Source: an uncultured beta proteobacterium (GTDB taxonomy: Bacteria; Pseudomonadota; Gammaproteobacteria; Burkholderiales; Burkholderiaceae_C). From it: a stretch of 56,760 nucleotides of DNA. Shown one piece after another: positions 1-56,760 of the stretch. The translations under genes and the position numbers were made by a program. The notes beneath the pieces were generated by a model. The model ran no database searches and was not told where the DNA came from. It worked only from the letters and a program-made list of their open reading frames with translations. Each line of letters opens with the position of its first letter. Positions within the stretch are counted from its first letter, which is position 1. The stretch lies in NCBI GenBank assembly GCA_903906695.1, contig CAIVLG010000270.1, positions 1 to 56,760 of the forward strand. Direction: 5' to 3'.

Positions 1-999
1 AAACAGGATTCAGCGCCCACTCCTGACGCGAGCCGTGCAGCAACCCAAAGCGCAACAGCTGATTCTGCCGACATCCCTGGTTGGGAGCGGAAGACGCTGG
101 AAAAACTGGTGTTCGCAGCGCTGACCGAGCAGCGCCAGGCGCGTCGCTGGCGCAATTTTGTGCGACTCGCCTGGCTGCTATTCCTGGCCGTGGTCGCCTG
201 GCTGGTGATCAGCCGCAATGGCCCGCCGACCGATAGCAGCACGCCGCACACGGCGATGGTGGAAATCAAGGGCGAAATTGCTGCGGGTGCCGAAGCCAGC
301 GCCGACTTGATAGTGGCCGCCCTTCGCAGTGCCTTTGAAGACGCGGGCTCGCAGGCCGTCGTCATGCTGATCAATTCGCCAGGTGGCAGCCCGGTGCAGG
401 CCGGCATCATCAATGACGAGATCAAGCGTCTCAAGGCCAAACACAACAAGCCGATCTACGCTGTGGTTGAAGAGTCGTGTGCCTCGGCCGCCTATTACAT
501 TGCGGCCGCCGCCGACAAGATATTTGTTGACAAGGCCAGCATCGTGGGCAGCATAGGTGTGTTGATGGATGGCTTTGGCTTTACCGGCTTGATGGACAAA
601 CTCGGGGTCGAGCGCCGTCTTATGACCGCCGGCGAGAACAAGGGTTTTCTTGACCCATTCAGCCCTCAAACCGAAAGGCAAAGGGTTTTTGCGCAGACCA
701 TGCTGGACCAGATTCACAAACAGTTCATCGAGGTCGTCAAAGCCGGTCGTGGCAAGCGGCTCAAGGAAACCAAGGAAACCTTTAGCGGCCTGTTCTGGAC
801 CGGTCAGCAGGCGATCGAGATGGGATTGGCCGATCAGCTTGGCAGTCTTGACTTTGTGGCGCGCGAAGTGGTCAAGGCGGAAGAAGTTGTCGACTACACG
901 CGCCGGGAAAATGTGGCAGAGCGGCTGGTCAAGCGTTTTGGCGCCGCCATCGGCGCAGGCGCGGTGCACGCGATTGCATCGATACCGGTGTTGCGCTGA
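1..999 (+). CDS. sppA: Signal peptide peptidase SppA, S49 family (5' end outside window)
   Basis: Membrane-bound serine protease that degrades cleaved signal peptides. The frame is open from base 1 with no stop until 997-999, so the true start lies upstream of the window; the GTG at 109 is internal, because the preceding residues (GWERKTLEKL) look like normal SppA N-terminal sequence. One membrane segment follows (about bases 160-220). The S49 landmarks are visible: NSPGGSPVQAG, the nucleophile region ESCASAAYYIAAAADKI with the serine after CA, and the probable general-base lysine in GENKGFLDPFSP. This is the short, single-domain form of the family. It converges on the methyltransferase gene with only 21 bases between the stop codons and no obvious terminator. 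Confidence 0.93.
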   Translation, partial: KQDSAPTPDASRAATQSATADSADIPGWERKTLEKLVFAALTEQRQARRWRNFVRLAWLLFLAVVAWLVISRNGPPTDSSTPHTAMVEIKGEIAAGAEASADLIVAALRSAFEDAGSQAVVMLINSPGGSPVQAGIINDEIKRLKAKHNKPIYAVVEESCASAAYYIAAAADKIFVDKASIVGSIGVLMDGFGFTGLMDKLGVERRLMTAGENKGFLDPFSPQTERQRVFAQTMLDQIHKQFIEVVKAGRGKRLKETKETFSGLFWTGQQAIEMGLADQLGSLDFVAREVVKAEEVVDYTRRENVAERLVKRFGAAIGAGAVHAIASIPVLR

Positions 1000-1020
1000 G
1001 CGCTTCGGCGGTCCGGGAAT

Positions 1021-1815
1021 TCAGCGTCCCAGGGCGAACACTGCCGGCGTCGAGTTATCAAGCGGAAAAGTCTTCTTACGCCAGTTCTTGATGCTGTCGC
1101 TGCAACAGACACTTCGGTCCAGGGTTATGCCGCTGCAGACTGCGAGACGGGTGTTGTGCTGCAGGGCATGCAGCAAGGTTTGCAACATCGCTGCGTTGCG
1201 GTAGGGAGTTTCGATGAACAACTGGGTTTGCCCGCTTTTCAGCGCGAGCGATTCGAGTTCCCTGACGCGCTCGGCACGCTCTGCCGAGTCTTGCGGCAGG
1301 TAGCCGGCAAAAGCAAAGTTTTGGCCATTGAGCCCGCTGGCGGCCAGCGCCAGCATCAGTGAGATCGGACCGACCAGCGGAATCACTTCAATTCCCAAAT
1401 CGTGGGCTGCCCGTACCACTGATGAACCAGGATCGGCTACGGCCGGCATGCCTGCTTCGCTGACCAGGCCGAGATCGCTTCCAGCGAGTGCTGGACCCAT
1501 CAGGTGGTGGGCATCGAAATTGCCGCTGTGATCGCCCTTCTTGTGCACCTGACGCGGCAGTTCCTGAATCTGCAAAGCCTGCAGCGGGCTGTCCAAGGGG
1601 ATGATCTGATTCACGCGTTTCAGGTAGGCGCGCGTTGATTTCGCGTTCTCGCAAATCCAGTACTGCAAGCTTGCGGCGAGCTCCAAGGTGCCCAAGGGCA
1701 TCGTCTGCCGCAAATCCACTTCCTGCTCGCAGCCAAAATCAAGTGGCGCCGGGACCAGGTAAAGCTTGCCTACGGTGGCCGGTGCAGCCGTGGTCTGTGT
1801 CGCGCTCATTGTCAC
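1021..1815 (-). CDS. SAM-dependent methyltransferase, tetrapyrrole methylase (RsmI-like) family
   Basis: Putative methyltransferase of the tetrapyrrole-methylase/RsmI superfamily. The protein has the family's central block, SEAGMPAVADPGSSVVRAA followed by LGIEVIPLVGP and SGLNGQNFAFAGYLP, around residues 115-185; these match SAM-binding loops of RsmI-type 16S rRNA 2'-O-methyltransferases. The N-terminal part differs from canonical RsmI (KLYLVPAPLDFGC in place of the usual start), so this is a paralogous branch and its substrate is not shown by the sequence. The start is either GTG at 1815, which overlaps the maf stop as GTGA, or ATG at 1809. The overlap implies translation coupled to maf in a two-gene minus-strand operon. 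Confidence 0.82.
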   Translation of the reverse strand: MTMSATQTTAAPATVGKLYLVPAPLDFGCEQEVDLRQTMPLGTLELAASLQYWICENAKSTRAYLKRVNQIIPLDSPLQALQIQELPRQVHKKGDHSGNFDAHHLMGPALAGSDLGLVSEAGMPAVADPGSSVVRAAHDLGIEVIPLVGPISLMLALAASGLNGQNFAFAGYLPQDSAERAERVRELESLALKSGQTQLFIETPYRNAAMLQTLLHALQHNTRLAVCSGITLDRSVCCSDSIKNWRKKTFPLDNSTPAVFALGR

Positions 1816-2405
1816 AATATCTTGACGCCGGCGGCGCGAAGCATGCGGCAGGTGCGGATCAGCGGCAAACCGACCAGCGCGGTTGGGTCGTCGTTCTCGA
1901 TCGACTCCAGCAGGGCGATGCCAAGCCCCTCGCTCTTGGCGCTGCCGGCGCAGTCATAAGGGGTTTCCGCCTGGAGGTAGGCCTCAATTTCTGCATCTGT
2001 GAGATCACGGAACCGAACTTTGACCGGGGCAAAATCCAGTTGCGCAAAGCCGGTATCTAGGCAGACCACGGCGACCGCCGTCTGAAAGGTCACGGTCTTG
2101 CCACGCATCTGCTGCAACTGGGCGATGGCGCGGCTGTGGTTGCCAGGTTTTCCAAGGGCATGGCCATCAAGATCGGCCACCTGGTCGGAGCCGATCACCA
2201 CGCAGTCCGGGAATTGTGCGGCCACGGCCTGCGCTTTGGCCATCGCCAATCGGCAGGCCAGTTGCCTCGGTGTCTCGGACCGCTGCGGTGTCTCATCAAC
2301 CTCCGGCGCGATCACCTCAAACGCGACGCGCAGGCGTTCCAGCATTTCACGGCGGTACTGCGAAGTGGAGCCCAGGATGAGTTTTCGATGAACCGGTTCG
2401 GACAT
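1812..2405 (-). CDS. maf: Maf-family nucleotide pyrophosphatase, YceF type
   Basis: House-cleaning nucleoside triphosphate pyrophosphatase. Family landmarks are LILGSTSQYRREML at the N-terminus, VVIGSDQVADLDG near residue 70, and PYDCAGSAKSEGLGIAL followed by DDPTALVGLPL toward the C-terminus. The CAGSxKSEGLG form is typical of the YceF branch, which hydrolyses 7-methyl-GTP, as opposed to the dTTP/UTP-specific YhdE branch. Length (197 aa) is normal. It is divergent from yceD, whose ATG candidates (2404 or 2431) lie at or just beyond its own start, so the two genes share a very short promoter region. In other betaproteobacteria maf also sits beside yceD-rpmF. Confidence 0.92.
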   Translation of the reverse strand: MSEPVHRKLILGSTSQYRREMLERLRVAFEVIAPEVDETPQRSETPRQLACRLAMAKAQAVAAQFPDCVVIGSDQVADLDGHALGKPGNHSRAIAQLQQMRGKTVTFQTAVAVVCLDTGFAQLDFAPVKVRFRDLTDAEIEAYLQAETPYDCAGSAKSEGLGIALLESIENDDPTALVGLPLIRTCRMLRAAGVKIL

Positions 2406-2430
2406 GCCCTCATTCTCTTACACTGTTGGC

Positions 2431-2979
2431 ATGAAACAAAAGGCGACCCCCGATAATCTGGACATCAAGGCCCTGGCACAGTCATCAGGCACGGTTGCTG
2501 GACACAATCCGCTGTCGGAATTTGGGCGTCTGATCCGCGAAACACAAGGCCTGGGCGCTGAAAAAAAACTGAATTGGTCGGTCCGTGGCGAACTTCGGAC
2601 CGATGCGCTGGGCACGCAGCAGGTCTGCTTGCATTTGGATGTCGATGTTGGCCTGCCACTGACCTGCCAGCGCTGCATGACGCCGGCCGAAATCGCGGTG
2701 GTCGTGCACCGCTCCTTCCGATTTGTCGACAACGAGGAGACTGCCGAGGCCCAAGACCCAGAGTCAGAGGACGATTTGCTCGTTCTGAGTGCTGATTTCA
2801 GTCTGACCGAGCTGATCCAGGACGAGGTTTTGATGGAGTTGCCGCTGATTCCGAAACACGAGGTGTGTCCAGTCAAGGTCAAACTGGCTGCGGTAGATAA
2901 GGGGTTTGGTGCGGCTGCCGAGGAACAAGGGCAGCCTTTTGCGCTGTTGGCCCAACTCAAAAACGGCAACTCAGGCTAA
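2431..2979 (+). CDS. yceD: YceD/DUF177 family protein
   Basis: DUF177 (YceD) protein, linked in bacteria and plastids to 23S rRNA accumulation and normally encoded just before rpmF, as here. The diagnostic segments are LPLTCQRCMTPAEIAV, with a CxxC pair, near residues 75-90, and LIQDEVLMELPLIPKHEVC near 130-150. An ATG at 2404 would add nine residues (MPSFSYTVG); I prefer ATG 2431 because it gives the usual N-terminus and leaves room for a promoter between it and divergent maf, but no clear Shine-Dalgarno sequence decides this. The C-terminus ends 115 bases before rpmF, and a separate promoter lies between them. Confidence 0.88.
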   Translation: MKQKATPDNLDIKALAQSSGTVAGHNPLSEFGRLIRETQGLGAEKKLNWSVRGELRTDALGTQQVCLHLDVDVGLPLTCQRCMTPAEIAVVVHRSFRFVDNEETAEAQDPESEDDLLVLSADFSLTELIQDEVLMELPLIPKHEVCPVKVKLAAVDKGFGAAAEEQGQPFALLAQLKNGNSG

Positions 2980-2989
2980 AGCGGCGACT

Positions 2990-3004
2990 TGCCATATAAT
3001 GGCA
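2990..3004 (+). promoter_or_regulatory. Promoter -10 box of rpmF-fab cluster inside a perfect palindrome
   Basis: A perfect TATAAT occurs at 2995-3000. It lies inside a perfect inverted repeat, TGCCAT-ATA-ATGGCA (2990-3004), centred on the -10 box. No good -35 hexamer is found at 16-18 bases upstream (around 2971-2978), which suggests that an activator or repressor matters here. Transcription would start near 3007 and give an 88-base leader before rpmF. The promoter call is inference; the palindrome and hexamer are directly visible. Confidence 0.6.
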
Positions 3005-3094
3005 GGCTGAGCGCGAGCCCTAGGTGCCGCGTTTTCCACCAACCCCGGGGTGTTGCCAGCGTCGCAGGCAGCACACATAGATTAGGAGCGGATT

Positions 3095-3277
3095 ATGGCC
3101 GTCCAACAGAACAAAAAGTCACCGTCCAAGCGCGGTATGCATCGTTCCCACAATGCGCTGGTCGTGCCAGGTATTGCAGTTGAGGCGACCACGGGCGAGA
3201 CCCATTTGCGCCACCACGTGAGTCCGACTGGCTTCTATCGGGGCCGCAAAGTCGTCAAGACGAAGTCTGAAGCCTGA
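3095..3277 (+). CDS. rpmF: 50S ribosomal protein L32
   Basis: Small basic ribosomal protein of the large subunit. The 60-residue sequence begins [19 protein letters not shown] and continues [14 protein letters not shown], the standard proteobacterial L32 pattern without zinc-binding cysteines. A good ribosome-binding site (TAGGAGCG) lies 5 bases before ATG 3095. It is the first gene after the 2995 promoter and precedes plsX, the usual rpmF-plsX-fab arrangement that links ribosome and membrane-lipid production. A hairpin follows it at 3293-3329. Confidence 0.97.
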
Positions 3278-3292
3278 TTTACACATCAAGCA

Positions 3293-3335
3293 AAGGCCCG
3301 AAGCTACCGTGTTTGTAGCGTCGGGCCTTGTCTTT
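3293..3335 (+). terminator. Hairpin between rpmF and plsX (partial terminator or processing site)
   Basis: Arms AAGGCCCGA (3293-3301) and TCGGGCCTT (3321-3329) pair perfectly. One mismatch is followed by a further five-pair stem, GCTAC/GTAGC, around the loop 3308-3314. A T-rich but not pure T run (TCTTTT) follows. It probably reduces read-through from highly expressed rpmF into plsX rather than stopping it fully. Confidence 0.65.
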
Positions 3336-3383
3336 TGTGACATCGGGTAAACGCATCCACCTGCCTGCTTGCACTGATCGGTC

Positions 3384-4433
3384 ATGACCACCGTCGCTGT
3401 CGATTGCATGGGGGGCGATCACGGTCTGGCTGTAACGATTCCTGCTTGCCGAAATTTTCTCGACAAACATCCCGATGCACACCTGATCCTGGTTGGCTTG
3501 CCAGGTAGCCTGGCAACTTTTTCGCACGCACGAGCCAGGGTCGTCGCCGCCGCCGAGGTGGTCGGCATGGAAGATTCGCTTGAAGTGGCGCTGCGGCGCA
3601 AGAAAGACTCGTCTATGCGGGTGGCGATTCAGCAAGTCAAGGATGGTCTGGCGCAAGCCGCCGTGTCAGCCGGCAATACCGCTGCATTGATGGCAATTTC
3701 GCGCTATTTACTCAAGACGCTCGACGGCATTGACCGTCCGGCCATCGCGGGGCAAATTCCGAATGCCAAAGGTCAGGCCACGACGGTGCTGGACATGGGG
3801 GCCAACGTGGACTGTTCAGCCGAGCACCTGCTGCAATTTGCCATTATGGGTTCCGCATTGGTGTCTGTCCTGAGCGGCATCGACAATCCAACGGTGGGTC
3901 TGCTCAATATTGGTGAGGAGTCGATCAAAGGCAACGAAGTCATCAAGGCGGCAGGCGAGTTGTTGCGTGCTGCGTCCAAAGCGGGTGATTTCAACTTCTA
4001 TGGCAATGTCGAAGGAAACGATATTTTCAAGGGCACTTCCGACATCGTTGTCTGCGATGGCTTTGTCGGCAACGTGGCCCTGAAAGCCAGCGAAGGATTG
4101 GCAACCATGATCGTCGATTTTCTGAAAATGGAATTTTCGCGCAATGTCCTCACCAAGATTGCGGCCGTTGTTGCCTACCCCGTCATCGCTGCGCTCAAGA
4201 AGCGTATGGATCATCGGCGATACAACGGGGGTGCCTTGTTGGGCTTGCGCGGCCTTGTATTCAAGAGTCACGGTTCTGCCGACGAATTGGCTTTCGAGTA
4301 CGCGCTGGCAAGGGCCTACGATGCAGCCAGACATCAGTTGCTCGATCGCGTTCAAATCAGAATTGCGCACGTTGCGCCACTGATTGTTGCTGGTTCATCT
4401 TCCAAGCCAGTCGATACTCAGAGCCGGACTTAG
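3384..4433 (+). CDS. plsX: Phosphate acyltransferase PlsX
   Basis: Makes acyl-phosphate from acyl-ACP, the first step of the PlsX/PlsY route to phosphatidic acid; a soluble, membrane-associated enzyme. The N-terminus [12 protein letters not shown] and the block [20 protein letters not shown] are family signatures, as are [18 protein letters not shown] and [19 protein letters not shown] in the centre and [19 protein letters not shown] in the C-terminal half. At 349 aa it is of normal length, with a slightly extended hydrophilic tail. The gene lies 2 bases before fabH, so the two are almost certainly co-translated. Confidence 0.96.
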
Positions 4434-4435
4434 TT

Positions 4436-5413
4436 ATGAAACTATATTCGCGCATTACCGGCACCGGCAGCTATCTGCCGCCGCGTCGAATCAGCAACGC
4501 CGATCTGGTCGCCCAACTCGCTGTTAATGGAGTAGAGAGTTCCGATCACTGGATTGTGGAAAGAACTGGCATCCGGGCCCGCCATTTTGCCGAGCCACAG
4601 GTTTGCAGCAGTGATTTGGCTCTGGAGGCAGCTCGGCTGGCTTTGCAGTCAGCCAAGGTTCAGCCCACAGACATCGATCTGATCATCATTGCCACTTCAA
4701 CGCCCGACATGGTATTTCCTTCGACCGCATGCATTCTGCAGAACAAGCTCGGCGCGCATGGTTGCCCTGCTTTCGATGTGCAGGCAGTTTGTAGCGGTTT
4801 TATTTACGCGCTTTCAATCGCCGATGCGATGATCAAGACCGGTGCCGCCAAGAGGGCTTTGGTGGTTGGCGCGGAGGTATTTTCACGGCTTCTCGATTTC
4901 AAGGATCGCACAACATGTGTTCTGTTCGGTGATGGCGCCGGTGCCGTGGTGCTGGAAGCGTCAGGCAAGCCCGGAATTCTGGCCAGTGACCTGCACGCCG
5001 ACGGCAAGCACGCCGGCATATTGTGCGTGCCAGGTCAGATATCGGGTGGCAAAGTGATCGGTGATCCTGTGTTGAAGATGGACGGCAGGGCGGTTTTCAA
5101 GCTGGCGGTGGGCGTGCTCGATGCGGCCGCCCGCACCGCCCTGGAGAAGGCCGGCAAGACTGCATCCGATATCGACTGGCTGATCCCGCATCAGGCCAAT
5201 AGACGGATCATGCAAAGCGCTGCCAGCAAGCTGGGGATCTCGATGGACAAAGTGATTGTTACAGTTGACCAACACGGCAATACATCGGCGGCATCAATTC
5301 CGCTGGCGCTGGACACGGCGGTCCGCAGCGGCCAACTCAAAGTTGGCGAACTGCTGATGCTCGAAGGGGTGGGCGGCGGTTTCACCTGGGGCGCGGTGCT
5401 ATTGCAGTTGTAA
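4436..5413 (+). CDS. fabH: 3-oxoacyl-ACP synthase III (FabH)
   Basis: Condenses acetyl-CoA with malonyl-ACP to start fatty acid synthesis. The complete Cys-His-Asn triad is present: C119 in [13 protein letters not shown]252 in [10 protein letters not shown] and N282 in [14 protein letters not shown]. The C-terminal glycine-rich [13 protein letters not shown] is also typical. The gene follows plsX by 2 bases and precedes fabD by 21 bases. Length (325 aa) is normal for the family. Confidence 0.97.
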
Positions 5414-5434
5414 CTAGTAGGACATAAAGACAAC

Positions 5435-6400
5435 ATGAAGCCTTTTGCTTTTGTTTTTCCGGGTCAGGGCTCCCAGTCCGTGGGCATGCTCGATGCTTGG
5501 GGCGATCATCCTGTGGTGCTTGAAGTGCTGAAGGAAGCTTCCGATGCCCTGGGCGAAGACATAGGAAAACTTATCCACAATGGGCCAAAGGAAACGCTCG
5601 CCCTGACGACCAATACGCAGCCTGTTATGTTGGTGGCTGCACTGGCAGCTCATAGGGTTTGGATGTCAGAGACCGGTGCGGCACCGACTGCGGTGGCGGG
5701 GCACTCCTTGGGTGAGTACTCGGCATTGGTCGCTGCCGGCGTGCTGACGCTCAGCCAGGCCGCCCCGCTGGTTCGTCTGCGGGCGCAGGCGATGCAGGAG
5801 GCAGTTCCTGTCGGTGTCGGTGCGATGGCAGCCATTATGGGCATGGAGGCTGCCAAAGTGGTCGCTGGATGCGTCGCCGTGACAGCTCAATTTGGAGACG
5901 GGTCGGTTGAGGTGGTTGAAGCTGTGAACTTCAACGATCCGACGCAAACCGTTATTGCCGGGAGCAAGGCAGCGGTTGAAACAGCTTGTCATGAACTGAA
6001 GGCGGCCGGCGCCAAGCGTGCTCTGGTGTTGCCTGTATCGGCTCCGTTTCATTCCAGCTTGATGAAGCCGGCGGCAGAAAAGCTCAAAAACAGGCTAATG
6101 TCCCTGACACTTGCAGCGCCGGAAATCCCTTTGGTGAACAACGTTGATGTTGCGGTCGAGGTCGAGGCAGATCGCATTCGCGACGCCTTGTACCGTCAAG
6201 CCTTCGGGCCGGTGCGTTGGGTCGAGTGTGTGCGGGCCCTCAAGGCGCGGGGCTTGACTCTGGTGGTCGAGTGTGGGCCGGGCAGAGTTCTGACGGGGCT
6301 GGTCAAGCGCATTGACCCCGAACTGAGCGCCCTGGCATTGCTGGATCCGACCTCTCTGGCGGACGTAAAGAACGAACTGGTGGGGGCGAATCATGGGTGA
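5435..6400 (+). CDS. fabD: Malonyl-CoA:ACP transacylase (FabD)
   Basis: Transfers malonyl groups from CoA to ACP. The N-terminal FVFPGQGSQSVGM, the nucleophile elbow AVAGHSLGEYSAL (S91) and the catalytic histidine H206 in VSAPFHSSLM are all in place, giving a complete Ser-His dyad. The N-terminus MKPFAFVFPGQG is standard. Its stop overlaps the fabG start by 8 bases, so the two are translationally coupled. Length (321 aa) is as expected. Confidence 0.97.
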   Translation: MKPFAFVFPGQGSQSVGMLDAWGDHPVVLEVLKEASDALGEDIGKLIHNGPKETLALTTNTQPVMLVAALAAHRVWMSETGAAPTAVAGHSLGEYSALVAAGVLTLSQAAPLVRLRAQAMQEAVPVGVGAMAAIMGMEAAKVVAGCVAVTAQFGDGSVEVVEAVNFNDPTQTVIAGSKAAVETACHELKAAGAKRALVLPVSAPFHSSLMKPAAEKLKNRLMSLTLAAPEIPLVNNVDVAVEVEADRIRDALYRQAFGPVRWVECVRALKARGLTLVVECGPGRVLTGLVKRIDPELSALALLDPTSLADVKNELVGANHG

Positions 6401-7139
6401 GGACGGGCTTAGGGGACAGCTGGCGCTGGTGACCGGAGCGTCACGTGGCATTGGAGCAGCGATTGCGCTGGAACTCGCGCAACGAGGCCTCAAGGTAGTA
6501 GGGACTGCCACCAGCGCCGGGGGCGCTGCAAATATCGCGCAGGCTCTTAGCGACTTTCCAGGCTGCGCCGGCGAGACGCTGGACGTCAACGACGCACCTG
6601 CAGTCGAAGCGCTGATCGCTCGCATTGTCAAGGAACATGGTGGATTGCAGGTGTTGGTCAATAACGCTGGCATCACCCGTGACAATCTGGCCATGCGGAT
6701 GAAGGACGAGGAGTGGGATGCGGTGTTGGATACCGATCTAAAGGCCGTTTTCAGGACCAGTCGAGCGGTGCTTCGAACCATGATGAAGCAGCGCTATGGC
6801 CGCATCATCAATATCACCTCGGTCGTTGGTGCCCTGGGCAATCCGGGGCAGATCAACTATGCCGCCGCCAAGGCCGGTGTGGCGGGTATGACGCGGGCCT
6901 TGGCGCGTGAGGTCGGGTCACGCAATATCACCGTCAATTGCGTGGCGCCGGGTTTCATTGAAACCGATATGACTGCGGGCTTGCCGCAAGACCAGCAAAA
7001 AGCGCTGTTCAATCAAATTCCGCTGGGATGTTTTGGCAAGCCTTCGGACGTCGCCCACGCGGTCGCGTATCTGGCTTCGCCAGGGGCGAACTATGTCACC
7101 GGACAGGAACTGCAAGTCAATGGCGGGATGTTGATGTAG
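6393..7139 (+). CDS. fabG: 3-oxoacyl-ACP reductase (FabG)
   Basis: NADPH-dependent short-chain dehydrogenase that reduces 3-oxoacyl-ACP in each elongation round. The cofactor loop TGASRGIG (residues 14-21), NNAG, catalytic S143 in NITSVVGALG and the Y156-x3-K160 pair in NYAAAKAG are complete. The C-terminal YVTGQELQVNGGMLM is typical FabG. It overlaps fabD by 8 bases. A second, much longer FabG is encoded at 50739-52148, so this gene supplies the housekeeping enzyme. Confidence 0.97.
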   Translation: MGEDGLRGQLALVTGASRGIGAAIALELAQRGLKVVGTATSAGGAANIAQALSDFPGCAGETLDVNDAPAVEALIARIVKEHGGLQVLVNNAGITRDNLAMRMKDEEWDAVLDTDLKAVFRTSRAVLRTMMKQRYGRIINITSVVGALGNPGQINYAAAKAGVAGMTRALAREVGSRNITVNCVAPGFIETDMTAGLPQDQQKALFNQIPLGCFGKPSDVAHAVAYLASPGANYVTGQELQVNGGMLM

Positions 7140-7146
7140 ACCGCTT

Positions 7147-7468
<322 letters not shown>

Positions 7469-7477
7469 TTCAGTTTC

Positions 7478-8725
7478 ATGTCCCGTCGTCGCGTTGTCGT
7501 AACAGGATTGGGCTGTGTCAGTCCCGTGGGGAACACAGTCGCCCAGGCATGGGCCAATGTGCTGGCCGGCAAGTCCGGCATTGAACTCATTACGAAGTTT
7601 GACGCGTCAAGCTTTGCCTGCAAGATAGCGGGTGAGGTCAGGGACTTTCAGGTGGAGTCGTACATCGGAAGCAAGGAAGCGCGCACGATGGACACCTTCA
7701 TCCATTTTGGCATTGCAGCGGCCAGTCAGGCGGTTGCCGATGCCGATCTGCCAACACTCGAGGCCCTGCCAGACGAGTTGTCGACCCGAATTGGTTGTTT
7801 GATGGGGTCAGGCATCGGAGGTTTGCCGATGATTGAGAGCGTGCACGCCGATTTCCTGCAGCGCGGTGCGCGTCGCATTTCACCTTTCTTTGTGCCGGCC
7901 ACGATCGTCAACATGCTGGCCGGTCAGGTGGCCATACACTTTGGTTTCAAGGGGCCCAATCTGGCCATTGTTTCTGCCTGCACGACCGGATTGCACTGCA
8001 TTGGCGAAGCGGGCCGTATGATCGAATACGGTGACGCTGATGTGATGCTGGCGGGCGGCTCCGAGGCAACCGTTTCCCCTTTGGGTATCGGAGGCTTTGC
8101 CGCGATGCGGGCCCTGAGCACGCGCAACGATGATCCGCATACGGCGTCGCGTCCTTGGGACAGGGATCGCGATGGTTTTGTGCTTGGTGAAGGGGCCGGG
8201 GTCATGGTGCTTGAGGAGTATGAGCATGCGAAGTCGCGCGGCGCCAGGATCTACGCGGAACTGGCGGGTTTTGGCATGAGCGGGGACGCTGGCCATATGA
8301 CGGCGCCCAATCTCGATGGCCCGCGTCGCGCGATGGTCGGTGCATTGCGCAATGCCGGCGTGAACGTGGATCAGGTCGATTATTTGAACGCGCATGGGAC
8401 CTCGACGCCACTGGGTGATCTGAACGAATCCAATGCCATCAAGGCGGCTCTGGGAGATCAGGCAAAGAAGGTCGTGGTCAATTCCACCAAGTCCATGACC
8501 GGGCATTTGTTGGGCGGTGCTGGCGGCATCGAATCTGTATTTACGGTACTGGCACTGCATCACCAGAAAAGTCCGCCCACCATCAACATCTTTAACCAGG
8601 ATCCGGAGTGTGATCTTGACTACTGCGCCAACGTCGCGCGCGACATGAAGATTGACGTGGCTCTGAAGAACAACTTTGGCTTTGGCGGTACCAATGGCTC
8701 GCTTGTGTTCAAGCGCGCGCCCTGA
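7478..8725 (+). CDS. fabF: 3-oxoacyl-ACP synthase II (FabF)
   Basis: Elongating ketosynthase of fatty acid synthesis. The Cys-His-His triad is complete: C168 in SACTTGLHCIGEA, H306 in NAHGTSTPLGD and H343 in SMTGHLLGGAGG. The N-terminus RRRVVVTGLGCVSPVG and the C-terminus NNFGFGGTNGSLVFK are standard. Length is 415 aa. It starts 9 bases after acpP and is followed 12 bases later by a small membrane-protein gene, so transcription may continue into the rpoE group. Confidence 0.97.
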   Translation: MSRRRVVVTGLGCVSPVGNTVAQAWANVLAGKSGIELITKFDASSFACKIAGEVRDFQVESYIGSKEARTMDTFIHFGIAAASQAVADADLPTLEALPDELSTRIGCLMGSGIGGLPMIESVHADFLQRGARRISPFFVPATIVNMLAGQVAIHFGFKGPNLAIVSACTTGLHCIGEAGRMIEYGDADVMLAGGSEATVSPLGIGGFAAMRALSTRNDDPHTASRPWDRDRDGFVLGEGAGVMVLEEYEHAKSRGARIYAELAGFGMSGDAGHMTAPNLDGPRRAMVGALRNAGVNVDQVDYLNAHGTSTPLGDLNESNAIKAALGDQAKKVVVNSTKSMTGHLLGGAGGIESVFTVLALHHQKSPPTINIFNQDPECDLDYCANVARDMKIDVALKNNFGFGGTNGSLVFKRAP

Positions 8726-8737
8726 AGTTCCGCCAGC

Positions 8738-9211
8738 ATGCACAGCGCCCCAGCGGTTTCTTATCCGGTGGGGCGTTCGCGCCTTTACGGGGGCTTGCTG
8801 GTATTGACCAGCCTTACCAGTTTGCTTGCCGGCCTGCTCTGGCGCTACCAGGCCCATCCGCCCGCATGGCAGCAAGGATTCTTTGCGCTGATCCTGTTCG
8901 TAACTGGGTTAGCCGCGTTTCAGGATTGGCGTCGGTCAGCCTGCGGCAGTTTGAAATGGGACGGGCAGGGCTGGAGTCTGCTGCTGCCGGGCGCAACGTT
9001 TGATGGATCGCTGAGTGCCCGTCTTGATTTGCAGCGCAGTCTCTTACTGTGCCTTCGCAGTGCTGGAGGCAGACGTCACTGGATGTGGCTGGAATGCCGA
9101 AGCGATGCACCGATCTGGAGTGCACTGCGCCGGGCGGTTTTTGCGGGCAACAGCGCCGACTGCGTTGATCAGGCAGGTGTTATCGATCAGCGAGTCCAGG
9201 TGAAGTCTTGA
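8738..9211 (+). CDS. Small two-helix membrane protein between fabF and rpoE (YgfX-like layout)
   Basis: Function not recognised with certainty. The 157-residue protein has two hydrophobic segments, about residues 17-35 (GGLLVLTSLTSLLAGLLW) and 47-62 (FFALILFVTGLAAF). A tryptophan-rich soluble tail follows with LKWDGQGWSLLLPG, RSLLLCLRS, WMWLECRS and PIWSALRRAVF. This layout resembles the YgfX/CptA group of small inner-membrane proteins, but the similarity is in pattern only. Its stop overlaps the rpoE start (TTGA), so it is translated with the sigma factor. Its position between fabF and rpoE is one I recall from related Burkholderiales. Codon usage looks like that of its neighbours. Confidence 0.75.
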   Translation: MHSAPAVSYPVGRSRLYGGLLVLTSLTSLLAGLLWRYQAHPPAWQQGFFALILFVTGLAAFQDWRRSACGSLKWDGQGWSLLLPGATFDGSLSARLDLQRSLLLCLRSAGGRRHWMWLECRSDAPIWSALRRAVFAGNSADCVDQAGVIDQRVQVKS

Positions 9212-9858
9212 CCGCTGATTCGCGTTGGCCCACTGTGCGCCCCGTTCCGGCGATGGCCGACGGCAGCGACGCCATGTTGGTCGAACGCACGCTTGCTGGC
9301 GATCAGAGCGCCTTTGAGTTGCTCGTCATCAAGTACCAGCGCCGGGTCCAGCGGCTGATCGGGCGCATGGTACGCGACGTTGATCTGGTCGAGGATATTG
9401 CTCAGGAGACGTTCATTCGGGCCTATCGGGGACTACATAAGTACCGTGGTGAGGCCCAGTTCTATACCTGGCTGTACCGTATTGCAGTCAATACCGCAAA
9501 ACAGTTTCTGCTTGAACTCAAACGCGACCCGATGGTTCCGGATCACGCGTTTGCCGCGAATGAAGATGGAGATGAAACTTTTTCGGGCGGCAATGAACCA
9601 ACTAGCTGCGAAACGCCAGAGTCGATATTGGCGGCGAAGGAAATAGGTGTGGCGGTGAATATGGCACTGGCAGCGTTGCCGGAAGATTTGCGGCAGGCCT
9701 TGGTCCTGCGTGAGATTGAGGGCATGAGTTATGAAGATATTGCTGAAGCCATGGATTGCCCGATTGGCACGGTCCGGTCGCGGATATTCCGTGCGCGTGA
9801 GGCGATATCAGCCAAGGTGAAGCCGATGCTGGAGAAGCAGACCGGAAAGCGCTGGTAG
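9208..9858 (+). CDS. rpoE: RNA polymerase sigma factor RpoE (AlgU)
   Basis: ECF sigma factor for the envelope stress response. Region 2 is visible as FELLVIKYQRRVQRLIGRM through VEDIAQETFIRAYRGL and FYTWLYRIAVNTAKQFL. Region 4 is visible as LPEDLRQALVLREIEGMSYEDIAEAMDCPIGTVRSRIFRAREAI, split by the usual acidic linker. The start is TTG 9208, supported by an AGGTGAAG ribosome-binding sequence about 5 bases upstream and overlap with the previous stop; ATG 9253 is the alternative. It is followed by its anti-sigma factor genes, so activity is controlled by membrane sequestration and proteolysis. Confidence 0.95.
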   Translation: MTADSRWPTVRPVPAMADGSDAMLVERTLAGDQSAFELLVIKYQRRVQRLIGRMVRDVDLVEDIAQETFIRAYRGLHKYRGEAQFYTWLYRIAVNTAKQFLLELKRDPMVPDHAFAANEDGDETFSGGNEPTSCETPESILAAKEIGVAVNMALAALPEDLRQALVLREIEGMSYEDIAEAMDCPIGTVRSRIFRAREAISAKVKPMLEKQTGKRW

Positions 9859-9883
9859 CTGGCTCAACAGGAAGAATTCGGAA

Positions 9884-10432
9884 TTGAACATCATGATCCA
9901 AGAGACTGAAATTGGCGAGGACCTGTTGTCGGCGCTGATGGATGGACAGTTGCACGGTGAAGAATTCGCCCGCATCGTGGAACTGCTCGGCCACGACCAA
10001 GAGGCGTGTTCGTCATGGCGTGCCTATCACGTGGCGGGCGATGTGTTGCGCTGCGGAGAATCGATTGTTGGCTCGGACGAGGCGGTCTTTTTGCAGCGCT
10101 TGAAAGTTCGATTGCGGCAGGAACCCTCGCCAGCGCGACGCCCCGATGCAGTCGGTCCGGCGCCAGTGGAAGAAATGGCAGGCGCTGCAGCCAATGACAG
10201 CAGTGTCCGCTGGAAATGGCTGGCTGGACTTGCCTCGGTGGCTGCAGTTGCTGTCATTGCCTGGCAGATTGGCGCTGTCGTGTTCGATCCGCCTGATGGG
10301 AAACTGGTCATGATGCGCGACCCTCAGCTTGACGCCTTGTTGGCTGCGCATCGGCAATCGGGCGGTGGTTCGGCGCTTCAGATGTCAGCCGGCTTCTTGC
10401 GTAATGCGACCTTTGAAGGAGCAAACCGGTGA
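9884..10432 (+). CDS. rseA: Anti-sigma-E factor RseA (MucA)
   Basis: Inner-membrane protein that holds RpoE inactive until cleaved by stress proteases. The cytoplasmic N-terminal domain contains LLSALMDGQLHGEEFARIVELL and a following SWRAYHVAGDVLRC, the RseA_N pattern. One transmembrane helix lies near residues 110-130 (WLAGLASVAAVAVIAWQIGA), and a short periplasmic tail follows. The start is probably TTG 9884, nine bases after AGGAAG (9869-9874); ATG 9893 would leave an 18-base spacing. Its stop overlaps the rseB start as GTGA, so the two proteins are made together. Confidence 0.92.
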   Translation: MNIMIQETEIGEDLLSALMDGQLHGEEFARIVELLGHDQEACSSWRAYHVAGDVLRCGESIVGSDEAVFLQRLKVRLRQEPSPARRPDAVGPAPVEEMAGAAANDSSVRWKWLAGLASVAAVAVIAWQIGAVVFDPPDGKLVMMRDPQLDALLAAHRQSGGGSALQMSAGFLRNATFEGANR

Positions 10433-11448
10433 GCCGCTGCGCACCAATTGTTTGCAAAGCGGGCATGCGCGGTGTCGCGGCGCTGTTGACCCTCTTCTTG
10501 GCGGCGTCGGTGCTGGCCCAAACCAGTTCGAAAGGGGCTGAGCGGAGCGTCAATGAATGGCTGACTCGTGTCCAGGAAGCGTCACGGCATCGCGCCTATG
10601 TTGGCACTTTCGTTGTCGCAGCCGGGGCCAATCTGTCGAGTTCACGCATTTGGCACGTCTGTGACGGTGCGCAGCAGGTGGAGCGTGTCGAGTCCCTGAC
10701 GGGGGCGCCAAGATCCACGTTTCGGCACAATGACCAGGTCTTGACATTCTTGCCAGACACGCATGTTGTCGTTGAAGAACGGCGCGAGTCCCTCGCATCG
10801 TTTCCCAACTTCCTGCAATCAAATGAAGCGTCGATCGCGCAGTTCTACTTCTTGAAATCAGCTGGAACGGGACGCGTTGCCGGTCTTGACACCGATGTAT
10901 TGCAACTGCAGCCCAAAGACGATTTACGTTTTGGCTACCGGGTCTGGACTGAAAAAAATACCGGTTTGGTGGTCAAATTGCAGACTTTCAATAGTGCCGG
11001 GCAGGTCATCGAGCAGGCGGCGTTCTCCGAATTGCAGCTTAACGCCCCGGTCAGCTTGGCCAATTTGACCCAATTGATGAACCGAACCGAGGGCTATCGA
11101 CGGGCCAAACCTGAACTTGTAAAGGCGGTTGCGGCGGTCGAGGGCTGGGTTCTGAAGACCGAAGTGCCAGGCTTCAAACCTTTAACTTGTCACAAACGGT
11201 TGATTGAAGACGGTGCCGCGTCCCGCCAAGGACCGACGCTGCAGTGGATTTTTTCTGACGGCCTGGCATCGGTTTCTCTCTTTATTGAGGCCTTCGATCC
11301 CCGGCGTCACCGCCAAGCGGGTGGCTATGTTGTTGGCGCCACGCACACGCTGACGCAGCGGATCGGCGACTGGTGGCTGACAGCGGTGGGCGAAGTTCCG
11401 CCACAGGCACTGCTGGCGTTTGCCAAGGGCCTTGAACGCAACAGATGA
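10429..11448 (+). CDS. rseB: Sigma-E regulatory protein RseB/MucB
   Basis: Periplasmic protein that binds the outer face of RseA and protects it from cleavage; it senses lipoprotein or LPS signals. An N-terminal signal peptide (VAALLTLFLAASVLAQ, about residues 16-31) leads into the MucB/RseB N-terminal domain (WLTRVQEASRHRAYVGTFVV) and a C-terminal domain after about residue 200. The gene starts at GTG 10429, overlapping rseA by 4 bases. Its stop codon TGA (11446-11448) lies inside the stem of an intrinsic terminator. Length (339 aa) is normal. Confidence 0.93.
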   Translation: MSRCAPIVCKAGMRGVAALLTLFLAASVLAQTSSKGAERSVNEWLTRVQEASRHRAYVGTFVVAAGANLSSSRIWHVCDGAQQVERVESLTGAPRSTFRHNDQVLTFLPDTHVVVEERRESLASFPNFLQSNEASIAQFYFLKSAGTGRVAGLDTDVLQLQPKDDLRFGYRVWTEKNTGLVVKLQTFNSAGQVIEQAAFSELQLNAPVSLANLTQLMNRTEGYRRAKPELVKAVAAVEGWVLKTEVPGFKPLTCHKRLIEDGAASRQGPTLQWIFSDGLASVSLFIEAFDPRRHRQAGGYVVGATHTLTQRIGDWWLTAVGEVPPQALLAFAKGLERNR

Positions 11449-11467
11449 GGTCTCATCTGTCGTTTTT
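11441..11467 (+). terminator. Intrinsic terminator spanning the rseB stop codon
   Basis: Arms ACAGATGA (11441-11448) and TCATCTGT (11453-11460) flank a 4-base loop, with outer support from AACG/CGTT, and TTTTT follows. The stem includes the last codons and stop of rseB, so ribosomes finishing rseB would cover the first arm. It separates the rpoE-rseA-rseB transcript from mucD, or couples mucD transcription to rseB translation. Confidence 0.75.
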
Positions 11468-11494
11468 GTCAATTTGTTTTTCTGAGAAAGGTCG

Positions 11495-12964
11495 ATGATG
11501 ATACAAATCGGTTTCAAGAAACTGCGTTCCTGGGTGTTTGCGAGCACCTTGGTCTTTGTGGTGTCTGTCATTTCCGCTGCGCTTACTCCTGCGTTGGCGC
11601 AGACGCGGACCCTGCCGGACTTTACCGACCTGGTGGAGCAGGTTGGTCCTTCGGTGGTTAACATCCGCACACTGGAAAAAGTTGCTGCACGAGGGGGACT
11701 CGACGGCCATGGCCAGGACGAGATGTTTGAGTTCTTCCGTCGCTTTGGCTTGCCGATTCCGAATGCACCGCGCCAATCGCCGCATCCCAGACAGCCACAG
11801 CAGCAGGAAGAAGAACAGCCGCGTGGCGTGGGATCGGGCTTTGTGTTGTCTGCGGACGGTCTGATCATGACCAATGCGCACGTCATCGACGGTGCCGATG
11901 AAGTGCTGGTCACGCTGACGGACAAACGGGAGTTCAAGGCCAAAATCGTAGGTTCTGACAAGCGCAGCGATATCGCTCTGGTCAAAATTGAAGTGAGTGG
12001 ATTGCCGGCCGTCAAGGTCGGTGATGTCAGCCGGCTCAAGGTCGGCGAGTGGGTGATGGCAATTGGTTCGCCGTTCGGTCTGGACAACACCGTGACGGCT
12101 GGCATTGTCAGTGCCAAGCAGCGTGATACCGGAGACTATCTGCCCTTCATTCAGACCGACGTTGCGATCAATCCCGGCAATTCGGGTGGGCCGCTGATCA
12201 ATATGCGCGGCGAAGTTGTTGGCGTCAATAGCCAGATCTATTCCCGCTCGGGTGGCTCGATGGGAATCTCCTTTGCGATTCCGATGGATGAGGCGGTTCG
12301 TGTTAGCGAACAATTGAGGGCGACCGGTCGGGTTTCGCGTGGGCGCATTGGCGTCCAGATTGATCAGGTCAGCAAGGAAGTGGCCGAGTCGATTGGACTG
12401 GGCAAGGCGCAAGGTGCATTGGTGCGTGCAGTGGAGCCCGGTTCACCGGCGGAAAAAGCGGGCGTCGAAGCTGGCGACATCATCACGAAGTTTGACGGCA
12501 AACTGGTTGATAAGTCCAGCGACTTGCCGCGCATGGTGGGTGGAACCAAACCCGGCACCCACAGTAGCTTGACGGTGTTCCGTCGCGGGGGCGCCAAAGA
12601 GTTGGTTGTCACGATTGCAGAAATCGACTCTGACAAGCCAGTCAAAAAGGCTGTCGAAAAAGAAGTCAAACCCAAGGGGTCGTCGGCTGGGCAAGCACTT
12701 GGCTTGACTGTCAGCGAGTTGACGGATGAGATCAAGAAGGAACTCAAAGTCAAGGGCGGTGTGCGGGTAGATGCCTCTGTCGATGCTGCCGCCCGGGCCG
12801 GGATCCGGGAGGGTGATGTGATCCTGACGGTTGCAAATGCCGAGATCGGAAACCTGAAAGACTTCGAATTGGCAGTGACCAAGAGCGATCGGAACAAGCC
12901 CATAGCGATGGTAGTCCGGCGTGGCGAAATGGCTCAAATCGCCGTTATTCGACCGGGGCACTAA
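11495..12964 (+). CDS. mucD: Periplasmic serine protease DegP/MucD (HtrA family)
   Basis: Periplasmic protease-chaperone that degrades misfolded envelope proteins. A signal peptide (VFVVSVISAALTPALAQ, residues 20-36) precedes a trypsin-like domain with the full triad: H129 in MTNAHVIDGAD, D159 in KRSDIALVKIE and S230 in NPGNSGGPLIN. Two PDZ domains follow, about residues 280-370 (RGRIGVQIDQV) and 395-480 (LGLTVSELTDE). A Q-linker rich in P, H and Q lies near residues 92-108. ATG 11498 is an alternative start. MucD completes the rpoE stress locus, where it typically limits signalling by removing misfolded substrates. Confidence 0.95.
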   Translation: MMIQIGFKKLRSWVFASTLVFVVSVISAALTPALAQTRTLPDFTDLVEQVGPSVVNIRTLEKVAARGGLDGHGQDEMFEFFRRFGLPIPNAPRQSPHPRQPQQQEEEQPRGVGSGFVLSADGLIMTNAHVIDGADEVLVTLTDKREFKAKIVGSDKRSDIALVKIEVSGLPAVKVGDVSRLKVGEWVMAIGSPFGLDNTVTAGIVSAKQRDTGDYLPFIQTDVAINPGNSGGPLINMRGEVVGVNSQIYSRSGGSMGISFAIPMDEAVRVSEQLRATGRVSRGRIGVQIDQVSKEVAESIGLGKAQGALVRAVEPGSPAEKAGVEAGDIITKFDGKLVDKSSDLPRMVGGTKPGTHSSLTVFRRGGAKELVVTIAEIDSDKPVKKAVEKEVKPKGSSAGQALGLTVSELTDEIKKELKVKGGVRVDASVDAAARAGIREGDVILTVANAEIGNLKDFELAVTKSDRNKPIAMVVRRGEMAQIAVIRPGH

Positions 12965-13314
12965 GCGCATTCTCGGTTCAGGCTTTGGCCTCAAAAAGAC
13001 AGGTGAAAAAATATTTTGCCTGTCACTAATATTTCATAATGTGGGTGGGCGCTAACTTTTTGCTTTGCCAGATAAGGTTTTGGTTAGAATGGAGATGGCG
13101 CATCATTGTTTTCTGGTATATGAAAGAGGCCGTAATCCATAATACGGGAAGAATCGGGGGGAATCACAGGCGGTCCACAGTTCGCCCACAAGTTGTCCAG
13201 AGAGTCATGCCCCTTTATTGTTAGTAAGCTGTGTATAAAATTTCTGTTGCAACACTGCAACGACAGGTGATCGTGTTTTTTGGGGCTGTACCTTTCTGGC
13301 TTTTTGCCTACAAT

Positions 13315-13386
13315 GAAGTTCCAACCTTCGCAGTTGCCAATGATTGTTGGTTCAGGGCGCGTCAGAACTCGACGCGCCCTTTTTTC
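13315..13386 (+). ncRNA. Candidate short structured transcript ending at the pre-lepA terminator
   Basis: A TACAAT box at 13309-13314 is followed by a possible stem-loop (CCAAC at 13321-13325 with GTTGG at 13346-13350) and then a strong intrinsic terminator. This would give an RNA of about 60-70 bases. No good -35 element is visible at 17 bases, and transcription might instead begin at 13084-13090. It could be a small RNA or an attenuated leader of lepA. The structure is seen; transcription is inference. Confidence 0.3.
13354..13386 (+). terminator. Strong intrinsic terminator upstream of lepA
   Basis: Arms AGGGCGCGTC (13354-13363) and GACGCGCCCT (13371-13380) form a perfect 10-pair GC-rich stem with loop AGAACTC, followed by six T residues. 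This is the best terminator in the window. It sits only about 40 bases before lepA and well beyond the mucD stop, so it ends a transcript that starts inside the intergenic region or reads through from mucD. Confidence 0.88.
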
Positions 13387-13428
13387 TTGCCCCGCCGTTT
13401 CAATTCAATCACTTAAGTCTTCTCGTTG

Positions 13429-15240
13429 ATGAATCACATCAGAAATTTTTCGATCATCGCTCACATTGATCATGGCAAATCAACGCTGGCAGATCGTCTG
13501 ATTCAACGCTGCGGTGGACTGCAGGAACGAGAGATGCAGGCGCAGGTTCTGGACTCCATGGATATCGAGAAAGAGCGTGGGATAACCATCAAGGCACAGA
13601 CCGCTGCGCTGAAGTACACGGCACTCGATGGTCAGATCTACAACCTGAATCTGATTGACACGCCGGGGCATGTTGACTTCTCCTACGAAGTGAGTCGCTC
13701 GCTCTCGGCCTGCGAAGGCGCATTGCTGGTGGTCGACGCCAGCCAGGGCGTTGAGGCTCAGACCGTGGCCAACTGCTACACGGCGCTGGAACTCGGCGTC
13801 GAGGTGGTGCCGATACTCAACAAGATGGATCTGCCGAACGCTGATCCAGAAAACGCCAGGCTTGAAATTGAGGATGTAATCGGCATCGACGCCACTCATG
13901 CAATTGCCTGTTCGGCAAAAACGGGCATGGGTATTGATGACATTCTCGAAGCCGTGATTGCCAGAATTCCCGCACCCCGGGGCAATCCCGACGGGCCTCT
14001 GCGCGCGATGATCGTCGACAGCTGGTTTGATAATTACGTCGGTGTCGTGATGCTGGTGCGGGTGGTCGATGGTCGCCTCGCAAAAGGCGAGCGCATCAAA
14101 CTGATGGCGACAGATGCGATGTACAACGCCGACAGCCTCGGCGTGTTTACGCCAGCCAACGAGTCGCGTGAGGCGCTCGAAGCGGGCGAGGTCGGCTACA
14201 TCGTTGCCGGTATTCGTGAGTTGCAAGCCGCCAAAGTGGGTGATACCGTCACTATGATCAAGGCTGGAACGGGTGGCGCCGCCTTTACCGCGACCGAGCC
14301 ACTGCCGGGCTTCAAGGAAATACAGCCCCAGGTGTTTGCCGGCCTCTATCCAACCGAGGCCAACCAGTACGAAGGCTTGCGCGACAGCCTGGAGAAGCTA
14401 AAGCTCAACGATTCATCGCTGCACTATGTGCCTGAAGTGTCGCAGGCGCTGGGTTTCGGGTTTCGCTGCGGCTTTCTCGGTCTGTTGCACATGGAAATTG
14501 TGCAGGAGCGCCTGGAGCGCGAGTTCGATCAGGATTTGATCACGACGGCGCCCAGCGTGGAGTATCAAGTGGTGCAGGTCGATGGCACTGTGAGGATGGT
14601 CGAGAACCCGTCCAAGATGCCGGATCAAGGGCGCCTCGATGAAGTGCGCGAACCGATCGTCACGGTTCACCTATATATGCCGCAGGACTATGTCGGCGCC
14701 GTCATGACCTTGGCCAACCAGAAGCGCGGCGTGCAGATGAACATGGCCTACCACGGGCGCCAGGTGATGCTCACCTACGACATGCCCCTGGCCGAAATCG
14801 TGATGGACTTTTTCGACAAGTTGAAGTCGGTCTCGCGCGGATACGCCTCGATGGATTACGAATTCAAGGAGTATCGTACCGCCGATGTCGTGAAGGTGGA
14901 CATTTTGCTCAATGGTGACAAGGTCGATGCCTTGTCGATGATTGTGCATCGCTCACAGTCGCAGTACCGCGGACGCGCAGTGGTCGCCAAGATGCGCGAA
15001 ATCATCTCGCGCCAGATGTACGACGTCGCGATTCAAGCAGCGATCGGCGCCAACATCATCGCGCGTGAGACAATCAAAGCCCTACGCAAGAATGTGATCG
15101 CCAAGTGCTATGGCGGTGATATTTCGCGTAAACGCAAGCTCCTGGACAAGCAGAAACAAGGTAAAAAACGCATGAAGCAGATCGGTTCGGTCGAGGTGCC
15201 GCAGGAGGCATTTCTGGCAATTTTGCAGGTGGAAGACTGA
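13429..15240 (+). CDS. lepA: Elongation factor 4 (LepA)
   Basis: Ribosome-binding GTPase that acts in translation initiation and back-translocation. G motifs are AHIDHGKST (G1), GITIKAQ (G2), [11 protein letters not shown] (G3) and NKMDLP (G4). The LepA-specific C-terminal domain is present with [23 protein letters not shown]. Start ATG 13429 gives [16 protein letters not shown], the standard N-terminus; a TTG just before it is not needed. Length is 603 aa. The stop overlaps the lepB start (TGATG), so the two genes are coupled, as in other proteobacteria. Confidence 0.97.
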
Positions 15241-16205
15241 TGCAGGCCCTGACCTCTTTCATACTGGCCGCTTTTGTCGGCTACATCGGCGCCTGGTACT
15301 TCGGCTTGGTCGAAGGCAACTTTGCGCTGCTGCTGTTCCTGGCGACGGTTGTGACCGGAATCTACTGGTTGCTGGAACGTTTCTACTTCTTGCCGCAGCG
15401 CCAAAAAGCGGTCTCGCAGCTTGAAGCGCAAACGCTGGAACGCCGTCGTGAACTTGGCAACAGGGGAATCAAGCAGGTCGATGACAACGTTGCCGAGGCC
15501 AGGGGGCGCATCCTAGCTCAACCCTGGTGGCTGGACTGGACCGCAGGCCTGTTTCCGGTGATCATCGCGGTCTTTCTGCTGCGCTCGTTTCTGTTCGAGC
15601 CGTTCAAGATACCTTCGGGCTCCATGATTCCAACCTTGCTGGTTGGCGATCTCATTCTGGTCAACAAATTTCACTACGGACTACGTTTGCCGGTGATCAA
15701 CTCCAAGATCACCGAGGGCAGCAAGCCGCAGCGCGGCGATGTCATGGTATTTCGTTACCCACCCAAGCCCAGCCTGGACTACATCAAGCGGGTTGTCGGC
15801 ACGCCAGGCGACGAGGTGGCCTACCTCAACAAGCGTCTGACGATCAACGGTCAGCCGATCGAGACGATCGCTGTCCCTGAGTATTTCGATGACGACATGA
15901 TGCGCTATTTCAAACAGTATCAGGAGACTCTGGGCGAGCACAAGCACCGCCTGCTCAACGACGACGACCGTCCTGCTTTTGTTCCAGGCGCCGACGAGTT
16001 TGTTTTCAAGCAGAACTGTCGCTATAGTGTCGAGGGTGTGGTGTGCAAAGTACCCGAAGGCCACTATTTCATGATGGGCGATAACCGCGATAACTCACTC
16101 GACTCCCGTTACTGGGGTTTTGTGCCGGACAAAAACATTGTTGGCAAGGCGTTCTTTGTTTGGATGAATTTCGGCAGCCTCAAGCGTATCGGGTCATTCG
16201 ACTGA
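15240..16205 (+). CDS. lepB: Signal peptidase I (LepB)
   Basis: Membrane protease that removes signal peptides from exported proteins. Two N-terminal membrane segments lie near residues 5-22 and 28-45, and a third near 103-117, just before the catalytic domain. The Ser-Lys dyad is present: S128 in PSGSMIPTLLVGD and K183 in DYIKRVVGTPGDEV. The C-terminal signature GDNRDNSLDSRYWG is also present. Length is 321 aa. It overlaps lepA by one base and is followed 12 bases later by a DUF4845 gene. Confidence 0.96.
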   Translation: MQALTSFILAAFVGYIGAWYFGLVEGNFALLLFLATVVTGIYWLLERFYFLPQRQKAVSQLEAQTLERRRELGNRGIKQVDDNVAEARGRILAQPWWLDWTAGLFPVIIAVFLLRSFLFEPFKIPSGSMIPTLLVGDLILVNKFHYGLRLPVINSKITEGSKPQRGDVMVFRYPPKPSLDYIKRVVGTPGDEVAYLNKRLTINGQPIETIAVPEYFDDDMMRYFKQYQETLGEHKHRLLNDDDRPAFVPGADEFVFKQNCRYSVEGVVCKVPEGHYFMMGDNRDNSLDSRYWGFVPDKNIVGKAFFVWMNFGSLKRIGSFD

Positions 16206-16217
16206 TGTGGGGAAGGT

Positions 16218-16571
16218 ATGACGAATCAGTTCAGGTCCGCGCAACGCGGCGTCTCTTTTCTGGGGCTTCTGATGATCGGTTGCCTGCTGGCCATGGCGGG
16301 CGTCGTGGTCGCCGAAATTGTGCCCACCGCGATTGAATATCAGGCTGTTCTGAAGGCTGTCAACAAGGCTCAAGAAGGTGTGTCCGTGGCTGAAATTCGC
16401 AGTATTTTCGACAAGGCTGCAGCGATTGACAACATAAAGTCCGTGACCGGCAAAGATATTGAGGTCAGCAAAGAGGGCGACAAAATTGTTGTCAGTTTTT
16501 CCTACCAGCGCGAAATCCATCTGTTCGGTCCGGGCTATTTGACGCTCAAGTACAGCGGACACTCCAAGTAA
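16218..16571 (+). CDS. DUF4845 domain protein, single membrane anchor
   Basis: Conserved small protein regularly found between lepB and rnc in betaproteobacteria. The 117-residue product has one N-terminal hydrophobic helix (SFLGLLMIGCLLAMAGVVVAE, residues 13-33) and a soluble domain with VSVAEIRSIFDKAA and KIVVSFSYQREIHLFGPGYL. The start of the helix (RGVSFLGLLMIG) looks superficially like a prepilin leader, but the expected glutamate five residues after the cleavage site is missing. The molecular role is unknown; the context suggests membrane or protein-export housekeeping. Confidence 0.82.
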   Translation: MTNQFRSAQRGVSFLGLLMIGCLLAMAGVVVAEIVPTAIEYQAVLKAVNKAQEGVSVAEIRSIFDKAAAIDNIKSVTGKDIEVSKEGDKIVVSFSYQREIHLFGPGYLTLKYSGHSK

Positions 16572-16596
16572 TGCACCCAAGCCGAGGCGCCAGCGT

Positions 16597-17283
16597 GTGA
16601 ATGCGGGTTTGACAGCGTTGCAAGTTCGCTTGCAGCATGAGTTCCGGAGCGCAGATCTTTTGACCCGCGCTGTGACGCACCGCAGCTTTTCGCTTGACCA
16701 CAACGAACGTCAGGAATTTCTCGGCGATGCGGTATTGAATCTGGCGGTGGCGGACCTGCTTTTTCAGCGCTTGAGTGCCTTGCCCGAGGGCGATTTGTCC
16801 CGGGTCCGGGCAAACCTCGTGAAGCAGGATACCTTGCACCGCCTGGCGGTGGAAATAGGCGTGCCGGAAGTCATTCGTTTGGGCGAGGGCGAGGCCCACT
16901 CGGGTGGCCAGAACAGACCGTCGATTCTGGCTGACGCGCTTGAAGCCATCATTGGGGCTGTCTATCTGGATGCGGGTTTTACCGCGGCGCAAGGTCTGGT
17001 TCAGCGCCTGTTCAAAGCGGTTGAAATCAACCCCGAGATGCAGGCCATCGGCAAAGACCCGAAAACGCAATTGCAGGAATGGTTGCAGGCCCGCAAAATG
17101 AGCTTGCCCCTGTACCGCGTGGTCGGCACATTGGGCGCTGCGCATAGGCAGACTTTTGACGTCGAGTGTGAAATTATCGAATTCAATTTTTCGGAGCGTG
17201 GGATAGGCGCTTCGAGGCGCGCCGGTGAACAGGCGGCAGCCAGTGCGATGCTGCAAACCATCAAGGAAAAGATCAGAACATGA
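16597..17283 (+). CDS. rnc: Ribonuclease III
   Basis: Double-stranded RNA endonuclease for rRNA processing and mRNA turnover. The RNase III signature [20 protein letters not shown] (residues 36-55) holds the metal-binding acidic residues E40 and D44, and the second acidic cluster is in [20 protein letters not shown]-terminal dsRNA-binding domain follows ([14 protein letters not shown] to [14 protein letters not shown]). The start is GTG 16597; the nearby ATG 16571 is in another frame and runs into a stop. The gene ends in a 4-base overlap with era (ATGA). Confidence 0.96.
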
Positions 17284-18209
17284 CAGGCGAACTTGCAGCA
17301 GCAGCGAGCGCGGGCCAGCGCTGCGGTCTGATCGCCATCGTTGGCAAGCCCAATGTCGGGAAGTCCACCCTGCTTAATGCCCTGGTGGGTCAAAAGATCA
17401 GTATTACTTCGCGCAAGGCACAAACCACACGGCATCGCATTACGGGCATCCATACTCAGGGCAAAACTCAGTTTGTATTCGTCGATACGCCCGGTTTTCA
17501 AACCCGCCACAACAACGCCTTGAACCGCTCTCTCAACAAAACAGTGCTCGGTGCGGTGGGTGATGTCGACCTGATCCTGTTTGTGGTCGAGGCTGGAACA
17601 TTCAATCAGGCCGATGCCAAAGTGCTTGAAGTTCTGGGCAAGAACATTCCCACCCTGCTAGTGGCCAACAAGCTCGATCAGGTCACGACGCGCTCCGACA
17701 TTGCGCCCTGGCTGCAGGCGATGCAGCAGCGCCATGCGTTTGCCGAGTTTGTGCCGATGTCAGCCAAGAACAGCAAGGACGTTGAGAGACTGCTCGGGAT
17801 TTGCGAACCCTTTCTGCCCGCTCAGGCTTGGTGGTACGCCCAGGACGAACTGACCGACCGGAGCGAAAGATTCCTGGCCAGCGAGACGGTGCGCGAGAAA
17901 CTGTTTCGACTCACTGGTGATGAACTACCCTATACCTCCACCGTCATGATCGACAAGTTTGAAGAAGAGGCAGGCCGCGGCAAACAAAAGCGGTTATTGA
18001 GAATTGCCGCCACCATTGTGGTGGAACGTGACACGCACAAGGCGATGGTGATTGGCGACAAGGGTGAGCGCATCAAACGTATCGGCACCGAAACCCGGGT
18101 TGAGCTCGAGAAGGCGCTCGATGCCAAGGTGTTCATCGAGTTGTGGGTCAAGGTCCGTTCCGGTTGGGCCGACGACGAAGCGCGGGTGCGCAGCTTTGGC
18201 TACCAGTGA
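17280..18209 (+). CDS. era: GTPase Era
   Basis: Ras-like GTPase for 16S rRNA maturation and 30S assembly. The N-terminal GTPase domain has [14 protein letters not shown] (G1), TTRHRITGI (G2), FVDTPGFQ (G3) and NKLDQV (G4). A C-terminal KH domain follows, with EELPYTSTV-type sequence ([17 protein letters not shown]) and [22 protein letters not shown]. Length is 309 aa. It overlaps rnc by 4 bases. A repeat element of about 85 bases separates it from recO. Confidence 0.97.
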
Positions 18210-18214
18210 AATGT

Positions 18215-18297
18215 TGACCCCCACGCTTGTCACTGCGTGTAGTGCGCTGCCCCCCGAGGGGGCCGTGCCTTGCTTGGGGCGGCCCGGCGCGGCGGCA
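18215..18297. repeat. Dispersed Comamonadaceae-type intergenic repeat
   Basis: This GC-rich segment begins TGACCCCCACGCTTGTCACT, contains the palindrome GCCCCC-CGA-GGGGGC (18249-18263), and continues through CCTTGCTTGGGGCGGCCCGG. I recognise this sequence type as a repeat scattered between genes in many Comamonadaceae genomes; that is memory, not a search. It fills most of the era-recO gap and could form a hairpin in the mRNA of this otherwise tightly packed operon. Confidence 0.7.
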
Positions 18298-18319
18298 TTC
18301 GTCATTTGATCGACATTAC

Positions 18320-19069
18320 GTGGCCACCAAGCGAATCTCCGATGAACCTGCGTATGTGCTGCACCGCTACGACTGGAGCGAGTCGAGCCTGATTCTGGAG
18401 GTGTTTACGCGGCATTATGGGCGCATTGCGCTGGTCGCCAAGGGTGCCAAGCGGCCCAGTTCCAGCTTTCGACCGATCTTGCTGCCACTGCAACCGTTGC
18501 ATCTGTCATTTGGCGGTGATAGCGAAATCCGTTCCCTCAAAAGTGCCGAGTGGCAGGGTGGCCATGTCATGCCCAGTGGCGAGGCGCTGCTGTCGGGCTA
18601 CTATCTGAACGAGTTGCTGCTGCTGCTGCTGGCGCGCGACGATCCGCACCCGGGCTTGTTCGATGTCTACCTCAATGTGGTGCAGGTGCTTGGATCGGAC
18701 CACGGCGAGGTTTTGCAGGCGGCGCTGCGCGCTTTCGAGTTGCTGCTGTTGCGTGAGATCGGCTTGTTGCCCATGCTTGACGCCCAGACCCTGACGCTGC
18801 TCGCACTCGACCAGCAACAGCGCTACAGTCTGGTGCCTGAAGGCGGCTTGCGCCAGAGCAGCGCCGCCGACCGCTCCAGCCTCAGCGGTGCGCACTGGCA
18901 GATGTTGCAACAGTCGATCTCCAGCACGGCGCCGTTCACCAGCACCCTGCGTGCCTGTTCCGAAGTCATGGCTGAGCTCAAGCCACAGTTGCGCACCCTG
19001 CTGAATTACCATTGCGGGGTGACGAATTTGCGCACCCGGCAAATGATGCTCGACCTGCAATCCCTCTGA
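18320..19069 (+). CDS. recO: DNA repair protein RecO
   Basis: Recombination mediator that helps load RecA in the RecF pathway. The N-terminal OB-fold ([41 protein letters not shown], read in pieces) and the helical C-terminal part ([24 protein letters not shown]) match RecO. I place the start at GTG 18320 ([14 protein letters not shown]). An in-frame start at 18227 would translate the repeat element into a meaningless extension. The predicted length is 249 aa. The C-terminal cysteine cluster of some RecO proteins is absent. Confidence 0.9.
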
Positions 19070-19071
19070 TC

Positions 19072-19836
19072 ATGACCTCTCTCTCTGTCAATCTGAACAA
19101 AGTGGCGTTGGTGCGCAACACGCGCCATCTGGGCATTCCCAGTGTCACGCGCGCGGCCACCCTGTGTCTGCGGGCCGGGGCCGCTGGTATCACGGTCCAT
19201 CCGCGGCCCGATGAACGCCACATCCGCGCGACCGATGTGCGCGACCTGGCAGCCCTGCTTCAGGCTTGGCCAGAGCGGGAGTTCAATGTCGAGGGCAATC
19301 CGTTTCACAATCTGATGGACTGCGCGGGCGATCTGATGCAACGGCAGCTGCCGCTGCATCAACTTACCTTTGTTCCGGACAGCGAAGGGCAGTTCACCAG
19401 CGACCACGGCTGGGCTTTTCCCTCCGATGCCGAGCGCCTGCAAGCGCTGATCGCGCAAGCCCACGCCTGGGGTCTGCGCGTGAGTCTGTTCATGGACGCC
19501 GACGCGAGTGCCATGGCGGCGGCCAGAGCCGTTGGCGCGGATCGCATCGAGCTCTACACCGAGCCCTACGCTGCGGCCTGGGGCACATCGGAGCAGCAGA
19601 CGCAACTTGCACGCTTTGCTGCAGCGGCGCAGGCCGCGCTCGATGTAGGACTGGCGGTCAACGCCGGCCACGATTTGAATCGCGACAACCTCAGCGAATT
19701 TATCCGGCAGGTGCCCGGTGTGGCCGAGGTCTCCATCGGACATGCCCTGATTGCCGACGCACTGGAACTGGGCTATGGGTCCACGGTTGCCGACTACCTG
19801 CGCTGCATTGCCGAAGGATTGTCATGCCGGACCTGA
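19072..19836 (+). CDS. pdxJ: Pyridoxine 5'-phosphate synthase (PdxJ)
   Basis: Last ring-forming enzyme of pyridoxal phosphate synthesis by the deoxyxylulose route. Typical blocks are LSVNLNKVALVRNTRHL, AGAAGITVHPRPDERHI, FNVEGNPFHNL and GLAVNAGHDLNRDNL. The TIM-barrel catalytic residues expected in the HPRPDxRH segment are present. Start ATG 19072 lies 2 bases after the recO stop. The final residues (SCRT) and the TGA stop are encoded by a REP-like element (19821-19876), so the natural C-terminus has probably been rewritten by that element. Confidence 0.95.
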   Translation: MTSLSVNLNKVALVRNTRHLGIPSVTRAATLCLRAGAAGITVHPRPDERHIRATDVRDLAALLQAWPEREFNVEGNPFHNLMDCAGDLMQRQLPLHQLTFVPDSEGQFTSDHGWAFPSDAERLQALIAQAHAWGLRVSLFMDADASAMAAARAVGADRIELYTEPYAAAWGTSEQQTQLARFAAAAQAALDVGLAVNAGHDLNRDNLSEFIRQVPGVAEVSIGHALIADALELGYGSTVADYLRCIAEGLSCRT

Positions 19837-19876
19837 TCCGGTATCCATGGATTGCGGGTCGTGTCCGCAATAACAT
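19821..19876. repeat. Bipartite REP-like element, copy 1 (pdxJ/acpS junction)
   Basis: Two hairpins in a row: CCGGA-CCTGA-TCCGG (19827-19841) and ATTGCGG-GTCGTGT-CCGCAAT (19851-19871). The same two hairpins, in the reverse order and strand, recur at 45155-45226 downstream of the pilin gene. The element supplies the last four codons and stop of pdxJ and ends 3 bases before the acpS start. Confidence 0.75.
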
Positions 19877-19879
19877 CGA

Positions 19880-20323
19880 ATGATCTACGGCATTGGCACC
19901 GACATCTGCGACGTGCGCCGAATCCGCGCCAGTCTGTTGCGCCACGGCGACCGCTTTGGTCAGAAGATCCTCAGCGACGCTGAGTTCGGCCTCTGGAAAG
20001 CGCGTAGCGCACGCAATCCGGAGCGCGGCGTGCGTTACCTCGCGACCCGCTTCAGTGCCAAGGAGGCCTTCAGCAAAGCGATTGGCCTGGGCATGATCAT
20101 GCCGATGCACTGGCGCCTGTGCGAGGTCGGCAAGTTGTCCAGCGGTAAGCCGACCATCGTGCTGCATGGAGCGCTCAAGCTCTGGTTTGAATCGCGCCAG
20201 CTGGCGGCGCACATCAGCCTGACCGACGAAACCGACTACGCAGCGAGCTTCTGCGTGGTGGAGCAAACCGACATTCCTTCGCGAGACCAAAGCCATGACA
20301 CAACACGCGCCCCTGATCATTGA
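19880..20323 (+). CDS. acpS: Holo-ACP synthase (AcpS)
   Basis: Transfers 4'-phosphopantetheine from CoA to the serine of ACP. Metal-binding D8 is in [15 protein letters not shown], and E62 in [16 protein letters not shown]; both signature motifs are intact. At 147 aa it is about 20 residues longer than usual; the extra tail ([14 protein letters not shown] and on) overlaps nagZ by 29 bases, so nagZ translation is coupled. The substrate protein AcpP is encoded at 7229 in the same window. Confidence 0.95.
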
Positions 20324-21389
20324 CATTGCCGACCTGAGTCTGAGCCGACTTGAACGCCAGCGCCTCAAGCACCCGCTGGTCGGCGGTGTCATCCTGTTTG
20401 GCCGCAACTGGCAGGACCGCAGCCAGCTGACACGACTGTGCCGCGCCATCAAAGGGGTGCGGCGTGACCTGTTGATATGCGTCGACCACGAAGGCGGTCG
20501 GGTGCAGCGTTTCAAGACCGATGGCTTCACTCATTTGCCTCCGATGCGCGCCCTCGGCGAGCTATGGCTGCGTGACGGTAAGACGGCTGAGGGCCGCGCT
20601 GCCCTGCACGCCTGCAATGTGGCCACCGCCTGTGGCTATGTATTGGGCGCGGAACTGCGTGCCTGTGGTGTCGATTTGAGCTTTACACCAGTGCTCGATC
20701 TTGACTACGGCGAGAGCAGCGTGATTGGCGACCGCGCCCTGGCGCGCGACGAGCGCGTTGTCAGCCTCTTGGCCAAGAGCCTGATGCATGGATTGCTGAA
20801 GAGCGGCATGACCAATTGCGGCAAACATTTTCCGGGTCACGGCTTTGTGGCCGCCGATTCGCATACCGATATTCCGGTCGACCAGCGCAGCCTGAAAACC
20901 ATCCTGGAGCACGACGCTGCGCCCTATGGCTGGCTCAACACAACGCTCTGCAGCGTGATGCCGGCGCATGTGGTGTACCCCCGGGTCGATGCGCGCCCGG
21001 CGGGCTTTTCCTCGCGCTGGCTCGAAACTATCCTGCGCGGCCAACTGCGATTCGATGGTGCCATTTTCAGCGACGAGCTGTCGATGGCGGGTGCACGTGC
21101 TATTGATGGTCATCCGATCAGTTACACGCAAGCTGCGCTGCTGGCCCTGAATGCCGGTTGCGACATGGTGCTGCTGTGCAACCAGAAGCAACTCGACAGC
21201 GAGGGCGGGGGCTGGACCGTGGACACGGTGCTTGAGGGCCTGACCGAGGCGCTCGTCAAAGGACAATGGCAGCCGTGCGACGCCAGCGCGCAGCGCCGAC
21301 TGGCACTGTTGCCGCGCACACCTGCGCTCGCGTGGGACGACTTGATGCTGCAGGCCGACTACATGCATGCCCTGGACTTGGTACCCTGA
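20295..21389 (+). CDS. nagZ: Beta-N-acetylhexosaminidase NagZ
   Basis: Cytoplasmic family-3 glycosidase that removes GlcNAc from 1,6-anhydro-muropeptides in cell wall recycling. The catalytic loop [18 protein letters not shown] (K177, H178) and the nucleophile D260 in [11 protein letters not shown] are intact. The N-terminal [18 protein letters not shown] and [16 protein letters not shown] also match. Length is 364 aa. It overlaps acpS by 29 bases and is followed 24 bases later by a SUI1-like gene. Confidence 0.95.
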
Positions 21390-21413
21390 AAGTTGGAGTG
21401 GCCCCAGTCAATT

Positions 21414-21785
21414 ATGAAATCGAGATCGACGAGTGGGGGACTGGTGTACACGACCGACAGCGGGCGCATGTGTCCGCAATGCCGCGAGCCGGTGGCGGCT
21501 TGCAGTTGCGCAGGAGCTTCGGTGCGACCCCCGTCCGACGGTGTGCTAAGGGTATCGACCGAGACCAAGGGTCGCGCTGGCAAAGGGGTTACTTTGGTAT
21601 GGGGCCTGGCGCTCGATGCAGCAGCGCTGGCGACTTTGGCCAGGCAGCTCAGGACCGCCTGTGGTGCCGGCGGCACGGTCAAGGACGGCGTGATCGAAGT
21701 ACAGGGCGAACACGCCGAGCGCGTCATGGTTCTGCTGCAAAAGCAGGGTTTCGTGGTCAAGCGTGCCTTGCGCACGCCGGCCTGA
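21414..21785 (+). CDS. yciH: SUI1/YciH-type translation factor
   Basis: Bacterial relative of eukaryotic initiation factor eIF1. The C-terminal SUI1 fold is clear: VLRVSTETKGRAGKGVTLVWGL, LARQLRTACGAGGTVKDG, and EVQGEHAERVMVLLQKQGF. The N-terminal part carries a CxxC...CxC cysteine group (MCPQCREPVAACSC), which may bind metal. I choose ATG 21414; the upstream TTG at 21393 would add seven residues without a ribosome-binding site. It is the last gene of the lepA-nagZ run. Confidence 0.9.
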   Translation: MKSRSTSGGLVYTTDSGRMCPQCREPVAACSCAGASVRPPSDGVLRVSTETKGRAGKGVTLVWGLALDAAALATLARQLRTACGAGGTVKDGVIEVQGEHAERVMVLLQKQGFVVKRALRTPA

Positions 21786-22193
21786 CCTTTACCTCTGGTT
21801 AACGCGACAGACGCATTCGGGCGACCGAAGCATCGCAAAGTTGTCACTACTTCATGAGTTACAACACCGTTCAACACAGGTCGGGAATCGGCTGGCACAA
21901 CTGATCCAGTACAAGCAGGGTACGCGTTGTCCCGCGCTAAGGGCGGTCGCAGCTTCCAAGGCAGCGGATGTGAAGGCCGTATCTGATGCACCGCGTCAAT
22001 ACGGGCTTTGCAGTTCGAACATTTTTTTGCAGCGACCCGATGACCATTGCGCGGCAGAGGCAGTTGATGCGTCAACGTTGTGCCGATTTTGCAGAAGATC
22101 AATGCTTGCAATTTGTACCGGCTTGATAGGCTGCTGTCGGTTGTACGTGAAAATACGGTTATGCGGCGCTGTGCGTCCTGAAAGCGGGTGTCA
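21786..22193. other. Intergenic region before prc
   Basis: 408 bases in which I see no protein gene, RNA gene or repeat. It is less GC-rich than its flanks and must contain the prc promoter. The best but unconvincing candidate is TTGATA near 22123 with AT-rich sequence around 22149-22160. No terminator for the preceding operon is evident. Confidence 0.5.
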
Positions 22194-24377
22194 ATGAAAC
22201 AGAAACTTCTATGGCTGATTTTTGCCTTGGCGTTTGTAGCGCAAGGTGCAGCGCTGGACGTGGGTATTGCATATCCACCAGAGCTGAAGCCGGAGCAAAC
22301 TGAGGCCAAGGCGGCACACATGGCGGCCGAGCTCTTGTCTCGGTACCATTACAAGGCGGTGCCACTTGACGAGACTTTGTCGGGCAAGATATTCGACCAA
22401 TATCTGAAGTCTCTTGACCCCGAGAAACTCTTCTTTGTGCAGACCGACGTTGACCGTCTCTCTGTCAATCGAAGCAGGCTGGGCGATGCCATCCGCAAAG
22501 AAGATCTTTCCGTTGCGTTCGCGATGTTCAATCTCTACGAGCATCGCTTCGTTGAGCGTTTTACTTACGCTCGCAACTTGTTGCAAAAGGGATTTGATTT
22601 CGACAAGAACGAAAACTACCAATATTCACGCGACAAAGGGGCTTGGCCGCAAAGTGAAGGCGATGCGAACGAACTCTGGCGCCAGCGCGTCAAGAACGAC
22701 TGGTTGCGGCTCAAACTGGCTGGCAAGGACGACAAAAGCATCGTCGAAATACTGGACAAGCGTTACCAGCACGTGCTCAAGCGCGTAGGCCGGATCAAGA
22801 GCGAGGACGCCTTTCAGACCTACATGAATGCCTATACCACGGCGATCGAGCCCCACACCAACTACCTGGGTCCAAAGGCGGCAGCAGATTTCGACGTTTC
22901 CATGAAGCTTTCTCTGGTCGGGATCGGAGCAGTGCTGTCTGAGATCGATGAGTACACGACGATACGAGAAGTCGTCGCGGGAGGGCCTGCAAGCCTCTCA
23001 GGGCAATTGAAAATCGGAGACCGCATTGTTGGCGTCGCCCAGGGCAAAGACGGTGTCATGACGGACGTCATGGGTTGGCGTCTGGACGACACGGTCGAAC
23101 TGATACGCGGTGCAACCGATTCGGTCGTGCGTCTGGACGTGCTGCCGGCGGATGTCGGACCGGATGGCAAACACAAACTGGTATGGCTCATTCGAAAGCC
23201 TATCAGCATGAAGGAGCAGTCTGCCAAGTCGTCCGTGCAATCCATCATGGAGGGCAATATCGCGCGTCGCATTGGGGTGATTTCCCTGCCGTCCTTCTAT
23301 GAGGATTTCAGCGCCAGACAGAATGGCGATCCGAATTACAAGAGCGCGACCCGCGACGTGACCAGACTGTTGGATGAATTGAAAAAGGAAAAGGTTGACG
23401 GCGTGCTGGTCGATCTGCGCAATAACGGCGGCGGTTCACTGTTGCAGGCGATTGAACTCACCAGCTTGTTTGTGGGTAAGGGGCCGGTCGTGCAGCAGCG
23501 CAACGCAAGCGGCCAGATATCGGTGGAGCGCGGCACACGGGCCGACGTCGCTTGGGATGGCCCCCTGGGCATCCTGATCAACCGGGGCTCGGCATCGGCA
23601 TCCGAGATTTTTGCTGCAGCCATTCAGGACTACGGTCGCGGCCTGATCATGGGGGAACGCAGTTTTGGCAAAGGCACAGTGCAAACCATGGTCAATCTCG
23701 ATCAAATCGCCAAGAGCAGCAAACCTCAGCTTGGTGAACTGAAAATGACCGTTGCGCAGTTCTTTCGCGTCAATGGAGGGACGACACAACTGCGCGGAGT
23801 CAAGCCCGATATCGACTTCCCGGCGGTTTTCGACGGGAGTGATTTTGGGGAGTCGAGCTTTGACAATGCGCTCCCTTGGGCGCAGATCAAGGCGGCAGAT
23901 TATTCTCCGGTCGGTGACTTGGAACGGATGCTGCCGATTCTATTGACGATGCATGAAGCCCGTGTCAAGAATGACCAGGATTTCCGCAACCTGCAAGAAG
24001 ACATTGCCGAATCGAAACTGCAGCGCAAGAAGAATCTGGTCTCGCTGAACGAGGCTGAAAGACGCAAGGAACGTGACGCGCTGGAGGCGCGACTGAAATC
24101 TCGCAAGTTGCAGACCCACAGTGCAATAGCCGCCTCTGGGGACGCGCTCGGAAAAACGGATGTGCGAGAGTCGGGGAGTGTGCCCACGGATGACGGTCTG
24201 CAGGCTGACGAACGCACGCTCAGCAAGGAATTGGCGAATGAAAAGGTGCGCAGGGACGCCAAAGATGTCTTGTTGATCGAAGCTGGCCGCATCATTGGCG
24301 ACGAAGTAACTGTGCTGAAGAGCAGCGTCAAGCTTGCAGCCCAACCCAAGCCGGCTTCTTTGCCGATGCCGGAATGA
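22194..24377 (+). CDS. prc: Tail-specific protease Prc (Tsp), S41 family
   Basis: Periplasmic carboxy-terminal processing protease that degrades proteins with nonpolar tails and trims envelope proteins. A signal peptide (LLWLIFALAFVAQGAA) is followed by an N-terminal helical domain, a PDZ domain near residues 230-320 (VGIGAVLSEIDEYTTI), and the S41 core. The catalytic Ser-Lys pair is S468 in RGSASASEIFAAA and K493 in RSFGKGTVQTM. A charged C-terminal domain with coiled-coil character follows (LQRKKNLVSLNEAERRKERD). Start ATG 22194; the GTG at 22188 is an alternative. Length is 727 aa, slightly longer than E. coli Prc. Confidence 0.95.
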   Translation: MKQKLLWLIFALAFVAQGAALDVGIAYPPELKPEQTEAKAAHMAAELLSRYHYKAVPLDETLSGKIFDQYLKSLDPEKLFFVQTDVDRLSVNRSRLGDAIRKEDLSVAFAMFNLYEHRFVERFTYARNLLQKGFDFDKNENYQYSRDKGAWPQSEGDANELWRQRVKNDWLRLKLAGKDDKSIVEILDKRYQHVLKRVGRIKSEDAFQTYMNAYTTAIEPHTNYLGPKAAADFDVSMKLSLVGIGAVLSEIDEYTTIREVVAGGPASLSGQLKIGDRIVGVAQGKDGVMTDVMGWRLDDTVELIRGATDSVVRLDVLPADVGPDGKHKLVWLIRKPISMKEQSAKSSVQSIMEGNIARRIGVISLPSFYEDFSARQNGDPNYKSATRDVTRLLDELKKEKVDGVLVDLRNNGGGSLLQAIELTSLFVGKGPVVQQRNASGQISVERGTRADVAWDGPLGILINRGSASASEIFAAAIQDYGRGLIMGERSFGKGTVQTMVNLDQIAKSSKPQLGELKMTVAQFFRVNGGTTQLRGVKPDIDFPAVFDGSDFGESSFDNALPWAQIKAADYSPVGDLERMLPILLTMHEARVKNDQDFRNLQEDIAESKLQRKKNLVSLNEAERRKERDALEARLKSRKLQTHSAIAASGDALGKTDVRESGSVPTDDGLQADERTLSKELANEKVRRDAKDVLLIEAGRIIGDEVTVLKSSVKLAAQPKPASLPMPE

Positions 24378-24597
24378 AGCCTGGCGTTGAGGAGACCTTC
24401 GGGTCGACTAGGTAGTACTCACGTCGTCGTTCTTCCCAGACGAACTCTTCCAAATCGGGATCCATTGCATTTCGGGAGGAAACGATACCGATGGGTCTGC
24501 CGTTTTCAACCACGGGCATGTGCCTTAAGCCGTTATCGTGCATCAGCAGTAGCGCATGACCGTATGTCTTGTCAGGACTCAGCGTCATCGATTGCAA
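24328..24597 (-). pseudogene. CBS-domain protein remnant
   Basis: The frame encodes the C-terminal half of a CBS pair: TYGHALLLMHDNGLRHMPVVENGRPIGIVSSRNAMDPDLEEF, here read in parts. Complete proteins of this type have two CBS domains and about 140-150 residues. Here a stop (TAG) lies two codons before the first possible start (TTG 24597), so the first CBS domain is missing. Its tail runs 50 bases into the convergent prc gene. It is best read as a decayed gene, though a short single-CBS product cannot be excluded. Confidence 0.7.
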
Positions 24598-25010
24598 CTG
24601 CTACCGGTATGAGACGCTACGGTCAACACCGTGGTGAGAGCGCAGGCCAGACCGGCCTGGCAGTGTAGCCAGATTCTTTGCACTACTTTACGGCTGCTGC
24701 ACCAAAGGCTGGTGCTTCCTCAACTACATTTTGTCGGTTCGGCGACGATTGCTCAGAAAGCAAGACCTACTCTTGATTTCTCCCATTTTCGAAATGCAAG
24801 AAATATAACCATGAGACAGGCAAATGGCCTCTTTGCATTTCCGGGTATCCTTTCGACTGGATCGAGCTATGTTGTAACGGTGGCGATCCAACCGATGGGA
24901 CAAACCTGAACGATGGCAAGCGCCAGCGGGACCGTGCTTGCCAACCTGATGGCGTCTGTCGTGGTGAAATGTAGCTGATTGCCGAAGATTTGATTCAATC
25001 CAAATTCCAC
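24598..25010. other. Intergenic region before the DUF2844-DUF3443 pair
   Basis: 413 bases without a recognisable gene. It includes an AT-rich patch at about 24774-24840 and then GC-richer sequence. I looked for a riboswitch-like core or a clear promoter and found neither. The left edge is the break point of the CBS remnant, so part of this region may be further decayed sequence. Confidence 0.5.
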
Positions 25011-25514
25011 ATGAAATATCTGTACTCTCTGTATTTGAACCGGCTGCTGCTCATCAGCTTGCTGATGCTGGCCTGTGCCGGCGACGTGATGGCCACGCTG
25101 GGGCAGGCGCCGTCGGCAACGGTTTCGACCGGTTCGGCGGCGTCTCAAGGGTCGCTTAGCCGGAAACTGGCGCTGGCGCCAGCGGTCCCGTCCAATCTGT
25201 ACACCCTGAGCGAGAGCCAGCTTGAAACCGGCACGACGTTAAGGGAGTACGCCACGCCGGCAGGCGTGGTCTTTGCCGTAGTTTGGCGCGGCCCGGTGTT
25301 GCCTGACCTCAATGCCGTGCTGGGTGGCTATTTCAATGCCTTCAAGGTCGGAGTCGAACAGGCCAGGGCCAGCGGCCGGCGTGGCGCCCCGGCCAGCGTT
25401 CAACGCGATGGCCTGGTTCTGAAATCGAGTGGTCGCATGCGAAATTTTTCCGGTTACGCCTACGCGCCTGACCTGATCCCAAGCGGAGTCAGCATCAATG
25501 ATGTACTTCAATAA
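25011..25514 (+). CDS. DUF2844 family secreted protein
   Basis: Exported protein of unknown function, in a family that regularly precedes DUF3443 genes in Burkholderiales (recalled from annotation, not searched). A signal peptide is seen from ATG 25011 (NRLLLISLLMLACAGDVMA). The mature part has the DUF2844 core: YTLSESQLETGTTLREYATP, then GVVFAVVWRGPVLPDLNAVLG, YFNAF, and a C-terminal SSGRMRNFSGYAYAPDLIPSG. A TTG at 24990 would extend it by seven residues. The gene overlaps the longest reading of the DUF3443 frame by 17 bases, so the two are probably co-translated and act together in the periplasm or outside the cell. Confidence 0.85.
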   Translation: MKYLYSLYLNRLLLISLLMLACAGDVMATLGQAPSATVSTGSAASQGSLSRKLALAPAVPSNLYTLSESQLETGTTLREYATPAGVVFAVVWRGPVLPDLNAVLGGYFNAFKVGVEQARASGRRGAPASVQRDGLVLKSSGRMRNFSGYAYAPDLIPSGVSINDVLQ

Positions 25515-26751
25515 TTTCATGATTCGCACACTGTGTGTGGGCTTGCTGGTGAGCCTGATCAGCGCCTGCGGCGGTGGTGGCGGATCAACCAGCCCGTCGA
25601 GTCCGTCAAGCCCATCAACCCCGGTTGCAAGCAGCAACGTGATTCCGTTGACCGTCGATCTGGGCCCCGCCGGCAACGACGTCAATCAACTGTTTGCCAG
25701 TGTCACCCTGTGCCAACCCGGCAGTACCAGCCAGTGCCAGACCATCGACCACGTGATGGTCGATACCGGCTCAACCGGCCTGCGGGTGTTTTCCGCGGCC
25801 ATCGGGTCTGCCGTGAAACTCCCAAGGCTCAACGCTGCCAGCGGCTTCCCTTTGCTCAACTGTGTACAGTTTGTCGATAACACCTATGCCTGGGGCCCGG
25901 TGGCTGCGGCCGACGTCGTGCTGGGCAGCAAGACCGCTGCCAGCGTACCGATTCAAATCATTGCCGACCCGGCCTACAACGCCTTGGCCGGTCCTTGCTC
26001 TTCTTCCGGCACTGCCACCGCGATTACCAATGCTGCGGTCCTGGGTGCCAACGGCATTCTGGGGCTGGGACTGTTCAAGGAGGATTGCGGCTCATGGTGC
26101 GCCACGCAGCTTGCCAACGGCGTCTATTTCGCCTGCTCCAACGCGGCCTGCAAAGCCACGGTCCCGACCACGGTCAGCCTGGCGAATCAGATCAAGCACC
26201 CGGTACCTCTTTTTTCCGCCGACAACAACGGTGTGTTGATTGATTTGCCAGCTGTCAGTTCAGCCGGTGCAGCCAATTTGAGTGGCTCGCTGATTTTTGG
26301 CGTCGGTACCCAATCCAACAATCAGTTTGCCTCGGGCTCGGTGCTGACCACTGACTCATCCGGCAATATCACAACCCAATTCGCCGGGCGATCGCTTAGC
26401 ACCAGCTTTATTGATACCGGTTCCAACGGTCTTTACTTCGATTCAGCGGCGGTAACGACCTGCCCCAAAGGCGGAGCTGCCGATGGCTTCTACTGTCCAA
26501 GTGCTGTCACCGCCTTGTCGGCTGTACTGGTCGGTGCCAACGCGGCGAAGGCCCCCGTCGCCTTCTCGATCGGCAATGCCTTGACGCTGCTTTCCAATTC
26601 GTCCATGTCCGTACTTCCAACCCTGTCCGGGCCCATGAATGACTCCCAAACTTTCGATTGGGGTCTTCCTTTCTATTACGGCCGCCGCGTCTTCATGGGG
26701 ATTGAGGGGCAGGCCTCAACCCAGGGCACAGGGCCGTTCTACGCCTTTTGA
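25498..26751 (+). CDS. DUF3443 lipoprotein with pepsin-like aspartic protease signatures
   Basis: Putative outer-membrane or surface lipoprotein of family DUF3443. The signal peptide ends in a lipobox, SLISACGGGGG, followed by a Ser/Pro-rich linker. ATG 25519 (MIRTLCVGLLVSLISAC) gives a more typical lipoprotein leader than ATG 25498. The body has two DTGS motifs 217 residues apart, D89 (HVMVDTGSTGL) and D306 (SFIDTGSNGLYF), counted from ATG 25498. Between them lie NGILGLGLF near residue 185 and GSLIFGVG near 263, and hydrophobic pairs precede each DTGS. This order matches the two-lobed pepsin (A1) architecture. The protease assignment is inference; the motifs are directly visible. Six or more cysteines in the N-lobe could form disulfides. 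The RND pump genes start 8 bases downstream. Confidence 0.85.
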   Translation: MMYFNNFMIRTLCVGLLVSLISACGGGGGSTSPSSPSSPSTPVASSNVIPLTVDLGPAGNDVNQLFASVTLCQPGSTSQCQTIDHVMVDTGSTGLRVFSAAIGSAVKLPRLNAASGFPLLNCVQFVDNTYAWGPVAAADVVLGSKTAASVPIQIIADPAYNALAGPCSSSGTATAITNAAVLGANGILGLGLFKEDCGSWCATQLANGVYFACSNAACKATVPTTVSLANQIKHPVPLFSADNNGVLIDLPAVSSAGAANLSGSLIFGVGTQSNNQFASGSVLTTDSSGNITTQFAGRSLSTSFIDTGSNGLYFDSAAVTTCPKGGAADGFYCPSAVTALSAVLVGANAAKAPVAFSIGNALTLLSNSSMSVLPTLSGPMNDSQTFDWGLPFYYGRRVFMGIEGQASTQGTGPFYAF

Positions 26752-26759
26752 GGCAGACC

Positions 26760-28289
26760 ATGAAGCTCCAGCACAGACCATTGGACGCCATCTCGACGGC
26801 GCGAAATCATGTTGGTAAGCGCGCGCAAACGGGTAAAGCCATGCCCTGGTTGCTGGCTGCGCTTGTGCTGCTGGGTGGCGTTGGAGTTTGGTGGTGGAAG
26901 TTGCGCACTGCAGATCCGGCGCCAGCCACGGCGACCCCAGCAAGCCCGGTGCCGGGTGGTGGTGGCGGTGCGCGTCGATTTGGCGGCGCCAACAGTGCGC
27001 AACCGGTTTCGGTGCAGACCGTGCGCCAGCAGGATATTCGGGTCAGCGTCAGTGCCATCGGCAGCATTGCAGCGTCCAACACGGCGATCGTTCGGGCGCA
27101 GGTCAGCGGTGTGCTGCAGAGCCTCAATTTCGAGGAGGGCCAGCAGGTCCAGGCCGGGCAAACGCTGGCGCAGATCGACCCGCGTCCGTTCCAGGCCAGC
27201 TTGAGCCAGGTTGAAGGCGTACTGGCGCGCGACAAGGCGCAGCTCGACGGTGCTCGGGTGGACTTGGCGCGCTATCGTGACCTGCTGGCGCAGGATGCGG
27301 TCCCCAAGCAACAACTCGATACCCAGGAGGCGCTGGTTCGACAGCTTGAGGGCACGGCCAAGGCCGATCAGGGCAGTGTGGACAGTGCGCGTCTGCAACT
27401 GTCCTACACGCGTGTGACGGCACCGATTGCGGGCCGGGTTGGTCTGAAACAGGCGGACCTGGGCAACGTGATTCAGAGCGGCGATGTCAATGGCATCGTC
27501 AGCGTCACCCAGACGCGTCCGATCGCGCTGGTCTTCTCCGTGCCTGCCATCCATGTCCCGCAGATCGCGGCCCGACTGCGCGCCAACCAGCCCTTGCCGG
27601 TCGAAGCCTGGGACCGCAGCGGTAGCCGGCAACTGGCCGTCGGTCGTGTCGCCACCATTGACAACGCCATTGACGCCAGCACCGACACGATCAAGGTCAA
27701 GGCCATGTTCGCCAACACCGACGACGCTCTCTTCCCGAACCAGGCAGTCAGTGTTCGATTGCAACTCGACACCCTGTTCAAGGTGCTTGCCGTGCCGTCG
27801 GCTGCGATGTTGCGCGGCGCTCAGGGCTTCTATCTGTATGTGGTCAACGCCGACAACTCGGTCAGCACGCGCCTGGTAAAGCCGGGTGCTGTTGACGGCG
27901 ACTGGATGGCGGTGGAGGGCCCGCTGCAGCCCGGTGAAAAGGTCGTGGTTGACGGTGTTGATCGCCTGCGTGACGGTGCCAAGGTCGAGGTGATCGCAGC
28001 CGATCCGAAACAGCGTGCCGGAGCCAGTCCCGGGCGTCGCGCCGCAGCCAGCGCAGCGCCCAGCGGCGCCAGTGGCACCCGCGGCGCGAACCGGCCAAGC
28101 ACAGCAGCCTCGCCGGCAACCGACAGCGCAGCAGGCGAGCGCCCGGCCTGGATGGACCGCTTGCCACCCGAGGTGGTGGAAAAATTGATGAAGTTGACGC
28201 CGGACGAACGACGCGAATGGATCCAGAAACGACGCGAAGAAAGGGACAAGGCAGGCAGCAACGGCAGGCCCGGCAGCGCGCCGAATTGA
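26760..28289 (+). CDS. mdtA: RND efflux periplasmic adaptor (MdtA type)
   Basis: Membrane fusion protein linking an inner-membrane RND pump to an outer-membrane channel. An N-terminal anchor ([19 protein letters not shown]) is followed by the barrel-sandwich halves ([22 protein letters not shown] and [17 protein letters not shown]), a helical hairpin between them, and beta-barrel and membrane-proximal domains. The C-terminus carries an unusual tail of about 80 residues, rich in A, S, G and R and ending in a charged helix ([20 protein letters not shown]). ATG 26760 is preferred over TTG 26748. It starts 8 bases after the DUF3443 gene and 10 bases before the first pump gene. Confidence 0.9.
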
Positions 28290-28299
28290 TTGCCACGCG

Positions 28300-31200
28300 A
28301 TGAATCCGTCCCGCATTTTTATCGAACGCCCGGTGGCCACCTCGCTACTGATGCTGGCGATTCTGCTGGCCGGCTTGCTGGCCTACCGGCTGCTGCCGCT
28401 GTCGGCTTTGCCCGAGGTGGACTACCCGACGATCCAGGTCACCACGCTCTATCCCGGTGCCAGTCCGGATGTGATCTCGACCACCGTCACTGCGCCGCTG
28501 GAGCGCCAATTCGGCCAGATGCCCGGGCTGAACCAGATGACGTCCACCAGTTCGGGCGGCGCATCGGTCATCACACTGCGTTTCTCGCTCGGCCTGTCAC
28601 TCGATGTGGCTGAACAGGAAGTTCAGGCCGCCATCAATGCAGGCAGCAATCTGCTGCCCAGCGATCTGCCAATGCCGCCGATCTACAGCAAAGTCAATCC
28701 GGCCGATGCGCCAGTGCTGACGATTGCAGTCACCTCACCCTCGCTGCCGGTGATCAGGCTGCACGATCTGACCGAGAACCGGCTTGCGCCCAAGCTTTCG
28801 CAGGTCGATGGGGTCGGGCTGGTCAGCATCGCCGGTGGCCGCCGTCCTGCCGTGCGCATCCAGGCCAATCCGCAGGCGCTGGCCTCGCTCGGGCTGCAAC
28901 TCGACGACATACGCAGTGCGATCGTCGCCGCCAATGTGAATCAGGCCAAGGGCAGTTTTGACGGCGCGCAGCGCGCCAGCACCATAGACGCCAACGACCA
29001 GCTGAAATCGGCGGCTGAGTATCAGAACCTGATCATCGCCTGGAAGAACGGCAAGGCGCTGCGCCTCAAAGACGTTGCCCGGATCGTTGACGACGCCGAG
29101 AACATGCGCCTGGCGGCGTGGTCCGACCGGACGCCGGGTGTCATCCTCAATGTGCAGCGCCAGCCCGGTGCCAACGTGATCCAGACCGTGGACCGCGTCA
29201 AGGCCCTGCTGCCCAAACTGCAGGCGACGCTGCCGGCCTCGGTCGATGTGCAGGTGATTGCCGATCGCACCACCACCATACGAGCATCGGTCGACGACAC
29301 CGAGTTCGAGTTGCTGTTGTCGGTCGCGCTGGTGGTGATGGTGATCTTCCTGTTTCTGCGCAGCGCCAGCGCCACCGTGATCCCGAGCGTGGCTGTGCCG
29401 CTGTCCCTGGTCGGCACCTTCGGCGTCATCTATCTGGCCGGTTTCTCGATCAACAACCTGACGCTGATGGCGCTGACCATTTCCACCGGCTTCGTCGTCG
29501 ATGACGCGATCGTGATGATCGAAAACATCGCCCGCTTCGTCGAAGAAGGCGACTCGCCAATGCAGGCCGCCTTGAAGGGCTCCAGGCAGATCGGCTTCAC
29601 CATCATCTCCTTGACTGTTTCACTGATCGCGGTGCTGATTCCGCTGCTCTTCATGGGTGACGTGGTGGGTCGTCTGTTCCACGAATTTGCCATCACGCTG
29701 GCGGTAGCCATTCTGATCTCGGCCGTGGTTTCCTTGACACTGACACCGATGATGAGCGCGCGCCTGCTGCGTCCGGAGCGCGAGCGCCATCACGGTCGCC
29801 TGGGCTCATGGTTCGGTGCTGCCTTCGAGCGCACCGTGGCCCGCTATGGTGTGATGCTCGATTGGGTGCTGGACCGACCGCGCGCCACCATGGCGGTGTT
29901 TGCGCTGACGCTGATCGCCACCTGCTGGCTTTACGTCGTGGTGCCCAAGGGATTCTTTCCGGTTCAGGATACCGGGCTGATCCAGGTCATCACCGAGGCC
30001 ACGCAAACCACCTCGTTCGATGCCATGTCCGCACGCCAGCAGGCGCTGGCCGAGGTCATTCTGCAAGACCCCGATGTCGATCACCTGGCGTCCTTCATCG
30101 GCGTCGACGGCGCCAATCCGACGCTCAACACCGGGCGCATGCAGCTCACGCTCAAACCGTTCGACCAGCGCCAGGCTTCGGCCTCGGACATCATCCGGCG
30201 TCTGACCGACAGCACGGCCCACATTCCGGGCATCACGGCCTATATGCAGCCGGTGCAGGACCTGACGATCGAAGACCGCATCTCCAAGACCCAGTACCAG
30301 TTCCTGCTCAGTTCGCCGGACTCCGATGCCCTGGCCTCGTCCACGACTCGACTGCTGGAGCGGATGAAGACGCTGCCGCAGCTGGTCGATGTGGCCAGCG
30401 ACCTGCAAGACCAGGGGCTGCAGGCCTATGTGCAGATCGACCGCGAGGCCGCGGGCCAGCTCGGCGTCACTGTGGCCGAGATCGACACGGCGCTCTACAA
30501 CGCCTTCGGCCAGCGGCTGATCTCCACGATTTACACGCAGTCGAGCCAATACCGTGTGGTGCTGGAAGCCGCCGACGAGTTCCGCCGTGGTCCGCGCGCG
30601 CTGGAAAATCTTTACCTGCCAGGTGTCACATCGGTCGCGGCCAATGGCAGCGCGACCACCATCCAAGTGCCGCTGTCGTCGGTGGCGAAAGTGGTCGAGC
30701 GACCGGCCGCGCTGGCGATCAACCACGTGGCGCAGTTCCCCTCGGCCACGGTCTCGTTCAACCTGGCATCGGGCGCATCGCTGGGCAGCGCGGTCGATGC
30801 GATCAAGGCCGAAGAGGCCAAGCTTGATCTACCGCCGAGCGTAGAGACCAGCTTTCAGGGTGCCGCCGAAGCCTTTCGCGCCTCGCTTGCCAGCACGCTG
30901 CTGCTGATTCTGGCGGCGGTGGTCACGATGTACATCGTCCTTGGCGTGCTCTACGAGAGCTATATCCATCCGGTGACGATTCTGTCGACCTTGCCCTCGG
31001 CCGGACTGGGCGCCTTGCTGGCGCTGCTGCTGGCGCGTCAGGACCTCGGTGTGGTCGGCATCATCGGCATCGTGCTCCTGATCGGCATCGTCAAGAAGAA
31101 CGCCATCATGATGATCGACTTTGCGCTCTACGCCGAGCGTGAGGAGGGCAAGGCGCCGCGCGATGCCATTCACCAGGCCTGCCTGCTGCGCTTCAGACCG

Positions 31201-31443
31201 ATCCTGATGACCACCATGGCGGCGCTGCTCGGCGCTCTGCCGCTGATGCTGGGCACCGGCGCCGGTCACGAGCTGCGCCATCCGCTGGGTGTGACCATGG
31301 TCGGCGGCCTGATCGTCAGCCAGTTGCTGACGCTCTTCACGACACCGGTGATCTATCTTGGCTTTGCCCAGCAGGCGCAACGCCTGCAGGCCTGGCGTGC
31401 TCGGCGCGCAGAAGGTCGCGTCGCTGACAAAGGCGCCGCATGA
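28300..31443 (+). CDS. mdtB: RND multidrug efflux permease (MdtB type)
   Basis: Proton-driven inner-membrane transporter of the AcrB superfamily. The 1047-residue sequence starts [20 protein letters not shown] and has the two-fold repeat of six membrane helices plus two large periplasmic loops. The conserved helix-4 segment ([24 protein letters not shown]) holds the acidic pair of the proton relay, and the helix-10 lysine region ([21 protein letters not shown]) is present. MdtB and MdtC-type subunits normally form a mixed trimer, and here the two genes overlap by 4 bases. Confidence 0.94.
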
Positions 31444-34400
31444 ACCTGTCGGCACCCTTCATCGCGCGGCCTGTCGCCACCACACTGATCACGCTTGGCG
31501 TGGCGCTGGCCGGTGTGCTGGCCTTTGGCTTGCTGCCGATCGCACCGCTGCCGCAGGTGGATATTCCGACCATCTCGGTCAGCGCCGGCCTGCCCGGCGC
31601 CAGCCCCGACACCATGGCTGCCACGGTGGCCACGCCACTCGAACGCGCCCTGGGCAGCATTGCCGGTGTGACCGAAATCACCTCGCGCTCATCCCTGGGT
31701 TCGACCAACATCACGATGCAGTTCGAGCTCAACCGTGACATCGACGGTGCCGCGCGTGACGTGCAGGCCGCCATCAACGCCGCGCGCACCCTGTTGCCGA
31801 CTGGCATGCCGAGCAATCCGACCTACCGCAAGGTCAATCCGGCGGCGGCGCCGATCATGATTCTGACCCTCACGTCAAGCACGTTGACGCGCGGCCAAAT
31901 GTACGACGCCGCCTCCACCGTGCTGGCGCAACGACTGTCGCAGGTCGAGGGTGTCGGTCAGGTGACGATAGGCGGCGGTGCCTTGCCGGCCGTGCGTGTC
32001 GAGCTGAACCCGGATAAGTTGGCCGCCATGGGTGTTGCGCTGGACAACGTTCGTCTGGCCATCACCGCCACCACCGGCAACCGGCCCAAGGGCGCGGTCG
32101 AAGAGGGTGGCCGCTACTGGCAGATTGGTGCCAACGACCAGGCCCGCAACGCCGCCGAATACGCGGGCGTCATCCTGGGTTACCGCAATGGCGCTGCGGT
32201 GCGGCTGCGCGATGTCGCCGAAGTCACCGACTCGGTGCAGGACGTGCGCAACTATGGCATTGCCAACGGCAAACCGGCGATCGCGCTGTTCCTGCTGAAA
32301 GAGCCGGGCGCCAACATCATCGAAACGGTGCAGCGGGTGCGCGAAATATTGCCGCGTCTGCAGGCCTCGATTCCGCAGGCGATCGACCTGAACATCCTGA
32401 GCGACCGCACGCCGACCATCCGCGCCTCGCTGCTGGCGGTCGAGAACGCGTTGGGCGTTGCCATCGGCCTGGTGATCCTGGTGGTGCTGCTGTTCCTGCG
32501 CAACTGGCGCGCTGCGCTACTGCCTGCGGTCGCGGTGCCGGTCTCGTTGGCCGGCACGCTGGGCGTGATGTACCTGTGCGGCTACAGCCTGGACAATCTG
32601 TCGGCGATGGCGCTGACGGTGGCCACCGGCTTCGTGGTCGACGACGCGATTGTGGTGCTGGAGAACATCAGCCGCTACATCGAGCAGGGGCTTTCGCCGC
32701 GCGAGGCCGCACTCAAGGGCGCGCGCGAAATCGGTTTCACCGTGCTCTCGATCAGTCTCTCCTTGGTCGCGGTCTTCATCCCGCTGCTTGCCATGGGCGG
32801 CGTGGTGGGGCGATTGTTCCGCGAGTTCTCGGTGGTGCTGGCGGCTGCCATCCTGGTATCCATGCTGGTGTCGCTGACGACGACGCCGATGATGGCCGCC
32901 ATGTTGCTGCAGCCCCGCAGCGTCAAGCGTGTGCCGGGTCGCCTGGCGCGCAGCATGAGCTGGGTCGGGCAAACCACGATGCGCGCCTATCGACGCTCGC
33001 TGGTCTGGACGCTGCGCCACCAGCCCTTGGCGCTGTTGTCGCTGCTGGCGGTGGTGGCGCTCAACGTCTACCTCTACACCACCATTCCAAAAACCTTCTT
33101 TCCGCAGCAGGACACCGGTGTCATCGTCGGTGGCGTTCAGGCCGATCAGGGCAGCTCGTTCCAGATGATGCAGCAGCGCCTGGACCGGTTCATGGTGATT
33201 GTCAGCGCCGATCCGGCCGTCGCCAACATCAGCGGCTCCACTGGCGGCGGTCAGCGCAACTCGGCCAATTTCTACATCACGCTAAAGCCCTTGGCTGAGC
33301 GCAAGGTGTCGGCTGATGCGGTGGTGGCGCGCCTGCGCGGCAAGCTTGCACACGAGGCCGGCGCCAACCTGTTCCTGGTGCCGGTGCAGGACATTCGCGT
33401 CGGCGGCCGACAATCCAATGCGCAGTACCAGTACACGCTGCAGGCCGACGATCTGGACACACTTCGCAGTTGGGAGCCGCGCGTGCGCAATGCGCTGTCG
33501 CAGTTGCCGGAACTGGCCGACGTCAGCACTGACCAGCAGGACACTGGCTTGCAGACCTCGCTGATGGTTGACCGCGATGCGGCGGCGCGCCTGGGTGTCA
33601 GCATGAACACCATAGACACCACGCTCAACGACGCGTTCGGCCAGCGCCAGGTGAGCGTGATCTACAACCCCCTGAACCAGTACCGTGTGGTGATGGAATT
33701 TGCGCCCGAATACCTGCAGGGACCGCAGACGCTCAAAGGCCTGTACGTCAACAGCAGCTCGGGCGCACAGGTGCCGCTGGCTTCCATTGCCCGTGTCGAG
33801 ACTACCAACACGCCTTTGGCGGTCAACCACCAGAGCGGCGCACCAGCCTCGACCATCAGTTTCAATCTGCCACTGGGCGTCTCGCTGTCGCAAGCCACGG
33901 TGGCGATCGATAACGCGATGGCCGAGCTCGGTGTGCCGGTTTCATTGCGTGGCAGCTTTGCCGGCACCGCCAACGCATTTCAGAAATCGCTGGCCTCCCA
34001 GCCGCTGCTGATCGGCGCGGCGATCGTGACCATCTATCTGGTGCTCGGCATCCTTTATGAAAGCCTGATCCACCCGGTCACCATCCTCTCGACCTTGCCG
34101 TCGGCGGGCGTCGGCGCGCTGCTTGCCTTGATGCTGTTCAAAAGCGAGTTTTCGATCATCGCGCTGATTGGCGTGATCCTCCTGATCGGCATCGTCAAAA
34201 AGAACGCGATCATGATGATCGACTTCGCCATTGCACGCCAGCGCCTCGGTCATGCCAGCGCCGGTGCGGCGATTCTGCGTGCCGCCTGCCAGCGTTTGCG
34301 ACCGATCCTGATGACCACTTTCGCCGCGATCTTTGGCGCCGTGCCGCTGGCGCTTGGCACGGGTGACGGTGCCGAGATGCGCCAGCCACTGGGCATCGCC

Positions 34401-34544
34401 ATCGTCGGCGGTTTGATTCTCAGCCAGTTGCTGACGCTCTACACGACGCCCGTGGTGTTCGTTTTGATGGACAAGCTGCGCGGCCTCCGATGGCCCTGGC
34501 GCAGGACGCGTCCAGCCCCATTCGCCGCAGCCTCCACCGCATAG
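31440..34544 (+). CDS. mdtC: RND multidrug efflux permease (MdtC type)
   Basis: Second RND subunit, 1034 aa, beginning [20 protein letters not shown]. Helix-4 ([24 protein letters not shown]) and helix-10 ([21 protein letters not shown]) relay motifs are intact. It is clearly a diverged copy of the preceding gene and overlaps it by 4 bases (ATGA). In the E. coli MdtABC system the B and C subunits assemble in a 2:1 ratio and export bile salts and novobiocin; the substrate here is not shown by sequence. Confidence 0.94.
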
Positions 34545-34551
34545 GCCAGCC

Positions 34552-35985
34552 ATGATGAATACCCTTCGCCAGACACTGACGCTGTTAACGCTGAGCGTGC
34601 TGTTAAGCAGCTGCGCCCTGACCCCGGTGGCGCCGCCGGCGCCCGTCGTGGCGCCGGCTCAGTTCAAGGAATCAGGCCCCTGGCAACGCGCGGCGATCAG
34701 CAGCGCAGCGGTGCCCGACGACTGGTGGACGCTGTTCAAGGATCCAGTGCTGGATGATCTGGAGCGCCAACTTGTGATCGGCAACGAAAACCTCAAGTCC
34801 CTCGCGGCCGCAGTGAGCAGCGCACGCGCCGTGCTGGAGGCCAGCCGCAGTGCGTTCTATCCGACGCTCTCCGCGGGCCTGTCCGCCAACCGCAGTGGCA
34901 GCGCGCCGGCACCGGCCTCGTCAGCAGTTTCGAATCCTGCCAACAACCTGTCACTGTCGGCCAATGCCAGCTGGGAAATCGACCTCTGGGGCCGGCTGTC
35001 GCAAGCCACCACCGGTGCACAGGCGAGCCTGCAAGCCAGCGCCAACGATCTGGCAGCGGCGCGCCTGTCGGCGCAGGCGACCCTGGCACAAACTTACTTT
35101 TCAATGCGCACGGCCGAGGCGCAGCAGCGCTTGCTGGAGCGCAGCGTCCTGGCCTACCAGCGATCGCTGGATCTGACCCAGGTGCGCTACGGCGGCGGTG
35201 TCGCCGCGCGCACCGACGTGCTGCAGGCGCAGACCCAGCTCAAGAGTGCGCAAGCGCAAGTGGCTGAATCGACCGCGCAGCGCGCCCAGTTTGAACACGC
35301 CATCGCCGTCTTGCTCGGGCTGTCGCCCAGCGCATTGGCAATTGAGTACACCGGCACGATTGCTGCCACGCTGATGCTGCCGCCAGCGCTGCCCGCGACG
35401 CTGCTTGAGCGCAGGCCGGATATTGCGGCGGCGCAGAGTCGGGTGGCGGCGGCCTATGCCCAGATCGGCGTCAAGGACGCGGCGTTCTTTCCGACACTGA
35501 GCCTGACGGCCAGCGGGCAACTGGGCCAATCCGCGCTTGCGAATCTGCTCAACGCACCGAATTCCCTGTGGGCCCTGGGGGTCGCGCTGGCTGAGCCGAT
35601 CTTCGATGGCGGGCAGCGCACGCTTGCCAGCGCGCAGGCCCGAGCCAGTGCCGAGCAGGCCACCGCCGCCTACCGCCAGACGGTGCTCACTGCATTGCAG
35701 GAGGTGGAGGACAACCTGCTGCTGGCCAGGCAGTTACAGCGCGAGGCCGAGTTGCAGCAGGAGGCGCTGCAGTTTGCACAGCGCACGCTCGATATCACGC
35801 TGGCCCAGTACCGCGGTGGCACGGTGAGCTACCTCAATGTCGTCGTCGCACAGACCGTCGCCTACAACAGCGAAAGCAACCTGCTCAGCGTGCGCAATCG
35901 GCAACTGGCGGCAGTCAACCTTTTGCTGAAAAACATTGCGGGTCGCTGGCAGAGCATCGATGAGGGACGGGTGGCAGTGGAGTAG
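34552..35985 (+). CDS. Outer-membrane efflux channel, NodT/OprM family lipoprotein
   Basis: TolC-like trimeric channel that completes the MdtABC-type pump. The signal peptide ends in a lipobox (LSVLLSSCALTP; the cysteine is residue 21, or 20 if ATG 34555 is used), typical of NodT-type lipoproteins. Two OEP repeats are visible, with DLWGRLSQATTGAQASLQAS in the first half and LLERRPDIAAAQSRVAAAYAQIG in the second. Length is 477 aa. It starts 7 bases after mdtC, so adaptor, two permeases and channel form one transcription unit. Confidence 0.93.
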   Translation: MMNTLRQTLTLLTLSVLLSSCALTPVAPPAPVVAPAQFKESGPWQRAAISSAAVPDDWWTLFKDPVLDDLERQLVIGNENLKSLAAAVSSARAVLEASRSAFYPTLSAGLSANRSGSAPAPASSAVSNPANNLSLSANASWEIDLWGRLSQATTGAQASLQASANDLAAARLSAQATLAQTYFSMRTAEAQQRLLERSVLAYQRSLDLTQVRYGGGVAARTDVLQAQTQLKSAQAQVAESTAQRAQFEHAIAVLLGLSPSALAIEYTGTIAATLMLPPALPATLLERRPDIAAAQSRVAAAYAQIGVKDAAFFPTLSLTASGQLGQSALANLLNAPNSLWALGVALAEPIFDGGQRTLASAQARASAEQATAAYRQTVLTALQEVEDNLLLARQLQREAELQQEALQFAQRTLDITLAQYRGGTVSYLNVVVAQTVAYNSESNLLSVRNRQLAAVNLLLKNIAGRWQSIDEGRVAVE

Positions 35986-36084
35986 TCGTGCCATTGAACT
36001 TCACAAATCTTTGCGCAGCAGTCGGCTTTCGTCTGTGGACAGCGCATTATGCTTAACAGCGTTATGTCGGCATAAGGACGAGAG

Positions 36085-36654
36085 ATGAAACGGCTGTTTT
36101 GGTTGATGATCGCGTCAGTCCCCCTGCTGGGCTGGGCGCAGTCGGGGGGCAACATGATGTCTGGGCAAGGCATCAGGCCTGTGCCGGCGACCAACACTCT
36201 GGCGGCTCCAAAGCCGGCCGGCTCAGGTGAAGTCAGCTTGTCGCAACTTTATGATCGCCTTCAGTTGACGGCTCTGCAGCAAGGCCTGTGGCGCGTTTTT
36301 GAAGACAAGGTGGATGCGTACACCGGCACCTACTACCGGCAAAAGCCGGTCCAGCCTTCACTTGAAGACGCGGCCCCGCACCAGATCGGACGGATGGTCG
36401 ACAACCTGCAAAACCGGCTCGCTGCACTGGAGGACGTGGAAACGGCGGCCAAGGCTTTGTACGCAAATCTGACTCCCGATCAGCAACAGATCGCAAATCA
36501 GATGATGGCCTTGGCAATTCCAACTTTCACAGCCGGCGGGGCTAGCCCTTCCTCGGTAGAGGACAGGCGCAAAGACGCCAAGTCAGAGGCCGGCAAGCGC
36601 TCGCGCCGCGGTGGCCTTGGCACTGGCTCTGGCGGCGCCATGCCGGGAAACTGA
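36085..36654 (+). CDS. Periplasmic LTXXQ (Spy/CpxP-like) protein
   Basis: Small exported protein with features of the LTXXQ family. The signal peptide is MKRLFWLMIASVPLLGWAQ. The mature part has two motif-like repeats, LYDRLQLTALQQGLWRVFED and KALYANLTPDQQQIANQMM, the second with the classic LTPDQ. The region between is helical and charged, as in Spy-type ATP-independent chaperones. The Gly/Arg/Ser-rich tail is low complexity. It has its own 99-base upstream region and sits between the RND and ABC exporters, which suggests an envelope-stress or metal role, but the function is not shown. Confidence 0.72.
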   Translation: MKRLFWLMIASVPLLGWAQSGGNMMSGQGIRPVPATNTLAAPKPAGSGEVSLSQLYDRLQLTALQQGLWRVFEDKVDAYTGTYYRQKPVQPSLEDAAPHQIGRMVDNLQNRLAALEDVETAAKALYANLTPDQQQIANQMMALAIPTFTAGGASPSSVEDRRKDAKSEAGKRSRRGGLGTGSGGAMPGN

Positions 36655-36672
36655 TCAGACATCAGGGACAGA

Positions 36673-36714
36673 TTGATAAAGATCAGCTGTCATCCAGTCA
36701 CTTTGGAAGAGAAT
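36673..36714 (+). promoter_or_regulatory. FNR/Anr-like box and -10 element upstream of the ABC exporter
   Basis: TTGAT-AAAG-ATCAG (36673-36686) matches the FNR/Anr consensus TTGAT-N4-ATCAA at 9 of 10 fixed positions. A GAGAAT hexamer at 36709-36714 sits where a -10 box should be if the site is centred at -41.5, the class II activator position. Transcription would start near 36721, about 32 bases before the adaptor gene. This predicts activation at low oxygen. Confidence 0.5.
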
Positions 36715-36752
36715 CATCCAAGTACCTTGGACGCCATCGCCGGAAAGTCAAA

Positions 36753-37976
36753 ATGACAGCTCGCGCACTGATTCTCGAACACCGCTGGAAGATCCTGGCG
36801 GCGCTGGCCGTCGGCGTGGGAGGTGCCGTTCTCGGCATTCAGTGGTGGCAAGGCCCGCAGTTACTGGCAGAGCGGGTGCTACGGCGCGATTTCGTTCAGA
36901 CCGTGGTCGCCAGCGGCCGCGTCGAGACGCCGCATCGTGTCGATGTCGGCGCGCAGATCACCGGCACCGTGGTACGCGTTCCGGTGGCCGAGGGCCAGAA
37001 CGTGAAGGCGGGTGACCTGCTGATCGAACTCTCGTCGGCCGAGTTGCGCGCTGCCCAGCGCCAGGCCGAAGTGGCGGTCGAGCAGGCCAAGGCCAGACTG
37101 CGGCAACTGCGCGAGGTGCAGGCGCCGGTGGCGGAGCAGGCCTTGCGCCAGACCCGGGCCAATCTCGACAATGTCAGTGCGACGCTGCGGCGCAATCAGG
37201 ATCTGTTTGAAAAAGGTTTCATCGGCGAAGCCGCTCTGGAGGATTCGCGCAAGGCGGTCGAACTGGCCGACGCCCAGACGCGCTCGGCGCAGAAGCAATT
37301 CGATACGGCGGGTACGGCGGGCAGCGACTATGCACTGGCTCTGGCGGCGGTCGACGAGGCCCAGGCGAACGCACAGGCGGCCCGTGCCCGCGCCGGCTAC
37401 ACGATGATCGCGGCGCCGCTCGACGGCACGCTGATCGGGCGCAATGTCGAGGTCGGCGACGTGGTGCAGGCCGGCAAGCTGCTGATGACGCTGTCGCCGG
37501 CCGGGCGCACGCAACTGGTGGTCGAGATCGACGAGAAGAACCTGCGGTTGCTCGCGCTGGGCCAGAACGCCTTGACCTCGGCCGATGCCTATCCGCAGCA
37601 GCGCTTCGCGGCGCAGTTGGCCTACATCAACCCCGGCATCAACGCGCAGACCGGTGCGGTGGAGGTCAAGCTTGACGTGCCGGAGCCGCCGCCCACACTC
37701 AAGCAGGACATGACGGTGTCGGTCGATATCGAAGTCGCCAGAAGACCCAAAGCCCTGCTGGTGGCGTCCAGCGCGCTGCGTGACGCCGAGGGCGCAACGC
37801 CCTGGGTGCTGCGTGTGGAGGATGGTCGCGCGGTGCGGCGAGCCGTGCGGCTTGGTTTGCGCAGCGCGGGTCTGGCCGAAGTCCTCGATGGATTGCAGGA
37901 GGGCGATCTGGTGCTTGCGGGAGCCGCTGCGGTCGAGCCCGGTGCCAGGGTGCGTGCGACACTGCAAAGCCATTGA
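36753..37976 (+). CDS. ABC exporter periplasmic adaptor (MacA-like)
   Basis: HlyD/MacA-type membrane fusion protein for the ABC permease and ATPase encoded next. An N-terminal anchor (KILAALAVGVGGAVLGIQWW) precedes a barrel-sandwich half (ETPHRVDVGAQITGTVVRVP), a long helical hairpin (residues about 90-205 with many A, Q and R), a second half (YTMIAAPLDGTLIGRNVEVG) and a beta-barrel domain. Length is 407 aa. The gene overlaps the downstream TTG by 4 bases, while the preferred permease ATG lies 8 bases after its stop. The substrate is unknown; MacA-like adaptors serve macrolide, lipopeptide or toxin export. Confidence 0.88.
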   Translation: MTARALILEHRWKILAALAVGVGGAVLGIQWWQGPQLLAERVLRRDFVQTVVASGRVETPHRVDVGAQITGTVVRVPVAEGQNVKAGDLLIELSSAELRAAQRQAEVAVEQAKARLRQLREVQAPVAEQALRQTRANLDNVSATLRRNQDLFEKGFIGEAALEDSRKAVELADAQTRSAQKQFDTAGTAGSDYALALAAVDEAQANAQAARARAGYTMIAAPLDGTLIGRNVEVGDVVQAGKLLMTLSPAGRTQLVVEIDEKNLRLLALGQNALTSADAYPQQRFAAQLAYINPGINAQTGAVEVKLDVPEPPPTLKQDMTVSVDIEVARRPKALLVASSALRDAEGATPWVLRVEDGRAVRRAVRLGLRSAGLAEVLDGLQEGDLVLAGAAAVEPGARVRATLQSH

Positions 37977-37984
37977 GGCGCGCG

Positions 37985-39937
<1,953 letters not shown>

Positions 39938-39941
<4 letters not shown>

Positions 39942-40321
39942 AGCATCTTGTCCTTGGCCAGAAAATATTTGCGCGCGTAGGCCACCAACTGGCCGTCCGT
40001 CGGATGGTCCACCGTCTCCACACCAATCACCTTGTCCACCAGCTTGGGGTCGTGAGAATGGATGTGCTTGATCAGCTGGAGTTTGGCCTGCGCCGGGCCG
40101 ACGATCAGAATTTCCTGGGCACCGGCGAGCGCCTCGGCCACGCGGTGGTAGTAGTCCTGATCCTCGGGTGCACGTCCGCTTCCGAGCGAGCCAACACGAG
40201 AGTGCAGCTTGCGGTGTTGCTCGCTCGGTTCAATCACGGATTTTTCAACATCGTCGGGGCTGATGTGCATCACATGGGCTTGCACATGATCGATCCAGAC
40301 GAGGGCGTGGTAATGGGACAT
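39938..40321 (-). CDS. eRF1-domain-like 'translational machinery' protein
   Basis: Small (127 aa) cytoplasmic protein of uncertain role. The sequence [20 protein letters not shown] and the C-terminal block [38 protein letters not shown] resemble the third domain of archaeal/eukaryotic release factor eRF1. Bacterial versions are often annotated 'translational machinery protein' (recalled, not searched). It is rich in histidine (about 12). A strong Shine-Dalgarno sequence, AAGGAG, precedes the start. It is divergent from the hydrolase fragment, and an FNR-like box lies between them (40416-40429). A possible role is ribosome interaction or stasis under low oxygen; this is inference. Confidence 0.72.
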
Positions 40322-40415
40322 TTGGAACTCCTTGTTGTCGTTCCGATCATCATCCTCCTTTTGCGTCGAAAAGAGCTTGATCTGAAGCCGAAATCCGCAT
40401 CAGTCTGGCAATCAA

Positions 40416-40429
40416 CTGATAAAAATCAA
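40416..40429. promoter_or_regulatory. FNR/Anr-like box in the divergent 40322-40461 region
   Basis: CTGAT-AAAA-ATCAA matches TTGAT-N4-ATCAA at 9 of 10 positions. It is centred 101 bases upstream of the minus-strand gene start and 40 bases upstream of the plus-strand ATG 40462. The first distance suits activation of the eRF1-like gene with a leader of about 60 bases, although no good -10 is seen on that strand. Confidence 0.45.
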
Positions 40430-40461
40430 CTGCGCTACAGTCTTGCAACGGAGAAAAAATC

Positions 40462-40812
40462 ATGCGTCGCTGGTTGGATATGCTTGCCTCTCGCCAATTG
40501 GCGCGCCGCATCGTGCTGGATGCCGGCATGCATGGCCTGGCGCACCTGGCCGACCCCTTGTGCGTGGTCGAGGCGATGGCCGCGGCGCCTGTGCCTCCGA
40601 TGTTTATCGCCGCCGGACTCGACGACCCGGTGGCGGCCGATTCGCAGCGGCTCGATGCTGCCTTGCAGCGCTTGCATTCGCCCTGCGCTGCCCACTACTA
40701 CGCCGGCGAAACGCACGCCTTTCATGTCATGTTCTGGCGTGCGCAGGCGCTTTTATGCTGGCGCGACAGTTTTGAGTTTCTTCAGAAGCAGCTGCCGGTC
40801 GGACCGAGTTGA
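40462..40812 (+). pseudogene. Alpha/beta-hydrolase C-terminal remnant
   Basis: The 116-residue frame matches only the last third of an acetyl-esterase-type alpha/beta hydrolase: PPMFIAAGLDDPVAADSQRL contains the catalytic-acid region, and YYAGETHAFHVMFW the catalytic histidine. The oxyanion HGGG motif and the nucleophile GxSxG are absent, and no upstream frame encodes them. It nonetheless has a reasonable ribosome-binding site (GGAGAAAA) and ATG 40462, so it may be expressed. It is likely a 5'-truncated gene; its stop lies 2 bases from the convergent helicase stop. Confidence 0.6.
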
Positions 40813-40814
40813 AT

Positions 40815-42893
40815 TCAGCGCCAGGCCGAACGCGAGCGTTCGCGTACCTGGACGCCGGGCGGACCCGAATGCGGCGCACCGGCTGATTGGCTGCCGGCCT
40901 TCGGCCAGACGATGGTTTCAAACTTTTCTGCCAGCGCATCCGGAATGAAACGACTGCGCGAAGCGTAGAGGTGGCGGTCCCCCATGGCCGCCTGCTGGGT
41001 CACGTAAAAGCGCTGCGGCACCAGCAAATGCAAATGCTCTTTCGCGCGTGTCATGGCGACGTAGAGCAGACGGCGCTCCTCTTCGATTTCGTCCTGCGTT
41101 CCGGTGGCAAGGTCAGAGGGGATGCAGCCATCCACCACATTGAGCACATGCACCGAGGTCCACTCCTGGCCCTTGGCCGAATGGATGGTCGACAGGATCA
41201 GATAGTCCTCGTCGCGTTGCGGCACACCCGACTGGTCGCTGGTGGCATCGGGCGGGTCGAGCGTGAGTTCACTCAAGAAGCGCTCGCGGCTGGCGTAGCC
41301 GGCGGCGATGCGCTCCAGGTTGTCCAGATCGGCGCGCCGGGTGGCTGCGTCCTCATGCAGGCGTTCCAGATGCGGCCCGTACCATCGCTTGGCCAGATCC
41401 ATGTCGGACGGCCAGGCGCGCTGCGGCTGGCGCAGTGCGCCATAGACCTGCACGAACTCCTGCCACTGCGGTGTACTGCTTGCTGGCATCCTGAAAGCCT
41501 TCAGTTCGGCACTCGGGTCGGCGGCCTGATCCATGGCATCGAGCAGGCGCGAGGCATGGGCGGCACCGATGCCGGGAATCAGTTGCACGACACGAAAGCC
41601 GGCCATGCGGCCGCGCGGGTTCTGCGCAAAACGCAGGATCGCCAGCAGGTCCTTCACGTGGGCGGCTTCAAGAAATTTGAGACCACCAAACTTGACGAAG
41701 GGAATCTGCCGGCGCGTGAGTTCAAGCTCCAGCGCCGCGCTGTGCGAAGAAGTGCGAAACAGGACCGCCTGCGACTTGAGCTTGAGACCGGCTTCGCGCT
41801 GCTCCAAGACGCGATCGGCGACCCAGCGCGCCTGCTCGGCGTCATCGGGCACCATCACCAGCTGCGCCCGGGTGTTGCCGGCCTTGTCGCTCCAGAGGTT
41901 CTTGGCATGGCGTTCGCTGGCGAGCGCGATGACGGCGTTCGAGACTTCCAGGATCGGCTGCGTTGACCGGTAGTTGCGCTCCAGCTTCAGCAGGCGCGCG
42001 CCCGGGTTGAACTGTTGGGGAAAGTCCAGAATGTTGCGCACCGTGGCGCCGCGAAAGCTGTAAATGCTTTGCGCATCGTCACCGACCACCGTCAGGCCCT
42101 GGCCGCTGGGTTTGAGTCCGAGCAGTATGGCGGCCTGCAGGCGGTTGGTGTCCTGGTATTCATCGACCAGCACATGGTCAAAGCGCGCTGCGACCTCAGC
42201 GCCGAGTTGCGGGTCGGCCATCATCTCGAACCAGAACAGTAACAGGTCGTCGTAATCGAGCACGTTCTGCTGCTGCTTGACTTCGACATAGGCGCCAAAA
42301 AGCTGCTTGAGTTCGCCCTCCCAGTGCGCACACCAGGGGAACATCTGCTGCAAGATCTGCATCAGCGGCTGCTGGCTGTTGACCACGCGCGAGTAGATCG
42401 ACAGGCAGGTGGCTTTCTGCGGGAATCGGTTCTTGCTGGCGGACAGGCCCAGGTCATGGCGCACCATGCCGAGCAGGTCTTCGGAGTCGGCGCGGTCGTG
42501 GATGGTGAATGAATCGTCCAGGCCAATACGGCTTGCGTAATCCCGCAGCAGGCGCGCGCCAATGCCATGAAAGGTGCCGGACCAGGGCAGCGACGGCAAC
42601 TGGCGTGCGCCATGACCCAGCACTTGAGTCAGCACGCCGGCGACGCGGCGCTCCATCTCGATGGCGGCGCGGCGCGAGAAGGTCAGCAGCAGCAGGCGCT
42701 GCGGGTCGGCCTGCTGCAGGATCAGCCTGGCGACACGATAGGCCAGGGTGTTGGTCTTGCCGGAGCCGGCGCCGGCAATGATCAGCAGGGCCCGTGCATC
42801 AGCTTCCTCACCCAGCCCGTGTTCCACGGCCAGCCGCTGCTCGGCGTTGAGCGACTCGAAGGGATCAAGGCGGGTGGCAGCGGTGGCTTCCAT
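40815..42893 (-). CDS. ATP-dependent DNA helicase, UvrD/Rep family
   Basis: Superfamily 1A helicase of 692 aa. Motif I is IAGAGSGKTNTLAYRVARL (residues 39-57), motif Ia TFSRRAAIEMERRV, motif II VLVDEYQDTN, motif III VGDDAQSIYSFRGA, motif IV KLERNYRSTQPI, motif V STIHSAKGQEWTSVHVLNV and motif VI EERRLLYVAMTRAKEHLHLL. The initial Q motif LNAEQRLAV is also present. It is shorter in the 2B region than UvrD and may be a separate paralog of the Rep/UvrD/PcrA group. It is divergent from the adenine deaminase gene. Confidence 0.93.
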   Translation of the reverse strand: MEATAATRLDPFESLNAEQRLAVEHGLGEEADARALLIIAGAGSGKTNTLAYRVARLILQQADPQRLLLLTFSRRAAIEMERRVAGVLTQVLGHGARQLPSLPWSGTFHGIGARLLRDYASRIGLDDSFTIHDRADSEDLLGMVRHDLGLSASKNRFPQKATCLSIYSRVVNSQQPLMQILQQMFPWCAHWEGELKQLFGAYVEVKQQQNVLDYDDLLLFWFEMMADPQLGAEVAARFDHVLVDEYQDTNRLQAAILLGLKPSGQGLTVVGDDAQSIYSFRGATVRNILDFPQQFNPGARLLKLERNYRSTQPILEVSNAVIALASERHAKNLWSDKAGNTRAQLVMVPDDAEQARWVADRVLEQREAGLKLKSQAVLFRTSSHSAALELELTRRQIPFVKFGGLKFLEAAHVKDLLAILRFAQNPRGRMAGFRVVQLIPGIGAAHASRLLDAMDQAADPSAELKAFRMPASSTPQWQEFVQVYGALRQPQRAWPSDMDLAKRWYGPHLERLHEDAATRRADLDNLERIAAGYASRERFLSELTLDPPDATSDQSGVPQRDEDYLILSTIHSAKGQEWTSVHVLNVVDGCIPSDLATGTQDEIEEERRLLYVAMTRAKEHLHLLVPQRFYVTQQAAMGDRHLYASRSRFIPDALAEKFETIVWPKAGSQSAGAPHSGPPGVQVRERSRSAWR

Positions 42894-42932
42894 GTGGGAA
42901 CTGGGCGGTGCAATACAGGGTTAGTGCGACGG

Positions 42933-42938
42933 TATACT
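42933..42938 (+). promoter_or_regulatory. -10-like box upstream of adenine deaminase
   Basis: TATACT at 42933-42938 lies in the 111-base divergent gap. The best -35 partner is TGCAAT at 42909-42914 with an 18-base spacer, which is a weak match. GTATAC is itself palindromic and could serve either strand. Confidence 0.35.
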
Positions 42939-43004
42939 GGACATTAACACAGCGTCTGCAGTGGCCCTTGCGTTCAATGGATTGCAGTTCGATGGGAGAG
43001 GTTT

Positions 43005-44045
43005 ATGTTTGAAGTAAAGCCTGTCGCGGCCGAGCGACTGCCCGAGTTGTTGCGCCTGATGCCCAAGGCGGAGTTGCACATCCACATTGAAGGCTCGCTG
43101 GAGCCGGAGCTGATGTTTGCGCTGGCGCAGCGCAATGGCCTGACGATGAAATACCCGGACGTCGAATCACTGCGTCGCGCCTATGTGTTCGATGATCTGC
43201 AGAGCTTTCTGGACATCTACCACGCCGGCACGCTGGTGCTGCGCACCGAGCAGGATTTCTATGACATGACGCATGCCTACCTGGCGCGCGCCGCTGCCGA
43301 CAAGGTCGTGCACGCCGAGATTTTCTTTGACACCCAGACCCATACCGGCCATGGCCTGAGTGCCGACGTCGTGATCAGCGGGCTGCACCGGGCCTGTGTC
43401 GATGCGCGCACCGAATTTGGTATCAGTGCCTCGCTGATTCTGTGCTTTCTGCGGCATCTGAGCGAGCAGGAGGCGTTTGAATGTCTGGAGCAGGCCTTGC
43501 CACACCGTGACAAGTTGGTCGGGATAGGGCTGGCATCGAGCGAACTGGGACATCCGCCGGAAAAATTCGCACGCGTCTTTGCCAAGGCTCGCGCGCTGGG
43601 TCTGCACCTGGTGGCGCACGCCGGCGAAGAGGGTCCCCCGGCCTACATCTGGAGTGCGCTTGATGTGCTCAAGGTGGAGCGCATCGACCATGGCGTGCAG
43701 GCCGTCAAGGATGCAGCACTGATGGCACGGCTGGCGCAGGACCGGATTGCGCTGACGGTATGCCCGCTGTCAAACCTGAAGCTGCGCGTTTTTGCGACAT
43801 TGGCCCAGCACAGTCTGGGGCAACTGCTGCAGGCCGGTATCACGGCCACCGTCAATTCGGACGATCCGGCTTACTTCGGAGGCTATATCAACCAGAACTT
43901 CACAGAGACTTTTGCCGCCCTGGGGCTGACCGCGCAGCACGCCTGGCAACTGGCGCGCAACAGTTTTGAGGCCAGCTTCATTGACGACTCCATGAAGAAG
44001 CGCTATCTGGACCGACTGCGCGAGACCTTCGAAAATTTTGTTTGA
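43005..44045 (+). CDS. Adenine deaminase (adenosine deaminase family)
   Basis: Zinc-dependent deaminase of the ADA superfamily, 346 aa. Metal and catalytic residues are visible: H25 and H27 in KAELHIHIEGSLEPE, H205 and E208 in VAHAGEEGPPAYIWSALDVL, and the aspartates in TVNSDDPAYFGGYI. The HAGEEGPP form and the context VERIDHGVQ point to adenine deaminase (as in yeast Aah1 and Pseudomonas PA0148) rather than adenosine deaminase; this is from family knowledge. It converts adenine to hypoxanthine in purine salvage. A Shine-Dalgarno (GGGAGAGG) precedes ATG 43005. It converges on the PilZ gene. Confidence 0.88.
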   Translation: MFEVKPVAAERLPELLRLMPKAELHIHIEGSLEPELMFALAQRNGLTMKYPDVESLRRAYVFDDLQSFLDIYHAGTLVLRTEQDFYDMTHAYLARAAADKVVHAEIFFDTQTHTGHGLSADVVISGLHRACVDARTEFGISASLILCFLRHLSEQEAFECLEQALPHRDKLVGIGLASSELGHPPEKFARVFAKARALGLHLVAHAGEEGPPAYIWSALDVLKVERIDHGVQAVKDAALMARLAQDRIALTVCPLSNLKLRVFATLAQHSLGQLLQAGITATVNSDDPAYFGGYINQNFTETFAALGLTAQHAWQLARNSFEASFIDDSMKKRYLDRLRETFENFV

Positions 44046-44062
44046 ACCTTGACCGCAGTGAT

Positions 44063-44368
44063 TCAGTTGACCTTTTTCATGACCTGACTGAGGATCTTGA
44101 CGCCGATACCGAAGCGCTCATCGATCTTCTCGACCCGAATCACTTCACCCTCACAACACAGTTTCAGCGGTCCGCCGGGCGTGTCGAGGTCGACCCAAAA
44201 ATCGATCCGGGAGCCGGTGTCAAGGGGTTGGTCCTGCAGCAAATAAAGACCCGTGGCACTGACGTTGCGCGTCACGCCGGTCAAGCCGTTGACGCTGGTT
44301 GACAGTTCAGTCGGGTATCTCTTGCTCCGGTGCTCTTTGCCAAACGTGGTGGTCGAGAATTTTTTCAT
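44063..44368 (-). CDS. PilZ domain protein
   Basis: Single-domain PilZ protein of 101 aa, a probable cyclic-di-GMP effector. The second motif is intact (N35-V-S-A-T-G40, matching [D/N]xSxxG), followed by LYLLQDQPLDTGSRIDFWVDL and a beta-strand C-terminus. The first motif is altered: the N-terminus reads KEHRSKRYPTEL, giving RxxR rather than the usual RxxxR, so binding may be weakened. Its start overlaps the stop of a 26-codon ORF (ATGA). The GGDEF-EAL protein at 46685 and the pilin at 44710 are close by. Confidence 0.85.
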   Translation of the reverse strand: MKKFSTTTFGKEHRSKRYPTELSTSVNGLTGVTRNVSATGLYLLQDQPLDTGSRIDFWVDLDTPGGPLKLCCEGEVIRVEKIDERFGIGVKILSQVMKKVN

Positions 44369-44445
44369 GCTGTCCTCAAGCTTCCAGGCGCAGATCCACC
44401 CACGGCGAGCCGCATCGCGACCGACTGGGCATCAATGATTGACAT
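44365..44445 (-). CDS. Small ORF (26 aa) coupled to the PilZ gene
   Basis: ATG 44445 is preceded by a strong Shine-Dalgarno stretch (GAGGAAACCACC before the ATG). The predicted peptide starts MSIIDAQSVAMRLAVGG and ends LRTA. Its TGA overlaps the PilZ ATG as ATGA, a standard coupling arrangement. The peptide is not recognised. It may be a leader that sets PilZ translation or a genuine microprotein. A longer in-frame start near 44628 lacks comparable signals. Confidence 0.45.
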   Translation of the reverse strand: MSIIDAQSVAMRLAVGGSAPGSLRTA

Positions 44446-44626
44446 GGTGGTTTCCTCAAACTTGTGGACACTATGAGGCATAGTTTCGACGCCTTGAGGC
44501 CGCGAGTCCATGGCGCACAGGCACCTATTTGCTAGTAGCTGGCTACCGGTTTGAGCAGCAAATCCAGCCTGCGATATCCGGAATGACTGAAGGGTGCTTA
44601 CAAAAAATAACAAGGCTTGACGAATC

Positions 44627-44656
44627 ATGACAATTTACCACTGCCATATTCATAAA
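44627..44656 (+). promoter_or_regulatory. Candidate sigma-70 promoter of the pilin gene
   Basis: ATGACA (44627-44632) and CATAAA (44651-44656) are separated by 18 bases, matching the consensus at 5/6 and 4/6. Transcription would start near 44663, giving a leader of about 47 bases. The rest of the 44446-44709 region is AT-rich without further recognisable elements. Confidence 0.35.
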
Positions 44657-44709
44657 AAGCTTGGAATTCCGGGAACAGAATGAACCACTCGACAGGCAAG
44701 GAGTTATTC

Positions 44710-45117
44710 ATGAAGCGTTCCATACAAAAGGGGTTCACCCTGATTGAGCTGATGATCGTGGTCGCGATCATCGGCATCCTGGTGTCGGTGGCTCTGCCGG
44801 CCTATCAGGATTACACCGTGCGTGCCAAGGTATCGGAGGTGATTCTTGCCGCCGCCGCCGGCAAGACCGCGATCTCCGAAGCTGCCGCTGTCGACGGCGC
44901 CTTGCCTGGCAGCGCGTCGGTTTCCCTTTCTGCTCAATCGTCAAAATTTGTAAGCGGCGTTGCCTGGGACGGAACTGCCATCACAGCCACAGCCCAGGGT
45001 GACTCGGCCATCACGGGCAGCACTGTCACCATGACTGCCGCCTACAGCAACGGTCAGGTCAGCTGGACCTGCAGCGGAACGATCGCGGCAAAGTATCGCC
45101 CGGCCAGTTGCCAGTAA
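44710..45117 (+). CDS. pilA: Type IV major pilin (PilA-like)
   Basis: Structural subunit of a type IV pilus. The prepilin leader MKRSIQKG is followed by [27 protein letters not shown], with cleavage between G8 and F9 and the conserved E at mature position 5. The globular part has a C-terminal disulfide pair ([10 protein letters not shown], then PASCQ). A strong ribosome-binding site (AAGGAG, 44699-44704) decides for ATG 44710 over the earlier ATG 44680. At 135 aa it is typical of short betaproteobacterial pilins. It is encoded alone; the assembly machinery lies elsewhere. Confidence 0.93.
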
Positions 45118-45154
45118 GCATTCCGCAAAGGCCGACCCTGCATTTGATTTTGGT

Positions 45155-45226
45155 TGTCATTGCGGGCCGCGACCCGCAATCCAGTCGTGGCGTGGCGCTG
45201 GATCCCGGATCGAGTCCGGGATGACA
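45155..45226. repeat. Bipartite REP-like element, copy 2 (downstream of pilA)
   Basis: Two hairpins: ATTGCGGG-CCGCGA-CCCGCAAT (45159-45180) and ATCCCGGA-TCGAG-TCCGGGAT (45202-45222). Reverse-complementing the element at 19821-19876 gives the same two hairpins with the same linking words (CGACCCGCAATCCA...GGAT and GTCCGG.ATGAC). It may act as a pilA transcript end. The tandem array begins within its right arm. Confidence 0.78.
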
Positions 45227-45364
45227 GTGATGCAATCCGGGATGACAGTGATGCAATCCGGGATGGCAGTGATGCAATCCGGGATGGCAGTGATGCGATC
45301 GGGGATGACAGTGATGCGATCGGGGATGACAGTGATGCAATCGGGGATGACAGTGATGCACTCT
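45218..45364. repeat. 21-bp tandem repeat array (about 7 copies)
   Basis: Seven consecutive 21-base units beginning GGGATGACAG and continuing TGATGCAATCC start at 45218, 45239, 45260, 45281, 45302, 45323 and 45344. Units differ by one to three bases (GAC/GGC; AATCC/GATCG/AATCG), and the last is degenerate (CACTCT). A partial eighth (GGCATGATGG) follows. The unit reuses the right hairpin arm of the adjacent REP element. Open frames across it on both strands are artefacts of the 21-base period. Confidence 0.92.
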
Positions 45365-45450
45365 GGCATGATGGCGTCTGTTTGAGACGTGTCATGAGCT
45401 ATGAAAACCTCTATGGAAGTGCCACGTTGCGATGCTGAAGACGGACCAAA

Positions 45451-46350
45451 GTGAAGCAAGATTTCCCCATTTCCTACATCAACCCGGTCTTTCGCCCACC
45501 GAGCGAAGCGCAGTCGCTGATCCTGCCGGTCACCAATGGCTGTTCCTGGAACAAGTGCAGCTATTGCGAGATGTACACGGCGCCGCGAAAAAAGTTTCGC
45601 GCCCGTGATGAAGAAGAAGCGTTGACCGCCATTCGGCGTTGCGGCGAACAGTTCGCGAGCCAGGTTCAGCGCGTTTTTTTGGGTGACGGCGATGCCATGG
45701 TCCTGTCCACACGACGACTGTTGACGCTGTTGTCGGCCATCAAGGACCATCTGCCCAAGGTGCGTCGTATATCGAGCTACTGCCTGCCGCGCAACCTGCG
45801 CAGCAAATCGGCGTCCGAGTTGCTTGAATTGCGCGAGGCCGGATTGACGCTCGCCTATATCGGTGCCGAATCGGGCGATGACGAAGTTCTGCAGAAGGTC
45901 AACAAGGGGGAAAGCTTTGAGAGTACGCGCGACGCCCTGGACAAATTGGGTGCCGCCGGAATCAGCCGCTCGGTGATGCTGCTCAATGGACTCGGCGGTC
46001 GTGCGCTGTCCAGGCAGCATGCGCAGAATTCCGCCCGCCTGGTCAATCTGACCCAGCCTGAATTCCTTGCCACGCTGGTGGTCAGTTTTCCGCTGGGCGA
46101 GCAGCGCTTTCGTCAGACTTTTCCGGAATGGGAGCCGCTCGATCAGCAGCAGCTGTTCCTTGAGATGGAGCTGTTTCTTCAGGCACTGGAGCTCAGGCGT
46201 ACCGTGTTTCGCAGCGATCATGCGTCCAACTGGCTGGTCCTCAAGGGCGTGTTGGGCGCCGAAAAAGAGCGTCTCCTGCTGGAGGTCCGAAACGCCATCG
46301 GACGGCCCGAGGCCGCCAAGCTTCGTGCTGATTGGCAGCGAGGTCTCTAA
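45451..46350 (+). CDS. Radical SAM protein with CX4CX2C cluster motif
   Basis: Radical SAM enzyme of 299 aa with unknown substrate. The cluster-binding cysteines are C31, C36 and C39 in NGCSWNKCSYCEMY, spaced CX4CX2C rather than the canonical CX3CX2C; I recall the same spacing in related uncharacterised proteins. The downstream FLGDGDAMVL matches the SAM-binding GGE-type strand, and YIGAESGDDEVLQKVNKG is the Elp3/MiaB-like helix. GTG 45451 is the start, with no strong ribosome-binding site. A DUF3297 gene follows 11 bases later, probably in the same transcript. Confidence 0.87.
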   Translation: MKQDFPISYINPVFRPPSEAQSLILPVTNGCSWNKCSYCEMYTAPRKKFRARDEEEALTAIRRCGEQFASQVQRVFLGDGDAMVLSTRRLLTLLSAIKDHLPKVRRISSYCLPRNLRSKSASELLELREAGLTLAYIGAESGDDEVLQKVNKGESFESTRDALDKLGAAGISRSVMLLNGLGGRALSRQHAQNSARLVNLTQPEFLATLVVSFPLGEQRFRQTFPEWEPLDQQQLFLEMELFLQALELRRTVFRSDHASNWLVLKGVLGAEKERLLLEVRNAIGRPEAAKLRADWQRGL

Positions 46351-46361
46351 AATTGACACCC

Positions 46362-46610
46362 ATGAATGACGCCACCCAATTCCCGCCTTTGCCGGACCAC
46401 CTCTCGATTGATCCACGCAGTCCGCATTACGTGGCTGCCGTGTTTGAACACGAGGTCGGCATTCGATTGAGCGACAAGGAGCTTTTGAATGTTGGGGAAT
46501 ACTGCATCAGCGAGGGCTGGGTGAAAGTGGCCGCGGGCAAGACCCTGGACCGCAAAGGCAATCCGCTGATGATCAAACTCAAGGGCAAAGTCGAGGCGTT
46601 CTACAAGTAA
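46362..46610 (+). CDS. DUF3297 family protein
   Basis: Conserved 82-residue protein of unknown function. Recognisable segments are PPLPDHLSIDPRSPHY, VFEHEVGIRLSDKELLNVGEYCISEGWVKVA in pieces, and KTLDRKGNPLMIKLKGKVEAFYK. It is soluble and mildly basic. Start ATG 46362 lies 11 bases after the radical SAM stop; an earlier in-frame start at 46332 lies inside that gene. A weak imperfect hairpin (AACGC/GCGTT with inner CGCC/GGCG) and TTCTT after the stop may terminate the transcript. Confidence 0.85.
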   Translation: MNDATQFPPLPDHLSIDPRSPHYVAAVFEHEVGIRLSDKELLNVGEYCISEGWVKVAAGKTLDRKGNPLMIKLKGKVEAFYK

Positions 46611-46684
46611 ACGCAACGCCTGGCAGGGAGTCATGGCGAACAGCGTTTTCTTCAATTTTGAAGTTCAACCGACGATAGCGGGTC

Positions 46685-49600
46685 CTACTGCGTCACAAGC
46701 GCCTCGAACTCCTCGACCGGAAGCGGCCGGCTGAACAGATAGCCCTGGTAGTTGTGGCAACCAATGCTCGCGAGAAAGTCGCGTTGCGCCTGGGTCTCCA
46801 CGCCCTCGGCGATCACACCCAGCCCCATGCTGGTGGCCATCGCGATGACGGCCCGGGCAATCGCCGCGTCATCGGCGTCCATCAGGATATTGCGTACAAA
46901 GCTCTGGTCGATCTTGAGCCGCTCCAGCGGTAGCCGCTTGAGGTAAGACAGGGATGAATAGCCGGTGCCAAAATCATCGATGGCAAACCCAACGCCTCTT
47001 GCCTTGAGTGCGTTCATCTTCATGATCACATCCTCGGCATCGGCGATCAACACCGACTCGGTCAGCTCCAGTTTGAGCCGCTGTGCGTTGGCGCCGCTGC
47101 GCTCCAGCGCTGCGAGCACCTGAGCGACGAAGTTGCTTTCGCGAAACTGGCGCGCGCTGACGTTGACCGCAATGCTCAGGTGTTGCAGCTCCGGCTTGCC
47201 GGCCCAAAGCGCCAACTGCTGGCAGGCGGTCTCCAGCACCCAGGCACCGATCGGCAGGATCAGCCCGGTTTCTTCCGCCAGCGGGATGAACTCGGCCGGC
47301 GAGACCATGCCACGTTGGGGGTCAAGCCAGCGCAGCAGCGCTTCAGCGCCGACGATGCCCTGGTTGTCGGAAACCTGCGCCTGGTAGTACAGCATGAACT
47401 GCCTGTTCTGGATCGCCTCGCGCAGCGCCGCCTCCAGTGTGACGCGGGCGTCGACCACGGCCTGCATCTGCGGGTCATAGAAGCACAGCCTGTTGCGCCC
47501 GGCGGACTTGGCCTGGTACATGGCCAGCTCGGCGCGCCGCAAAGGCTCCAGCGGATCTTCGTAGTGCTCGCCGAAGAAGGTGATGCCAATGCTGGCGCTG
47601 CACGAAACCTGGGAGTCGGCCAACTGGTAGGGCTTGTTGAGCGCCTCAAAGATCTTGTTGGCCACCGTTTGGACCTGCTTGAGCGCCTTCTGCGGGTCCT
47701 GGTTCAGATGATCCAGGAGCACAACAAATTCATCACTGCCCAGGCGCGCCACGGTGTCGCCGTCACGCACCACTGCGCTCAGCCGTTTGGCAAGGCGTTG
47801 CAGCACCTCGTCGCCCTGCACACGCCCGATGGCATCATTGAGGCTCTTCAAATTGTCCAGATCAAGCATCAGCAGTGCGTTCTGGTGCTGATGGTCTTCT
47901 CCTGCGGTGATGGCCTGTTGCAGCCGGATAACCAGCTTGCGGCGATTGGGCAAGCCGGTCAAGAGGTCGGTGTAGGCAAGGTCGTTGATCTGCTCCTCGG
48001 CCGCCTTGTAGGACGTGAGGTCGCTGAAGGCGCCAACGTAGTGGGTCAGCACGCCGGCATTGTTCGTGACGCTGCTGATGTTCAGGTGCTCGGGGTATAG
48101 CGTGCCACTCTTGCGCCGGTTCCAGATTTCACCTTCCCACGCGCCGCTGCGCTCAATGCATTCCCACATTTCAGCATAGAAGCATGCGTCATGCCGATCG
48201 GACTTGAGCAAGCTCGGTGTCTGGCCAACTGCTTCATCGGCGCTGTAGCCAGTGATTTCGGTGAAGGCATTGTTGACACGCAGAATTACTTTTGCAGCAT
48301 CGCAAATGAACATCCCCTGCTGCGTCTCGAATGCAATTGAGGCGATGCGTTGTGCTTCTTCGGCCGACTTGCGCTCGCTGATGTCGCGCTGGACTGAAAT
48401 CCAGTGAGTGTAGAAACCGGTTTCGTTGGCCATCGGAACAATGTCGATCTCGCTCCAGAATTCGCGACCATTCTTGGTGTAGTTGAGCACCTCCTCGCGC
48501 ACCGGTTTCCACTTCCTGAGGGCCTGCCCCATACGCTTGATCGTGGCCGGATCGGTTTTCGGTCCTTGCAACATGCTCGGTGTGCCACCAATGGCTTCTT
48601 CGCGCGTGTAGCCGGTGGTGCGCTCATAGGCATCGTTGACAAAAAGAATGCGCGGGCCAGGCAATTCAAACGGCTCGGCCTCGGTGATCACGATCACGTC
48701 ATTGGCGTGATTGATACATTGCTTGAACAGCTTTAGATCTTCAAGTGTTTGTTTGCGCTCGGTGACGTCGCGCTGCACACCCACGAATTGGGTCACATCG
48801 CCGGCTTCGTCAACGACAGGACTGATGGATAGATCGTTCCAGAACGGCGTGCCATCCTTGCGGTAGTTGAGGATTTCGCCGTGAAACGGCTGTTTGGCGT
48901 CGAGGGCGGCACGCATCTGCAATACGACTTCAGGCTGACTATCAGGCCCTTGCAGGATGCTGCAGGGTTTGCCCAGCATTTCCTCGCGGGAGTAGCCGGT
49001 GATTCTGACGAACTCGTCATTGACATAGGTCGTACGCCGGTCGGCATCGGTGATCAGTACACCCTGGGAAATCTGACTCAGTGCCTGCTCGCGTAGCCGT
49101 ATCGCTGCCAACTTTTCCAGTAAACGCTTATCCTTGAGCTTGCGCTCCGTGATGTCTTGCACGCTGCCGATAAATTGCGCCGGTTCGCCCCGCTCGTTGC
49201 ACACAATCGCACCAAGACCATGAACCCAGCGTATGGCACCGTCACTGGCGCGCACAATTCGATAATCCTTGTCAAATCGAGTCTTGAGAGCTGTCGTCGT
49301 CTGCCAGTAGGCCAGCATTTCATCGCGGTCGTCCGGGTGAACTCGCTGCGCCCATCCGTCTACGGTGTGCAAATAGTCGGCATCGATGCCAAAAATATCA
49401 TCCATCACTTCCGAACTCGTCCAGCGATCATTGGCGATGTCGTGGCGAAAGCTGCCGACGCCGCCCAGTTTCTGGGCCTCGCGCAACGCGTATTCGGTGT
49501 CCTTGATGCGGGTGACGTCGCTGACAATAGAAAAAAGCAAAGTCTTCGCGTCAACAGTGATCGGCGTTGAGCGCACTTCCACAATCCGACTTTCGCCACT

Positions 49601-50281
49601 GGCCAGGCGATGCGGGAAGATAAAGTAGTTACGTGCCTGTTGTACGGCGCGAGCGCGCTCTGCCGCGACTTCCGATGGCGGCAGAGTATTGATCTCGTCA
49701 ATGCGCATGGAGCGCAGTTGCTCGATGCTATAGCCATAGAAGCCTGCAGCAGCGGCGTTGGCATCGACGATGGCGCCAGACTCAGGCTCGATCAACAGCA
49801 GGATCGAAGCATTGTTCTCGAACATCTGGCGAAAGCGCTTTTCGGTCTCGCTCAGTTCCACCTCGACCTGTTTGAGGCGGCTGATGTCGGTCACAATGAT
49901 GTAGACGCCCTGCACCTGACCGGCCACGAAGTCGGGTATGTATTGCACCAGCCCATGCCACGACAGCCTGCCATCGGCCGCCCGGATGGCGCGCTCGAAC
50001 TGCTGCTCCTGGCCCGCCAACGCGGCTTCGATGTACGGCAGATTGACGCCGTAGCGTTCGTCCCCAATCACATCACGGATGTGCATGCCGGGCATTTTTG
50101 CGGGATCGACGCCGAACCATTGAGCGTAAGCCAGATTGGTGAAACGGTTGTGCAGGCTGCGGTCCCAGTAGCCAATCATGGCGGGTATCTTGTCGTCCGC
50201 CGACTTGAGCTGACGTTCCCTGTCTACAGGACCAGCAGGGGGCTGCCGGGTCGCAGCGCTTTCTGTCTTTTCGCTTGTCAT
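46685..50281 (-). CDS. Six-PAS GGDEF-EAL signalling protein
   Basis: Large (1198 aa) cytoplasmic cyclic-di-GMP turnover protein with no membrane segment. About six PAS/PAC modules come first, for example IEPESGAIVDANAAAAGFYG (second), VLITDADRRTTYVNDEFVRI (fourth) and MFICDAAKVILRVNNAFTEI (sixth). A GGDEF domain follows (YTDLLTGLPNRRKLVIRLQQ) in which the signature reads LGSDEF, so the second glycine is replaced. The EAL domain has EALLRW, NVSARQF, ELTESVL and DDFGTGYSSLSYLKRLP, all apparently functional. It is probably a phosphodiesterase with a regulatory or weak cyclase domain. The upstream DUF465 gene starts 281 bases further up the minus strand. Confidence 0.93.
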   Translation of the reverse strand: MTSEKTESAATRQPPAGPVDRERQLKSADDKIPAMIGYWDRSLHNRFTNLAYAQWFGVDPAKMPGMHIRDVIGDERYGVNLPYIEAALAGQEQQFERAIRAADGRLSWHGLVQYIPDFVAGQVQGVYIIVTDISRLKQVEVELSETEKRFRQMFENNASILLLIEPESGAIVDANAAAAGFYGYSIEQLRSMRIDEINTLPPSEVAAERARAVQQARNYFIFPHRLASGESRIVEVRSTPITVDAKTLLFSIVSDVTRIKDTEYALREAQKLGGVGSFRHDIANDRWTSSEVMDDIFGIDADYLHTVDGWAQRVHPDDRDEMLAYWQTTTALKTRFDKDYRIVRASDGAIRWVHGLGAIVCNERGEPAQFIGSVQDITERKLKDKRLLEKLAAIRLREQALSQISQGVLITDADRRTTYVNDEFVRITGYSREEMLGKPCSILQGPDSQPEVVLQMRAALDAKQPFHGEILNYRKDGTPFWNDLSISPVVDEAGDVTQFVGVQRDVTERKQTLEDLKLFKQCINHANDVIVITEAEPFELPGPRILFVNDAYERTTGYTREEAIGGTPSMLQGPKTDPATIKRMGQALRKWKPVREEVLNYTKNGREFWSEIDIVPMANETGFYTHWISVQRDISERKSAEEAQRIASIAFETQQGMFICDAAKVILRVNNAFTEITGYSADEAVGQTPSLLKSDRHDACFYAEMWECIERSGAWEGEIWNRRKSGTLYPEHLNISSVTNNAGVLTHYVGAFSDLTSYKAAEEQINDLAYTDLLTGLPNRRKLVIRLQQAITAGEDHQHQNALLMLDLDNLKSLNDAIGRVQGDEVLQRLAKRLSAVVRDGDTVARLGSDEFVVLLDHLNQDPQKALKQVQTVANKIFEALNKPYQLADSQVSCSASIGITFFGEHYEDPLEPLRRAELAMYQAKSAGRNRLCFYDPQMQAVVDARVTLEAALREAIQNRQFMLYYQAQVSDNQGIVGAEALLRWLDPQRGMVSPAEFIPLAEETGLILPIGAWVLETACQQLALWAGKPELQHLSIAVNVSARQFRESNFVAQVLAALERSGANAQRLKLELTESVLIADAEDVIMKMNALKARGVGFAIDDFGTGYSSLSYLKRLPLERLKIDQSFVRNILMDADDAAIARAVIAMATSMGLGVIAEGVETQAQRDFLASIGCHNYQGYLFSRPLPVEEFEALVTQ

Positions 50282-50337
50282 GGCGTCCTCCCCGTGGCGA
50301 GATGCATCCTGGGTCGTTGCGATTCAGCAGGACAGCA

Positions 50338-50562
50338 TCAGGCTTGGGCGGCGAGCGCCTTTCGCAGGATCGCGTAGAGATGGTCCTTGAGCAAAAGCTT
50401 TTCCTTCTTCAGGGTTTCAATCTGCTCATGGGTGCCGATTTCAATGTGCGTCTCCATATTCTTGATCTTCTGGTCCAGCGCGTGGTGCTGCTCGTACAAG
50501 CGCATGAATTCTTGGTCGGAGGCTTTCAACCGAGCGATCAGCTCGCTGTATTCAGGAAACAT
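50338..50562 (-). CDS. YdcH/DUF465 family protein
   Basis: Short, entirely helical, charged protein of 74 aa. The core FMRLYEQHHALDQKIKNME followed by IETLKKEKLLLKDHLYAIL matches DUF465 (YdcH), predicted to form a small coiled coil. The start is at 50562, preceded by GAGGAGTACCT-type sequence on the minus strand (reading AGGAGTACC before the ATG). It lies just upstream of the GGDEF-EAL gene on the same strand, and the two may be co-transcribed. The function is unknown. Confidence 0.85.
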   Translation of the reverse strand: MFPEYSELIARLKASDQEFMRLYEQHHALDQKIKNMETHIEIGTHEQIETLKKEKLLLKDHLYAILRKALAAQA

Positions 50563-50738
50563 AGGTACTCCTCAAGACGGTGGTTCTGACGTGCGGGCTC
50601 TATATTAACCGGGTGTCTGCGGGCCCAGCCATTTGCCTGCCGACTTGCAGCCAGACCCATGCCGGTATGATGGATTGGCGGTCAGGCCGCGGCGATGCTC
50701 GATCAGAAACAGCACATGACAGAAACGGAGTTTCCCCG

Positions 50739-52148
50739 ATGACAGATTCCTACCTCAGCTTTGCCAATTCAAGTCTTGGTTCGCGCATCGCCACTTTGTT
50801 GGGACTGCCTCAGCCACTGCCGCTGGAGCGCTATCGTGCCGGGCAGCCGGTGCTCAAGGGCAGCGTGCTGCTGGGCGCGGGCGGCGAGCCGGAGCTGCTT
50901 CCCGCATTGGCTGCCGGTTTCAAATCGATGGCCGCACAAACTGTGGCCCATCGCAGCCTGCCGCAGTGGACGCAACTCGCCAACCAGGCCGGTTTGATGA
51001 CAGGGCGATGGGGTGTCGAGGACAAGCCCGGCGAGAAAGTCAAGGCGCTGGTTTTCGATGCTACTGGCATGCAGGACAGCGCTGAGGCCGACGCGCTGTA
51101 CCAGTTCTTCCACGATGCGGCGCGCTCGGTCCTGCCCTGCGGCCGCGTGCTGGTATTGGGTCGCCCACCCGAGGCCTGCAGCTCACCGCGCATGGCCACC
51201 ATGCAACGTGCGCTTGAAGGCTTGACGCGTTCGCTGGCCAAGGAACTTAAGCGCGCCATCACGGTGCAGCTGGTCTACGTTGCCGAAGGTGCAAATGACC
51301 AGTTGGAGAGTACGCTGCGCTTCTTCCTCTCGCCGCGCTGCGCCTATGTGTCGGGCCAGGTCGTGCGCATTGGCGTTCCATCCGTTGCCGGTGCCGTTGC
51401 GGTCGACTGGACTCAGCCGCTTCAAGGCAAGAAGATTCTCGTCACCGGCGCCTCGCGTGGCATTGGCGCCGCGATTGCCGAAGTCATGGCACGCGATGGC
51501 GCACAGCTTATTTGCCTGGACGTGCCGCAGGCGCAAGCCGGTCTGGATGAAGTTGCCGCTCGCCTGGGTGCCAGGGCGCTGGCGCTCGACATCGGCGCCG
51601 CGGACGCTCCCCAGAAGCTGGCCGACGCTGCACTGGCCGACGGCGGTTGGGGCGTGGTGGTGCACAACGCCGGCATCACGCGCGACAAGACCATCGCCAA
51701 CATGAAAGAACACTTGTGGCAGGCGGTGGTCAACGTCAACCTGTCGGCTCAGGAGCGCATCAATGACGCGCTGGTCGACTCCGGTGCGCTCAAGGCCGGC
51801 GGGCGCATCGTCTGCGTCTCCTCCATATCGGGCATCGCGGGCAATCTGGGCCAGACCAATTACGCACTGTCCAAGGCGGGCGTCATCGGCATGGTCCAGA
51901 GCATGGCGCCGGTGCTGGCCAAGAAAGGCATCACCATCAATGCGGTGGCACCCGGCTTTATCGAGACGCAGATGACCGCTGCTGTGCCTTTTGCCTTGCG
52001 CGAAGCCGGCCGTCGCATGAACTCCATGGGTCAGGGTGGCCAGCCGGTGGACGTGGCCGAGGCGATTGCCTGGTTTGCCAGCCCGGCCTCCGGTGGTTTG
52101 ACCGGCAACGTGGTGCGTGTCTGCGGTCAAAGCCTGTTGGGGGCATGA
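50739..52148 (+). CDS. High-molecular-weight 3-oxoacyl-CoA/ACP reductase (FabG4-like)
   Basis: Two-domain short-chain dehydrogenase of 469 aa. The N-terminal ~200 residues form a flavodoxin-like domain without cofactor residues. The C-terminal catalytic domain has VTGASRGIGAAIAEVM, HNAGITRDKT, catalytic serine in VCVSSISGIAGN, and Y-x3-K in TNYALSKAG. This layout matches mycobacterial FabG4, which reduces 3-oxoacyl-CoA with NADH. Start ATG 50739 has an ACGGAG ribosome-binding site. A TATGAT box at 50666-50671 may be the promoter. It overlaps the MaoC gene by 4 bases. Confidence 0.92.
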   Translation: MTDSYLSFANSSLGSRIATLLGLPQPLPLERYRAGQPVLKGSVLLGAGGEPELLPALAAGFKSMAAQTVAHRSLPQWTQLANQAGLMTGRWGVEDKPGEKVKALVFDATGMQDSAEADALYQFFHDAARSVLPCGRVLVLGRPPEACSSPRMATMQRALEGLTRSLAKELKRAITVQLVYVAEGANDQLESTLRFFLSPRCAYVSGQVVRIGVPSVAGAVAVDWTQPLQGKKILVTGASRGIGAAIAEVMARDGAQLICLDVPQAQAGLDEVAARLGARALALDIGAADAPQKLADAALADGGWGVVVHNAGITRDKTIANMKEHLWQAVVNVNLSAQERINDALVDSGALKAGGRIVCVSSISGIAGNLGQTNYALSKAGVIGMVQSMAPVLAKKGITINAVAPGFIETQMTAAVPFALREAGRRMNSMGQGGQPVDVAEAIAWFASPASGGLTGNVVRVCGQSLLGA

Positions 52149-53011
52149 AGATGAAGACGATCGAAATTACGGAAACTCCCAGCCTTGCGGCGACCTTCTT
52201 TCGTGCACTTGGAACTGGCGGCAAGCGTCCGGGCCCGGTCAAGGCTTTGCCCAAGGTGGAGCTGGCGCTGCCACGCGTGGTGCTTGATGCGCAGCATATG
52301 GCCCGCTATGCAGAACTGTGTGGCTTCCAGGCGACTCAGGGCGTGCCGCTGATCTATCCGCAGTTGCTTACCTTTCCTCTGGTGAGCGCCTATGTCAGTT
52401 CACCCGAATGTCCATGGCCCGCGATGGGCACCGTGCACCTGGCCAACAGCATCACGCAGCACCAGGCTTTGCGCGCTGGCGACGAAGTGCGTGTCGAGCT
52501 CGGCGCGGGCGACCTGTTTGCTCACGACAAGGGCCAAGTCTTCACCTTGAAGCTGCGCGTTTTGCGCGGCGATGTCCTGGTCTGGAGCGCAACCCAAAGC
52601 CTGCTGCGCGTGGGAGTCAAGCAGACCTCGGGGCCGCCCTACGTGAGTCAGATTGCGTCCGATCTGCCCATGTCGTTGCAGGCCGAGTTTTCGGCCGGCG
52701 CCAACCTCGGCCGGCGTTACGGCGCTCTCTCGGGCGACCGCAACCCGATTCATTTGTCGGCCGTGACGGCCCGGCTGTTTGGCTTCAAGCGTGCCATTGC
52801 GCATGGCATGTGGACCAATGCCAGGGCGCTGTCGTGTTTGCTGCCCTCAGAGCCCCTGGATCAGGCATCGCTGGCGGTTGAGTTCAAGACGCCCTTGTTT
52901 CTGCCGGGGCGCGCCACTCTTTGGAGTGCGCGATCAAGCCGCGGCGCGCTGTTCGAGGTGCGCGATGCCAAGGGCCAGCGACCTCATTTGCGCGGACAAC
53001 TCAGCTACTGA
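52145..53011 (+). CDS. MaoC-like acyl hydratase/dehydratase
   Basis: Double hot-dog hydratase of 288 aa. The hydratase-2 motif YGALSGDRNPIHLSAVTARL, with the catalytic D/H pair, lies near residues 195-215, followed by GFKRAIAHGMWTNA. The N-terminal half is a second, degenerate hot-dog fold. It overlaps the FabG4-like gene (ATGA), the same pairing as FabG4 and HtdX in mycobacteria, so the two probably catalyse consecutive (R)-specific steps in acyl-CoA metabolism. Confidence 0.9.
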   Translation: MKMKTIEITETPSLAATFFRALGTGGKRPGPVKALPKVELALPRVVLDAQHMARYAELCGFQATQGVPLIYPQLLTFPLVSAYVSSPECPWPAMGTVHLANSITQHQALRAGDEVRVELGAGDLFAHDKGQVFTLKLRVLRGDVLVWSATQSLLRVGVKQTSGPPYVSQIASDLPMSLQAEFSAGANLGRRYGALSGDRNPIHLSAVTARLFGFKRAIAHGMWTNARALSCLLPSEPLDQASLAVEFKTPLFLPGRATLWSARSSRGALFEVRDAKGQRPHLRGQLSY

Positions 53012-53033
53012 AATTTTGTACGAAAGACACACC

Positions 53034-54323
53034 ATGAACACCATTCGCCGCGTCGCCATCGTGGGCGGCAACCGCATTCCTTTCGCCCGCTCCAACAGCG
53101 TCTACTCGCAGGCCTCCAACCATGAGATGCTGACCGCCACGCTGCAAGGCTTGGTGGACCGCTTCAACCTGCAGGGCGAGCGCCTGGGCGAGGTGGCAGG
53201 CGGCGCCGTCATGAAGCATTCGCGCGATTTCAATCTGGTGCGCGAGTGCGTGCTCTCAACCACACTGGCACACGAAACGCCAGCCTTTGATTTGCAACAG
53301 GCTTGCGGCACCGGGCTCGAAGCCGCGATCGTGGTGGCCAACAAGATTGCGCTGGGCCAGATCGAATGTGGCATTGCCGGTGGTGTCGATACCACCTCGG
53401 ATGCACCGATTGCGCTGAACGAAAAGCTGCGCAAAATCCTGCTCGACCTGTCGCGTACCAGGACGCCGGCACAGCGCCTGGCGGTGGCATCTCGCTTTCG
53501 CCCGGCCATGCTGTTCAGCCCATCGCTGCCACGCAATGGCGAGCCGCGCACCGGTCTGTCCATGGGCGAGCATGCCGAACAAATGGCACGGCAGTGGGGC
53601 ATTGGCCGCGAAGCCCAGGACGAACTGGCCCTGAGCAGCCATCAGAACCTGGCGCGCGCTTATGCCGAGGGCTTCTTCATCGACCTGATGACGCCGTTCA
53701 AGGGATTGACGCAGGACAACAACCTGCGTGCCGATCTCAGCATCGAGAAACTGCGATCGCTCAAACCCGCGTTCGACAAAGTAGTGGCGCCGGGTCAGGG
53801 TACGCTCACGGCTGGCAACTCCACGCCCTTGACCGATGGTGCGTCTGCCGTACTGCTGGCGAGTGAAGAATGGGCCGCCGCGCGAAAGCTGCCGGTGCTG
53901 GCCTACCTCAGCTTCAGCGAAGTGGCGGCGGTGGACTTCTTCGAGAGGAAGGAAGGTCTGCTGATGGCCCCGGCCTACGCTGTGCCGCGCATGCTGGCGC
54001 GCGCCAAGCTGACGCTGCAGGACTTTGACTTCTACGAGATCCACGAAGCCTTCGCGGCGCAGGTGCTGTGCACGCTGAATGCCTGGCAGGACAAGGTCTT
54101 CTGCAAAGAGCAGTTGGGCCTGAGCAAGGCACTGGGCAAGATCGACATGAACAAGCTCAATGTCAACGGCAGCTCGCTTGCGGCCGGTCACCCGTTTGCC
54201 GCCACCGGCGCTCGTATCGTTGCCACGCTGGCCAAGTTGTTGGCGCAAAAAGGCTCGGGTCGCGGCCTGATCTCGATCTGCGCCGCTGGCGGCCAGGGCG
54301 TTGTCGCCATCCTTGAAAGCTGA
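53034..54323 (+). CDS. Acetyl-CoA acetyltransferase / 3-ketoacyl-CoA thiolase (FadI-like)
   Basis: Thiolase of 429 aa with a complete active site: C91 in LQQACGTGLEAA, H337 in YEIHEAFAAQVL and C416 in SICAAGGQGVVAI. The NVNGSSLAAGHPFAATGAR segment is also present. It carries the long insert (residues 140-180) seen in FadI-type enzymes rather than short biosynthetic thiolases. Start ATG 53034 gives MNTIRRVAIVGGNRIPFAR; earlier in-frame starts lie inside the MaoC gene. It follows maoC by 22 bases. Together the operon could run beta-oxidation or its reversal. Confidence 0.93.
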   Translation: MNTIRRVAIVGGNRIPFARSNSVYSQASNHEMLTATLQGLVDRFNLQGERLGEVAGGAVMKHSRDFNLVRECVLSTTLAHETPAFDLQQACGTGLEAAIVVANKIALGQIECGIAGGVDTTSDAPIALNEKLRKILLDLSRTRTPAQRLAVASRFRPAMLFSPSLPRNGEPRTGLSMGEHAEQMARQWGIGREAQDELALSSHQNLARAYAEGFFIDLMTPFKGLTQDNNLRADLSIEKLRSLKPAFDKVVAPGQGTLTAGNSTPLTDGASAVLLASEEWAAARKLPVLAYLSFSEVAAVDFFERKEGLLMAPAYAVPRMLARAKLTLQDFDFYEIHEAFAAQVLCTLNAWQDKVFCKEQLGLSKALGKIDMNKLNVNGSSLAAGHPFAATGARIVATLAKLLAQKGSGRGLISICAAGGQGVVAILES

Positions 54324-54337
54324 TCGCCGAAGGCGAT
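54323..54337. terminator. Short hairpin between convergent thiolase and hutG genes
   Basis: ATCGCC-GAA-GGCGAT is a perfect 6-pair hairpin starting at the last base of the thiolase stop. There is no T run on either side, so it is a weak candidate for a two-way transcript end between convergent genes 24 bases apart. Confidence 0.35.
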
Positions 54338-54347
54338 GGATCCAGCC

Positions 54348-55160
54348 TCAGCGGGACTCGACATAGTCGAGCACCGCCTCAAGCATCGCCTGCACGCTGG
54401 GCTGTATGCGGCTGGCGAGCTCAGGCAGGTAGTTGAACGGCAGCTGTTCCTGCATGTAGCTGCACTGGGTCATCTCCAGCTGAATCGCGTGCACGCCGCG
54501 GCTGGGCGCGCCGTACTGACGGGTGATGTAGCCGCCCTTGAAGCGCCCGTTGAGTACGGCGTTGTAGCCGCTGGCCTGAGTTGCAATTTCCAGCATGCGC
54601 TGCGCCAGTGCCGGGTCGCAACTGGCACCGTTGGCCGTGCCCAGATTCAGATCCGGCAGCTTGCCGTCAAAGAAGCGTGGCAAGACCGAGCGGATCGAGT
54701 GCGCATCCCAGAGCGCGATGACGCCATGCACCGCTTGCAGGCGCGCCAGTTCAGCTTTAAGTTGCTCGTGATAGGGCTGCCACACCGCCGCGCGCCGCGC
54801 ATCGATCTCGGCAGCGTCGGGTTCGCATCCGCTGGCGTAGAGCGTTTCCTTGTCAAAACTGTCGACCGGGCACAGGCCGGTGGTGTCCTGTCCGGGATAC
54901 AGGTTCTGGTCGTCCGGCGGGCGATTCAGATCGATCACGTAGCGCGAATGGGTCGCCACCAACAAGGACGCACCGAGGGCATCGGCAAAGCTGTAAAGCT
55001 GCTCCAGGTGCCAGTCGGTGTCACTCACCTGACGCGCCTGCGGCGTCAACCGAGCGGCCAGTTCAGGCGGCACATAGGTGCCTACATGGGGCATTGAAAT
55101 CAGCAGGGCGCGCGTGCCTTGCCGAAAACGCAGAACCGGTTCAGGGGTTGAAAAATTCAT
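54348..55160 (-). CDS. hutG: N-formylglutamate deformylase (HutG)
   Basis: Last step of histidine degradation by the formylglutamate route, releasing formate and glutamate. Typical N-formylglutamate amidohydrolase blocks are ALLISMPHVGTYVPPEL, SDTDWHLEQLYSFA, VIDLNRPPDDQNLYPGQ, VIALWDAHSIRSVLP and FKGGYITRQYGAP...HAIQLEMTQCSYM, containing the expected metal ligands. Length is 270 aa. It overlaps hutF by 4 bases, so it is the last gene of the minus-strand hut operon. Confidence 0.94.
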   Translation of the reverse strand: MNFSTPEPVLRFRQGTRALLISMPHVGTYVPPELAARLTPQARQVSDTDWHLEQLYSFADALGASLLVATHSRYVIDLNRPPDDQNLYPGQDTTGLCPVDSFDKETLYASGCEPDAAEIDARRAAVWQPYHEQLKAELARLQAVHGVIALWDAHSIRSVLPRFFDGKLPDLNLGTANGASCDPALAQRMLEIATQASGYNAVLNGRFKGGYITRQYGAPSRGVHAIQLEMTQCSYMQEQLPFNYLPELASRIQPSVQAMLEAVLDYVESR

Positions 55161-56548
55161 GTTGCGAGCAACTCCGAGCGTGCGGCCACGAAGCCGGTCA
55201 TGGCCTGTTGATGAAGCGGGTGACGACCCTGGCTGACGCGCTTGACGCCACCGACCCAGACCGCGTCCACGGCGCTACTGCGATGACTGGCAAACACGTG
55301 GGCTGACAGCATGTCAGAAGCCTCAAGTCCGAGCAAGGCGGGGTGCGTGGCATCAAGTTCAACGAAGTCGGCCTGCTGACCGATGCGCAGTCCGGCAATG
55401 TTGCGACCCGCGGCCTGGGCACCGGAGTGCACCGCCTGCAAGGTCATGGCATCGGCCACATGCGGCTGCGCGGCGCTGGCCGCCACGTTGCGCTGGCGCG
55501 TCGCCAGGCGCTGGCTGTATTCGAGCAGCATCAGTTCCTCGGCAGCGTTGACACAGACGTGGCTGTCCGAGCCTATGCCCCACTGGCCGCCAGCCTGTTG
55601 CCAGGCGCCGAGGTCAAAAATGCCATCGCCGAGATTGGCCTCGGTGCTGGGGCACAGACCTGCGACGGCGCCGCTGGCGGCGGCCTGGTGGCATTCTTCG
55701 CCATCCATGTGCGTGGCATGGACCAGGCACCAGCGCGGGTTGACCGGCGCGTGATCGAGCAACCAGGCCACCGGGCGCTGGCCGCACCAGGCGATGCACG
55801 CCTCCACTTCCTGCACTTGTTCGGCAATGTGGATGTGAATCGGCGCAGTGGCGTCGATGGCATCGAGGCCGACGAGCACCTCGCGCAGTAAATCCGGTGG
55901 CACGGCGCGCAAGGAATGCGGTGCCAGCCCGAGGCGTGCGCCCTGTGCCTCGCAGTGGGGCTTGAGCGCTGTCAGCAGGCGCAGCATCGAATCGACCGAG
56001 CGGACGAAGCGACGCTGACCCGCGCTCGGCGCCAGAGCGCCAAAGCCACTGCTCTGGTACAGCACGGGCAGCAGCGTGAACCCGATGCCGCAGCGCTCGG
56101 CGGCGTGCAGCAGCGCCAGCGAAAGAGTCGCGTCGTCGGCGTAGGGACGGCCGTCGCTCTGATGATGCAGGTAGTGGAACTCGCAGACCGAGGTGTAACC
56201 GGCCTCCAGCATCTCGACGTAAAGGCCCAGCGCAATCGCCTCCAGCTGAGCCGGGTTCAGACGCGAGGCGAAACGGTACATCAGGGCGCGCCAACTCCAG
56301 AAGCTGTCCTGCGCCTGATCGCGGTATTCGGTCAATCCGGCCAGCGCACGCTGGAAGGCATGCGAGTGCAGATTGGGCATGCCGGGGATCAGCGGACCGC
56401 TTGATCGCATCGCATCAGCGCTTGCCTGAGCGTTGACTTGAACCTGGGTCAGTTGACCGTCATCGTTCCACTGCAACAGCACGTTGCGAGCCCATCCTGC
56501 GGGCAGCAGGGCGTGGTCGGCTAACAGGCGATTCAGTTCAGGCTTCAT
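55157..56548 (-). CDS. hutF: Formimidoylglutamate deiminase (HutF)
   Basis: Amidohydrolase that converts N-formiminoglutamate to N-formylglutamate and ammonia. Metal-binding motifs include PGMPNLHSHAFQRALAG near the N-terminus, PIHIHIAEQVQEVEAC in the middle, LVHATHMDGEE, and GIGSDSHVCVNAAEEL near the end. Start ATG 56548 (MKPELNRLLADHALL) gives 463 aa and overlaps the hutI stop by 4 bases (ATGA); a longer reading would overlap hutI heavily. The presence of HutF with HutG shows a five-step histidine pathway. Confidence 0.94.
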   Translation of the reverse strand: MKPELNRLLADHALLPAGWARNVLLQWNDDGQLTQVQVNAQASADAMRSSGPLIPGMPNLHSHAFQRALAGLTEYRDQAQDSFWSWRALMYRFASRLNPAQLEAIALGLYVEMLEAGYTSVCEFHYLHHQSDGRPYADDATLSLALLHAAERCGIGFTLLPVLYQSSGFGALAPSAGQRRFVRSVDSMLRLLTALKPHCEAQGARLGLAPHSLRAVPPDLLREVLVGLDAIDATAPIHIHIAEQVQEVEACIAWCGQRPVAWLLDHAPVNPRWCLVHATHMDGEECHQAAASGAVAGLCPSTEANLGDGIFDLGAWQQAGGQWGIGSDSHVCVNAAEELMLLEYSQRLATRQRNVAASAAQPHVADAMTLQAVHSGAQAAGRNIAGLRIGQQADFVELDATHPALLGLEASDMLSAHVFASHRSSAVDAVWVGGVKRVSQGRHPLHQQAMTGFVAARSELLAT

Positions 56549-56760
56549 TGAGCGATCCGTCCCTGGCGAACAATGCGCGGCAACGGTCGCTGCCCGAGCC
56601 AGTAGGCCAGCTCTGCCACGTCCTGCACCGGCCACAGTACAAAATTGGCAGGCGCGCCAACCCGGATCGTGCCATGGCTGTCCTGCAGTCCCAGGGCGCG
56701 TGCGGCGTGCCGCGTGACGCCAGCGACGGCTTCCGGAACCGTCAGTCGAAAAAGCGTGCA
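56545..56760 (-). CDS. hutI: Imidazolonepropionase (HutI), C-terminal part
   Basis: The last 71 codons are visible at the window edge. Translation of the minus strand from 56760 begins CTLFRLTVPEAVAGVTRHAA, continues RALGLQDSHGTIRVGAPANF and AELAYWLGQ, and ends GRIAQ with TGA at 56547-56545. This is the standard imidazolonepropionase C-terminus. The stop overlaps the hutF start as ATGA. The gene continues beyond the window, so completeness cannot be judged. Confidence 0.9.
   Translation of the reverse strand, partial: CTLFRLTVPEAVAGVTRHAARALGLQDSHGTIRVGAPANFVLWPVQDVAELAYWLGQRPLPRIVRQGRIAQ

Follow-up and report, generated by a model that had tools for sequence, protein, structure and literature searches.

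Gene Organization and Domain Architecture of the Locus

The window (the whole stretch of DNA that was analysed, 56,760 nucleotides) carries two overlapping genes on the forward strand that encode exported proteins of the families DUF2844 and DUF3443. The DUF3443 gene (25498..26751, +) translates into 417 residues followed by a stop codon, and its product (P0001), a lipoprotein and candidate pepsin-fold aspartic protease, matches the Pfam family PF11925 over the full length of the model (positions 3-367 of 367; E 8.3e-130, 433.4 bits against a gathering cut-off of 25 bits). The preceding gene (24990..25514, +, with a possible ATG at 25011) encodes the partner, a DUF2844 protein with a signal peptide (PF11005, E 5.5e-38); it overlaps the start of the DUF3443 gene by 17 nt, and a GGAG lies 9 nt ahead of the ATG at 25498.

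The N-terminus of P0001 is a lipoprotein signal peptide (25498..25569, +) ending in LISA-C24, which we take to be a lipobox by the usual rule for such motifs, and it is followed by a Gly/Ser/Pro-rich tether. Of the 78 aligned family members, 72 have Cys at this position. The DUF3443 match begins at residue 45, so that about 20 residues separate it from the lipid-bearing Cys.

Conservation was assessed on an alignment of 78 rows made up of P0001, 72 rows from searches of genomes and related loci and five named plasmid records, in which one gene is counted twice (L047/L056, from overlapping loci). From an initial collection of 71 ORF matches, five duplicates were left out, as were ten partial or split ORFs (among them L005, L032, L054/L060 and L055/L061); domain matches shorter than 300 aa were left out of the survey of spacing and neighbours. 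The named relatives belong mostly to Burkholderia-type bacteria and Ramlibacter, to which single MAGs of Gallionella and of Myxococcales can be added, and the family also occurs in one genome of another class (L136).

Conservation of the Predicted Active-Site Landmarks

The original prediction described two DTGS motifs 217 residues apart, D89 within HVMVDTGS and D306 within SFIDTGS, with NGILGLG between them and GSLIFG ahead of the second. The translation agrees in every respect, placing NGILGLG at residues 185-191 and GSLIFG at residues 263-268, and the order of these landmarks, said to be that of pepsin, holds across the 78-row alignment. The N-lobe motif D89-T-G-S (25762..25773, +) is kept nearly throughout (D89 in 77 rows, Thr/Ser90 in 78, G91 in 75, S92 in 77), as is the C-lobe motif D306-T-G-S (26413..26424, +; D306, G308 and Ser/Thr309 in all 78), and the Asp-Thr/Ser-Gly active-site motif of clan AA and the pepsin fold is thus present in each lobe. 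The exceptions are three rows with Ala for G91, two of them Burkholderia records (L148, L149), and one MAG copy (L004) in which D89 is replaced by Gly and S92 by Ala. The two aspartates are separated by a median of 213 residues (range 200-268), compared with 183 in pepsin (32 to 215).

Further landmarks of the pepsin active site are recognizable around these motifs. In the flap region, F125...W132-G133 (25870..25896, +), residue 125 is Phe in 70 rows and Tyr in 8, and it precedes the flap Gly by 7 residues in 69 rows and by 8 in the remaining 9, P0001 among them; pepsin Tyr75 and Gly82 are likewise 7 residues apart as counted on the pepsin sequence, which places F125 at the Tyr75 position. Residue 96 (R96, 25783-25785, +) presumably occupies the position of pepsin Trp39, both being at Asp+7 in the sequence; it is Arg in 75 rows and Lys in 3, with no Trp in any row. 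The first psi-loop, I187-L188-G189 (26056..26064, +), follows the hydrophobic-hydrophobic-Gly pattern (residue 187: Ile 54, Val 12, Leu 9, Thr 2, Met 1; residue 188: Leu 63, Ile 14, Val 1; G189 in all 78). The second psi-loop and last strands, F386-D-W-G389-L-P-F-Y-Y-G-R-R-V-F399 (26653..26694, +), retain G389 throughout and always have Trp, Leu, Phe, Tyr or Ile at residue 388, but position 387 is taken by Asp in 53 of the 78 rows, so the pattern is not strict there. Leu directly follows G389 in 56 rows, P391 is kept in 69 and G268 in all 78. Most mature domains contain 10 Cys (52 rows), and a further 11 rows have 8; eight Cys columns are present in no fewer than 67 rows of the alignment, which suggests disulphide bonds fitted to the cell envelope. 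The flap aromatic, G389, the basic residue at the presumed Trp39 position, the abundance of Cys and the DUF2844 neighbour go beyond what the original prediction listed.

No pair of such motifs turned up in the background. Among 701 open frames (six-frame, at least 250 aa, from the window and a set of collected loci, many of them non-genes and no whole genome included), from which aspartic-protease-like families had been removed, none carried two copies of the pattern of two hydrophobic residues followed by D[TS]G[ST] at a distance of 150-260, and three carried one. The strict pair was present in 72 of 129 frames of the aspartic-protease-like families and absent from 57.

Relationship to Pepsin-Fold Proteins

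Searches with DUF3443 alone did not reach a solved structure: no PDB chain was retrieved at E up to 10 by phmmer of P0001 or of L047 or by hmmsearch with the DUF3443 profile (A1). The pepsin family A1 (PF00026) was not among the best 25 of 27 Pfam families for 56 DUF3443 members at E up to 1, nor did it turn up when 35 DUF3443 proteins were each scanned individually, and membership in A1 by that profile is not supported. The best match to PE-PGRS_C (PF20729) belonged to L047, the N-lobe of which aligned with it (E 7e-6, model positions 12-157 of 265) at 26.0 bits, below the 33-bit cut-off of that family; such matches occurred in 2 of 56 rows, which represent one gene in overlapping loci. Thin pepsin profiles compared by hhalign gave weak local motif matches only. 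In the search for bridging sequences, three sets of 349, 48 and 80 genomes gave PF00026 in 6, 15 and 1 of them, respectively; PF20729 was matched in 2 of 150, neither above its own cut-off. A scan of viral contigs gave two pattern matches and no relative, and L064 compared with plasmids gave no match.

Two groups of exported proteins bridge this distance. Family M (L128-L132) consists of unannotated lipoproteins reached through sub-cut-off DUF3443 matches, while family F (L085, L133-L143, L145), with signal-peptide-like starts and from other classes of the phylum, was reached through sub-cut-off PF20729 matches, as was a Xanthomonas sacchari plasmid protein (P0002). The profile A3 combines M, F and P0002, 19 sequences in all (F-family matches below 230 aa were dropped, and L144 and L146 are not included). 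Its members match PE-PGRS_C (13 of 19, best 7.2e-9), Asp_protease_2 (14 of 19, best 1.2e-5) and DUF3443 (5 of 19, best 6e-5). Against the PDB, A3 returned four rows, of which the top one was 4ehc (E 0.0026) and the other three were unrelated (0.17-1.2); 4ehc is the domain of PE_PGRS16, reported as solved with a pepsin fold (PMC4758615; PMC6819658). By hhalign, the DUF3443 profile aligned with A3 at 94.3% (E 1e-7) and with the M-family profile A4 at 93.1% (E 3.3e-7).

Further comparisons were set against 60 or 80 column-shuffled profiles. DUF3443 scored 53.0 against M (null maximum 24.1), 38.0 against F (23.3) and 31.3 and 25.4 against two accepted PF00026 groups, B (23.1) and S (23.4), with 0 of 60 shuffles as high in each case. 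The direct score against pepsin, 22.1, barely exceeded the null maximum of 22.0 (0 of 60). Against pepsin, 4 of 60 shuffles reached the score of M and 3 of 60 that of F, so that neither is clearly above its null, and M was not above it against S (49 of 60). The groups S and B also miss each other in direct comparison (4 of 60), yet each finds pepsin at 97%; since both belong to PF00026, a low score of this kind does not speak for a different fold.

Lobe by lobe, the DUF3443 N-lobe aligned with the A3 N-lobe at 96.6% (E 6.1e-10, 0 of 80 shuffles as high) and with the pepsin-type N-lobe at 27.7 (null maximum 19.4) over 13 columns (0 of 80). The C-lobe reached 28.5 against a three-sequence pepsin C-lobe profile (null maximum 23.4, 0 of 80) at a probability of only about 28%, and this alignment is in register over 56 columns, with GSLIFG (26284..26301, +) on the GSVVLLGG that precedes the second Asp of pepsin and D306 on pepsin D215. 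Against the A3 C-lobe it was not above the null (8 of 80 shuffles as high). The two lobes of DUF3443 matched each other at 24.5 (null maximum 19.1, 0 of 80), but over 17 columns only.

With DUF3443 in the query, solved pepsin-fold proteins were retrieved only when it was joined with the bridging families. The profile A5, made of 10 DUF3443 and 12 F/M-type sequences and free of PF00026 and eukaryotic sequences, was searched against the 177,635 sequences of the PDB with an E limit of 10 and returned 34 rows, of which 33 are aspartic proteases and the remaining one (2n84) is labelled uncharacterized. The best were aspergillopepsin (2.6e-5), candidapepsin (6e-4), penicillopepsin (0.0048) and 4ehc (0.073), and the others included rhizopuspepsin, a Trichoderma protease and 27 near-duplicate beta-secretase sequences (0.36 or above). 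Best-stretch E values were weaker (aspergillopepsin 9.9e-5, candidapepsin 0.14, penicillopepsin 0.02); the match to aspergillopepsin extends over the DTGS, the flap and the first psi-loop, and that to candidapepsin over both Asp motifs. The DUF3443 rows of A5 were hand-picked and included sequences with sub-cut-off protease-family matches (L047, L027, L028, L150). Because of this selection, A6 was built from 10 other DUF3443 rows chosen regardless of protease resemblance, together with the bridging sequences, and A7 from the 12 F/M-type sequences alone. All six rows returned by A6 at the same E limit were aspartic proteases (aspergillopepsin 5.4e-6 as the best, rhizopuspepsin 0.0013), while A7 retrieved only 4ehc (0.0032) and aspergillopepsin (0.29). 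The improvement of aspergillopepsin from 0.29 to 5.4e-6 implies that DUF3443 itself carries a pepsin signal, and this control strengthens the case for the predicted fold, not for activity.

With regard to the original prediction, a two-lobed pepsin-type fold is supported by the N-lobe, C-lobe and joint profiles. The proposal of a pepsin-like bacterial enzyme can be upheld at the level of the clan and not for family A1 proper, given the lack of a PF00026 match in these scans and the Arg/Lys at the presumed Trp39 position. The suggested HMM-HMM comparison with pepsin was borderline when made directly, whereas the joint profiles do retrieve pepsins.

Association With DUF2844

The pairing of the two genes extends far beyond this locus. 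Among 399 genomes of the order to which the window belongs (the sets searched for the two families being taken as identical), DUF3443 scored above its cut-off in 48; DUF2844 did so in 44, every one of which also belongs to the 48 (Fisher p 2e-54, uncorrected for relatedness of the genomes). Four genomes have DUF3443 and no above-cut-off DUF2844 (G358, G530, G471 and G561). A DUF2844 profile of our own finds the partner adjoining DUF3443 in G358 and in G530; a Pfam search of G530 also gave a DUF2844 match with an internal stop. In G471 and G561 the DUF3443 pieces are short or at a contig edge.

A DUF2844 gene was located within 600 nt and on the same strand in 73 of 82 DUF3443 rows, in 69 before the DUF3443 gene and in four after it; the co-occurrence count is fairer than this adjacency count because some loci were fetched via DUF2844. 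Among the nine rows that have no neighbouring DUF2844, one duplicates the gene of L056, where the partner is present, and two are the second members of tandem pairs in which the first member is accompanied by it. The other six are L004, L041, L042, L136, L150 and L151; in L136 merely 134 nt are available beyond the 3' end of DUF3443, and DUF2844 was absent by Pfam from the whole genomes G717 (L042) and G773 (L041). Reversed gene order with adjacency kept is the pattern that would be expected of a functional pair.

The flanking Tsp-like protease and RND efflux genes were also considered as functional partners and set aside: among 17 loci with flanks of differing length, a Tsp-like relative was found in L007 only and efflux-gene relatives in none (phmmer, E up to 1e-20). 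A flagellar/chemotaxis neighbourhood was observed at one DUF3443 locus (L148).

An A-x-L-G is conserved at what is probably the mature N-terminus of DUF2844 (Ala in 68, Leu in 71 and Gly in 72 of 76 rows), as judged from the predicted cleavage site. Pepsin-type pro-segments are about 44 residues long. The roughly 20 residues that follow the lipid-bearing Cys of P0001 are too few for such a segment, which would make control in trans by the partner attractive.

A Candidate Lipid-Anchored Aspartic Endopeptidase

We consider it probable that DUF3443 acts as an aspartic endopeptidase of the pepsin/retropepsin clan, one that is exported and lipid-anchored, folds into two lobes from a single chain and works with DUF2844. 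The protein would be exported, attached to lipid and fitted with disulphides before it cleaves by means of the D89/D306 pair. Each lobe would supply one Asp to a shared catalytic pair in the cleft, and a flap of the N-lobe, with Phe or Tyr at the Tyr75 position, would cover that cleft. The co-encoded exported DUF2844 may be a dedicated substrate, an inhibitor or a trans-acting pro-region.

The main rival, which we regard as rather unlikely, is a dead binding protein on the pepsin fold that holds DUF2844 or another ligand, uncut, in the old cleft. Precedent for it exists in PE_PGRS16, for which PMC6819658 describes a pepsin fold and no activity seen, and the non-standard Arg/Lys96 and Phe125 would also fit, as would the Ala at G91 in 3 of 78 rows, the loss of D89 in L004 and, equally, the tight pairing with DUF2844. 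According to PMC2761423, no Phe75 homologue had been shown active as of 2009, and the same source names Phe as a common replacement for the flap Tyr75. A mere binder gives no evident reason, however, for the near-invariance of D89 (77 of 78 rows) and D306 (all 78) together with the adjacent Thr/Ser and Gly, and this conservation of both aspartates favours a putative enzyme.

A different beta fold in which the DTGS motifs arose independently, as in some non-peptidase beta-rich envelope protein, would agree with the absence of a direct PF00026 or PDB match for DUF3443 alone. We consider it very improbable, since the joint profiles pick pepsins from 177,635 PDB sequences and are improved by DUF3443 (best 0.29 to 5.4e-6), the N-lobe match (E 6.1e-10) was equalled by 0 of 80 controls and the order of the landmarks is that of pepsin.

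Starting from the endopeptidase reading, a wider proposal can be put forward tentatively, as possible and somewhat short of likely. DUF2844 and DUF3443 would form a two-gene exported pepsin system, in which a membrane-anchored pepsin is under zymogen-like control in trans and DUF2844 serves as inhibitor/pro-region or as dedicated substrate; DUF3443, families M and F and PE-PGRS_C would together form one branch within a wider group of extracytoplasmic bacterial pepsins, most of which lack annotation.

Comparison With Known Bacterial Aspartic Proteases

No mention of DUF3443, PF11925 or DUF2844 was found in a literature search confined to freely readable papers; the relationship may already be recorded in subscription articles or on InterPro superfamily and Pfam clan pages. 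Bacterial pepsin homologues are described as rare and cytoplasmic in PMC2761423 and PMC6819658; the former mentions one probably secreted bacterial acid peptidase of unknown sequence, and the latter calls mycobacterial PecA unique for its location. If the reading given here is true, DUF3443 adds a lipid-anchored, Cys-rich family to the bacterial pepsins. An envelope protein of 'unknown function' would then resemble an exported pepsin relative, with a specific partner, DUF2844, as a lead to its target or its regulation, and the family would bear on the origin of bilobed pepsins in bacteria.

The bacterial A1 pepsins of the shewasin type (PF00026) share with DUF3443 two predicted lobes, two Asp motifs and the first hydrophobic-hydrophobic-Gly. 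The Leu after the second psi-loop Gly (56 of 78 rows) recurs in Shewanella and Colwellia pepsins at the equivalent Asp303, and the Phe at the Tyr75 position (70 of 78) in Sinorhizobium and Marinomonas pepsins, as listed by Rawlings and Bateman (PMC2761423). The shewasin-type enzymes are presented in the same source as having no predicted signal peptide and are taken as cytoplasmic, with disulphides not expected; DUF3443, unlike them, has a lipobox, eight conserved Cys columns and no PF00026 match seen. RloA of the Pseudomonas RloA/RimB system, as outlined in PMC12239564, is likewise an exported Gram-negative aspartic peptidase of clan AA from an uncharacterised family with partner genes, encoded in an operon; it is described around one N-terminal DTG motif and is retropepsin-like, whereas DUF3443 has two DTG-type motifs per chain.

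By known function the closest analogue would be PecA (PE_PGRS35), which removes PE domains at the mycobacterial surface and the catalytic Asp of which is stated to be required for self-cleavage (PMC6819658). Like DUF3443 as predicted here, the PE-PGRS_C proteins are bacterial, exported and surface-located and carry a DTG-type motif pair in one chain (DTG and DSG), and the two are linked by the profile match at 7e-6 of one gene. They differ in their route and setting: PecA is exported by type VII secretion and contains PE and linker domains, as described in PMC6819658, while DUF3443 has the signal of a lipoprotein and is paired with DUF2844.

Variant copies and genomic neighborhoods of DUF3443

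The DUF3443 copy of a Myxococcales metagenome-assembled genome (locus L004, positions 5956-7305) carries Gly in place of the first catalytic Asp and Ala in place of the Ser of the same motif, and it is possibly a natural inactive form of the protein. DUF2844, the putative exported partner, was not found within this 13-kb locus. A different first motif, DTAS, occurs in the DUF3443 protein encoded by Burkholderia glumae plasmid pBGF2 (L148), where the DUF2844-DUF3443 pair lies in a chemotaxis/flagellar cluster, flanked by cheZ and a VOC gene, in the order cheZ, DUF2844-DUF3443, VOC gene and flhB. Plasmids of Caballeronia and Burkholderia vietnamiensis (L150 and L151) carry a DUF3443 subgroup which has no DUF2844 nearby and in both cases adjoins a TAXI-type TRAP solute-binding gene.

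In a single genome (G526) DUF2844 matches outnumbered those of DUF3443 (six vs. four), and two of the former were located about 2 kb apart with no DUF3443 match listed next to either. A gene close to the DUF2844-DUF3443 pair, found in the window (22188-24377) and in another locus (L007:5402-7537), resembles a tail-specific (C-terminal processing) protease in its sequence.

Unannotated families with aspartic protease-like features

Open reading frames of about 650-680 residues (L128-L132 and L087-L089) constitute a lipoprotein-like family without annotation that contains aspartic protease-like units. L088 and L089 have two such units in tandem (EIDTGS...FDSGA in the first, VDTGSVGLR...YDTGT in the second) and their sole Pfam matches were Asp_protease_2 and DUF3443, both below the cut-off; L087 has a single unit followed by a C-terminal part of a different kind, and matched no Pfam family.

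A DUF3443 gene and an aspartic protease-like gene of the F family are divergent neighbors in one genome (L136:135-1373, reverse strand, and 1444-2526, forward strand); no DUF3443 gene appeared in the other F-family loci (L085 and L133-L146). Members of this family (L085, L133-L145 and L107:2330-3514), which lack annotation, were detected in 9 of 51 genomes belonging to one taxonomic family. They start with a signal peptide-like segment and contain DTGST and a second DTG, and the F family is related to PE-PGRS_C, the family of the mycobacterial surface aspartic protease PecA.
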